Shown: piece by piece, positions 1 to 64,000 of the stretch
How the letters are laid out: every line of letters starts with the position of its first letter
Position numbering within the stretch: position 1 is the first letter of the stretch
From: Sphagnum magellanicum
Taxonomy: Eukaryota > Streptophyta > Sphagnopsida > Sphagnales > Sphagnaceae
Direction: 5' to 3'
DNA: 64,000 nucleotides
NCBI GenBank assembly: GCA_021904315.1
Contig: CM038923.1
Span: 558,001 to 622,000 of the forward strand
Translations under genes and position numbers: made by a program
Notes under the pieces: model-generated
Seen by the model: the letters and a program-made list of their open reading frames with translations, nothing else
Database searches by the model: none
Told to the model about the DNA's origin: nothing

Positions 1-810
1 TAAAAATCTCCTTGTTGCCAAAACGAAGTTGATTCAGGGAGGGATGGGTAAAGTATCAAGTGTTTTTCTTCTTCACAAGCATGTGCCCAACATAAGACTG
101 TAAAGACTTCCAATGTTGTTTTATATAGGGTAGGCAACTAACCCATCAGAAATTTCCGTGGGCAATATATGGCAGACTCTTGACCTACAGGGAGGGCAAT
201 GTTGTGTAATGCTTTCCATGCGCGTGTAAAGAGCCCACCATAACGCCCTCGGGTTTAAGAGCCCACCTTACATATTCATCCCTCATTGTCATCATCAATG
301 TTCCCTCAATCGGATGGTTAATTGTAAGGCAAGGATATCATGTTTAGGTTCATTATCATGTTAATTTTTTTTTTTTTTTGGAACTCTATTTTCTCCCCGT
401 CACCCACCTAGTTTTATTTTTAAAAATTTTCCCACCCACCCACCTCACCATCTATTTATCTATCTTGATGGCTTTCAACCTTCCTACCTACCAACACTTA
501 AAGTACATACCTACCAAACCCCACCTACATGGTTACACCTATCTACCTAGTTGCCACTTCAATAGTCCCCCATGATTAACAATGATGAAAAAAGAATATA
601 ATGAAAGCATTGCATGGAGCTTGGTCTTGTTTACTCAAACAAATAAATAAAGGCACGATTAAAATATTTGACAACTCTATATAAGGATATTGCAAGTTTT
701 GCATAGATACTGTTTTCCACGATGGGGCTATTGCAAACCAAGTGGATAATCAAAGCAATACAAAACTCCAATTCAATTTAAACGCACTTAATGCATGTTG
801 TATTCATGTT
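1..810. other. Intergenic AT-rich sequence
   Basis: No gene recognised. A pyrimidine-rich stretch at about 385-560 repeats CCACC and CTACCTACC words and keeps a 65-codon chance frame open. Confidence 0.5.
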
Positions 811-814
811 CATA

Positions 815-1340
815 AAGCAAAATACTCAATGAATGTGTAATACCACTTTCCGAATATCCCAAAAATAATTTTTGTTCCATATCATATCTTTTGAAACTTG
901 GAGAGGTATTGGGTAACCCTAACAAAACTTAAAATGAACAGAAAACCCTCATTGGGGTACTCCATAAACACTATGGGCTGAATTATTTTGGTCTAGGCTA
1001 TCAAAGGGGTATTATTCATGCCTTGAAGGACTCAACGAACGTGCAATACCCCTTTTGAGGTATCCTAAAAATACATTGGGTTTCATAACATATATTTGAA
1101 ACTCAAAGGGGTATTGCATAGTCTTATCAAAATTTACAAAGAAAACAATACCTTTCTTGAAATATTCAGTAAACACCATGGACTAAATTATTTTGGTCTA
1201 AATTATCAAAAGGGTATTGCTCATGCTTAGGAATACTCAATGCACATGCAGTATCCCTTGTAGGGTATCCTAGAAATCATTTTGGCTCTGCAACATATCT
1301 TTTCAAACTTGCAATAGTATTACATGGTCATACTTAAACT
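815..1340. repeat. Tandem repeat of about 205 bp, roughly 2.5 copies
   Basis: Equivalent words ACTCAA(T/C)G occur at 824, 1030 and 1234. Each is followed by a GTAATACC/GCAATACC-type word, then a (G)TATCC word, an AAATCAT/ATACAT word and CATATCTTTT-type sequence. AATTATTTTGGTCTA occurs in the second half of two units. Copies are diverged. Confidence 0.75.
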
Positions 1341-1379
1341 TAGAAGAAAAATAATATTTGCATCATATTGCAATAATAT

Positions 1380-1715
1380 CCTAAACCATGAAACAAAATA
1401 ATAATTTTAAAATATTTACTCCATGCTCAATGTATCATGCCTTACATATTGATTCAAATAAATGAAGGTATTGCAAAGTTCATCATATTGATGGTAGAAA
1501 AGGTTTAAATTGAACAAAGTTAAATAGTTTAAATGCAATACCCCCATTGTATTATGATAATTCATTAACCATGAAACATAAGAATATTTTTAAAATACTT
1601 AATCCCCTTCTAATGTGTCATGAAATTCATGTTTTCAAAATGATTTAACATATATAAAATGAACGTAATGCAAAATTGGCCACATTGATGGTACATGGGT
1701 TTAGGGTTTAATGTA
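1380..1715. repeat. Two units of a dispersed ~175-180 bp repeat
   Basis: Marker words ACCATGAAACA at 1386 and 1568, each followed by ATTTTTAAAATA(C/T)TTA-like sequence and then by TGCAAA plus a TTGATGGTA word. Confidence 0.6.
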
Positions 1716-1719
1716 AAAT

Positions 1720-2490
1720 TTACTATTTAATGTTAGAAATCAGAATTTGTAAAAGTCAAAAAATTAAATGTTCATTCTTAACTTTTTTCAATGATGTTTT
1801 TCCTTCTTAAAGTTGTAAATTCTTTTTTTTAATTAAAAAACATAAAATCTCTAATTTAATAATATTTTAATGCATTTAAAAAAAACTAAAGCACATGATT
1901 TTATATTTTTTTTATGGTTCACATAATAATAATAAATGATCTATCCCATATATCAATCCTATGTATGATTGAAATTTTATTAAATTTTTGTTGACATATA
2001 ATAAATAATTTCTAGCTTAAAATAATTATATATTAGACCATTAATACTTTATATTTTATAAATATATAACACAAGTCCTTTGTAAATTTTATTTCTTATG
2101 ATGGATTTTCTAATATTTTCTTAAATATTGGTCTACATGTATTATTGTTTATAACATATTGAATAATACATTATGTAATATTATGGAATTATATATTTTA
2201 TTCATTTTAATATAGATAATATCTTCATATTTATTTAAAATAAAACAAGAATTGATTAAAAATATATATCAAATTTAAATTATATATATATACCCAAGGT
2301 TATGTATAGTGCAATTTTTTTTCATGAACTATATTTTTGATGAGAATTTAAACATTCCAAAAAACAAGTTATTAACATTGTATATTTTATTAATGCATGT
2401 AATTGAATATTATTTCTATGTAAATTGAAATTTAGTTTATAACATATCAAATAATGCCATATATGATCAATAATTTTGTGACACTTTGAA
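1720..2490 (+). repeat. Repeat family copy 1 (direct)
   Basis: Shares ordered landmarks with copies at 4100-4760 (same orientation) and 5280-6240 (inverted): GGTTCACATA, TTGGTCTA, GTTATGTATAGTGCAATTT, TTATTAACATTGTATATTTT, ATTAATGCATGTAATTGAAT and AACATATCAAATAATGCCA. No protein motif was seen. Confidence 0.75.
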
Positions 2491-2830
2491 CAAAGTTTTG
2501 AAGGATAATTACAATACCCTCATCTCATTGTGATAATTTCATTACCCATCAAACAAATTAATTTTTTTTACATATTTAATCCATGTTCAATATATCATGT
2601 ATTATATCAAGTAAATGAGGGTATTGCAAAATTGGTCACATTGATGGCAAAAGGTTACTTGAACTTCATAATAATAATTTCTTAAAATATTTGATTGATT
2701 GGAAATATATGATGAAATACATATTTTAAAATTGATACATTCACCTTACAATATAACTTCTTATATATAAATAAAAGGAGTTCAAAATTGGTCACATTGA
2801 ATGTAAAACGGTTTAAGGACAAATACATCA
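2490..2830. repeat. Further diverged units of the ~175-bp repeat
   Basis: AACAAAGTTTTGAA, then TTGTGATAATTTCATTACCCAT, then GTATTGCAAAATTGGTCACA with TTGATGG, matching the order seen at 1440-1700 and 5030-5280. Confidence 0.55.
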
Positions 2831-4100
2831 AATTGGGCACAAATTAGTCACAAATATTTTTTTACCCATCATGGGTTTGGAATTAAATTTGCACAAAATT
2901 GAAATTTGGTCACAATCCCAAAATAAATAGATATGTAAATATATCATTAATGCTTTTGATAGATATCTTGCTACTTACAACTTCTACAAATGTGAATATA
3001 TGTTGGAATCCTAAAGAGAAGTTTTCACAACAACAACAACATTTTGATGAACTTCAACTTTCTACTTTTATGTTGAAACCTATGTTTATAACTTCATGAG
3101 AAATGAGCTAGTAGTTTAGTTAATGGTATGTATGGCTCTCACTAATTATACAAAACCCCCAAAGTCTCATTTCAAGTCTTAGTTTTAAACATGGAGAAAA
3201 TTCCTCCTCCAACATATGGTTTATTGGAGTGGTCACATCCTCTAATTCCAATTGTGAGAAAAATTTGGGCTGATTAGTTGTGTAAACATTCGTGTAATGC
3301 ATATGGGTGCTTGCAAGGATTATATGAAATTATATATAATGTTGTCACCAAATCATGCATTTGATTATAACATTGTTGCACTTCATCATCAGCTTCATGT
3401 AATGTTTTTTACAACTTGACAATCTTTCAAGAATTTTTTTGCTTTAAGTCTTGAAAAAAACCTTGCAACAACTCTCCTTTATTCATTTTGTTGAATTATT
3501 GATTGCTTAAATCACAAGTTATAATAATGAAAATGGGAACACTAGTATTAAAGTGATGAATGTCAACATGTACATGATATCAATTAGCTTTCAGGATGAT
3601 GCATTTAAAAATGTGGAACATTAGCTACACACATGGAGGTATGAAATTTTGGTGGCCAACATTTCCTCCATATTTCTTCCTTAATATGTTTTTAGAATCG
3701 TCACAATAACAACCTTGGCCCAAATGTTCTTCAACCATAATGGTGGAAATTAATGATATGCCACTTGAATTGATAACAAATAATGCCCTTATTAAAACTA
3801 TATCTTCCCTAAAGAATGTAACAACTTAAATCTCCATAAATGAATGTGAAACATCAATTACACATATGAAATATCAATATTTTAATGTTTAACATTTTTC
3901 TTCCATATTTCTTCTTTAGTTTGTTCCCATGGGCATTACAACCATAGCCTTGTATTCATTTCAATTTTTTTATTAAATAACATATCAATTACCATTAGTT
4001 GGGAAAAAAAGTTCAAACATGTGATTTGTAAATGGAAAAACCTTTATGGGAAATACAAGAATAAATAAATAAATAATTTTCATATCTTAAACCTTATTTG
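2830..4100. other. AT-rich intergenic sequence
   Basis: No gene, tRNA or transposon motif recognised. The short frames at 2899-3099 and 3120-3302 have no family resemblance. Confidence 0.5.
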
Positions 4101-4760
4101 ATTTAGGAATTTATTTTATATAATACATATTTCTCCTAATGTATCATAATTTTATTAACAAATTTTAATTTAGATGTATGAATCAATATAATTTTTTATG
4201 ATGTATAATATTGGTCTAAATATATTGTTGTTTATAACAAGTTGAGTAATACAATATATTTAATTAATAATATTATGAAATTATAATTATAATGCATTTT
4301 AATACATATAATATCTTTTATTTATTTTAAATAAGTTCATTAAAAATATTAAATGTAATATATATACCCATATTATGTATAATGCAATTTGTGTATGATT
4401 TTTTAAATTTTAAACGAGAATTCAAAAATTCAAAAAGATAAGTTATTAACATTGTATATTTTATTAATGCATGTAATTGAATAATATTTTGAAGTAAAAT
4501 GAAACATAATTAATAACATATCAAATAATGCCAATATTGATAAATAATTTTATGACATTTTAACATGTATTCCTTTTTGTATTATAATATATTCAAATAT
4601 TTATTTTCTTTGTCTTTTATTAAAAAATAAAACACATGTAAAGTTTATTTGAATAAATGAATGGTTGCTTATGATTCAAAAAATATGAAAGGTGCATAAA
4701 CTATCAATTTTTAATTTTGAAAATATTTTAATTTAATATTGAAGTATAAGTTACTAATAT
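4100..4760 (+). repeat. Repeat family copy 2 (direct)
   Basis: Matches copy 1 over TTGGTCTAAATA, TTATGTATAATGCAATTT, TTATTAACATTGTATATTTT and ATATCAAATAATGCCA. It also extends beyond copy 1 (AATAAATGAATGGTTGCTTA, ATTCAAAAAATA), where it is mirrored only by the inverted copy. Confidence 0.75.
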
Positions 4761-4999
4761 TATGTAAGTTTAATCTCTATAAATTAATTAGATGTAAAAT
4801 TTAGTTTAAATTTTATTAATTAATGATATACTTAGTTATTTATTGTGTGAAGTGATTTTTTTACATTTCTAGAAATATAATAGTTGCATAATTATTGTTA
4901 ACTTGGTAGAAAATTTAAGTAAACATTAGATATAGTTGATTTAAACATTTTCAAACTCATAAACAACAAGAATTATTTAATGGGCCAATGCAAAATGAA

Positions 5000-5285
5000 G
5001 GTATTGCAAAATGAAACAAATTGTGCATGAACAAAGTTTAAAAGTGTAACTGCAATCAACACATTATGTTATGCTAATGTCATTAACCATGAAATAAATG
5101 AATTTTAAAAATATATTTCTTCCATGTTCAATATATCATGCCATGTCCATATTAAAACAAGTAAATAAATGTATTGCAAAATTGGTTAGATTGATAATAT
5201 TGAACAAAGTTTTGAAATGTAATTGCAATACCTTCATCATATTGTGATAATTCCACTAACCATGAGACATAAGAATAATATAACA
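5000..5285. repeat. Two units of the ~175-bp repeat
   Basis: Words TTAACCATGAAATAA near 5086 and CTAACCATGAGACAT near 5258 are about 172 bases apart. TATTGCAAAATTGGTTAGAT is at about 5172. Confidence 0.6.
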
Positions 5286-6240
5286 TTAAAAAAATTTCAA
5301 CTAACTTTTTTTAAAAATTCAATTAAAATTTGATATTTGTACACCATTTCTATTTTTTGAATCACAAGTAACCATCCATTTATTCAAAGAAGCTTTACAT
5401 AATATTTTATTTCAATAAAATATTTAATTTAAAAAATTTGAGTATATTTTAATACAAAAGGGTATACACATTAAACAATCAGAAAAATATTGATCATATA
5501 TGGCATTATTTGATATGTTATAAACTAAAATTCAATTTACATTGAAATAATATTCAAGTACATGCATTAATAAAATATACAATGTTAATAGCTTATTTTT
5601 AGAATTTTTAGAATTAAAAAATAAATAAAAACATCAAAATAAATTGCACTATACATAACAATGGGTTTATATATATAATTTTCATTTAATATAATTTTTA
5701 TTCAACTATTATGGTATTTTCATTAAATATTAATAAATTACATATATTAAAAATTAACAAATTATTTTTTAAATATTTTTAAACTCGATATAAACAACAA
5801 TATATTTAAAGACCAATATTTAAACCAATATTATACATCATAAAAAATTACATAAATACTTGTGTTAAAATTTTATAAAATATATTATATTAACAATCTA
5901 CTATATAATTAGTTTAGATGAAAATTTAGTTTTTTTATATGTAGAAAAATATAAAATAAAATTTCAATCATACATAAAATTAATATATGGGAAAGGTATC
6001 AATTTTTGTTTGTATGTGAACCATTAAATAAATGTGACACCATTTGTTATAATTTTTTGGTAAAAAACCATTAAAATTTCGTTAAATAATAAATTTAAAA
6101 TTTTTGTTTCATGAAATGAGTTTGCAACTTTAAAAGGGGAAAAACATAAATATGTACATCATTGGAGAAATGTTCAAAATGAACTTGTGATTTTTTGATT
6201 TCGAAAAAATCTGAATTCTAACATAATATCACAATATAAT
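5285..6240 (-). repeat. Repeat family copy 3 (inverted)
   Basis: On the minus strand this reads as the most complete member: it aligns first with 1720-2490 and then with 4100-4760. Examples on the plus strand are TGGCATTATTTGATATGTTA, ATGCATTAATAAAATATACA and AATTGCACTATACATAACA. With copy 2 it forms a long imperfect inverted repeat around about 520 bp. Confidence 0.75.
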
Positions 6241-9200
6241 CACACAACAATTTGAAAGTGTTGTTATTTATTTTAACACATGTGTGAACACAAGCCAAGA
6301 ATGTTTTTTTCAATTCAACATTTAATCCATCAAACATTGTGTTGAATTGCAAAATTATATATATTTAGTTCTAACATAATTTGATATGAGTTGTTGAAAT
6401 AAATTGATTCAAATAATGTCCACACTTCAACTAAGCTTCATGTATTTTATTAGTCATATGGTCAACTTTATATACTATACATATGTTTTACAATTTATTC
6501 ATTTATCTTACATTGGGGGAAAAAAATTAATGTTTCAATAGATGATAAGAGATTATATAACATTTTATTCATTGTTATTTTCATTTATTGTGTTTGCACA
6601 GGTTCATTATAAGGATAGTTGTATTCCAATGACATTGCATACAACCCATAGGAGATCCATTGTGAATAAACACAATTTTAAATGAAACTATCACCCATTG
6701 TAGATGATTCCATATTTTTGCATACAAATGCTTTTGGACTAAATTTGAACATGCACATTCTTAGATCATATACACATAATGATTGAAAACATCATATCCA
6801 AGATGTATGTAATATCAATTTGCAAAGTAATAAAATATTTAATTATTTATTTATGAAATTCAAAATACCTTGTAACAACAATTTCACAAAAATCTGGATT
6901 TCGTTGTTCTACTTCAATCAAAATTGGCCATTAATTGCATACAATTATGACAATATCATGAAGAAATATTACATGTGTGAAATGTTATGGTATCTCAGTG
7001 TATAGTTGATTGTTTCCATTAAATTCATAGATTCTTGTGCACATTTTATAACTTCCAATTCTCCTTTCATTTTACTTCCACCTCCTTATGCAACCTTGTT
7101 GTATTGATAATTTTCATCATCTATAACATCTTCTTCACAATTTCATAATGAAATAATCTTGGTTGTTTGATCATCTTTTGTCTATAATTCTTTGTAAGGT
7201 TTTACAACCATTGGTTGCTTGTTTTCAATTATGTTCATCAATGTTCCATGATCACAATATGTTTTCCTTAACATTGCAATATTAGCCATAAAATATTTTG
7301 CAAAAAAATTATTTTCTTCTCATCATATTTGTCCAAATCAAGTTTTCAACTAATTTCCATGTGAAATCATTTAGATAGTTTTTAATGGAATTGATATTTT
7401 GACATAATCGTCAATTTAAATGAGATGTAAATTTCAATGATAAAAAAAGAGAGATGGTGTTTGAATTTGAGTTCTATTTCTTACAAGAAAAATAAACAAA
7501 TATTCCTTTGCATGAGGAAATTTTTTTTGATGAAATTTGAATTTAATTGTTTTTCCACAAAAAAGCACATATGTGTGTGCATTTCCATATACATGCATTT
7601 CCAAACACAAATAGACAAATAATAATATTTTTATTATATAAATGTAGATGACATTAGTTTGAAATAAGATCAAAATCAATTAAAAATATCATATCAATTA
7701 TAATTTTATCAAATATATAAACCAAGATCACACCAAGATGGCGATAACTTAAACATATGAAAGAGATCATTTGAAAACTTCAATTATATATTCAATTGCA
7801 CCCCTTTTGGGGCCCTTGTGATGCACCCTTTTGAAACACCCCCCTCCAATTAAAGTGTTGGTTTCCATATCTTGTTAAAATTATGGATTTCATCCGTAAA
7901 GTTTTTCTTTTGTTTTTTGTGTGCAAATGAGGGGTTTTGAGTAGGTTTTTTTTTTTTTTTTTTTTGCCATTTCAATTTTGCTATGCTGAAAATTTGAAAT
8001 TAAAAAAAAAGAAATTTAAAATTTTAATTAGAAAATTAAAATTCACCCAAAAATTCCTAATTTTGGGGGGTTTTCAACAACAAAATTTTGTCTGAACAAA
8101 AACTAGTTTTAAGACTTTTTCTCAATAAAATGTTACACTTTTATTTTCAAAACGTCTGAATAATTGAACCCAATTACAAGGAATTAAAAAACTATCTTCA
8201 ACTTATGAAAGTTTCATTATATATAAAATAAAGAGCTTATCACAAATAACATTTGGCAAGCCATAAAGGAACCATGTGTTAAAACTAATAATGCCATTTA
8301 AAATTTATAAAAAATGTTCAAATTGAATTCTCATCACTTTGGATGCCATTTTGAATTGGGACCACAAAAACAATCCATTTTCAAGCCTTTTCATGAATTT
8401 GTATTGGCATCAATTTAATTGCGCCAAGGAACTAGGTTCATGGTAAAGTTTTGAGTGGTTATGGGTGTAATTTAAGCATTTAATCATGTTAAAATGTCAT
8501 TCACAATTACCAACTTAAGAAAATTGAATTATTGGGTATGGAATATGGATCAATCATCAAGAATAAATATCGATATAAAATGGAGAATTGACAACCACAT
8601 TGATCTTGTGAAGGAAATCACAAGTGTTGATTCATGAAAGGAAACAATAACCTTAAAGTTGAAATTTCATGCTTAATTTGGGAATTTTACATCAATATTC
8701 TAAATGAAGGTGATCAATTTTTGGTTGAAAATAAATGTCAAAATTTTGATATAATTATTTTTGATACATGAAAATTGATTGTATTTTGATTTATGTTATG
8801 ATTACATCATCAAATCAATTTCAAAAAGTATGATATGTGAAAAAATTGTTGAGTTTTTTTTTAATACAAGTGTGATGAAAGGCCTCATACATAAGAGCAA
8901 ACATTAGTAGAAAAATCTTGTTATGCAACTTTAATTTTTGACTAGAAATTAGTTACATATCATTTCAATAACCAAATATTCCATCAGTTGTATAAGACCC
9001 AATAGAATATGCAACAAACATTTTTAAAAACACACATAATTTGCAAATAAAATCTCTCACCCAAATCCCAAAGAAAAAAACCTATAACAAAAGAAATCAA
9101 TTTACAAGAAAAGTGAAGTAAATAAATAAATAAATAAATAACAAACGAACAAGTGCACACCTTAAATACTTTTGAACTTTAAAAAATGCATTGTCATGAC

Positions 9201-9250
9201 ATGAAGCACCTATGCTACATGATTTCACCATAGCTACTTAAATAATAATA
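6240..9250. other. AT-rich intergenic sequence
   Basis: No gene recognised. Contains homopolymer T at about 7947-7966 and an (AATA)n run near 9119-9140. Frames at 7434-7679 and 7437-7622 lie opposite each other and look random. Confidence 0.5.
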
Positions 9251-9253
9251 AAA

Positions 9254-9280
9254 CTAGTGGGTAACCCGTGGCTACGCCAC
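9254..9280 (-). mobile_element. Helitron-like 3' terminus
   Basis: Read on the minus strand, a perfect 5-bp hairpin with a 3-base loop (GTGGC GTA GCCAC, 9280-9268) is followed by 10 bases and then CTAG with T as the next host base (9257-9253). Helitrons end in CTRR before a host T, with a short hairpin about 10 bases upstream. The element body would lie to the right, towards the PRP18 copy. I did not find the matching 5' TC end, so the length is unknown. Confidence 0.5.
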
Positions 9281-9300
9281 TCCAACCACCCCCAACGCTT

Positions 9301-9375
9301 TGTGCTTTCATGTTTGGATTTGTAGGCAGGTTTGGCTAAATCTTCCTTCAGATAATTGCCCACTTTTTCCACATC
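9301..9375 (+). repeat. Dispersed TTTGGCTAAATCTT family, copy A
   Basis: The exact 14-mer is at 9331-9344, preceded about 20 bases earlier by TTTCA and followed by GAT.ATTGCC. The same arrangement occurs at 44027, 56735 and (inverted) 16831. Confidence 0.5.
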
Positions 9376-9929
9376 TTCCTACAGATGATGGCCATTTTGG
9401 CTACAAACAAAAACAATTCGCAAAAAAAAAACCCACCGGTGCTATTATTACCATATGGTTGAAGAATGGGTACCTTTAAAATAAATATACTTATTATTAC
9501 ATTTTCTTTCAAGGAGAGGTTTACAAAATTTAAAATAATAATATTTTTGGGTGCACAAATAGACAAATCCATTTCAGAAATGGAGAAATCCATAGTTTTG
9601 ACTCTTACCCAAAATTGGATTTGGACTTCAAGTCAAAACTCCAAGTGTGAATGCACCTTTACTAGTGACATTTAGAAAGCATCAATGGTGAAGGACCAAT
9701 AGGTCCCCATGAATCCAAAGGTGGGGAACAACCAATTACACTTTGGAATAAAACCCCTATTCCAACTTGTTACCACCCCAAGGGAACAATGACTTCTTGG
9801 GCCTGTGAGGCTCAGTGCATTCCATGGTGGAACAAGCCTTACTGGCCTGTTCCCTATGACATTAAGGTATGGGGAGGCAAATTACGTCATTTTCTTGACA
9901 ACATTATGTGACATAATCTTCTAATGAGG

Positions 9930-10376
9930 ATTATAATACACTCATTATAATGGCCATAATGTGTTAATTAGAAGTAAGAGAGAATTAGGGTTTCACATCA
10001 GGGTTTGATCTTAGGGTTTCACATTAGGGCTCCATATTAGGGTTTCAGTTCGGTCATCATACTAGCAGGCTTTGTAGTGAGCTCCATTCCGACATAGCGA
10101 GACCGGTTTGTTTGCACGCTCTTTGAGGATCCAGTGAGAATTCCGCAGAGTTCTCGCTGGTTCTTGCGACTTCATCTCCTCAAATCTTTCAAAGGAATTG
10201 TAGGCCCTGGATTTGTATTGAATTTCCTTGGTTTTCGATCGTCTGCCTACGTGAGAAAGTGGGATCCATGGAAATGTTGTAATGTTTTGATGTAGCTTTG
10301 TAGCAGCAGCAAAACGGGGGAAAGCTCTGGAGCAAAGGTCGGGGGCGGCTATAGCAGATGCTATTTTTTGTGAGTG
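9930..10376 (+). other. Former 5' region of the PRP18 copy
   Basis: Sequence directly before the broken start contains repeated AGGGTTTCACAT-type words at about 9985-10050, a pattern common in plant 5' leaders, and then higher-GC sequence up to the ATG at 10377. It probably came along with the PRP18 copy. The minus-strand frames here are shadows. Confidence 0.4.
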
Positions 10377-12031
10377 ATGGGTGTTTTGAAGAAGGAGCTG
10401 TAGAGGAGGCGGAAGACTTTTGAGCAGGAATTTGGTGGGAGGAAGTTTGTGAGAAGGTCGGAGATAGAGCAGCGGGCATTGGAGAGGAAGAGGGAGGAGG
10501 AAAAGAGGGAGCTGCAAAAGAAATCCATCAGAAAAAGAGTGGCTGGAGGAGTCGGCGATGGTTATGATGTTCTTGCAAACTCCTCAGATGCATCTTCATT
10601 ACCAGGAGCGACGTCAAAAGCAAAAGCGTCGTCATTGAAGGTCAGGGAGAATGTAAGCGATGAGGAAAAGATTGACGAGATGGTGTTGCCTAAGGCGGAG
10701 GTTATACGGAGACTCAGTTATTTGAAGCATCCTATCACGTTGTTCGGAGAGGGTGATGATGCTAGACAATCGAGGCTGAAAGCTTTGCTCAAGGCCGGAG
10801 TTACGGATCCCGATAGCGAGCTGATGGAGGGCCAGAGGAACGACTTCTTGGTCGACATGGCGGAGCTGCGCAAACGGGAGAAGCACGGCCGATTGGAACC
10901 TCGGAAAGAGAAGAAGAGAAAGATGCAGCGGCTGCGGAGGACGGAGACAAGGATGGCGGTGGGGGTGGAGAACAGATTGTCAATGGTGATGGGGGCATCT
11001 CATCCGGTGTCGACAACGACAAGGACATGAAGGTAGGAATCAGACGTTTCTTTGTTTTGTTTTTTCCTAGGGTTTCTAGGGTTTTCTAGGGTTTTCAGAT
11101 GGTGTCTGACCATACATAAATGGTGGCATTTTTTGTTGTGTGTTGTCTGTTTTTGAGCAGAGGTTAAAGAGCAACTTTGAGGAGCTTTGTGATGAGGACA
11201 AGATTCTAGTTTTCTTCAAGCGGTTGCTGCAGGAGCTGGAGGACCGATGAGAAGGAGAGAAGCGAACTGGTCGTGGAAAGTCCAGTGTAGCCACCTTCAA
11301 GCAGTGTGCAAGATATCTGAAACCTCATTTTAAGATGTGTCGAAAGAAGGTACACACATGCAAACTTTCACTCTGTAGTGTCATAAGGGGTTGTTTATGG
11401 TCTCTTCTGAATAAGATATTAGTGTTGGCATCTCTTAGTCCAGGTGGATTACAAGAGTATTGACTCTTCTTGTTTAGCATGTCTTCTCAGAGTGGGCAGT
11501 GGCTCCACCCAGGTGAACTGTGAGTGGACATGAAGCAACATCTGAAGGAGGCCATAAGGAGGAGGATTTGTGGCACATTTGTTGAAACCTTTTTGGTTGG
11601 ATTATGCAGATGCTTCCAGATGATATTCAGGTGGTGCTAATGATAGTGGTGAAGTGCTGTATGGAGTGAGATTACATGACAGCTATGGACCAATACATCA
11701 AACTTGCTATTGGTAATGCACCTTGGCCGATTGGAGTGACCATGGTGGGTATCCACAAGCATTCTGCTCATGAGAAGATTTATACCTACAGTGTTGCACA
11801 TATCATGAATGATGAAACAACAAGGAAGTACCTACAGTCGATCAAGAGATTAATGACAGTTTGCCAACAGTGGTATCCCTCCATGCCATCAAGTCTGTTG
11901 AGTTTAGTAGCCTTGCTAATATGAGTGACCTTCATTCCCTACTGCTTGAGGAATCTGTCAAGACTGGTAGCCATGCTGCTAAAGAGCGGTTGCTTCTCAT
12001 GGCTGCTAAGGAGGACAATGAAAATCCTTAG
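10377..12031 (+). pseudogene. PRP18: PRP18 pre-mRNA splicing factor pseudogene, introns retained
   Basis: PRP18 is a U5 snRNP-associated factor for the second step of splicing. Three exons can be joined: 10377-11032, 11161-11349 and 11610-12031. The N-terminal part has KFVRRSEIEQRALERKREEE, then the PRP4/PRP18 motif VLPKAEVIRRLSYLKHPITL, FGEGDDARQSRLKALLK and NDFLVDMAELRKREKHG. The C-terminal Prp18 domain has [58 protein letters not shown] and [19 protein letters not shown]. It is broken by TAG at 10401 (codon 9), a frameshift near 10.91 kb, TGA at 11248 with neighbouring residues missing, TGA at 11667, and a frameshift near 11.89 kb, after which the frame reads [18 protein letters not shown] to a stop at 12029. 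Because introns with GT/AG ends remain, this is a DNA-level copy and not a retrocopy. Confidence 0.88.
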
Positions 12032-14080
12032 CTTGTACTTTTAATTGTGGTAATTTTATAGCATCTGGAGCATGCCAGAATTTTTGTGAGTGATGCTCAA
12101 ATCCCCATTCATTCTGTTGGTATAGAACAACTGACCTGTGGGAGAACTGTAGGTCCTCCACCATCACTTGTATAGTCAGAAGTTCTCCCTGGTAGGGTTC
12201 CTGATTCAAACAGTTGTATGAAGGCAACAAATGAATCTCACTTGATTAGTCAATCTGTGAATGTGGCAATCATTTAAAGCAGGTCACTATTTAGAGTTTC
12301 TCTTTGTGTCTTCTTAGGATTTGTTCACCATTTCCATGTGGGATGATAGGGTCATCTCTCAATTCCTTGTCAGGTTGACTAACATCATAAGTGTTGAGAA
12401 ATTCTCACTACTTACACAGATATTTGTTCAGCGTTCCCATGTGGTACACTACAGAAGTCAGGTTTTTGGGTAGTTTAATTACCAAGAACAGAACTTGACT
12501 GATGTGAGTCCCAATGTATGATTAGAATAATAACATCTGGTGAAATCCTTGGACACCTAAAGTTTCTCTGCTCAGAGAAGGACAATAATGTGATTCCAAG
12601 TCATCCTTTGCATGCATAGATTTAGGTTTTTTTTGGAGTTGGGGTTTGGTTGTTGCAGGAGTCTGTTGTTGCCTATGGTGTTAACAGTTGAGCAAGAGCT
12701 TCAGGAAATCAAGAATTCTGGGATCTGCAGGACTTGACTCCACTGGAAAGAAGTTCACTTCTCCATAACATCAGCTGTTACCTGCATATTGGTAGTCTCC
12801 CCTTTCTCAAATGTAAGGATGTTATTGGTAGTCTCTTTCTCACATTTAAGATGTGTAGTATGCCAGGTTTGCAAGAGAAATAGAAGGCCCCTGAAATTAA
12901 AGAAGTTCTCCCATTCAGTTTGTGAAGTAATATGAGGAACTCCCTGGATCATTGAGTGCATGGCTATGAGGAGGATGGCACAGAGCATGGGAAGAACCGT
13001 GGCAAGAAACAAGCACTTGACTATATATAGCAGAACAGGGTATTTGGTTTTTGATGACTGGAGGTTCTTTGATTCTGATGGTTCAAATACCCCAAACCAG
13101 CAATTATTTGTTTGAAAATTTCCAAATATCTGGAACTAGCGGGTATTTTAAAAAAAACCAAATACATGGTCAACACTGGTGTGAAGCTCACTTTGAGCCT
13201 GTAACAATGCACAGGATACAATTTCCTCCAAGATGGCCAGCTCCAAGAAATGATTAAAAAGAAATTTCTTCTGAATTCATCCACCCCACAAGAAATGACC
13301 CAAAAGGTGGTGGACAAGAGGAAACTAAAGCAAAACAAAATTTTGTGGGTGATGATGCATGAGACAAAAAGAGCTTAAGCTAACTTTTTGAATTCTGAAC
13401 ACTGTCACTTGTGTCCGGGGCACTCAAGTAAGGAGGAAGAAGGATTGCGGTTGTTTCAGAGAGCCACTAGTTTCACATTGTATCTGGACATGAGATCATG
13501 TGGAAACATCTCTTGGTTTTGGAAAGAAAGGTCAAATGTTGTACAAAAATCACTCAAAACCACTCACCCAAAAGACACAAAGGTAGGCATGAATTTGTCC
13601 AGGAGCACATGGTCTTTACTAACTCTCCCATTTTGCCTCCTGACAATTTGGACCTGTTTCTGACATAAAAGCAAAGACACAATGCTGCTTGTTGGTTGCA
13701 AGCCTAACCAAATCTGTTTACCTACATTGTCCAGACACAAATCTTTGCAGCACCATATCTTGAGACTTGCAGGCACCCTTCATGTGGTTATTTGTTGTTT
13801 CTCTGCTGTCATATATGATTGTCACTTTGAAATTTCCCTGACTAGTAGGCTACCAGTACCAAAAACACTCATGAGCAAAAGCCTTTCTTCACAGAGCCTT
13901 TTCAGAGATTGCTGCACAAGAGTGCTAAGGGCAGACCCGAGATTAATTTGGGTTCTTACAATTTCCACATGTTGACTTTGCCTCCATCTCACACTTGAGG
14001 AAATGGCACGGACATCCAGGTACACTCTCTCTTGAGAAGCAAGAAAGAGCTTGTCATCAGCACGGTTATATACACGCTAG
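12032..14080. other. Higher-GC segment without an identified gene
   Basis: The sequence is less AT-rich than its surroundings and has several short open stretches that read like coding sequence but match nothing I recognise. One is the plus-strand frame 13229-13375, which includes EMTQKVVDKRKLKQNKILWV. Another is a frame at about 12318-12470. Minus-strand frames at 13564-13776 and 13822-14025 are equally unassigned. It may be decayed gene fragments or an old transposon. Confidence 0.35.
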
Positions 14081-14700
14081 TAGGACTACCATTTGGAATT
14101 GTTGACAACATTTCTGAAGTGTTGTATAGACTATGACAATTTAGAATGCAATTCTAATAATAGCCCGAATTTTATTGAGCATTATGTAAACTATCAACAA
14201 TCTACAATCTAGTTTGTACAAAAACTTAAATCTTCATAACTCAAAGTCATACTAAGCCCATTCAAAGTCAATTAGACATACGTATAGATCCATATTTGTT
14301 CATACCCACACCTAACACTTGCCAATGTAGATGGTGTCGAATGTTTTGATTCAATTGCTCACTTAAGTCTTAGGTGATCAATGATAGGCTAGGTTAGCTT
14401 AATTAGTTTTTTTAAATTTTGAAACCAATTCAACTATGAACTAAGTTTGAAATATTTGGTGTTTGGGATATATTTTTATGATATGAAACTCCAAAATACA
14501 ACAAGTCTATTATGTAAGTTTTTCTTGATATTTGGAAACATTTGATGATTGCATATTGTTATGTGAGTTGTGTTTCAATTTGTGGTAAGTAAGCAAATAT
14601 GATGCATCATTTTGTTATTTATTTGATATGAATGTGGACAATGATAGTTGTGAGCACTACTAATATGGTAACACCCGACAATAGTATCTTTTACAACTTT
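14080..14700. other. AT-rich intergenic sequence
   Basis: Nothing recognised. Confidence 0.4.
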
Positions 14701-15500
14701 GCAACCAAGTGCAAGGTAGAATACCTAATGTGCAAGGAAATTTTTCCAATGTTGGTTTAATGTTGAGGTTCAAACTGGTTCTAAAACTAGTTCTCAACAA
14801 AAAAAAATAAAAATGAAAGACTTGAACCTATGGGCTTACCATGTAATTATTATGAGTCCTCAAGTTTTCCTAAAATGTAAGAAGCCTGAAAATAAGGCTA
14901 GAAGGTTTTCCTAGAAGATACTAAGAGTGAAAAGCCTTGGTTGAACTTGCAACACCTACACCCATACCATGGTCAAAACCAATGTTGGGTGGTTCTTTAC
15001 TTTTATGAAAAACCTCTAGTTTGGGTTTTTTAAAAACTAAAATGATCCTACTAGTTTTGGTTTCAGATCTACACATAATTGGAACCAAGAATCTGTTTCC
15101 AGGTCAGGTTCTTCCAAAAAATAATAATTTACAATTGCAATTCCAAAAATCAGACCCAGTTTTTTTGGTCCAGTTCCCTAACTTTGAACTGGAAACAATG
15201 GTTATCTTTGGGTTCACCTTTAGTTAAGCCCCCATTTGGAGTCACTTTTCTTCAAAAATATTTTATTCCAAAAGACTTGGTTTTTGATTTTGGATCTACA
15301 TTAAATAGAACTAGGAACTTAGTTCTAAGTCTAGTTCTTTTATTTTAAAAAATATATATATGGTTTGGGTTCTAGGTTTAGCCCTTTAGAAACATAAAAT
15401 CTAGTTTTGGTTCCAAGTTCAATTCCACTTCTGAAAATCAGACTTGGTTGCACTATAGTTCTCTTACTCACTCAAACCAGAACCAACAGTTCTAACCCAA
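14700..15500. repeat. Cluster of GGTTCT/AGAACC-type words
   Basis: Many variants of GGTTCTA, AGTTCTA, GGAACCA and CTAGTTCT in both orientations without a fixed period. A smaller similar cluster is at 49180-49320. The two frames starting near 15021 and 15079 are held open by this repetition. Confidence 0.4.
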
Positions 15501-16080
15501 CCAAAACCCGATGATGTGTTTCACGAGGTCCTCCCCTTTCCTTATTTGATATGCTTCTTGCAAGAGGAGGGGGTTTAGGAACTTAATGTTCCCCTTATGG
15601 TGCGGCCTCTTTGGTGGTTCTTTTGTCTTCTTGGATGTGGGTCCTTCGGTTTTGTTCCTTGTATTCCCCCTTCTTTGGTGCTTTGGTTTATTTATGATTT
15701 GGCAGGGTAGTTTCATCATTCTAGAAGCTTAATGGAACTGCTAGAAGACACAGTGTCTAGTGGAGCCCAAGTAAGAGGAAGAAATTACAGCTTTTTTTTT
15801 GGTTCCTTGCACAAGCAGGTTCAACTTGCAATCCCAATGGATTGATCAGGAGTGAAGTTGCCAGTGTGAAGAAGAAGGGCATCATCGTCAGCCTACTAGA
15901 TGGGAGGAATTCACTCACTGTAGAAAGGAAATAATAATAAGTATGTGTATGTATTCATTCTGCTAATAAATTGCTAATTCTGTATCACACTCAGAGTGAT
16001 CATCATCATCATCATCTATATCTGTACATGTTCTGCAGCTCAAGAAATACAACTCCACACTATACCACACCTATCACTCA
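15500..16080. other. Intergenic sequence
   Basis: Short frame at 15492-15719 on the minus strand, Lys/Pro-rich, not assigned. (CAT)n run near 16000. Confidence 0.35.
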
Positions 16081-16301
16081 TGTTCTACACTAATTAATTA
16101 ATGTTCTGCACAAATGTTCATGGTCACCTCATGTTCTGCACTAATTAATTAATTATTGTTCTGTACACATGTTCATGGTCAGCTCTTGTTCTGCACTAAT
16201 TAATTGATTAATTGTTCTACACATATGCTCATGGTCAGCTCTTGTTCTGCACTAATTAATTAATTAATTAATTGTTCTGCACATATGTTCATGGTCAGCT
16301 G
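16081..16301 (+). repeat. Four-unit minisatellite, 51-59 bp unit
   Basis: Units start TGTTCT(A/G)CACTAATTAATT at 16081, 16132, 16187 and 16243. Each contains a second TGTTCTGCAC-like word and then TTCATGGTCA or CTCATGGTCA. Length varies by the number of TTAA steps. Confidence 0.85.
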
Positions 16302-18300
16302 AAAAAAAAAACTAAGAAAGAGCAGTTTGTTGAAATCCTAGAAAATCGGACTCAGTTCAAAACACAAAGAGAAATTTGAGACTGCACTGACAAAACACGA
16401 AGCATTAGTTAGTGACTATTATTGTTGAAATTCTGAAATATTCAGATTAGGGTTGTCAGATTCTCTCTTGTTTTTTCCCAAAATTTAAAAAAAAAATTTC
16501 GACAAGATTTGCCAAATATGAGTTGCGGGTACACAGTAATAAGTAGTGGTCAATGTTCTACTAGGTATTGCATTGCATTGCATGCATAGTTTGTTGCAGA
16601 AAAATGGCAAGTACCTAGTCAATTGTAGTTTGCAGCAAGAGAAGATAAAAATGCACTGTAAGTAGGTACCCAAGTACACACAGCTCTCACATTTGTAGTT
16701 GTTGCAGCTTGCATGCAGGCTGTGGGATATGAGTGTTTTCTTCAGGAATTTTTTTGTTTTGCAGCCCCAACCAAAGTGGCCGGCCATTCGTCAGCAGCAA
16801 GAGGTGGACAAAATGGCAATCATCCCAACCAAGATTTAGCCAAAATCTGGCCATAAACTTATAAATATGAAGTATATTTTAAAAATCTATAATCATTCTT
16901 TCATATTTTTTGGCTACAGACTGAAAAATATATATAGAAATCTGGAAATTTTTAATTTCTTTTCCTCACTTCTGGTTGATAATTTTTTCAGAAAAAAACT
17001 TGCCACTTGATGACCACAAAAAAGGCAATGAAGGGGGGTTTTTTTTTAATTTAATTTAATTTAATTAATATTTTGAATGCAGAAAATTCACCATATTTGG
17101 AAGCAGAAACCTCTTAATTTGCCGTATTTAGACATTGCCTTCTAGCTTGTTGCCATAAAGTAAAGGGAATTTCCTATAAATTTTGAATTCCCTCTCTAAG
17201 TTGTAGCCAAATTTCACTTGCTCCTCCTCTTGTACATTATCCCGGCTCACCTACGTCACAAAAGTGCCCCAAAAAAAGGGGGGAAGAAAAAAACCTACTT
17301 CTGGCTATTGCAAATTTCCAAAGTCTCTTTACTTTACAGTTTTAAGAAAATTGTAAATTGCAATTTTTTTGGGAGAAATTTCGCCAGAAAAAAAAGAAAA
17401 AAAAAGGGCTGTTGTTGCTGTGGGAGACATTGCCAGAGACTTTCCCAGCAACTTTTTGGTTCTGAATTATGTATGAATTGCCATAATTGACTTTTACTAC
17501 CTACTACCTGGGCAGCTTCGCCACTAATTATATTATTTTCAGGAAATTTCAGATCTTCAAAAAAAAAAAATCCAAAAAAGAAAATTTGTGAAGGAAAATA
17601 TCAAATCTTATCTTTTGCATGCCACTTTTGATACCATTTTTTTTTTTTTTTTTGGGAGGGATGAATAATCATGGATGATGTCCCTTTTTCTTCACCGACC
17701 CATGTTGTTTTTGGGGTCAATTTTTGCATTTTTTCAACCTGAAAAATATGATTTTGATTCCCAGTGTTTATTTTAGGAATTTTTGTTTGTAGCCAAAAAA
17801 AAGTTGAAATTTTTGACACATTCAAAGGATGTGGGGGAGGGGCAAAAAAGTCACTTGCCTTTTTGTATCACGAGGTTTCATATAATTACAAAATGTAAAA
17901 AACAATTCATATGATTAATCTTTTAAATGAAATTTGTTTGATAAACATAGAAATAATTAGCTTCAATTCCTTTAAATCTTATTAAAATGAGATTTGAAAA
18001 AATATGCAAGAATTGATTAAAACAAAACACGTCAATTTTGAAATTAATATAAAATTCGTTTTTGAGATATAAATGTTTTTTTTAATAATTTGATGTTATT
18101 TTTAAAACTTCAATAGGGCTTTGATGAAGATTTAATTACAAAAATCATAATGAAATTATTTTTTAATTGATTTTTTTTTGTTTTTGGTATTGTTTTTGCC
18201 TTTTATGTTATAAAAATTTATTATTGCCCTAAGATAATAGACATGCACATATGATTTTAGCTTTTAACAAGCATGCATGGGGCAAACACAACTTGTTTCT
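16302..18300. other. Intergenic sequence
   Basis: No gene recognised. Holds the inverted copy B of the TTTGGCTAAATCTT family (AAGATTTAGCCAAA at 16831-16844). Frames at 16485-16787, 17218-17490 and 17601-17825 have poly-A or poly-T interruptions and no family resemblance. Confidence 0.4.
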
Positions 18301-18830
18301 AAAGTTGGGTAAAGGTATAGTGGGGTTTATATAGGTGAAAATTTGGGGAGAGCAATGGGGTTAAGGTTTTTAATTTTTTTCTCTCTCACAAGCTTGTTTT
18401 ATATTATGGGGTTTCAATGGGTATAAGGAGTGGATAATTCAATTAAATTGAAAGAATTACAACTTGTAAGTGGAGTTTTAAAGAAATGGGATGAGGGGTT
18501 AGGAGTTTTTATTCTTTTTTTTCAAAAGGGTTTTTTTTGGGTGAGGAGGGGAGGATGAGGTAAATTCAAAGGAGGTTTTTTTTTAAGGGATTGGGAGAGG
18601 TGAATTTTTTTGGGGATGGGGACTAACCCAAAAGTTTGTTTCTTGGGTGAAATGGGAAGGAAAAGTTTGGTTGTTTCCCAAAGTAGGAAGGTGAATTTTT
18701 TTTTAAAAATTCAAGGAATTAATTTTGTTGTGGTGTGGGATGGGGTAGTTGGAGAAAGGGGGTGGGTATTTGTTTTTTTGTCTTTTTTTCTTTTGTGATA
18801 TGGTGATTTAATGAAGATTTTTTTTCAAGA
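18300..18830. other. C-depleted stretch
   Basis: The plus strand is nearly all G, T and A, with few C, over about 500 bases. The open frame at 18610-18798 is a by-product of that composition. Confidence 0.55.
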
Positions 18831-19933
18831 AAATATTATATATATATTGGGAATGGAAAATTTTCAACACAAAAATTTAATTTTTAAATTTAATTTTAAA
18901 AATATTTTGTTTAAAACTGAACGCTTAATACATCTAACCACAAAAAGGGCAAAAAATTCAATTTTGATTTTTTTGCGTGTTTAAATTTTTTATGTACATG
19001 ATTAAAAAAAATTTGATGTTTAACAAATAATAATAATAAATTTGAGTGAAAATGAAAATAATGGTTAAATAGTGGAGAAATATTTAAGGTTTATGTATTA
19101 ATATATTTCAAATCTAGGTGGAGATATTTAAGTTGGGTGTAAACATGAAGTGCATAATTAAAATTCATAAGATGCCAAGGGTATTGATGTCTTGTTCATT
19201 ATTAGACTATACTTTAATAGTCAAACCATGGATATGATCTTTTATTTTTAAGTTCAAATCAACTATAATTAAAATTACTTAAAGCCAATATAAAGTAAAA
19301 AATGGTTTAGGGTTAGGTTTAGAGTTAATTTTAGGGTTTAAATTAGGTCTTTTGTTCAATATAAATATAACATTGTATGTTTGTTGTTTTTTTTTTTTCA
19401 CAACAAGAACAATGTGCTTAGTTTAAGCTTTCACCATTTATTGATTTTTTTTTGTTTCCTTTACAAATTTGTGTTTCTATAAGTGTATGTTTTGCCAAGT
19501 GTGTGCTTTTGCAATTGTTGGTTTTGCCAAGTGCTACTTCATTTGTTTGTTGTCAAATTCATTTTGGTAAGTTTTTTTTTTTTTTTTTTTTTCACAATGG
19601 TTGTTATTCCAATGAAGGAAAGTAAATTAGTTGTTGTAGTGGATGATTTGGATTTTGGAATTAGAAATGTTGCATTTGAAGCAAAAGTGTTCAATAGGTA
19701 TGGCACCTTTGATTGAATTGCAAATAAATCATGAAAAATTCAAGTTATGCATATTTGCATTGTGATTTGTTGGACATGACAACTTTAACCACAATCATTT
19801 TGAAGGTGAAATCACCTATATAAATATGCATGAATAACATTTGTAAAAAGGCATGTTTGTGAGTGTGACAAATGCGAACATTAGACATCATCTTTCAATA
19901 AATGGAATTCATCCATAATGTTCATTAACTTTT

Positions 19934-20170
19934 AGTTAAGTTTTAATTAAATTCTAGTTAAATTTCAATTACGTCTCTATTAATTCTCAATTAAATCCAA
20001 GTTGATTTCTAGTTAAATCCCAGTTAAGTTATAGTTAACTCCAAATTAGGTTCGAGTTAACTTGTAGTTAAATTTTAGTTAATTTTTAATTAACTCCTAG
20101 TTGACTCTTAGTTAAATCCAAATTAACTTCCAGTTGAATTTCAGTTAATTCATAGTCAACTCCTAGTTAT
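19934..20170 (+). repeat. 11-bp tandem array in perfect register, 21 units plus a partial unit
   Basis: Unit consensus ARTTAA.TY(Y/N)N. Unit starts fall every 11 bases from 19934 to 20165 with no insertion or deletion, although units differ by substitution. Confidence 0.9.
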
Positions 20171-20252
20171 GAAGGTTCCCAAAAAAAAATTTTACTTGAT
20201 GCACACATAGAAGCCTCCTTGGAAACTCCCTTAAACTAGGTCCCTAAAAGGG

Positions 20253-20376
20253 TATAAATAGGAGTAGGATGTTTCATTTCTTTTAGTATGTTCAAGACTA
20301 GTCTTAGGCACGATTTTACACCATAGCCTTGTCATGTTCTTTTCATCTTCATGTTTACATATATTAGCATAATAAA
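20253..20376 (+). promoter_or_regulatory. LTR-like TATA box and poly(A) signal
   Basis: TATAAATA at 20253-20260 is followed by AATAAA at 20371-20376. Between 20400 and 20470 there is a TTCTTGTTCTTAATTCTTG run. A TATA box about 120 bases before a poly(A) signal is the layout of an LTR promoter and R region. No TG/CA ends, primer-binding site or second LTR could be placed. Confidence 0.3.
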
Positions 20377-20479
20377 GATCCATTTTCATGTTTGTTTTGC
20401 ACATCTCGTGTTCTTGTTCTTAATTCTTGTGTTCTTAATTTTAAATCACAAAATCTTGTCTTGTTTTTTGTTTCGAAGT

Positions 20480-21250
20480 TAGATTTAAACCTTTCCTTTA
20501 GTTTTTGTTCTCATGATTCTTTGTGTCTTTGACAATGACAGTGGAAAATTTTTGCATTGAATCAAAGTCCAAAAAGGGTTTGAAGAAAATTGACATGCAT
20601 GTTATAATTACAATTAAGTTGACAACCGTTGTGTCATCAATTCTTGCATTCCAACCTAATTTAATTCCCATGTTTTTTCCACATGGATTCCATTAGAAAA
20701 TTCAGAAATTCTATTTAAAGTTGGAGGTCTATTACCATTGTTGTCATTGTCATCGGTGTAAGGGGAGTAGGGGATAACAAAGGTGAAAAGCAATTGTTCA
20801 TTGCAAATGGAGAAGGTGAATTTGATCAAGACGTTCTTGTTCTTAGTAACAATTTTAGAACATAATATCAACTTCTTGAAGCATACAATGGAAACCAATG
20901 TGTTATGGTTTTAATCAACAATGTGACAACAACATCAAAAGGAGATCGATATTTGAGGGCCCAACATTACACAATTTTAACAAAGGTTATTGATGAAACT
21001 ATTTGAGCTTGCTTTCTATGGTTGCACAACAAATTATCAAATGTTCAATCTACATTCAAAGAGGTAAATTCTTTTCCTTTCCTTTGCATCATTTAATGTT
21101 TTTTTCAAAATTCACACATAAAACATCAAATAGAACCTAATGTTCATATCATGATCAACTATATTGAAAATATAATGAAAAATATAAAACAATGTAGTGA
21201 AAAATAAATTTTCAATTTTTTTTAAGTGTTGAAGAAAATTGGGTGTTCAC
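20480..21250. other. Intergenic sequence
   Basis: No gene recognised. The minus frame at 20656-20898 is unassigned. Confidence 0.4.
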
Positions 21251-21254
21251 TTAA

Positions 21255-21845
21255 TTTTATGAAGTGGTCCTTGGTAGTCCAAGATGGAAACCACCTAGTG
21301 GCTGCCAAGTGGTTTACATGTGAAAACAAAAACCACCTAGTAACCAGTTTAAGGTTTAGGGTTTAAGGTCAAAACGACTCGGTGGCCACCAAGTGGTCCT
21401 TGGTAGTCCAATGTTGAAACAACCTAATGGCCACCAGATTTCCAAGCAAAATTTTTTTATAAAAAAAATAACTTGGTTGCCACTACGTGGTTTCAAAATG
21501 ACTTGGTGGTCGCCAAGTTTCCTTAAACAACTTGGTTGTCACGAGGTGGTCTTGAAATGATTTTGTGGTCGTTAGGTTTCTAAACGAAAAAAAAAAAAAA
21601 AAAAAAAAAAACCTAGTGGTTGCGAGGTGGTTTCAAAACAATTTGGTGGCCATTAGGTCTCCAAGTGAAAAAAACAAACTAATGGCCGCCAGGTCTCCAA
21701 GCGAAAAAAAAATGACCTAGTGGTCGCTAGGTTTCCAAGTGGAAAAGAAAAGAAAAACCAATTTGGTGGCTGCCAAGTTTCCCCAAAAAAAAAAAACTTG
21801 ACCCTGGATTGTGAAAGACCTAATGGCCACCAAGTTTTTTTTTTT
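21255..21845. repeat. Degenerate array of CCTAGTGG/CCACCAAG units with poly-A spacers
   Basis: Repeated words such as ACCTAGTGGC, GGTGGCCACCAAGTGG, AATGGCCGCCAGG and TTTCCAAGCGAAAAAA occur about every 50-70 bases. They are separated by A-runs, including about 27 A at 21584-21611. The core GGTGGCCACC is palindromic. Confidence 0.7.
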
Positions 21846-21849
21846 GCCT

Positions 21850-23180
21850 AAGCAATAAGGGGAATTGGTTCACCACCCAAGTGTAATGCCAAAAAAAAAA
21901 AATCAAAACCAACTATTTGATTCTTCTCTCCTTGAGGAGGGGAGAAGTAGGCAACCACATAATTTTTTCTATTATAATAACCTATAGAAAATAAAACTAC
22001 ATTGAAATGATGTTCTTTATTATAATTATCAAAATATAAAAATCCATGTTCCATTGCATATTATAGATAGAGTACAATGTTACTACTAAAAGTGAAAAAA
22101 ATTAATTTTATATAGTTTAGTGGAATTCCTTTTTGGGTAATTTTCAAAAAAGAAATTTGGATTTGTAAGAAAGGATTGTCCAAAGAAGTGAAAAGAATAA
22201 TAAACCACCAAAATTTATTAAAATCCTAGATTATTATAACGTAAAAATAATAATTAATTACAAAGAAAGGATGAAAGTTGAAAACGAATTCAAAACCTTG
22301 TTCATTTTTTTCTCTTCTCATCATCATGCAAAAAATGTAAAAATGCAAAATGTGGTGTAATGTTAGTATGTATGTAGTAAAAACTTGAGTATAACACAAA
22401 AATCCTACACAAATTTTTTTAATTTATAAATAAAATAAACAAAATTTAAACAAAAAACAAAATTAAAGATACAAACCCAAAGAAACACACATACATACAT
22501 AGAAATTAACAACAAGATAAACAAACACACACAAAGAAAATGAATGAACATGTAATAATTAGACATTCAAACAAACTAAACACACATGCATACAAACAAC
22601 ACAAACAAACAAATAAAAATATAATTAAAAAAAAAGTGACAACTTATCAGAAGAAGAAACTTGAAATTGAAGGTAGGCAATGTTACGAGTATTTGGACTT
22701 ACATAAAAGGGAAAGTCAGCAATGTCAAACAAGCAACAAGTTCAAAATAAATCACATGCAACAAAGAAGTAGGAGCAAAGCATGAACAAGAAAAACAATG
22801 TATCTATTAAGGAAGGTCTATTATTTGTTTTATTTGTCATGTTGAAATCTCCCAAACCATTATGCTTATTGCCACCCTTTTGGTTTTATAGGGAAAACAT
22901 TCCTTAAGTAGGGGTCCATTAAATTGGTTTCATAATGTTTCAACCTATAGTGAAAAAATTATTGAATATAACAAGTTTTTCACTAAAAAAACATTTAAAT
23001 CAAAACTAAAATTTATGTGGAAATTTGGGAGCACTCTTGATATTGTTGGAGAGCCCTTAATGACTAGGATTTAATGAAGGTGATTTGGAAATCTTTATAT
23101 TTAAAGTGTGGGAGATATTGAATTTTAAATATATTTTGTCATTGGAAATTCAATTAAATTACAAAACATGGTTTTACAAG
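21850..23180. other. AT-rich intergenic sequence
   Basis: ACAAAC-rich stretch at about 22440-22620. The frame at 22540-22785 lies in it and is unassigned. Confidence 0.4.
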
Positions 23181-23219
23181 GATAAATTAGTTCGGTAACC
23201 AATTCACACTTGGACTAAC

Positions 23220-23640
23220 ATCACCAGCTACATTAATAAAAACAAAAAGAACTTGAAACAGGCAAGCAACAAAGTAGTGGAAACTTGAAATGAGAAGATG
23301 ACAAAAAAAAGGAACACAACTTTGATTGAAGTAAATAGGCAATGCATCAATAAGAGCATAAAGTCGAAGAAAGAAAACAACAAAATTATGGGAACACATC
23401 TTCAAAACAAGTAAGGAAGTAGTGGGAGTGTAAGTTTGAAGGGGAGGAAAAGGAAGAGTGAAATGAATGAAAGGGAAAAAAAGAGTGGAAACAAGGAGGG
23501 GAGGAGCAAAAGGGAGTGTGAGGGAAAAAATAATTGAGATAAGGAAAAATAAAAATGGAAAAGTGGAAACAAAAGAACACATGTAGAAAACTTGAAAAAA
23601 CCAAGCACAAAAAAAAACTTCACTAAAATAAGAACTTAAA
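23220..23640. other. Polypurine stretch
   Basis: The plus strand is largely A and G (for example GGGGAGGAAAAGGAAGAGTG near 23440), so all three minus frames stay open with Phe/Ser/Pro-rich translations. Not a gene. Confidence 0.6.
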
Positions 23641-26197
23641 AACAAGTTTTAAAGCTTCAAACTTCAACCAAATCTCTAAGCAAAATGACCATGAGTGTTT
23701 TAGGAAAATAAGAACAAAGCTATGTGTGGGCCCCTTTATTCTTTAACGTGTACCATCTATGCAAGAACTATTACAAGCTCTTTGAGTGTTACCAAGAAAC
23801 AAGAACCCTAAATTGTAAATCCTAGTCACTTTAGATGTTTCTTTAAAAACCCAAAATTTAAATTTTACTTAACATTATAGACTTTATACATCCTAGCTAC
23901 CTAAGCCTTCTATACCTAGAACTTAGCTTGAAAATTAAACACTAGTAAAACCTTTTACTTCACCCAAATTTTAACATTTTGAAAGGTATTTAAGGGATTT
24001 GATTCTTAATGGTTAATTTTCATTGGTTGGTTTTCAACAACTAATTATAATACAAGTAAAAATCAACATTTTGAATATTGATAAGGGTTTCATTAAATAT
24101 GATACCTTGAGGATTTCAATGTCTAATTTGTGGATGTTATTCAATTCATATTTAGTGTTCCTTGTGATATTTTGCCAAACTTAGTTAATTCTAATAACAA
24201 TGATAATTGGAGTTGATGTAGGTGAATCAAATAAAGCCCATATGTATGGTCATCAAGTACTTGATGATTATGAAGATGTGTTTTTTTGAAATTGTTTCTT
24301 TTTCAACACCATAATCACATCTTATGGAAATGACAAACATATTTTCAATACATTATACAACAATTTGCATTTTTTTTCTCTTCAATCAAATGTCATGAAT
24401 TCAATTTAATTGAACTTGAATTTGAATTGAATTTGGTTGAATTTAAATTCAGTTGGAATCACATTTGAGCACTTGAATTGAATTTTTATTAAAGTTGTAT
24501 GCGATGTCATTTAATAATTTCATTCAAATGGAACTTAATTCCACAAAATTCAGCCTAATTTTTTCATCTTTCCATTATCATTAGTCCAATGCAAAACCTA
24601 AATGAAATATGAGATTGTAAATATTTGTAAAATCATCATTTTGCCAATAATTTCATCCATGTGATGGATATATATAATAGTCAAATTTGGTGGTTTTTAT
24701 TTTTTATTTCTATAATGGTAAAAAAAAAATTGTAGATTTGGTTGGACTTCTTTACCAAAGTGTCACATTCAACAATTGAAGTTATTAGATCTTCCAACTT
24801 ATGGTTTAAACCAACATTTGCCAATTCTTAGTTTTAAGAAAAAACCCAATTGGGTAAGTTCTTCCATTTTGATTTTTTATCAACACATAGGGTACTAGAT
24901 ACTTGACTTTTGAAAAATAAATGGACTTGACTAGTATCAATTTGGGTCTTTAAATAATATATTCAATTATCAATTTCTTTGGGTATTATTTTGGCAATGC
25001 TTGTAGCCTATCTATCATGCACATAAAGGGCAATTTTTTGAATATTTGCATGAAAATTGCATAATACCCACCCATTATGCAAAAAATGTCAAAATTTTTA
25101 AATATCCATCTAGAAATCAATTATTATGATATCAAGGTAGGTTCCAAGATTTAGGTAAATTTTTGTGGGTTTAAATTTTGAATTAAATTGGTGATAAAAA
25201 AGGCTTAGTCTTTGAATATAACATGCTAGCCTAAAATGCAAGTTTTTGCACCCAAATATAGGTAGTATATTAAATTTTTTCCAAAATGGTACTAAATCAA
25301 CATGGTTTTAACATGTATTTTCAAAGTTGATACCAAGGAAGTAGGATATTTAATTGCTTTTCATCAAAATTCATGTAAGGTAAACTAGGTTTCAACCATG
25401 CCTTAGACCTAGGTCAAAAACCAATATTTAACCAACACTAGTTTAAACAATCTTATTGTTTTAGTTGTTGGGTAAATGATGAAACTAACCATGCACTTTC
25501 AATTATTTTATAATGCATGGGGGATCCCCCAAGGAAATCACAAATCCCTTTTTTTTTCAAACAATGTGCAAAAAAAGGTGCAACTAATCCATTAACAAGA
25601 AAATGTTATAATACGTTTAAATGTAAATAGGGTGCCTATAATTAATAATGAGAATAAGTATAGAATAAAAATTTTAAAATTTTAAAAATGTTATTTTATT
25701 TTATTTCAATACATAAAAATCCACCAAGTTATCTTAAACATGTTTCAGAATATATGCAAACAATGACATCCTTGTGGGGGATTCACCTTGGGTCATTTCC
25801 TTTGCATATTTGAATTTGTTGTTTTTAGGATGTTGTGTTCTTTGTGTTGACTAATTCATAGCATATTGTTTTCATGTTCTCCTATGGACACTTCAACTTG
25901 CTTGAAACATAAAATCTATAAGACATGAATTTAGGGAATGCACAAAGTTATGGCTACTTGAACATGAAAGACTATATAAGATATTCCAACAAATGACGAG
26001 AGAGGGTAATTAAAATATAAGTAATGTAAGGGCAAAAGATTTATAACTTGGTGTGAGACATGTTAGTGATGAAACCCTGACAAACATTATAAAAAGAAAG
26101 CACCCGAAGAAAGGGAAAGAAAGAGAAACAAGGGGCAATGACCAAAGTCAAAGCAAGCGAGTAACCCAAACGAGGTGGGTCACAAGGAGGAAAGGGT
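23640..26197. other. AT-rich intergenic sequence
   Basis: No gene recognised. A segment at 26075-26115 (AAACCCTGACAAACATTATA, then AAAGCAC) resembles 41456-41490, so it may be a dispersed repeat. Confidence 0.4.
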
Positions 26198-26380
26198 TCA
26201 ATACAATGCAGTGTGCTTGCATATAGATTAAAACAACAAATACACTTGACTTTTAGTGCAAAATAAATTAAAATTCATGTTAGTGTTTTGTTTAAATCAA
26301 TACAATGTGGTATGCTTGCATATAGATTAAAACAACAAATACACTTGACTTTTAGTGCAAAATAAATTAAAATCCATGTT
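26198..26380 (+). repeat. 99-bp tandem duplication
   Basis: TCAATACAATG at 26198 and 26297, each followed by TGCTTGCATATAGATTAAAA and CACTTGACTTTTAGTGC. The two copies are nearly identical over about 84 bases. Confidence 0.85.
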
Positions 26381-29300
26381 CACAAAACATATAAGGAAAC
26401 ATCTTTTGGTTGGTATTCAATGAAAATAAAAAGAACATCACAAAACGTAAATAAATCTAAATACATGTTTTAATCAATGTCCAATTTCATTGTGATGAGA
26501 GTTCATTATCCATATATGTTACATGCCCCATTTTTGTAAACAATATTTATCACAAAATTTAGTGTCCATCTATTAATAACATATTTTGGTGGATTGACAT
26601 GTATGTGTATTTTAGTTTATTTAAAGGTATCTATACATGTAGGCAATTTCTAAGGTTGTTATATACTTGTGCCAATAAGTACAAGTTTTAAAAGAAGTTT
26701 GCAAGGTTTTAATTTTTTTGGGTGGAATTGTTAATTGTTTGCATTGTTAATTTTAACTAAATATACAATTAGACATTTTTGTTGATAACCTAAAATAATT
26801 TTATACTTTATAAGGCCAAGTGATGTGTATGCTTGGGGTTTTGTTCTTCATTTCATGTTTGTGGTAGAGATTAATTTGATGGGAAGTAAGCATGACTCCC
26901 TAAAATCAAAATTAAAAATGGCAAAGGTGAATGTTACAAAACAAAATCCAAGGAAAAGAGCAAATAACAACAATCCAACAAGAACACAAGACATCTAACA
27001 CAAACTTTAACTCCACACACTTAAAGTAAGGACATTAACCTTGGAATCTACAACATGAATGCAAAAGAACCAAAAAAATTCTAATGTCACACACTTAAAG
27101 TAAAGGCTAACAACTTTGCAATTCATCTTGTAATTCACTTTTTGGAATGTACTCCTATGTGCTTCAAACACAATTAATGAAAATTGTAATGAATCTCCAA
27201 GGTGTTTCTTCAAAAGTCCAAATTAACATCTAATTATAATATCGGGGTGAAGGTAGAAATATCAAATCAATGTTCATTGTTCATGAATGAACATAAACAT
27301 TTGTTGTAATATGCTTGTGACCATTTTTCATGAGCCTATTGCACACGATAAAAACATTTGTTAATGAATTATGAATTATAGGAAATCTATACAATTCATA
27401 TAAGCATTAGGCATAAAATAAGATTGCATAGTCAATGCTACAAATTACAAGAACCATATAAATTATGATTTGAAATAGGACACAATGTTGTTTATAAATT
27501 TCTAGCCTTCTTTATCAATTAAAAGTCTTCAAATTTGATCAAATCATAATGCATGCCTAATTTTTTAGATGGGGTTGGACCTCCAAAGTTTGTGAATGTG
27601 ACACAAAAACTCTCTTATTGGAACAAACCATTGTAAACTGTAAATTTCTTAAAGATATGCAAAACTTTGAACATGCTACTTGTGGTTTCAATGGGTCAAG
27701 CACATGAATTATTGTTTTATCCAATTTGCAGCAAGTAAACTTCACAGTTTGAAAAAGGAATAGTTATACAAGTTTATTTCAACAAGTGCAATACTTTTGG
27801 CCCCAAGGGAAAGGTTTTCTTCTATTCTTATGGTCATGTATGGTTTTCAATAGTTCATCATTGTGTATTCCATATCTCAAAATTATTTATTTTCATGTCC
27901 ATGTAAGTGTGCAGGGGAAAAGGGTTAAGTAATTAAGCTTGAAAGAAGTAGGTTCTTAGATTATTTTAATAAATAACATGGACATGAAAAGGCACATGTT
28001 AATATCCATTTTCATATTCATGTAGGTGTATATGCATTGTGGAAGGCAAAGGAATGAGGTAGTTAAACTTGGAAGAGGTAGGTTCAGATGACATTGACAA
28101 AGAGATGTCAATTTTTTATTGTGCAAACTGGATTAGAATTAAAACCTATGTTGTACTACTATATATAGTACTACATAATATGTGCACAAGTACATGCATC
28201 CTTATCAAGGACCTACCCACCTAATATCAAAGAACACCTAACTTTTGAATATGTTGGCTTCAATAACCCTAAAAGTGATAGCCCAACTCTAACTTGACCA
28301 ATTTAGTGTTCATTTAAAACATTTTCATAGACACTTGTACTCCCTCCAATCATTGCCATAGGCTCCTTTCATATGCCATTAATATTTGTTGCTTCTTCAA
28401 TGTTGAGTGTAATTGATATAATTTTGTGGGTGGAGTTGGATGTTGCCAAATTAATTTAGGCCTTCAACGTCACCATTGTGATGTGTCAATTTCATCAATT
28501 CTTGGTTCTAAAAATTAAAGTTGTGGCAAATGTATGTAGTTTGTGTCATTTGTGATCCCCATTGATCCAAATTGTTTTGCATAGTGCTATTTCTTTCTAT
28601 AGTGGTTAAGATTTAAATGTGAGGTTGCAATTTATTGAAGTATTATTAAACTTTGATACACATTCCACTTGTATCAACCAAACATTTATTCATATATCCA
28701 TGTACCATATGAAAAAAAAATCTAAATCCATTTTATTTATATATTGGATCTTATGTTTAAAATCATGAATTCAAATACTTGTCTTGTCTAAATTCTTGTT
28801 AGCTTTTCTTTTCATTCTTCCTACCAATTTGACCTTCTTGCCTAAAGTGTGTCCAATTTTGTTTGGTTTTCAAGCATTTAAAGGAATGGTACATTTGCTC
28901 ATGTACTCCTTTTGCACCTTCCCCAATTTCTTCTAAGATGATATTGATTTTTAAAGTCTTTCATGTTATTTCATGTGGTTTTTAAAATACTATTGTTGAG
29001 GATTTTGAAGTTAATCAAAATCTTGAACTTTCTTCTAAGGTGTTTAAATTGACATTCAATCAAATGCTCACTTGTCAATAAAATGTTATAGAATATGGTT
29101 TTTAAACACATATATGAAATTTTCCAATTGAAAAGACTTTATGAGTGGGTTACCATAATTGTATTAGTTTTCTTATCACATCATGCAAGGACACATTCAT
29201 TTTCATGTAGCACAATATGCCATGGGGATGTCTCATCTTATGACTATGTAAAAACTTGTAAACATGGGTTGCCCAATTGTATAAGGAAGTGTTTTACCAT

Positions 29301-30553
29301 CTCACTAATTGTATCTTTTGTTCTCAATCTCATGATTAGATTTATCACATTTCCCCTCACCAATTTAGGGTTGCAACCTACCACTAAAAATCAATGCAAC
29401 TTGGTCGTCAATGGCATGCAATGTGTACTCAAAGTTCATCATGACCAAGTAGTTTTGTAAATCAATGTGAGAAATGCCATTCAATTTGCCATTGAGAAAC
29501 ATGTCATTTAAAAAAGTATGTGTTATAGAAGGTGAAATAACACAACTCATTTTCTTTGTTTGCATCTTTTAGTCTCTTCCATATTATAAAATTCATTATT
29601 TGATTGTGAAGGCGATGTCATTGTCATACCACATACCATGGACAATTACAAGGGTATATACCCCCTAAGATGGCCATTATTGTGAGGTCACTGTGTGGCC
29701 TTTCACATTGTAATGGGTTGTGTCCCTTCTTACATGTCTCATCTATCATTCATGACACCCACATTTTAGGTCTTCTTTCATTGGTTTCATTGACTTATAA
29801 TTATTTGGTTTTCCAATTATGAACTACATGTCTTTCTTATCCAACCTTTGGAAATGTGCTACATTTCCTCCACATGGTTTTCTTGTTAATTTTAGCTTGC
29901 ATTGCTTAAAATTCCTTTAGATGGTATCAAAGTTTTGAATGTTCCATTTCGATATTTTTCTTTGTTTCATCCTTCATATAAAAACATTATTAAAAGATGT
30001 TAAACACATGAATTTATTCCATAAAATGGGTAATGTTTGGATATTGAATGTTAACTCATTATTTTATGTAATGTCCATTCAACAATTTATATCTACTCCT
30101 CCAGAGATTTGATATATTTCCTTTCATTCTAAACATGTTATTTTCAACATTTTTTATTGTATTTTAGGTTTGAAGTTGCGATCAAATGTGGTGTTAAACC
30201 TCATAGTGTTAAATAGGTTAATATTTAAATAATATCATGTAAAAAAAAATGTCGATTAACATTTTTTTGCTACTTGTTCACACCTAGGAGAACCATGGAA
30301 ATTCATTTTAAAAACTTAACATTGACTTTTAAAGGGCTCCTTTTAATAAGTCACTATTTAACATTATGTTTTTATTCTAAAATTTATGTTTTTTGAAAAA
30401 TTGATGTTTAAATTAACATTAATTTATCATAAACTTGAAACCCATTTAGCATTGTGTCATTTAAGATTCCACTTAGGATTTGATGTAAGCTAACATTCTT
30501 GATCTAAATGCAATTTAAAAACTTGTCTTTTTTAACGTCAACTTAACATCAAA
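26381..30553. other. AT-rich intergenic sequence
   Basis: No gene recognised. The 121-codon frame at 29095-29460 has hydrophobic stretches and scattered cysteines but no family resemblance, and an opposing frame overlaps it. Confidence 0.4.
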
Positions 30554-31358
30554 GGGTGAAAGCACATTATGATGACCCCCTTTGAGGTGTCACATTGTAA
30601 TACTTTCTAGGGATGTGCATGTTTAAATGTATCACACCTTAAAATTTTGAAAAAATTTCACAATATTTCTGCATATTATGTTAGAATGTAACCTAGGCAA
30701 GAGAATAGAAAAAAAAACTATTTCATTTCATTTTATAAAGTGGGAAAATGGAATATATTTGTGGAAACAAATGTAATGTAGTTGTGTACTCAAAAACACA
30801 AATGTATTCCAAAATGTTTTTAAATAATTTTTCATTTTTATGAAAGTTGAAGATATATTGAACCATATCATTACACACACTTTGAACCATGTTTAGATAC
30901 CATGTGACCAATTAAAAAAATTTCATCTTAAAAAATGAGTTTCTCAACAAAGATGTGATAATGTCTGATAAATTGAAAATTTGACAAGTAATTGTGCATT
31001 CACATGGAAAATGACAAGCATAACTAAATGGGCCATATTTTTAATTTCATTAAAATTGATTATTTTGATGGCTAATGAAGCTTTAAAGTTAGTGTAATCA
31101 AAACAAGATAGTGACCCTATTATACCAATGTATATTATAAATATAACCATGAATTTTTCAATATAGATACTAAATTTTATTTATTTATTAAAAAATATTA
31201 CATAAAATTATTTTTGTAAAAAAATAGTTATAGGGCCCAAAAATCAAAATTGATACCCAAAATTAAATTTACCATACTTTTGGAACAATTATACTATATG
31301 TATTATAATATTAAACCCAAAAGTGCACAAAGGGGGTCATTGTAATTTGCTTTCACCC
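30554..31358. mobile_element. MITE-like element with 31-bp terminal inverted repeats
   Basis: Left end 30554-30584 and right end 31328-31358 are inverted copies matching at 28 of 31 positions (GGGTGAAAGCA, then ATGACCCCCTTTG). The interior of about 740 bp is AT-rich and has no transposase. I could not fix a target-site duplication. Confidence 0.55.
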
Positions 31359-31449
31359 CAAGTTAGCATTAAGTGTGATTGTAGTTTAAGGTCCTTAGAT
31401 TTCCAATGGGGGCCTTAACATTATTCTCTTCCATATGTCATTGGCCTTG

Positions 31450-32130
31450 TTTCAACTATGCCCATTATCAAAAGTGTTTTGAAAGCATGTAAAGATTTTA
31501 ATAATTCCTAACCTAAAGGTTTTCATTTGGGCAAAACCTTTCCCTATTAGAAGCATTGACACTAATGTTTTTTTTTTCATAACAATCAAAAGCACCCTAT
31601 TCCTTTTTGTCACCCTTAGCTTATTTTCCCCCATAATAATTTGGACAATTCATTATTAAAGGGTTGAATTGATATCAAGAAACAAATTCTAAATGTTTAC
31701 ACCATCACAAATTTTCTAACATTCCTTTTCATGGGTTATGCAACTTCCATTGAACTTACATAATTTCATTATGGGGTCAAACATGAAAACTTGGTTTAAA
31801 ACTTCATTCCTAACTTATAGGTTTTTACTTGAGCCACCCCCTTCCTTATCAAAGGTGTTAACACCAACATTATCCTCTTTTAACAACAATCAAAAACACC
31901 ATGTTCCCTTTTTTCACTCTTGGGTTAGTCTTGTCTTCCCCCATTTGGACAATTCATTGGTAAAAAGGTCAAGTTGATTTTAGGAAACAATTTTAGAATG
32001 TTTACACCATCACACATTTTTAAAAAAAATTTAACAATTTTTTTATGGGTTATGCAACAAACTTTAGTTGAGCTCACATCCTCTCATTCTCAGACCCAAG
32101 CATGAGAACTTGGTTAATAACATGATTTAT
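31450..32130 (+). repeat. Tandem duplication of about 305 bp, two units plus part
   Basis: Both units contain TAACTTATAGG/TAACCTAAAGG, AACAATCAAAA(A/G)CACC, TTTGGACAATTCATT, TGTTTACACCATCACA and ATGGGTTATGCAAC in the same order. A third partial unit begins near 32056. Confidence 0.7.
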
Positions 32131-35100
32131 CTTCCCCATGTTTTGCTTGCCATGACCAATTTATTTTGTTACCATGGCACCAAGTTAAAACTTTCTTGCT
32201 AATAACAAATAGCTTTCATTGTTGCATTTGTAATCATCCCATTGAGCCCTTGAACATCCACCTTATGTGTTATGCACATGGAAGTTTTAAACATATTAGG
32301 AAACATGATGCAATAAACAATATTCCTCCATCTATTGTTTGTGAAATCAACTTTCATGTGGTTGGCAAATAGTTACATGTTATCCTTTCTTCCACGCTTG
32401 ATCAATCCCTTACATGTCAATGCAATCCTTTCCAAAATACAAGGTTGCAACTTGCTATGTTGTCATTGTTGACCCATATGAATATATCTTCCTTTTAGTT
32501 CAATCTCCACATATTGTAGCCTAAGGTCAGTTTCCACATTGACAAAATGAATAAATTTTTTTTCAAAAAGTGAATTTGTTTTTTAATTCTGAAAGTATAT
32601 ATATTTCCATCAACTACTATGATATTGTGATACAAGTAGTGAAATAATTTAGAATGTAGCCTATGATAATTATGATGATTTTCAACATATCAACTTCATA
32701 TTTTCACAAAATTTCATTTCACAATTTTGAGGATTATTTAATGATGAAATTGACCTTAGGGTAAGGTAATGGTTTAGAGGTTATATGGGCAAAGGAAAGA
32801 TGCTAATCTATTGATAAAAGAAATGGATTTATTCCTTTAGTACAATAAAAGTTTTGAGTTGTCTTTACAATCAATGTGGGTACATGCAAAACAATAGGAA
32901 CCAAAAGGCTGTCAAATCTCACCAAATATTACAAGAAAAACGAATATGTAGATGCCATGTGATTTGAAAGTCATGGTAATCACAACAAGTTGTGTTAATT
33001 GATTAATCTAAATGTTAAAAAAATTGATTTGGAAACCCATGGTACAACCAATTTTAGGTTCAAGTCTTAATTGAGGACTTTTGAAATTAAGTAAATATTG
33101 TCTCTAAAAATGTCTATTTTTGTAAAAGATGCCCAATTGTATAAAAACAAATGTGTTAATGTTGAAAAGATTTTGGGCACTAGAACATTACTAATCGCAT
33201 TAAAAAAACACACTATTGCAAACATGGATTGATTTTGTTTTTTTCAAATGTTTGAAGTTTTCACTATATTTTGATTTCAAGAATCTTTGGTGCATGTAAA
33301 TGGGTGTAATGTACATGTTGTAAACAAAATAAATTTGTAACTTACAATATAAGAAAGTGAGGCATGACATAGTGCATGTATTTTGGTATGGTTTGACCAT
33401 TTTTCAAATGCACCACACACCATGCACATTTTGAAAATGAATGTTTATTCACCAATGACAATCACACAACTAATGAGGTATTGGGGTTTAGGGTTCAATG
33501 CATCAATTAGGCATTTGTCAAAAAAAAATGGAGCTAGGCTTTTGATGCATGCTAATGTTTAGATCTTAAAGGTAATGTTGAATTAGTTAAGAAATAATTG
33601 AAAGTTTTCAATTATGTCAATTAATATTCCATTCGTGATGGAAACCAAACCAAAGCCATGCATGATAAAATAATGTGAATGAATATGTTCAAGGCATGGT
33701 TGTTTATGTAATGATGAAAGTGGAATTGAGTGGTTAGACACATTGTAGGTTTCTTCATGAAGGTTTACAACTTTGAATGTGTTTCATCACCTTCTTTGGA
33801 AGGTTGATTTGTGTTGCTTTGTTAATATGCACAATAGGAATGATACACACAAAAAATGGAAAAGATTTTGTGTTTAATTAATGTATGAAAAATTCATGAA
33901 TTATTATTATTTTTATATTATAAAGTTATTCACACAAGAAAGGGGACTTGATGATGCCAAGAGCAATGCTTTTCCCATAAAGGGGGGCGAGTTCAAAGTG
34001 AAATAAAAACCTAGCATCAAAAAAATACACTGGCATTAAATAAGGTTTCAAACTCCTTTTTCCCAATGTTGATTGTGATACAAGTGTTAATATTAGTTTA
34101 AAATTTTCCATTTTGATTGTTGTCACTATTATTATAATTATTTAAGAAATATTTGGAATTGTGTTAAATAAATGTTTAGATTTAGTGTTTAAAATTCATT
34201 TTCAGTGAAATTTGTTCACTTTGTGAATAATTATAATTTAGGGGTAAAACAAGGTTTCAAGGTGAAAAGACAACCCAAAGGTAGGGTTATGTAAAGACAA
34301 CTTCAATACACGAAAATTATTTCATAATGATAAATTGAAGAACAATGTAAAGAGATATAATATTGTAATTTATATTGATGTTGGTCAATAATGATAAGGG
34401 TTTGCATCACACATATTTATACCTAGATGGGAAAAAACCTTTCATTGCAAAGTAAATAAGGACAAATGAAAAAAATATTCATGGATGTTCATTGATTCAT
34501 GAAGATTGAAAATAAGCAAGTCAATTTATGAGTAATTTTATGAAGATTTAAAACCCTTAAAAACCAAACACAAAAATTCCATGAATTATGAAGTTGATAG
34601 ATGTTAATTTTGACAAAACATTCATGGCATTTATAAACACAATATGGCTTTTCACTTTTTGTATTAAGGTTTAATTAATTTTTTGAATTGGATGTATCCA
34701 ATATGAAAATTATTTCCAAAGAAACTTCAAGTGGTAATATTTAAGGAAGGAATTTAAAGCGATCATTGGAACCTTGAATAAAAAGTTGTGTAAATGAGAT
34801 TGAGTCTTCAAATTAACTTTATTACTTGTTGCCATAAACTTAATAACATTTTCCTACCAATGATGCTCTTGTGATATAGTAAGGGTACCTACCACTAGGT
34901 GATGTCATTTACTAGGTGTCTTTGAACTTTTTCTTCAAGAAAGGACCATTTTGTTATTACAATTTGTCATATCTAAACATTATGTAATTTGAGGCTTAAA
35001 TCTCTCCCCTAAAACAAAACTACATTTAACCCATTTTAACCCATTCAACATAAGTAAAAAATTAGGGTTGTTATTTTTCTGACATAAAAGTTAGAAGTTT

Positions 35101-35300
35101 GGGTATGGATAGATTTTGTTACTAAACAATCCATAAAGCTAATTTTGCAAAGGTTTGAAATAAGTAGTTTTGAAAATTTCAATATTCTACAAATAATATA
35201 CAAAATTAATTGCCAGTATGATTACTGAACCCTAAACCCTAAAAACTGTAGACTGTATTCTAAACCTTGTAAGGACAATCCAATCTTTGCAACAAGGGGC
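32130..35300. other. AT-rich intergenic sequence
   Basis: No gene recognised. AACCCTAAACCCTAA at 35227-35241 is a short telomere-like word. Confidence 0.4.
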
Positions 35301-35313
35301 TGATCAGAGAATT

Positions 35314-35368
35314 TTTATTTAGTCCAGTGATCTTGGTAGAATCTTTGCATGGGCTGACAATCTTTATT
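35314..35368 (-). promoter_or_regulatory. Candidate poly(A) signals after the distal TPD1-like exon
   Basis: Two AATAAA hexamers on the minus strand, at 35368-35363 and 35319-35314, lie about 340-390 bases past the stop at 35705. AATAAA is common by chance in such AT-rich DNA. Confidence 0.3.
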
Positions 35369-35704
35369 GAATTGGGGTAGAGAAAGTTGACAACAACTAA
35401 CTCATGCAAAAAGCAAACCACTTTGTTGAGGGACATTTGGAGTTGAAATCTATGAAATTTCTTATTAATTTTGCAACTTCACCATGGAATTGTGAGAGTG
35501 AATTCAAAAGAAGGAAAACCAATTTAGAGGCCACCCACCAACTTTGTTTTGTGCAAAACCCATTTTTTCATTGTTTATGTGGAGTCACTCTTCTCTACAA
35601 AAGTTCCAAAGTTCTTGACTGGAAGTGTGTCAAAAGTCTCATTAAATGGGGGTCCTATTAAACCCAAAACATAAAACCATAATAAGCTGGTGCTCTCTAC
35701 CAAT

Positions 35705-36012
35705 TCATCTGCAAAAGTTAGCAGACCGGAAACTAAGGGCATACATGAAGGAGTTAGCATATTGGAACTCCACGATACTGCCTTGTGCAAGAGGGCGACC
35801 ACCATTCACAAGACAGTCATTATAAGCAAGGCGAATGAAGGTATTTGGGTTGGGAGGTGGCGACGATGCAAACCAGCCACAGTAGACATGGATGTTTGTA
35901 GGCGCACAATCTGATATGCATGTGTTCACTATCTGAACACTGTACTGAGGAATGCCTGCTGCAGAGCCGAGTTGGCTCTGCGTTATGCTAATGTCTTTGT
36001 TTGTACACCCAT
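35705..36012 (-). CDS. Second TPD1 cysteine-domain exon (distal alternative terminal exon, or truncated tandem paralogue)
   Basis: A second complete six-cysteine TPD1 domain of 101 residues lies 321 bp downstream of the stop of the first copy. It starts after a TTGCAG acceptor and opens with the same two bases (AT) and phase 1 as the proximal exon, reading GCTNKDISITQSQ, GIPQYSVQIVNTC, CGWFASS, NDCLVNGGRPLAQG and ending SANFCR. The bases before both acceptors are also alike (AATAATGA, then a G/T-rich run), so the duplication included intron sequence. I see no signal-peptide exon or arginine-rich exon between the two copies. It can therefore be used only by splicing from the upstream exons, or it is a truncated duplicate. 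No stop or frameshift interrupts it, and all six cysteines are kept, which suggests selection. Confidence 0.75.
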
Positions 36013-36193
36013 CTGCAATACCCACAATCCACATAACTCATTATTTCACTCCTGACATTCAATCCTTGGAAACTATGCTATACCGTGCCTCCCCTCCCAG
36101 CTCCTCCTTCAACCCTACACCCACTTGTATCACAAAATTCAGAATACATGTGGGGAATATTCAGAATAATAAATCCAGAAAATAGAAAAATCT

Positions 36194-36218
36194 CACACAC
36201 ACACACACACACACACAA
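36194..36218. repeat. (CA)n microsatellite between the two TPD1 exons
   Basis: About 12 CA steps, just past the poly(A) signal of the proximal exon. Confidence 0.9.
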
Positions 36219-36246
36219 GTAAGTCAATGGGCAACATATTTACAGC

Positions 36247-36252
36247 TTTATT
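36247..36252 (-). promoter_or_regulatory. Poly(A) signal after the proximal TPD1-like exon
   Basis: AATAAA on the minus strand, about 80 bases beyond the stop at 36333. It would end the transcript before the distal exon, so choice of terminal exon could depend on use of this site. Confidence 0.5.
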
Positions 36253-36332
36253 ACTAAATCACAGTTAGGGGGATTCTGAATCTTGAGGTCAAAACTGGGG
36301 CGGTGGTGGGTGTGAAGGGTTTGTAACGGAGT

Positions 36333-39300
36333 CTAACAAAAGCTTGCAGACTTGAATCGCATGGGATACATGAACGAGTTTGCATACTCGAAGCGGATGA
36401 TTTCACCTTGACTAAGGGGTCGACCTCCATTAACTAGGCAGTCATTGAAGGCAATGCGGCTAAAGATGTTGGGATTGACCAACAGGGCTGAAGCAAACCA
36501 GCCACAGTAAACATGAATGTCTGATGGGGCACATTCAGACATGCATGTGTTCACTATTTGCACAATGTACTGCGGGATGCCTGAGAAGCCAACTTGACCC
36601 TGAAATATGCTAACATCTTTGTTTGTGCACACTTGATCTGCAACAAATACCCCCACAAAACCCAAATCATTATTGCTCAATTTATTTATTATGCATCCCT
36701 TAGTGATGATGATTTTTCTTTCTTATATCTAACATTTGTGTTTGAACCTTCTTGGGCAGCAGCTCTTTTACAACTTTACAAGCCCAAAAGTTCGGGGCAA
36801 AGGGTGTGGTGGTGGTGGTGGTCTGCATGCTCGACTGGAGTGAAGAGCTAGCTTGTAGCCCAGGGTATGTTATGTTCTATGGAGAACAATAGGACGAGGG
36901 AAAGGAGTGGACAAACTTACTGGGGGCTAACATCCGGCGATTCCTGAATCTTCTCCTTGTGGCCTTTTTGTGTTGTGCCAGAGGTGTCTCATTTAGACTT
37001 GGTGACAATTCCATGGATGATGACTTTGGACTGCCCTTCAACTCTGTTAAAGACACAACAATAACAGTTTGTAACAAAACACGTGAAATTCGATGAAATA
37101 TATCTTCTAAAACCCCCTTCTTCAAGCAAAAGAAAACACCAAATGTACAATGATACAAAGGATAATAACGACCCAGAAAGGAAAACAAGAATACTTTGAT
37201 ATTGATATAAATTAATAGGATCTTCAGTAATCCCAATTAAACATAATTTATTTAACCAATTAAACCCAATTTAAGCAACAAGGACTCCATGAAATAATCA
37301 CCCAATTAAACCCAATTTACCTAACAAAAACTGCATCAAAGGTTGGATTGCCACCCATTGATTCATATCAGCAAATCCAGTCCCAGAAAAGCTACAAATA
37401 ATTCCTAAAATCATTTTACTTAACCGGAAATTACTAGAAAGAACAGAAACCTACCATAAAACAGAAGCTACTAATAAAAATTTAAAAATCACTCGCTTAC
37501 TGGGAATTACTGGAAAAAACAGGGAAGATACTATACCAAAAAAAGTTGGTTAATTAATTAATTAACTACTTCATGACAGGAAAAGAGGTTTTGGGGTCTT
37601 TCAAAAACCAAGAAAAAACACAAAAATCAGGGCGAAAAAAGAAAGAAAGAAAAAAAAGCCAAAATCTCATATGAAAATCACACAAGTGGAGATGATGATG
37701 ATCATCTCTCCATCCAAAACAAAAAAAGCATGAAGTAAAAAGTGGCAGTGAAATCACTACAACACTTCAAAGGTTCACACTAACTGGACTAATGATTGTT
37801 TCACAAAGCTGTGATACAACAACAACCAGCAGACTTTGTTTTTGTACAGATGATACTTGCGCAATCATGAAACAACCATGATTTTAACTGCACCGCATTG
37901 AGTGCCCACTACATGAAATAAATAATTTTTTTGTCTACGGGCATATTTTATTTTATTTTATTTTATTTTCCAGTATATTTTCATACATATTTCTCATTTT
38001 CACATGTTCCTGGACCATAAAATTTGTAAAATTACTACACTGTATTTTCCAGAATACAATTTCTTGTATATTTTCATGTTCCCTACCCATAAATTTTGCC
38101 AAAATAATACATGCTATATATATATATATATATATATATACTCTTTTTACCTTTCGGGAGTAAGTTCCAAAAATTGAAATTACAGAACAGAGATTTCAAA
38201 GAATCACCCCAACTTGACCCCCAGTTAAATCTAACTCGACCTCAGTCATTAGCTATTACTCCTCCTCACATCTTGCTGCTGCTTCACAGGGTGAATTATG
38301 CAAAAATATTACACTGTAAATGGTTTTTACATTATTTTTTTTACCTTTTTACTTTCAGGGAGTTCCAAAACTGAATTACAAAGAGAGATTTCAAAGAAAC
38401 ACCCCAAACTGATCCCGGTTACCCAAATGATCCCCAGTTAACTAAACTGATCCCCAGTAAGTCAAACTCGACCCCAGTTAGTACTCACCTGAGCTTGCTG
38501 CTGCTGCTCCTTCTTCTTGCTCTTGTTCTGCCGTTGCTGCTGTTTTGCGCTGCTGCAGCTCCGCCGCTGTCGCTGCTGCTGCTGCCGCTGGTGTTTCTCG
38601 CTGCAGCTCAGCTCCATTGGCTACTGCTGAGATACTCCATGTTGCTGCTGTTGTTGTGCAACTATCTCCAGTTTCTTTGGATGATGAGTGAAAACCATGA
38701 TCCCCAGCTTCACCTTCCATTAAACCTGCATGCACCCACAAAAGCCCAATGCCGGGTTGGTGCAAAACTTGCAGCAATCTAGCTAGCTCTCTTCAAAGAC
38801 TCAACCCAAACAAAAACACAAACAAACAAACTCACCCATGTCAAATAAAAAATCTTATGACATTGTAATGACGATGATGATGATGCTGCTGCTGAAATTC
38901 TTATACTCGTCATGCAGCTTTGCATCAATTGCTTCCAGATTGTATTAGGGGAATTGGGTCGAGAGAAGGCGTGCAGGAGAACTCGATCATACATTTGTAA
39001 GGAAGGAAGCAAATCGACATGAGCAGAGTCCATCGTAACAAAAAAATTTGGAGTTAGAGTGCTTCTTACACTGCATCATGCAAAGAAGAGAGCCTGAGAG
39101 AGAAGAGGCTCAGGTGGGTGGCTATGGAACAGTGTTCAAAACTTGGTGAAGATTTGGAAGAGAATTAAGAACTCTTGTGTATGAGAATTCATGGACTGCA
39201 AGGATCTGGGATACCTGTTTGAGAGGAGAGACAGGCAGAGGTGGTGAAGATTTCGAGTGTGTTGCAGGTGAGCAAGATCATGCACATGAGTAGAAAGGAG

Positions 39301-39410
39301 CCTTGAACCCGCTGCTGGTGCCGCAGCATTTGTGAGAAGGAGGAGGAGACTGCAGCAGCGAAACTCATCAGCATTGTAGACTGTGAAGAAATTGAATGTA
39401 GCTGCTTCAT
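36333..39410 (-). CDS. TPD1-like secreted cysteine-rich peptide gene, four exons (proximal terminal exon)
   Basis: Coding exons read on the minus strand as 39410-39215, 38725-38489, 37043-36921 and 36637-36333, about 286 residues. Donors are GTATCC, GTGAGT and GTAAGT, acceptors end TGCAG, ACAG and TGCAG, and all three introns are phase 1, so the frame is kept throughout. Exon 1 carries a hydrophobic signal-peptide core (GSFLLMCMILLTCNTLEIF). Methionine 28 (39329) would give a more classical signal peptide than methionine 1. Exon 2 is Ala/Gln/Glu-rich low complexity. Exon 3 ends in a basic run (RRRFRNRRML). Exon 4 has the TPD1 domain with GIPQY, NTC, VYCGWFAS and NDCLVNGG and six cysteines. 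In this family TPD1 and MAC1 are secreted ligands of the LRR receptor kinase EMS1/EXS/MSP1 and control anther cell fate. The protein is longer than the roughly 180 residues usual for the family, owing to exon 2. Domain assignment is firm; exons 1-2 are my splice inference. Confidence 0.8.
38115..38140. repeat. (TA)13 microsatellite in intron 2 of the TPD1-like gene
   Basis: Uninterrupted TA run inside the 1.4-kb intron between exons 2 and 3. Confidence 0.9.
38490..38680 (-). repeat. Trinucleotide-rich coding segment in TPD1-like exon 2
   Basis: Interrupted CAG/GCA/GCT triplets (CTG-rich on the plus strand) encode runs of Ala and Gln within exon 2, such as TPAAAAAATAAELQQRKTAA. The run ends at the CAG/GTGAGT donor. 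Confidence 0.7.
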
Positions 39411-39924
39411 GCCTTTGCAGAGACTAGAGAGATGATCCCAGCTGCTGTCCAGCTTGATGCCTCAGTCTTTTTCCCGCAGAGCCCTGGCTTCTTCTTTTTT
39501 CACCCAGCTCCTCTGCCAAAACCAGCCTGGCTGCAGCTCTCGCGCATGACAAAAGAAGGAAGCCCAACAGCCGTATGAGATTCCAAATAAAGACCGCAAA
39601 CAGAAACAACGCATGAATCGCACAACTGCGATGCGATGCGAAGTGATGATGATGATCGGTAGAAGTCTAGAAGAATCCAGAGCCGGATGTCCTTAACGTC
39701 TGAAGTCCGGAAGAAGACAGTGGAACAAAACGCTGCAACCCACCGCGTGATCACAAAACAGTTCTCAGATACCAACCAGTTGATCTGGCGCAACAACACC
39801 CATGTCCGAATTGCCAGCCAAAAAAAGAAGAAAAAAGAGACGTCACAGAGCTCGGCAATCCCAAATCCAAAGAAACAAATCCCAGAGACCCAAAGCCTCC
39901 ACACCCGAACCTAGACTTATACAG
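39411..39924 (-). promoter_or_regulatory. Probable 5' leader and TATA-like element of the TPD1-like gene
   Basis: Minus-strand sequence before the first exon is less AT-rich than the surroundings. A TATA-like word (CTGTATAAG) lies at 39924-39916. If it is used, the leader is several hundred bases long and contains a 134-codon open frame from 39904 to 39500 that starts upstream of the TPD1-like start. That frame is Phe/Ser/Cys-rich with no family resemblance, so I treat it as leader and not as a gene. Confidence 0.3.
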
Positions 39925-40144
39925 CCCTTGCAGCAGCTCTATGATTACAAGTTCTAAAACACAAGGACACAGACGAGAGAGATGCAATGCAGAAGATCGA
40001 ATGAAGAAGAAGAAGAAGCTCAAGATTCAAGAGATTTCTCTCAGCACATCCCAAAGCCAAACCACAAATTGGAAATCAACATCAACAAACAAAACGGTCC
40101 AGACTCCGTTCCCTTGTCAGAAATGAAACTCTGATGAAACTCGG

Positions 40145-40148
<4 letters not shown>

Positions 40149-40182
<34 letters not shown>

Positions 40183-40194
40183 TGTGTGTGTGTG
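40149..40194. repeat. (AG)16(TG)7 compound microsatellite
   Basis: Uninterrupted AG steps followed directly by TG steps. On the minus strand it is a CT-rich tract upstream of the TPD1-like gene. Confidence 0.9.
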
Positions 40195-40211
40195 TTTTTG
40201 TGAGGATGGGT

Positions 40212-40595
40212 TTAAAGCTGTTCTTGAGAATAATTCGGGGGTGTTGGGGGTTGCGGGGGTAGGGGGGATATTAAAGAAGGATTGAATGCAGGAAGAAGGG
40301 GGGAAGAAGAGACACAAGAAGAAGAAAAAGAGGAAGAGAGAAAGTCTAATGATGTTGTGTTATGTAACAGTAGAGAGATGAAGCTGCTGCTGCTGCTGCT
40401 GCCGGTGCTGGTGGTGGCTGGTCCTTCATCTTCTTCTTCTGAAGCTTCGTTTATTTGCGTCACAGAGGAGGAGCTCATGTTGCAATGGGACAAGCCTGAG
40501 CCCCACTCCCCTGTTTTGACGTTAGGGTTTTTCCTGCCCATGCACCTCGCCCCACCTCCCGCGCCCTTTTCAGCTTCTACCCTTTTTCTGTTCAT
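40212..40595. other. Overlapping open frames of uncertain status
   Basis: A minus-strand frame of 127 codons is Ser-rich (for example TGSSSSSSFISLL). On the opposite strand an ATG at 40378 opens MKLLLLLLPVLVVAG, which looks like a signal peptide but runs straight into the 36-bp minisatellite. Both are driven by CTG and TTC triplet runs. I would not call either a gene without transcript support. Confidence 0.3.
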
Positions 40596-40835
40596 CCATG
40601 TACCTACTACTCTTAACCTTTTTCCTGTTCATCCATGTACCTACCACTCTTACACGTTTTCTGTTCATCCACGTACCGACTACATAAACCTTTCTCTGTT
40701 CATCCATGTACCTATCACTTTTACACCTTTTCTGTTCATCCATGTACCTACTACTCTTACCCTTTTTTGGTTCATCCATGTGCCTACCACTCTTACACCT
40801 TTCCTGTTCATCCATGTACCTACTACTCAGTACCA
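40579..40835 (+). repeat. Minisatellite, about 36-bp unit, seven units
   Basis: Each unit contains (T)TCTGTTCATCCATGTACCTA or a close variant, followed by CTACTCTTA-type sequence. The unit is close to a multiple of three, which keeps several frames open on both strands (203, 127 and 196 codons). Confidence 0.9.
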
Positions 40836-40839
40836 CCAA

Positions 40840-41455
40840 GGTCCTTGTCTCTCCTTCCAGAGCTCTTTCTCTTCTTTTGTCCCATGTAAGTAAGTATACA
40901 CAGTACCTACCACCCTTCTCTCCTACCAGAGTTTTCCTTCTTTTTACATCCATGTTTCATTCTTCTCCTTCTTTTGACATCCATGTTCCATTCTTCTTCT
41001 TCTTTTATCCATGTACACAGTACTGCCCTTGTCTTCCTTCCAGAGCTCTTCTTCTTTTATCCATGTCCCACCCTTCTTCTCTTCTTTTCCAGAGCTTTTT
41101 CTTCTTTTATCCATTTTTTACCACCCTTCTCTTCTTCAGGGCTTGTCATCTTTTTTTCTCAACCCTTCTGGATGGATGGATGGATGGATGGATGGTTGGG
41201 GGGTATGAACAAGAAAAAAACTTTTTCATTGGGTCCAGTTCAATTGTTAACCACAGTGGGGTTAGCTGCTTAATTTCTAATTTTTTTAGTGCCTAACAAC
41301 CAACCTACCTACAAGTTAGAAGCTACAAACCCACTAAGCCTTACCTATGTACTGACTAGTGACCACCTGTATACCTCTGGTTACACAGTAATCACCTTTC
41401 ATACTATCTACATACAAGTACCTACAGGACCTACCTATCATCCTCTCAAATGACG
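40840..41455. other. Pyrimidine-rich simple sequence
   Basis: TTCTTCTTTTATCCATG-type words repeat irregularly to about 41130. (GGAT)n is at 41170-41195. CTACCTAC-type words follow to 41430. No gene. Confidence 0.5.
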
Positions 41456-43660
41456 AAACCCTGGTAAACTTTATGAAACAAAGCACTGAGCAAAGGGGGA
41501 AAAGGGAGGACAAACAGAGACGAACCAAGTCCAAGCCAAAAAGCACACAAAATCGAAAGGGGGTTAAAGGGTGCAAAGGAACAAATTATGTTTCCAAAGC
41601 CCCCATCACTTGCAAGAAGCATATGAGAGAGAGAGAGAAGGAAAGGGAAGGAAGAATCCTCACTTGCAACAATAGCGCACCTCAAAATAGAGGCTGCTTG
41701 TGTTCTCTGCAAAGCTACTAACACTCTCTACCTATAGAAAGCACATAGAACCATCAAACCAAAGGAGGGCCACCAATGCCCTTAGCTAACCATACCATGT
41801 TAATGCATCGATGAAAAAAGTCATGCGCTTATTGGTGTAAGTAGCCCAAAAACCTTTATGGCAAGGGGAAGAAATGGGTTTGTTGAATGTCAATCCTGAT
41901 AGAGTCCTTCCTTTGGTTGAGGTGCCACCATTTTGGTCACCCTATGAGATGAAACAACTTGAAAGACCAAGTCTACTGGGGTGGTGTCAACTATCACCAC
42001 ATCCAACAAAATGTGAATGCCATTGGTTGATAACATGATGTAAACATGTCGATGAAAAGATTGAAGGAAAAAGGTGAAAGGACATGGGTTTGTTCACGCA
42101 AAACATGAAATCTTGTGTATTACACAATGGAGGTGAAGATATCTTGAACTGCATCATGGGATGCAATTTGTTCCCCAGCATGAGAGCAACGAAAAATTTG
42201 AGTCCTTGTAGGATCTAAGGGTTGGTCACAAATGCAATAGATCACTTTGAAAGCTAATGGATGGGATAGGTCCAACTGAGTGCACAAAACCAAAAAAAAA
42301 ACACATTAGAAGATAAATGAAAAGGTAAAATGACTGGGCGAGTGAAAAATCAAGCACCCACTCTCAAACCCACACAAGACCTAAAAAATGAAAAGATGAA
42401 ACGACTAGGTGAGCGAAAAGTCAAGCACCCACCCTTGAACCAACACAAGACCTCAAATGTGCACAATGCGAATCAAAAACCAAGTAAAAAAATATAGATT
42501 ACTACTAATAAAGTGAAACCCAATGTCAACTCAATTGGGTTTCATTCACAACCTGAGTCATAGCAAGAGCTTCCAATAGATGGTTTAATTTTTAAGAAAA
42601 ATGTAGAAGCTGAAAGGTGTGGGGTGGGGTGTATGGGTAGCAAAAACCCTAATGTCAAAATTGAAAAGAACCCTAATGATAAGCATGTTTGTTCCTTGTA
42701 TTTCTAAGCAAGATAATATGTGTATATCTCTATAGATATTGACAAGAGATGTCAAGTTAGAATTCCACAACATTTCCACATGAAAGTATGATACTTTAAG
42801 TCCAAAATCTTGTTACCCTGATTGCTATTGTGCGATTACATACATACATACATACATACATACATCATGTATGGTATAATGAATCATTATACACCCTTTC
42901 TCTGTCATACCTTCTTCTTCTCCTAAACCACCTGCCCATTGGGTGTTCCACTAGGCTTCTTCCTACTACTGCCCCTGCATAAATTTCTTTTGGTCAGTTT
43001 TATAGTTTACCTTTTTACCTTAAAGGCCAGTGGTGGTCACCCATTATTCCCACCACCCTCCTTTTTAAAGGGTTGCTTTGTTTGTTTGTTTTTAAAATTT
43101 TTAAAAAATTAACTAATTTCTTATTATTATTATTTACAATTTTTTAATTTTAATAAAAAATTTACCACTTTTACTACAAGGTCATAATTATCCTTTACCT
43201 GCCACTGAGTTGCTACTGATTGTGACTTACTAGAGTTTGGGGACTTGGTATGTACGACATCTTGATTGGGTTGGGTTTCACTTCAAGTAGCCAAATATGA
43301 AGCAATGTTTTTTCTTTTCTTTTCTTTTCTTTTCTATTGAATTTTTAAATTACAAAAATTAAAACTAAAAAATAAAATTGGGTGTTTTTTGCAACCAAAA
43401 AAAATGGGGAAATTTTGGAAATTTTGGTTTTTTCTAGCCTAAAATAAATATTAGAATTCTCTCTAGTGGGGTCCAGAAGCTTGAAGAAGGGAATGATGAT
43501 GTGGTGTGGTGGCCTCTCAAATAATTCTACCACTCAGTTTACTCATTTACCTTCAGTCATCACATCTTTGAGGACAGTCAAATCATGCAGGTAAAAAGTA
43601 AAAAAAACATAAGAGGGAAAATGAGTGAGAGAGGGAGAGAGAGAGGTCTGGACCAGTGTC
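41456..43660. other. Intergenic sequence with small duplications
   Basis: A 71-bp tandem duplication is at 42320-42461 (AAAAG(G/A)T(A/G)AAA(T/C)GACT at 42320 and 42391). (CATA)n is at 42837-42865 and (TTTTC)n at 43308-43336. Segments near 41790 and 42010 also resemble each other. Minus frames at 41334-41576 and 41446-41724 are unassigned. Confidence 0.45.
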
Positions 43661-43676
43661 AGCTGGTTGGTTATTA

Positions 43677-43692
43677 GGGGGGGGGGGGGGGG
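43677..43692 (+). repeat. G16 homopolymer
   Basis: Sixteen consecutive G, followed by TTTGGGG. Confidence 0.9.
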
Positions 43693-44168
43693 TTTGGGGC
43701 CTTTTAAATAACCTCCGGGTAAGTTCTGAGGTTTTTGGCCTGGGGGAAGTCACACAGGTTATCAATATCACTGGCTATAGGGTTTTCGTTTTTGTGAATA
43801 AAAGTTAAAATGTAAGTTTTTTTTTTGGTTAAAAAAATTAAATTGTAGTAGTATTTAAAGATTGATAACCTACTTGGATGATAATTGGGTCATCCAAGTT
43901 GGTTATTAGGTTTGGAAATTTCAATACCAAGCAATTATCAAAAAATAAATAAAATTCAAGAACTGGCTGGTACTAGGTTTTTGGGGGTGGAAATTTCTCT
44001 ACTTTCACATCTGGTCTATAGCCAAATTTGGCTAAATCTTATAGTGATTGATAGCCAGTTTGCCTACCACACAAAATTTGAAAAAAAAAAAAAAACCCTG
44101 GGACTCCCTGCTTGCCTCCAGTGTGTATGTGCAACTTGTTGCTGTCTGCTATTAACTAGGTAGGTATT

Positions 44169-44405
44169 GTGTTAATTAGGGTTTAGGGTTAATTAAGGTG
44201 TATTGTGTTAATTAGGGTTTAGGGTTAATTAAGGTATTGTGTTAATTAGGGTTTAGGGTTAATCAAGGTATTGTGTTAATTAGTGTTTAGGGTTAATTAA
44301 GGTATTGTGTTAATTAGGGTTTAGGGTTAATCAAGGTATTGTGTTAATTAGGGTTTAGGGTTAATTAAGGTATTGTGTTAATTAGGGTTTAGGGTTAATT
44401 ATTGG
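44169..44405 (+). repeat. TTTAGGG-bearing 34-bp tandem array, seven units
   Basis: GTGTTAATTA starts at 44169, 44205, 44239, 44273, 44307, 44341 and 44375. All units but one carry AGGGTTTAGGG. Confidence 0.9.
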
Positions 44406-44930
44406 ATTAATTTACTTAGGAATCGGGTTTAGCATTTGAGGTAATCACCAATTGGTTAGAAGCTTAACTATTATTATTTATGTCAATGCGGTGTGATCTC
44501 TAGACAATTCGAAAAACAACTACCTCATTTCCAAACCTAACTACTTATCTTTTTTTCTTAATAACTACCTTCATCCTTATAATTATCTTACTCCTTTTCC
44601 TTACCCATTAACATGAATATGAAAAATAAAATAAAAATTAACATGTGTTTTTTCATGTCCATGATATTTATATTAATTCACATTAAATTTAACATTGATA
44701 AGAATTGTCTTTAGAATTGTTTAAGGATGACAATATGATAGATTCCAAAAAATCACAAATATACCAATCTTTCCCCCAAAAATTTTTTAAAATAAAAATT
44801 CAAATAAAAATTCACTAGGTCCCTACCTAGTCATTTTGGTTGGTTATTATTTTTCCATAACCACTGGGTAAGTTTTATTTAAATTGGGTGCGATAAGTTA
44901 TCAATGTCAAAAACAATTCCAAGTGCAACT

Positions 44931-45262
44931 TAGGTTATAATATTTTTTGGGGTAATAACCATTCATCATGTGTACGGGTAGGTTATCAAATAACCGCTGG
45001 TTATATGTCGACTATATGGCCTTTGTTTTTTATTTCAATTTAGGTTATAATATTTTTTTTGGGTAATAACCATTCATCGTGTGTATGGGTAGGTTATCAA
45101 ATAACCTCCGGTTATATGTCGATTATATGGCCTTTGTTTTTTATTTCAATTTAGGTTATGATATTTTTTTGGGTAATAACCATTCACCGTCTGTATGGGT
45201 AGGTTATCAAATAACCTCCGGTTATATGTCAATTATATGGTCTTTGTTTTTTATTTCAATTT
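44931..45262 (+). repeat. Three-unit 110-bp tandem array
   Basis: Units start TAGGTTAT(A/G)ATATTTTT at 44931, 45041 and 45152. Each contains GGGTAGGTTATCAAATAACC with a 6-bp palindrome around CAA, and ends CTTTGTTTTTTATTTCAAT. Confidence 0.9.
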
Positions 45263-45374
45263 TTTGTGTTTTATATTTGGGTTGATAACTTACCTAGATG
45301 ATAACTTGTTCATCCGGGTAAAGCTATTAAACTTTGAAAATTCAATAATACTATGTGGTTACATTGTTAACCAG

Positions 45375-45411
45375 GTGTGTGTGTGTGTGTGTCTATATAT
45401 ATATATATATA
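45375..45411. repeat. (GT)n and (TA)n compound microsatellite
   Basis: A GT run joined by CTA to a TA run. Confidence 0.85.
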
Positions 45412-45955
45412 CCCAATAACTAACTGGTAGGTTATCAATACCTGGGTTGATAACCGGGTCAAAAAACCCCACCGACACTGGTACCCACCCTCTCTCAGGG
45501 AGGGTATTAGCCCAGGCCAAAAATGGTGATGAACATTATTATTAGGAATAGAATTTTCATGCAACCAATGAGATGACCTTGACACATTGAGAGTAGGCTA
45601 CATAGCCTAACTCAAGTTGGACTATAGTTAGTGGGTAGAGGTTTGAATGTGAATAGGTAGGTACCTAGTGTGGATACAATGGTATATATAACATTGGCTT
45701 ATTATCATGGGGAGGTTATCATAATAATAGAGTTGGACAATTGTACAAAGTAGTTAAATGTGTAAGTAAATGAGAAGGTTAGTACAAGAGGGTGTGTTGC
45801 CTATGATTGGGGAGCAATTGTGTAATCAAAACACAAACATGTGAGAATTTGCCCTAAGGACAAGCAAATAAATCATCAAAGTGTGTGGCCACTTCAACAA
45901 CATGCTTACAACATAAAAATCTATATAGATCAACCAAAGTAGTGAGGATGATGAA

Positions 45956-45982
45956 TGGATGGATGGATGGATGGATGGATGA
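45956..45982. repeat. (GGAT)n microsatellite
   Basis: About six GGAT units; a second such run is at 41170-41195. Confidence 0.85.
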
Positions 45983-46065
45983 AGCTATGATGAGACTTGC
46001 TATTTTTTAAAAATATTGTCAAGAGAGAGTGTGGATGGAATGGAGGATTTGTTTCTTAAGATTTG

Positions 46066-46203
46066 TTTAGGATTTAAGGTTTCTCAAGTTTAGGGTTTAA
46101 CGCTTGCCGGGTTTAGGGTTTAAGGTTTGCTGAGTTTAGGGTTGAAGGTTTGCCGGGTTTAGGGTTTAAGGTTTGCTGAGTTTAGGGTTTAAGGTTTGCT
46201 GAA
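46066..46203 (+). repeat. TTTAGGG-bearing 23-bp tandem array, six units
   Basis: TTTAGG starts at 46066, 46089, 46112, 46135, 46158 and 46181. Consensus is TTTAGGGTTTAAGGTTTGC(T/C)G(A/G)G. Confidence 0.9.
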
Positions 46204-46209
46204 TGTTGG

Positions 46210-49200
46210 ATTGCTCTGTGGTTGTTGCTGCTTAGAAAACACACACACACACACACACCCCTCCCCCCTTACACCCTACAACAGACAGGTATCATCTTTA
46301 GGTTTAGGGTTTGGTGGACAATGCTATTTTCATTTGTTCTTATGATGGCCCCCAGTTATTAGAGGGAGTGATTCAGGGGACTCTGCACAATCCACACTCC
46401 AAAGGACATGGATGGGCTCATGATCCCACCATGGTGGTCTACTACCTGGCAATTCTTTATTAAAATAGGAAATGTTGTAACAATAATTCTATCCAGAGAT
46501 CACATCCATTCATGTACCCATCCGAATGATCACACATCCTAGTTCTTTCAAATCATAAGTGATGATATGAAGGTAACACATACCTTATGGTTATTATGTA
46601 TGTATGTATCACAATGAAAAATCACCAAATCTCATCATTCAAATCTCATGGTCGCTACGTCACATCATACAATATATTATTATTCCATATTTATTAAGTT
46701 ATCATGCCAAATGCATGTTGAAATACCATCGGGATTTTAGGGTTTACAATACATGATAATTTTGATGAAAGTTAAAGGTTGACCATGATTGAACATCATG
46801 ATCAAATGACCATCAATGAACTAATGAATGTTTGTTGCAAGTCACAATGTCTTGGGAGTTGCATGCAATATGACCCATCATCAATGCATCATCAACCTTT
46901 GGGTTCGACCCTTCAATTGAATTTCAAATTCTACAAAAAGACCATGGTCTTCATGTCTAACATTTTGACATATCTAATTAACCAATTCCTATATAAGGAA
47001 TGCAATATACACTTTTTCTTCATTGTTTCCAACCATGTTTTAGTGACAATTAAATAGGTCTTTCAAAATTAATCAATGGCATATCCATCATTTCACTTAT
47101 TCGATTGTCATATTAATTGAAAATGGTTCGTTATTGGCATGAAAAGGAATGAAAAAGGGTTGAAAAATAAGTGCTAAAGGGATAGTGGGTTTAATGTTTG
47201 GTACAATAAATGATGCCGCACCCAAAACTTGTTGAATGGTACACTATAATTATTTAATATTCAACCATCAAATTCAAACGCAAGGCTTATTCCTTAGTTT
47301 TTTGCAACTCAAATAAAGGAATGAGACCTTCAAAGAAGAATTACAACATGACATATTTCACATACACTTGTGAATCACCTTGATTACACAAATAAATAAA
47401 GAGGGGTGAGAGGTGAGGTGAAGGCAAAACATAATTTTGACCCAATGATTAATCCAAGACTCATCATCATAGATTCACATGAATTTACCCATAACCTATA
47501 TCCCTATGAAAGACACCTTGTTTAAATTGTAATATATTATGAATGTCTCTTTTGGGGACTACATTGAAAATAAATAATCTTCAAAAATTTCCCAAACTCA
47601 TAATCTAATGAATCATAATTGATTGTGACGTGACAAACCATTTTCTTGTAGCTTTCTTCTTTAAAAGCTTTATAACACCATGTCAATTAGCTCTACGATC
47701 AAACAAAATTTGCCTTTCCAAATAACTAATACCTAAATGGATGCACACCATGCTTGCTTTGGATCACATATAGGATGAGAGAAAGGTAACTAAAAGACCT
47801 CAATTTGATGATATTATAACAATTCTTTCAACTGTGAACTCTTGAAGTTTATTGTTAAACTTTCATAATTTCAACAAGTTGAATTTGTTTTCAATCCTTT
47901 GCTTTTTTTTCAAAACACTTGTAAGCTTGTAGAAACATCTTAGTGTCACTTGTATTCCAAACTAACATGCATATCCATTACATTGCAAAGATCATACAAA
48001 AGCACAAGAAGGATCCTTGTCTATGATTCTTTGGTGTTTTGTTTGAAACATTGTTGTTCATGTTTTGCCATGATGTAAGCAATGGATAACAAAAGTTCAA
48101 CATTGTCCATGATCTACTTGTTAACCTTGATTCTCATGTGGTGCATACTACAAGTACATATAATAAATGTAATGACCTTTTGCCCACGACAAGCAATCAC
48201 CCATTTGATTAAGTTTTCCTAAACATGATTATGGAGGAATTCAAGGTTAACATGAACATATTTTTGGCGAACTTTGAAGGCACATTGACAAAAGGTCTTC
48301 ATGGAGTTTTTACACACTCCCTTCATTTTCTTGAGGCATTGTTACCTATCAAACATATTTGTAAACTTAACGATTACACGATTCATTACTCTCTTTTCCT
48401 CAATATATATGCATAATGACATTGTATGGCAACATTGCCTTTTAAAGACTTGTTTTCACGAGGAATTCAATTTATTCATTGACATCACAAGACCTATTGA
48501 AAGCCTTGACCAATTGTTTCCCCTTTATGCCAATGAAGTTCACAAGAATTGAACTATGTTAAAAGCAATGTTGTAACTTATCGTAGAACATGGCAAAATT
48601 AACTATTGGCCATCATGTGTTGTATAACACATAGCTTCACACTTGTGACTTCAGTTTTGTAGTTGAGCATTCCTATACTTACAAACATACTGAATATGAA
48701 ATTCTCAAAAAAAGCATACCAAAATTGACAAAGATGAAGTATTTAATAATTACAATAGAAAGCTAATGAGAAGTTTTAACACATTGGCAAGGATGATGAA
48801 ATGGAGAAATAATTGTTTTTGTGTGAAACAACTTCAAGGATAAATAATCAAAAGCTTGCATGTTCAAAAATCTTGGCAAAAATTAATGTGAAAGGAAGAT
48901 TTAAAATCAGGAGGGTGGGAGAATGGGGGCAAGATCTACAACTGAGGAAGATCTAGAATTGCTCTAAAATTGGTGGGGGAAGAGCCAAAACCAAGGAAGT
49001 TCTGGGGGCCAAGGAAATTCAAGGCATCAAGATATTCCAGGCTCTCAAAAGATGGCCAAACTTAGGAACATTTAGAATTGGGGGTGAGGCAAGTTTGGGG
49101 ACAAAATTTGTTATTTTTTCAACCACGGTTATCCCAAAAAACAAATTGCCCAAAGAATAAATCAATGACCCAGTTTTGGTATATAACCAAGGTTCTCAAA

Positions 49201-49600
49201 AAACACATTCAAATAACCAACCAGAACACCACGAGTTCTTCATTGGTTCTTTCATGAGAACCACAGGTTCTTTAACATTTTCAAATAACTGGGACCAACG
49301 GTTCTTTGATTTGTGATTTTATTTTATTTTAATAAACCCTTCCCATCACTTGTTTTACACCTCTGGTGTTCACTTTGACTCTTGATTTAATATATTCACA
49401 ACATTCTGTGAATGAAAAACCAACATTGGCCATGCATGCAAGTGATAACATGACAATCGGTCCAAAGGGAAAACGGTGTCTTAAAACTTAATTCAAAAGA
49501 TGCATGTGAAAAGTATGGAATTCATGATCAATTTGCATTTCAGAAGTGTACCCAATTGTTGTTGTGTCTTTCTTAAAATCAAAGAAAGTCTACAAGGTTG
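46210..49600. other. AT-rich intergenic sequence
   Basis: No gene recognised. (AC)n near 46239-46257. GGTTCT-type word cluster at 49180-49320. Confidence 0.4.
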
Positions 49601-50960
49601 AAATGGGTATGGCTTCTTTCACACAAGGGTATGGTTGCGAGCAAAACCCAAATGTTCGGTTTACGGTTTAGGGTTTAATCATGAAGGATTGATTCCTTCC
49701 TTTGGCAGAGCACGTCAATGTAACAAAACATATCTGTTCAGCTCCCAATTTCACAATGGGTACTAATCTGTCAGGGATGATGGATCTGATACGGGACCAA
49801 TATTTTACTTCCACCATTTGAATTCCTGAAACTTTTGACCTTTTCACTATGAACCCAACCAATTCAGAAAGAGAGATCCACAATGAGCCACTTCATGAGA
49901 TACTACTCTAAGCAGCAGAATAGGAGCGCTTGTTGTGGGTGGGTGATGCCCCATCGATGGAGCATGCAAAGCTTAACCAAAAAGAAACCAATTATAAGTC
50001 AAGAATTTGCAAATCACACAACATTGAGGTCAAAGCTGATTGCCAGTCTAAACATGAGGATTGTATTTGGAACTCCAATGGTGAAGCGGTGACTGACCCC
50101 GCATGATTAACATCATGAGATGTGACCAGGATTAACCACATCTATGTCTGCCTCCTGCAATCCAGCTCAGTGCATCTATAATATATCAGCAATCTCAAGA
50201 CAATCTCAAGACGTTACTTCTAGACTGTGGTTACAGTATTTTGTTTCAGTTGCAACACTTCAATTTACTTCTAGAATACTCGGGTTTCTCATCTCAGCCA
50301 AGAGAACAACACAAATGAAATTTGGTGGGTCTAAATTTCTAAAGTCGCAAAACATTCAATTGATGATTGTTGAGGTCATTAAAAATGAAGAGTTTATATC
50401 AGAAGGTCCAAATCCACACAACCCACTTTGCAGTTGTTCCTACTGTGTACATGGCACGGTGATGTAGTGAAAACAAGCTCACAATGTACAAAACTTCTGC
50501 AACCCACCCGCTGTGAAGCATCATCAATCAACCATTATGTTGAAATCTAGTCCATTTCAACTTGGGTGGACCATTCTTGATGAGTTTTGCAAATTGGCTT
50601 TCAAAACACTGATCAACTGCGGCACAGAGACAATTGCAAAGTCTTGCAATCTGAGTAAATGGGTTATGAGAAAACCCATCACCTCAACAACTTAGAGATC
50701 ACAAAGATCACCTTGCCACATAAATATATAGCAAACAGTCATATTTCACATCCGGGGCTAATGTTTTGATAAACTAATGATTCCTTTGGCCACTTTCTAA
50801 TGAGTTTGTTCTATTGAACATAGCTGTGATAATAAAGCTAATCCCACCAGCTTGAGGTAACAAGTCACAACTTCTGCATCCTGCCTTTTTTTTTTCCCCC
50901 TCTTCTGATGTTCGGTAAAAGCAATTATGCATTTTGCTATAAATTGTGTTATTACAATTG
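49600..50960. other. Slightly higher-GC segment without an identified gene
   Basis: Several short frames lie on both strands (for example plus 50144-50467, minus 49668-49883). I translated both strands through it and recognised no domain. It could be a decayed gene or transposon. Confidence 0.35.
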
Positions 50961-52994
50961 TGCACTAGTTATCAAAATGATGTTACCACCTTTGGGTTCT
51001 CATCCAAAAGTTGAAGCATGTTTTTCATTATTCAAAATTATGACTTTTATTTCATTCTAATGATGATATATCAGAGCCGGTATAGGGATTTTTTTTGCCA
51101 TAATTTGTCATATGGTCTCCAACTTGACAATTCCACTCTGAAACCCTCTTATATTTGTCTTTTCATATCATCGCATTTCAGTTGTCATATGTGAAAATTG
51201 AATGTTTTTGTTCTCACAAGTAACATCAACACATTTCAAACGTGAAAAGGCACATCATAAAAGGTTAATCGTTTTTTCGGTTGATATGGATTTGTGAAAT
51301 TTTTTGTGTAATTAATACACAATTTTCTTTTAATGTTTTCAATATGTGAAGATTGAATTTCATGTACTATAATTAATGAAGATGTCCATTTGATTTCATG
51401 GAAAACTTATATGATGATGTAATTTTGTTTTAATATTGCAAGATTCAAGGAACAAATGAAAATATATTAATATTTCAACTTTATTATTAGTGGATTGTCA
51501 CTAATAATAGTGCAGAGCAACTTGGAGCCCAAGTTTCAATAGTGCTTTTGTACCAAGCCACCTTCCGCGTCTTCCATTTTCTAAAAGTGTCAAAACCCTT
51601 GATGGATAGGTTTGCAATTAGAATATATGCATGAATTAGTTTCAAATTTTACATATAGTTTAATTACTCAAATTGGTTGTTCAACACATAATATGTTTGT
51701 TCTTGACTAATTCAATCTCCAATCAAGTTGATGAATTGTAATGGCAATTGTTCATTCACATGCATTGGTGCCAAAATATTCAAAACTATATCAAATTTTT
51801 TATGCTCAATGAAGTTATGTGAACTACTGTTAATAACAATTAAAATGTTGTTCCAAATATTGAAAAAAATCTTATACACTAGTGTGATATTTCAATTCTA
51901 ATATATACCATTTGATTCCAATTCTACATATATGCATACCCTTTGAACTTTATATTATGTGTATATTATAGGAACAACAAAAATGAGTAACCTCACCATC
52001 ATGTATAAAGTTGAAATTAATGAACTATCAAATATGATTACAATTAGTAACAATACCAAGATTAGTAAGAATCGCATTGATTGCACACAAATTTAGACTA
52101 GAAAAACCTTTTAATGCAAAACAATTTGTATGTACAAATCTCATACATCGATTCAAATGATAATGGTATCTTACCAACATGGGTCATACACTTGTAGAAC
52201 TTACCCATTCAAGTTCCACAAAAGTTGTAATGGAGAAGAGGGCATTTCACATTTCATGTTAAATAGAAATATGTAACTTGAAAAGAAAATTCAATAACAC
52301 AAAAATCATTGAATTTTGAATTTGTACAAGAATTACCAAACTAAACCTTCCAAAACCATAAGGAACTTGTAAAGAACATGTACACAAACCTTCGATTGTT
52401 TGCCCATTGTTGAGTATTCATTTAGTAGTTGGGATATACTTTAGTCATCAATCATGCATTTTGGTCATTAGTTTAAAAAAATAGTCACCTATTTGGCATT
52501 CAATCATTAGCTAAAATGTTTAGTCACCAACTCAATGTTCAATAACTAGAATTTATAATTCATTCATTATTTTGTTCAATAACTAACAACATTGTTTGGT
52601 TTTTGATTAGTTTAGGCCATCATGAGACCCATTACTTCTTCCAATAATATTGGATCATAGTGCATAATGGACAATGATTATATTGATATTGTGGAGACGA
52701 AAAAAGTTGGGAAGCAAATTGAATGGTGATAGTGAAATTTTAAGTGCACAAGTTCCTTGAGCTCCATGACTCAAAGAACCGGATTGTAAATGTATATTTA
52801 AGACCTTATCTTCAAATTGGGACTAAATCTCAACCCACTTATTTTAAGAAATGTTTGATACCCTCCTTGAAACCATTTTGACACTTTTGCGGGGGTTAAA
52901 GGTTACTTGATAATTTTGTGCACTTTGTGACTATTGTGGAGTTCTCCAAAACAACTTTACACTTATTGCAATAATTACAACATTAACATAATAA

Positions 52995-53031
<37 letters not shown>

Positions 53032-56000
53032 ATTTTTTGTGAAATTCTCAAGTTTTTATTAGGACCTATTTATATGAACATGACATTGACCAAAGGGGGA
53101 GGGAGGTTATCATCAACTTGTCCCAAAATATTCTTATCCACATTACACATAACCCACAATAGCGAATGTTCAAATATTGTATAACTTTGAAAACATGATA
53201 AAATAGACACAAATGTTGGGTGTTGCATTCTAGAAATTGGGGTCTTGGGTTAGTATGCATCAAAACTCAATTAATTAAAGAAAAAAGTAGATTTTGTTAC
53301 ACACCAATTCTAAATAATTGTAACTATTGCATTTTTAAATTTTTAAATAATAATTATATCATTAATGATCATCCCCAAAAAGATCTAGCACCAGTTAGCA
53401 ACATTTTTGTAAAATGTTGTCAAAACTTTAGAAAATAGGTGAAAATTTGCCCCAAAACTACAAAATTTGTCAAATTGTGGCAAAATTTTGAAAAAATGAT
53501 TTTTTGGTTTAGAAATGGTTTGCATTTTTTTTCTTTTAAAGAAAGGAATTTGTAAGAAATTTGTCCTTTTTAATTTGGAGGTTTCTTTTTGCCCAAAAAA
53601 ATCGAAAAAGAAAAAATCACTAATTGTCAACACTAAAATTTTAATTTCAAAGTAAAGAATTATGGTCTAACAAGGAATTTACACAAAATGTATTTTATCA
53701 CAATCATTATGAACTTTTTAAAAGTAGATATCAAGTGTTTCAAATTGTTTTTAAAATGAGAACGAATTGATATGGCACTTTCAAAATTAATGAGTTTAAT
53801 GTTTTAAAAGAGTTTATGATATTCATGAATTGTGTTTTGCTTTGTTTAAAGTAGATTTGGATCCCTAAAATCGAGGGTCACCTTTTTTCACCTTGTGCGT
53901 ATTTTTACAATTGAATTTGAGGAAATCATTTTGGGACATGAAAGGAAAAAACATAGGACATCATGACTTCAAAATTCTTATTTTGATAAGTCTTTTTTTT
54001 AATGAAGCTCCTTATGTTGAAAATTTTGCAAAACCTACTTTTTGTCTACTTTTTGCAAAAAAATTAAAATAAATTGATTCTCTACTTTATGATACTTTAA
54101 CCCAACTACAATGTTGACCTCCAATTGCATGTTGGGTAGTTGGGCCTTTTTTTGTTGGATTTTGGCATCCAATCTTTTGTTCAATCAAGGTCATTCCTCT
54201 TCATGCAAAATAAAAGCTTCAACCCTCTTTCAACATTATTAAAAACAAGTGTTTCTTTACTTATGCCATGTATGTTGGTCTCCTTTGAACACCTCATTGG
54301 CTTAAACAAGGAATGTCTTCAAAATCGATGATTTGAATCCATACCAAAACCAAAATTTCTAGCATATTTTCTGAAGTAAAACTTGGCTTTCATTGCAATG
54401 ACAATATTTCTTACATTGGTCCAAGCTTGAACCTTGTTTTAAAGCATGCCCATCATTTATGTGTTTCATTTGCCTTTATTTATTTTTAACCTTGCTATTG
54501 CATTTGGTTTGACAACCTCCATTTGTTGATTACATGTTTAGCTTAGTGCATTTGCAATCATCCTATTCACCCCATGGGTACCTTTTCATATGTGCTCATA
54601 TTATATTTTTATCTCTATAATTTTAAAATTGGATTTTTCATGTAGGAAACAAACACATGCATATTTTTTCATTGTCAATTTATTAGAATTTTCTCATCAT
54701 CAAATGACATCACAACGCTTGAGGACAAGTTTAAACATTATGAAATTCCTCCTTGTTGATGGTGTTATCTACAAACTTAATCCTTTCCCTTGTGCAATCT
54801 TTACTTGTAGTGTCACAATTTAAAAGCCAATTGAAGTTAAAGCGAGAAATCTATGAAACCATCAATTTTTAAGATAACTAATTCCCTATACAATTATGGC
54901 AGTTCTTTGTTCAAACAAACCAATAATTTGATTATACAAGTCAATTGGTTCTTGGACATCAACAACTTGCAAGGGCTAGACTTTATGTCAATTTCAACAC
55001 CACCTTCTTTACACTAAAGTCCAAGAGGTAACCCAATTCCAAATGGAACATTCCAATTGGCTTAGGCCAAAAGTTCAAAGTTGGGACTTTACATTATGGC
55101 TCAAGCCCAAGAAGCCAAGAATGATATGCCCAAATACATGGCATTATTTTGAGTTCATTTTCTTGATTTGGATCATGAAAACAAATATTTCATAAAATTG
55201 ATGATTAATTTTTTGGGATTTGGCCCAAGAAGGTTTAATCACACTTGAAATCAATTAAAACGTTAACTAGAAATTTGAACATTCTAACTCCAATCCCAAT
55301 TGGTTTTTTGTCATAGCCATTGGTACTTAACATCAAAATGTTATCTAACTACTAGGTACCGCATGTTTTGCACCTGGTGTCACATAAAGACATGATAACA
55401 TTTAACATCAAGTAATCATCAACATTTGTTCACACCAAAACTTAAATTTTGGATTATCATTGTTAGTCTATTTTATTCACAACACTAGAGTGCACAAGCA
55501 AAATTCTCTATGTGCATTGCTTAGTGTAATGCAATTGTGAAAAGTATTCTTTTGATTTGCATTTTATTTTGTATTGCAATCTTTTGTAGATTGCTTTTAT
55601 GACATTGCATTGCTGAAATTCTTCATACCATCCCTCCTTTTTTTTTCTTTCCAAAGTTCGAGCTAGAGTTTTTACTTGTCAATATGTTGTTTCTTGCTAT
55701 AACAACATTACATGTTTTCAAGCAATTGTGCTTGCTTTCATGGGTGTTGATCTCAACCTAAAAACATAAGTAGAGAATGTGTTGGATGTAAGGTCTTCTT
55801 TAATTAACTCTTGAAATTGACTTCAACACTCATTTGTTTCCCTTCTTTAAAAGGAGATTCATTTAAAAATTCCACCATTGGTTCTAAAATAAAAGCCATT
55901 GTGATCTTACCCTAAAAATGTAGAATCTAAAAAAATTCTTGGTCATGATAGAATGTCTTGTGTAGATTGATGATTGTGAGTTATAAACATTGCATGCACA

Positions 56001-57140
56001 TTGTAACTTGATGCATAAGATTTTTAGAAATGAATAGTAGTTTATGAAGGAAGATGAACTAAATGTGCCAAAGTTATGTGACATGAATGAGGAAGTGGAA
56101 CTAAGGTGGCCCAACTTTTATAACACTAAAACTAGGGGTGAATTTACCACCTTGTTCAAAAAGAAAAGATAGAAATAAAACTTGCCTAGGAGGTAAGTAC
56201 CATACACACTAACACTACCATTATTATAAATAAAAAATTTACACTATTTTTTAAAATATTGAATTGAATCATTTTTTCAATCATAATTTTGGCCTTAGTT
56301 AGAATGAACCAATCATTTATGCAAAAACTTGATTGATCCCACAATTATTAAGATGACTAAAATGATAATTGACATGGCAAAACTTTCTTTTTAATTTGAA
56401 ATAATTTGATTATATAATTAATTAATGTTTCACTATTAATCGCTACACATGATAACCAACAATTTAACCATGTGCCCTGCTTACCTATCTACCTAGTCAC
56501 CATACTTACCTACATAGTAGCCCTACCTACTTATCACTCATCGTTGTTTTTCCTTGGGGACATGTTTGACATTTTGATCCAAAAAATACGATTTAAACAC
56601 ACACAAAAGATTTTGTGGAAAGAAATGACCCTAAATTGCCAAAATGTTAGAATTCTAGACCAAGTTGTAATAGGTAGCCAAAACATAAGAAGATTTTTAA
56701 ATTCTTTTAGTTTCATATACATTCTATAGACAAATTTGGCTAAATCTTCTTATGGATGGTCATTAATACATCCAAAATGTTGAAAATTAAATTGTTACCA
56801 TTCATGAACGTTTATTGTTATTATTTGCAATATCATCATGACTATTTTTAGTCATGTAAATCACAATCATAAGATGGAAAAAATGAAGTTTTGAATCTTC
56901 AAATCCTTAACCATAATCCAAAGGCTTAAGCATATTCTAAGGGTATTTGCATGTTGGAACCATTGTTAGGAAATGCAAAACTCGCCATTTGTTTCATTAG
57001 ATTTTCAATGAACTCAAACATATAAACTACAGTAAATCTACCCAATCCTTTAGTGCATGATGAACAATTGCTACAAACAATGAAAACAAACTTTTTTTTG
57101 GTGGCAATTCTAATCACATTCATGTGTTGTCCATTGTTGT
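50960..57140. other. AT-rich intergenic sequence
   Basis: No gene recognised. (TA)14 is at 52998-53026. Irregular TAGTCA(T/C)(T/C)AA words occur at 52440-52560. Copy D of the TTTGGCTAAATCTT family is at 56735-56748. Confidence 0.4.
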
Positions 57141-57149
57141 AACCACATA

Positions 57150-57300
57150 TCATTTTTATTTTGTAAAATGTACATATGTGTGTATTTATGCATACATGTA
57201 CATATACACATGCACACATGCACACATTTGGCTAAGTTCAAACCCACAACTTCATCAAAGAAGTGCCACACTTTAACCACCAAGCCACACAAACTTTTTG
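57150..57300 (-). mobile_element. tRNA-derived SINE-like segment
   Basis: On the minus strand an A-box-like TGGCTTGGTGGTT (57287-57275) is followed about 30 bases later by a B-box-like GGGTTTGAACT (57245-57235), with TTGTG just before it. This matches the tRNA-type promoter at the head of plant SINEs. Sequence beyond it becomes TG-rich (ATGTGTGCATGTGTGCATGT). A decayed tRNA gene is the alternative, but the box matches are imperfect and no acceptor stem pairs. Confidence 0.45.
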
Positions 57301-60300
57301 AACAAAAATAGAAAAAAAATTATTTACATGTTCAATGAAGAACTTGTTGGAAATCCAAACTTTGACATTCATTTTCTTCAACAAAATTTATTCAAAAAAA
57401 GAATGATTTAAAATTTTATTCAAAATTTTATTTTAAAAAAATTGTGAATATTTACACTAAGGTTTCAAAAAAATTCTATTGAAAGTTCCATATTTTGAAC
57501 AAATAAAATTTAATATTTGTACACGATTTTTTTTGTTGAATTAACATACAATCCTTTAAAGGTGATTCAATTCAATGTGAATTCAAATATCTTCATTGAA
57601 ACTTTGACACTATTATTTTGGTTACATCACATATTTTAAATTTTTTGGATGAATAGAGAAAATCATAATCAAAAACCCCAACCACAAACCCAAAAAACAA
57701 TAACAATGTCAAAACTTTCACTTATATTTTTAATAATATTATATATATACATAATAAGTAAATTTGAAAAAAATTATAATAATTATTGATGATGTAACAT
57801 TTATTATCATCCAATTTTTTTAAATAAATAAATTTCTTTCTTGTTGGGAATATTTAAACCTTGCATGTAATATATATATAATGAATGATTTTAAAATATT
57901 TATGAAAACTTCGGTTGCTTGTTGTAACTTTGAGATGGTGACAATTGTAACTACATTTTCCCAAAAGAATGCTTAAGGTTTATTTATATGCACAAACCTA
58001 CATAGTCCTCCAATTTGTTTATCAACATTAAATTGGAAATAAGTTTTAAAAAATATTCATGCAAAAAAAATGCAAATATTTACAAAGCACAAAAAAATTA
58101 GGTATATATATGGTGGAATGATAATGGGGGTGGGGGATCAATTAAGTGAATTAAACTCCCATTTAAGGCCCTTTAGTGAATTCCTCCAATGAAATCAACC
58201 TAACATTAATCAAGTTCACTTTTTAAACCCCATAATGAATTAAGTTAATGAGCTACCATCACATTTCCTACTAGTGAGTGGACCACTTTTGATCGAATTT
58301 TGAAATTGTTAATAATACTTTTAACAAGGTATTTTTTACATGCCAAATATGTAAATTTGTAAAAATATTCATCTTTTTCAAAAGCCAATGACATTTGACC
58401 ATATAATATAGCCTAGGTTAATTACAATCTTTGTGAAGAAATAGTTTCTTAAATCCACAAAATCATGACATGATAAACTACTTCACCATTGTAGTTGATT
58501 TTGGTGTCATTTAAAATTTATAAAACTTTCCATTGATGTTGAGGTGGTTTAAAGGACTTCATCTTGGATTGCAAATCAACACTCAAATTATTGGAAAGAA
58601 AATGATGTTATTTCATTACAAACCATGGATATAATTTGACTCCATTTCCAACTTTTATAAAAATTGTGATACTACAACTTGTTTGCTATTAAAGTCCGGG
58701 TCATTTGATGTAAAACTTTCAATTTCAAATTATTTCATTTTTATGGCACACTACATTATAAGAATCATATGATTGAATCCCTTTTCATAAAATTAAAACA
58801 ACATTTGATAGAAACACATTTTGATCCATCAAGGTGCAAAAAAGTCACATTGTGATGTCCAAAACTGGACATTACACTTTGCAAACACCACCAATCACCA
58901 TTTTGAATGGTGACAAAGAATGTCATCCCAAAAAATATAAACACACATCTATTTTGAATTTCACCCATTATTACGTTATTACATAATGTGTAATTTCTTA
59001 ATGAAATTGATTACATGTCTTTAGTTTTATTCATTTTTAAAGTTCTGATTTACATTGAAGTTTATAATATTAAATTTAATTTTAAAACTTAATTTTAAAA
59101 AAATTAATTTTAAGTAATTACTTCCAAAATTGAAATGCAATTTTTAAAATTTTTATTTGGGTTATAAGCTCAAATATAAAATTCTAATTATAAAATATAT
59201 ATTTAATGCATATGTTTAGTTTAACTTTAATTTAGAACATCAAAACATTAAATTGATTTTGATATTTTGATTTGTGCCATAAATTCAAGTATAAAATTTA
59301 ATTAAAATAATCATTTAATGTTTTTCATAATTAGAGTTTTTTTTCACTTTTGTGATGTAGCCACAAGAAGTTCTAGCCAAATTTGGTTACAAACCAAAGA
59401 TGATAATACAAAACTTTAACAAACTTCCTTTAGTTTAACAACTTACTAAAATTCATTATCTGACTATGGTTATTTAAAGAAGAATCCCTTCAAACTTTTG
59501 CAACTTTGGTACATTTTTTTGGCAAAAATACTTTGTATCTTGTCACATTGGATTTTATTTTTAACATTGCAAGGGTGCAAAAACAATTGTTTGTAATGAA
59601 ATGAATTTCAGTTTTGTTTCTTTATAGTTAAGATTCACATGTCTTTAATTTCATAATTTTATATAATTTTTATCTTCATAATTTTTAATTGTTTTTTTAA
59701 AATTCCAAATATGTTAATGTATAATGTATGTTTATTATAATAATATAATTATGTAATTATGCTATGAAATTAATTAACGTGATCAATTTTATGTAAGTAT
59801 ATAATTTTGTAATCAAATTAATTTACATATGAAGTACATAATTATTAAAATGATTCTACAATTTCATAAAAATTATTGACATTACACTTGTAATGTATGA
59901 AAATCTTGAAACATGAAAAGTAGACTACTCTCAAATTTTAGTAATTAATTTTAAAACAACTTCATAATAAATTTTACATTTTAACACACCCCAAAAAAAC
60001 AACATCAAATGAACATTAGAAGCACATGTGTCATAATTTGAATGATTATTTTTAGTCACATTAGTTAAGTTTTACAAATCCAAGTAGGTGTGTCACATGC
60101 ATCATGTGTATTATATTTTGTTGAATTTGATCAAATAGCCAATTCTTTTTAGTCATAGAACACACACATTATTTTCATGTTAATCAAAATGGGCATAGTC
60201 ACTTAATTCATAATAATAAGTTTGATTATACAATCACTTTAGTCATGATGTTACTAACATGAAAACATGGTTTTCATTGAAATGTGGATTAACACTAATA

Positions 60301-63300
60301 TTCACATTTGATGCTACATAAGATTTAGAGTTACATAACATTTTGTGTGTGAACTTGTAATTTTTCAAACAATTTCTAACATTGAAATACCATTGAGATC
60401 ATTCTAGATGTGACTAGACCTTTTGTTTATTTTTTGAATTTTAGTGGTTGCATGGAAGCCATCTTTTAACCCCCAAAACACTTAATAAGCCAAATAAGTT
60501 TTTCTTGGAATTTAGGTGGGTGTGGATGATGGAAATTCATATATTTTCCACATGAATTTGGGTGAAGGTTTGCTTAAATAAGTGCTTAAATTGAACCTTA
60601 AATAGGTGAACCCAATTGCATGCGTTCAAAATGGCACAATGAAGGTGGTGGATTGAAGGTGGATGTAGCAAGGGTTAAATTTGAAAACTCATTCATGCAT
60701 GTGATTTCCAATATTGGTATTAATTCGATTTCCTTTTGATGTTGTTGCTTATTGTCAAAGTTTTTCATGTTCACATTCACATTCCACAAATTGCATGTTT
60801 TATTAATGCTTGAGCAATTTCACTATGGTTTAAATTTGATTAAAACTTCAAATCCAAACATGAAATGGGTGTATGAAAGGCTAAACTTTCAAAGTTGTGA
60901 TAGGAAGTAGATGAAGTATGATAAAAAGAAAGTGCACAAGGAATATAAATCTTATTTTTGCCTTACAATACATTTTCACATAGGTGTGTTCCAAGAAATA
61001 ACCAAAAGTGTGTTATGTTAGGCCAAAAATGTTTTGGATTCGAACATTGGTGTAAATTAGGATTGGTTAATGAATTATGAATGCACTCTGAAACATGCAA
61101 AACCTCCACCATTTTTAGTGTGATAAGGCTAATTAGGTTCATTCAACTTAACTCAAGAAGACGACACACTTTAAATACCCCTAACAAGTTGTGTCCAAAC
61201 ATATTTCAAACATTTCTATGCAATTTGTGTCCATTATCAATACTTGTGTCATTAAAGACAAAATTTTCTTTTGTATCTTGTATTATTTTTTTGATCAAGT
61301 TTGAACACCTTCAAGGAAATAAAACCTAGTATTCATTAGTAGTTTACTTCCAATCATTTATAATATCATGAACCTATAAGGTAACAATTCTTATCATTGA
61401 ACATTTAATGTATTAGAGAATTGTAAATCCACACACATTTTTTGGATGCCTATGGGTTCAAAATCAAAGTGTAGAGCTCTTTAAGGTACACTTGGATTTG
61501 TTCAAATTGGTCAAAAATTGAAACAATATGAAATTTGGAAATAAGGGGGGTAATTTTATTGAAATGAATTAAACTCATATGCCTTGTGACTATTTGAACA
61601 TACTATTGCCACCCTACAAGAAAACAATCCAATGTTGTCAACTACACATTGCTTACCCTATGCACAAAATGGTCCAAGTGTAAATTAAAGTTGTATTGTT
61701 TTCTTACATTAATGTTCACATCTTAGTGTGTTAGTGTGTGGTCTAGATTTGGTTAAAACAATGGACTTCAACTTCTATGGTCATGGGGAGATAAGTGTTT
61801 CGATAAACATAAAAAGATCCCTATATTCTTTCACAATTGTAGTAGAACATGTTGCTATGAAATCTACTTTATAAAATTTTCAAGGCTATTTTGAATTATA
61901 TGTTCAATTGTAATCAACATTTTTACGACCCTTCTAGTTTTTTTCCTTATTTTGTCTTTTATTTAAAAATTTTGTTTACTTCCTTTTCCATGGCCTTTTG
62001 TTGCCATCTTCCTTGGTACTCAATATATGTGATAATGTGGGATTGTGAATATTCCATTAAGGTTTCTTTGCCCTGAATTTCCTTGTAGACAAATTCAATA
62101 ATGTCAATAGGTTGGCAATGCACAATTCTTGAGTTATGTTTGCCTTATTATGTGATTCTTGTAGTGATTCTAAAAGTTGTTGATCCAAGTGATCAACCAA
62201 TAGTTCATTGACTTCTTATAATCCTTATGTGGCCGTAAGATTCCTTGTTATTTCCATGTCTTTGTTTAGGCAAAGGAAATCTTTTCTACAAAACTTGTTC
62301 CTATAACATTCATGAACAATGCGACAACAAACTTTTCCTCCATCTAGGGTTGCCATTAACTTCATCAACAAAGCTATAATCTTCTTCATTTCTTGTATTG
62401 TTGTTTGATGTTATATACAACTACTAGGCAAAAGTTTGTCATTCATCGTGTCAAGGTTAGGATGTTAAATTCCTAATTCTTGTAATCATAAGTCAAATTT
62501 GGTATTCTATTTGGACAATGTTTTATTTAATGCACTTTCAACCCACACATCCAACATGATTTTGTCTAGTTTTAAGTAATTATTTTTTACCATTGCATTA
62601 TTTCTTTCCATTTAAAACTATTTTGAAAGGCTTGAAACATGGCATATCTAGGGGTTGTAGTGCACGTGATATGTATGGCTTGGAAGTGTAATAACATTTA
62701 ACCCAAACTATTGTGCATGCTTTATTGCTTCTAAAATAATATACACAATTCATGCCCATTTAGGATTAGAAGATGCAAATATGTTTGAAAATTCTCACTT
62801 GGTATAATTTTTTTGAAGAAACTTAAAAATTCTTTGAACATGAATGTTGTCATCCAAGCCTTCTTGGGCATTATCATGCAAGTCCTTGGATTGCATAATC
62901 TAATGTAATCATCTTGCAATCTCTCACCCTTGAATATATAGAATTTTAGTAAAAACCCACATATTTCAAAGTTAGCCATCTCGAGATTTAGGGTTGATAA
63001 TGTAAACTTGTTGTGAACCACATTTAACTAGAACATGACATTGAATTGTCTACTTGCTTGGATTCCTACCTCATTTGAATTATAAATGTCATCTACATTG
63101 TAATTGTGTAAGGTGTAAAATGTTTATAAGGAATTACAAAACAAGCCAATCAAACTTTTCATAGAAGTTATAGGACTAACTAATCAAACTTTGTGCTTTG
63201 TGCAGTTGCAAGATAGGATGGGCCAACTTTGTTAGTTCAACTCTTTTCATTTAGATGGTCAAATAATCAATTTAGTGATATGTTCCAATGTCAATTGGCC

Positions 63301-64000
63301 TTCTTCAAAGATGCCACCCCTCTTTGCATTACATCCATGGCCTCTTTTAATTGATCATTTGTCCATTTTGCTTCTTACACATGTAGTAGGCTCCTTTTAT
63401 GTTCTTGAAATTTATATTATGGGTGGTGCATGTTCAAGTGGGACATTCTCTTTGTCCATACTTGACTACTCCAACATGTTGTTCCTTTTTTTCTTTAACA
63501 CAATATTGAATATCATGTTGTTCTTGCTCCTTTTCACATTAACCTCCAATAGATGGGGGTTGTGCATTCGAGCCCCACAAGAGGTATCTCCTTGTCTTTC
63601 CTATAATCAATCATCAAACCAATAATATAATAGGTTAGTTAGGTTAAGAAATGATTGAATAGCATGTTCATGTGTCATTATATTAGTATTAATGAGATGG
63701 AAAAAAATTACAAAGATTTTTCACTCCAAATTTTGATATGTTGTTGTGCAAGTTGTGGGAGTGAATCTTAGGCTATGATAGATTGAAACATGTTGAAATT
63801 TGTAATGGCCAACCTTCCTTCTACCATTTGTTGTTTAATTGATCACATGTTTAACTATCTAGCAATTGTATAAAAATTTAATGAACTTTTTCTTATATAT
63901 TTTGTCTTTTTAAAAAATTTCACGTTCATCAAACTCCTCTATTTTCATATCTATTCTCTTCTCTTTTGTTGTTGGTATTAACATTGTTACATTAGATACT
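57301..64000. other. AT-rich intergenic sequence
   Basis: No gene, intact transposon or RNA gene recognised. Frames such as 62731-63021 (minus) and 63275-63625 (plus) have hydrophobic or low-complexity translations with no recognisable motif. Confidence 0.4.

Follow-up and report, generated by a model that had tools for sequence, protein, structure and literature searches.

The analyzed window is a stretch of 64,000 nucleotides of Sphagnum magellanicum (contig C17, positions 558001 to 622000), and the genome searched with it comprises 438,994,042 bases in 31 contigs. On the minus strand of the window, three upstream exons are followed by two candidate terminal exons. Exon 1 (39215..39410) begins with an ATG and a hydrophobic, signal-peptide-like stretch and ends in phase 1; the first in-frame ATG was taken as the start, and an in-frame ATG at 39374 is also possible. 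The end of this exon, TCTCAAACWG followed directly by GT, has counterparts on contigs C16 and C19. The hydropathy maximum (Kyte-Doolittle, 9 residues, within the first 65) is 3.2 on C17, where the start codon is ambiguous, and 3.9 on C16. Exon 2 (38489..38725) codes for a low-complexity part rich in Ala, Gln, and Glu and runs from phase 1 to phase 1, and the basic exon 3 (36921..37043), with a product ending in RRMLAP, ends in phase 1 at the conserved donor GTAAGTTTGTCC and would be common to both terminal exons. Exon borders were derived from splice consensus and locus comparison, those of exons 1 and 2 being set by eye.

The proximal terminal exon, here termed alpha (coding part and stop, 36333..36637), and the distal one, beta (coding part and stop, 35705..36012), lie on the same strand and each code for a complete six-cysteine TPD1_C domain (PF24068), with Pfam matches of 122 bits (E 1.1e-35) and 116.8 bits (E 4.4e-34), respectively, at a cut-off of 27 bits. 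An earlier note on this DNA had described two intact TPD1 domains 625 bp apart that start after TTGCAG acceptors in the same phase, and these statements were confirmed to the base: the first bases of alpha and beta are 36637 and 36012, each is preceded by TTGCAG, and both exons are in frame with the single donor, the last exon base of which is 36921. One base is left over at this donor and completes the first codon of alpha as well as of beta, which each read A+AT..., so that the phase suits either exon. Exons 1 to 3 joined in silico to alpha or beta give uninterrupted reading frames for 286 or 287 residues. The beta exon itself codes for no signal peptide.

A search of the genome with an alpha-beta query revealed further pairs at C16:6134314-6135416 and C19:1210527-1211628, in which order and strand are kept, and, at C17:1279273, a weaker match that is unpaired. 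Since the layout recurs at two paralogous loci on other contigs, it is more than a chance arrangement. The region of exon 3, which served as the query for the upstream exons, matches at least three places in the genome, one per locus and each upstream of alpha, in agreement with the single set of upstream exons that had been noticed in the window; like all genome match counts of this study, the number is a lower bound. For the distal copy, neither a second exon 3 nor a common start was found. At the C16 locus, the joined products are likewise open and every exon end is in phase 1; exon 2 could be delimited on C17 and C16, but not on C19.

Within the genome, the family search identified at least 13 TPD1_C domains, i.e., three pairs, two single genes, and five domains in long open frames, as opposed to the one PpTPD1 (and six PpEMS1) reported for Physcomitrella in a 2019 paper (PMC6744412). 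The two single genes (C13:8883065 and C17:1279180) read as intron-containing and resemble the paired loci: a signal-peptide exon comes first, the exon after it ends in YRRQLSEF, and the TPD1 exon follows in phase 1, but only one terminal exon was found in them and its acceptor is of the ordinary T-rich type (G content, 0.20 and 0.15). The five long-frame genes (234 to 325 residues; C16:13982516, C14:14456586, C13:17679785, C17:15221711, and C19:10335036) apparently represent an intronless subfamily. Their gap between cysteines 2 and 3 is longer by one residue and that before the last cysteine by two, and their leader ends in HRKL.

For Arabidopsis TPD1, the cysteines are placed at C77, 107, 111, 120, 142, and 175 (PMC4990239), corresponding to gaps of 30-4-9-22-33, compared with 28-4-9-22-34 for alpha and 29-4-9-22-34 for beta of the window (hand counts). 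Judged by their domain and the spacing of its cysteines, the predicted alpha and beta products are members of the TPD1/MAC1/TDL1A family, e.g., TAPETUM DETERMINANT1 of Arabidopsis and PpTPD1 of Physcomitrella, the ligands of EMS1/MSP1. They share with it the TPD1_C domain, the near-identical spacing of the six cysteines, a variable N-terminal part ahead of this domain, and, going by hydropathy, probably a signal-peptide-like start; the difference is that in the moss gene one set of leader exons would serve two domain exons.

The processing of the ligands may also differ from that in Arabidopsis, where TPD1 is described as being processed near K135R136 and a version with this pair mutated fails to rescue the mutant (PMC4990239). 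At the equivalent positions, determined by hand as 7 and 6 residues before the fifth cysteine, the dibasic pair is replaced by S-R in all three alphas, by I-R in the beta of C17, and by T-R in the betas of C16 and C19, and the pair does not necessarily define the family. At all three loci, the product of exon 3 closes with RRML and two further residues, and the corresponding motifs are RRQL in the single genes and HRKL in the long-frame genes. In paired, single, and long-frame genes, the RRXL/HRKL motif is followed by the first cysteine at a distance of 4 to 10 residues. According to the same paper, RRXL is a form of the dibasic sites of RALF peptides, and its passages on Arabidopsis TPD1 examined here report no N-terminal cut beyond the signal peptide (PMC4990239). 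Our guess is that RRXL/HRKL might be a processing site on the N-terminal side, in contrast to K135R136 of Arabidopsis, which is C-terminal. If the precursor were cut at RRML, the mature ligand would be almost solely the product of the terminal exon.

The three loci offer an opportunity to date the arrangement. Pairwise dS values are 0.30 to 0.40 among the alphas and 0.33 to 0.44 among the betas (three loci, about 66 sites), whereas those between alpha and beta range from 1.6 to saturated. In the tree, the betas form one clade with an ultrafast bootstrap of 99 (protein) and 100 (DNA), and the monophyly of the alphas is without support. Both the contrast of between-exon and within-exon dS and the beta clade place the exon duplication before the separation of the three loci, and on these sequence comparisons the duplication is the older event. 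Gene conversion between the two exons of a locus was considered and rejected, because all nine alpha-beta comparisons give dS values from 1.6 up to saturation, versus 0.30 to 0.44 within each type.

Two whole-genome duplications dated to 189 to 247 and 102 to 122 Ma, with Ks peaks of 0.406 and 0.643, have been reported for the Sphagnum genome, whose ancestral chromosome E persists as chromosomes 16, 17, and 19 (PMC9946827). In our own reading, the larger Ks peak belongs to the older duplication. We infer that contig numbers equal chromosome numbers and that the loci on C17, C16, and C19 are ohnologs, i.e., three surviving copies from ancestral chromosome E. The long-frame TPD1_C genes, which are located on C16, C17, and C19 and on C13 and C14, match groups E and B as published and are likewise consistent with this numbering. 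A neighboring exon (plus strand, 10404-11030 of the window) codes for a PRP4 motif and has one other genome match, with 78 percent identity, at C16:6076052, where strand and side relative to the TPD1 locus are the same as on C17, and this shared neighbor supports the common ancestry of the two segments; the same genome search with the PRP4-motif exon gave no match on C19. The gene to which this exon belongs looks like PRP18, as we presume. Three surviving copies from two rounds of duplication require one older split. The observed dS of 0.30 to 0.44 fails to separate the two published Ks peaks and two ages are not visible, so that the dating relies on this three-copy logic.

The conservation of the two exons was assessed with codon models. 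Pairwise dN/dS ratios are 0.099 to 0.135 for the alphas and 0.078 to 0.094 for the betas, and the omega estimates from three sequences each are 0.138 and 0.096. With omega set to 1 and kappa to 2, the fit was worse by 19.8 (alpha) and 27.2 (beta) log-likelihood units, equivalent to p values of about 2e-9 and 2e-12 (calculated by hand, two degrees of freedom). Under these models, the putative coding parts of alpha and beta are both under strong purifying selection since the loci separated, and both accordingly look as if they are used as protein. It is hardly conceivable that beta is a dead or unused leftover of the tandem exon duplication, given the low omega among the three betas, the far poorer neutral fit, and the fact that no frameshift or early stop is present in beta at any of the three loci.

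Alpha and beta have also diverged in a consistent manner. Seventeen alignment columns, one of them being an extra C-terminal Arg of beta, set all three alphas apart from all three betas. The earlier note had located the differences mainly in the loop after CGWFAS and near the C terminus; this is true of 9 of the 17 fixed columns, and the rest lie elsewhere. As the note suggested, the differing loops might alter receptor choice. At these 17 positions, the seven other family members are alpha-like in 7, beta-like in 4, and neither or equal in 6 cases, and the two intron-containing single genes alone are alpha-like in 10 and beta-like in none (counted by hand), so that the evidence leans toward alpha as the more conservative copy. 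The divergence before the duplication of the locus and the separate maintenance by selection indicate that alpha and beta probably do different jobs, possibly with different EMS1-type receptors or in different tissues.

Conserved noncoding sites were identified in a MAFFT alignment of the three loci that starts 900 bp before the alpha acceptor and extends 800 bp past the beta acceptor. Most of the noncoding DNA has lost its alignment between the loci, and identical noncoding runs of at least 8 bases are present only at the donor, before and at both acceptors, and in the alpha 3'UTR of this alignment. The run at the donor is AGTAAGTTTGTCC. A G-rich block, TGGGTTTTGTGGGGG, precedes the alpha acceptor (36650..36664, minus strand, as for all of the following elements; 15 of 15 bases identical at three loci), and the block AATAATGAGTTAT is located upstream of the beta acceptor (36033..36045; 13/13, three loci). 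The sequences preceding the two acceptors are similar, as had been noted from the window. The 20 bases before the CAG or TAG contain 35 to 65 percent G at the six alpha and beta acceptors of the three loci, and 15 to 20 percent at the small set of three exon 3 and two single-gene acceptors. This replacement of the pyrimidine tract by a G-rich tract suggests that the alpha and beta acceptors may be of an unusual, perhaps regulated type.

Downstream of the alpha stop, all three loci share the 3'UTR element CCAGTTTTGACCT (36286..36298; 13/13) and the block AGTAATAAAGCT (36244..36255; 12/12). The latter contains the poly(A) signal AATAAA (36252-36247) that had been seen between the copies and that is kept at all three loci. 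Downstream of beta, a pattern search retrieved the element TTTGTAGA[GT]AAGAGTG (35586..35601) once per locus at all three loci. It contains UGUA and may serve in 3'-end processing. Its version in C16 and C19 is UGUAGAUA, which we take to resemble a Pumilio site. Because this element was left unaligned by MAFFT, the alignment may miss further conserved or coding pieces.

The stretch between the alpha stop and the beta acceptor, which measures 320, 444, and 449 bp at the three loci, is also one place where a separate tandem gene might begin. In that reading, beta would be driven from a promoter of its own and would have a short, unrecognized first exon situated in this gap, in the alpha exon, or in the alpha 3'UTR. 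Tandem gene duplication is common, and the gap of C16 does contain an ATG frame of 59 codons with a fairly hydrophobic stretch, but this frame is without a counterpart in C17 and C19, where the longest ATG frames of the gap comprise 23 and 16 codons, respectively, and are not strongly hydrophobic. The gap has no identical run of at least 8 bases beyond the blocks of the alpha 3'UTR and the beta acceptor, and the acceptor and the in-phase exon start are retained at all three loci, although a one-exon gene would not need them. A separate beta gene is therefore unlikely. An in-frame ATG directly before beta in C17 (MWIVGIADGC...) was rejected as a start, since this frame is absent from C16 and C19. 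No common reading frame leads into the beta acceptor at the three loci, as expected for an intron.

A further route to beta would be a donor inside alpha, resulting in a protein with two TPD1 domains or with most of alpha plus beta. GT dinucleotides in phase 1 are indeed present in alpha, and that at offset 231 of the exon agrees with AGGTAAGT in 5 of 8 positions in C17 and C19, i.e., by a simple match count one below the exon 3 donor, which reaches 6/8 at all three loci. However, the site at offset 231 is absent from C16, no phase-1 GT scoring above 4/8 is common to the three loci, and the alpha stop, the 3'UTR blocks, and the AATAAA are all conserved. The alpha stop is found at the identical place at all three loci and thus blocks a simple two-domain protein. 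Taken together, use of a donor within alpha is very improbable, slightly more so than a separate beta gene. In the absence of a signal peptide, a common start, or a good alpha donor for beta, splicing from the exon 3 donor to the beta acceptor is the simple route that remains.

The locus is thus very probably one TPD1-family gene with two alternative terminal exons, which would yield two ligands behind one leader. The earlier proposal that two TPD1-type ligands could arise from a single gene is supported by the layout at all three loci and by the purifying selection, together with the failure to find a second exon 3 or a start common to the loci for beta. Use of the proximal acceptor together with the alpha poly(A) site would give rise to ligand alpha, and skipping of the alpha exon, with splicing from the exon 3 donor directly to the beta acceptor, would give rise to ligand beta. 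Such a switch would swap the whole cysteine domain, and promoter, signal peptide, and leader would stay common. We lean slightly toward a more far-reaching scenario, in which the choice of the terminal exon is regulated, has persisted for more than 100 million years and in three duplicates, and supplies two ligands from one promoter to several moss EMS1-type receptors.

The closest parallel is the calcitonin/CGRP gene (CALCA) of vertebrates, in which alternative terminal exons with their own poly(A) sites provide two ligands, the proximal poly(A) site leading to one peptide ligand and the distal one to another (PMC7852185). All three moss loci correspondingly have one donor and two terminal exons of the same phase, and the proximal exon has its stop and the poly(A) block AGTAATAAAGCT at each of them. 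The moss gene differs in belonging to an unrelated protein family in another kingdom, and its two exons are clearly related by duplication, the use of both being predicted. No paper was retrieved for TPD1 with Sphagnum, and among those listed for TPD1 with moss or with alternative splicing, from a literature set that covered few subscription papers, titles and opening abstracts mention no such layout; in their passages on TPD1, a paper on anther isoforms of Chinese cabbage names TPD1 once in a gene list (PMC6880451), and one on tomato pistils mentions alternative splicing only in a reference title (PMC5500324). Moss PpTPD1 and PpEMS1 are reported to rescue Arabidopsis mutants, although moss is without a true tapetum (PMC6744412).

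TPD1-EMS1 is an old ligand-receptor pair of land plants, and two versions of the ligand behind one long-kept switch would be a direct handle on its role in mosses. If true, the locus would moreover show clearly that a splicing choice can survive genome duplications without being split into two genes.

The structure of alpha predicted from an alignment of two rows has a mean pLDDT of 51.2, which is too low for interpretation, and among PDB sequences alpha had no match at E values of up to 1. Finally, the window harbors a dispersed repeat at 41500-42489, which accounts for 40 of the 41 matches listed for a 10-kb query of the neighboring DNA and is spread over many contigs; the result of this query, for which 39 of 3,907 candidates were scored, is dominated by the repeat.
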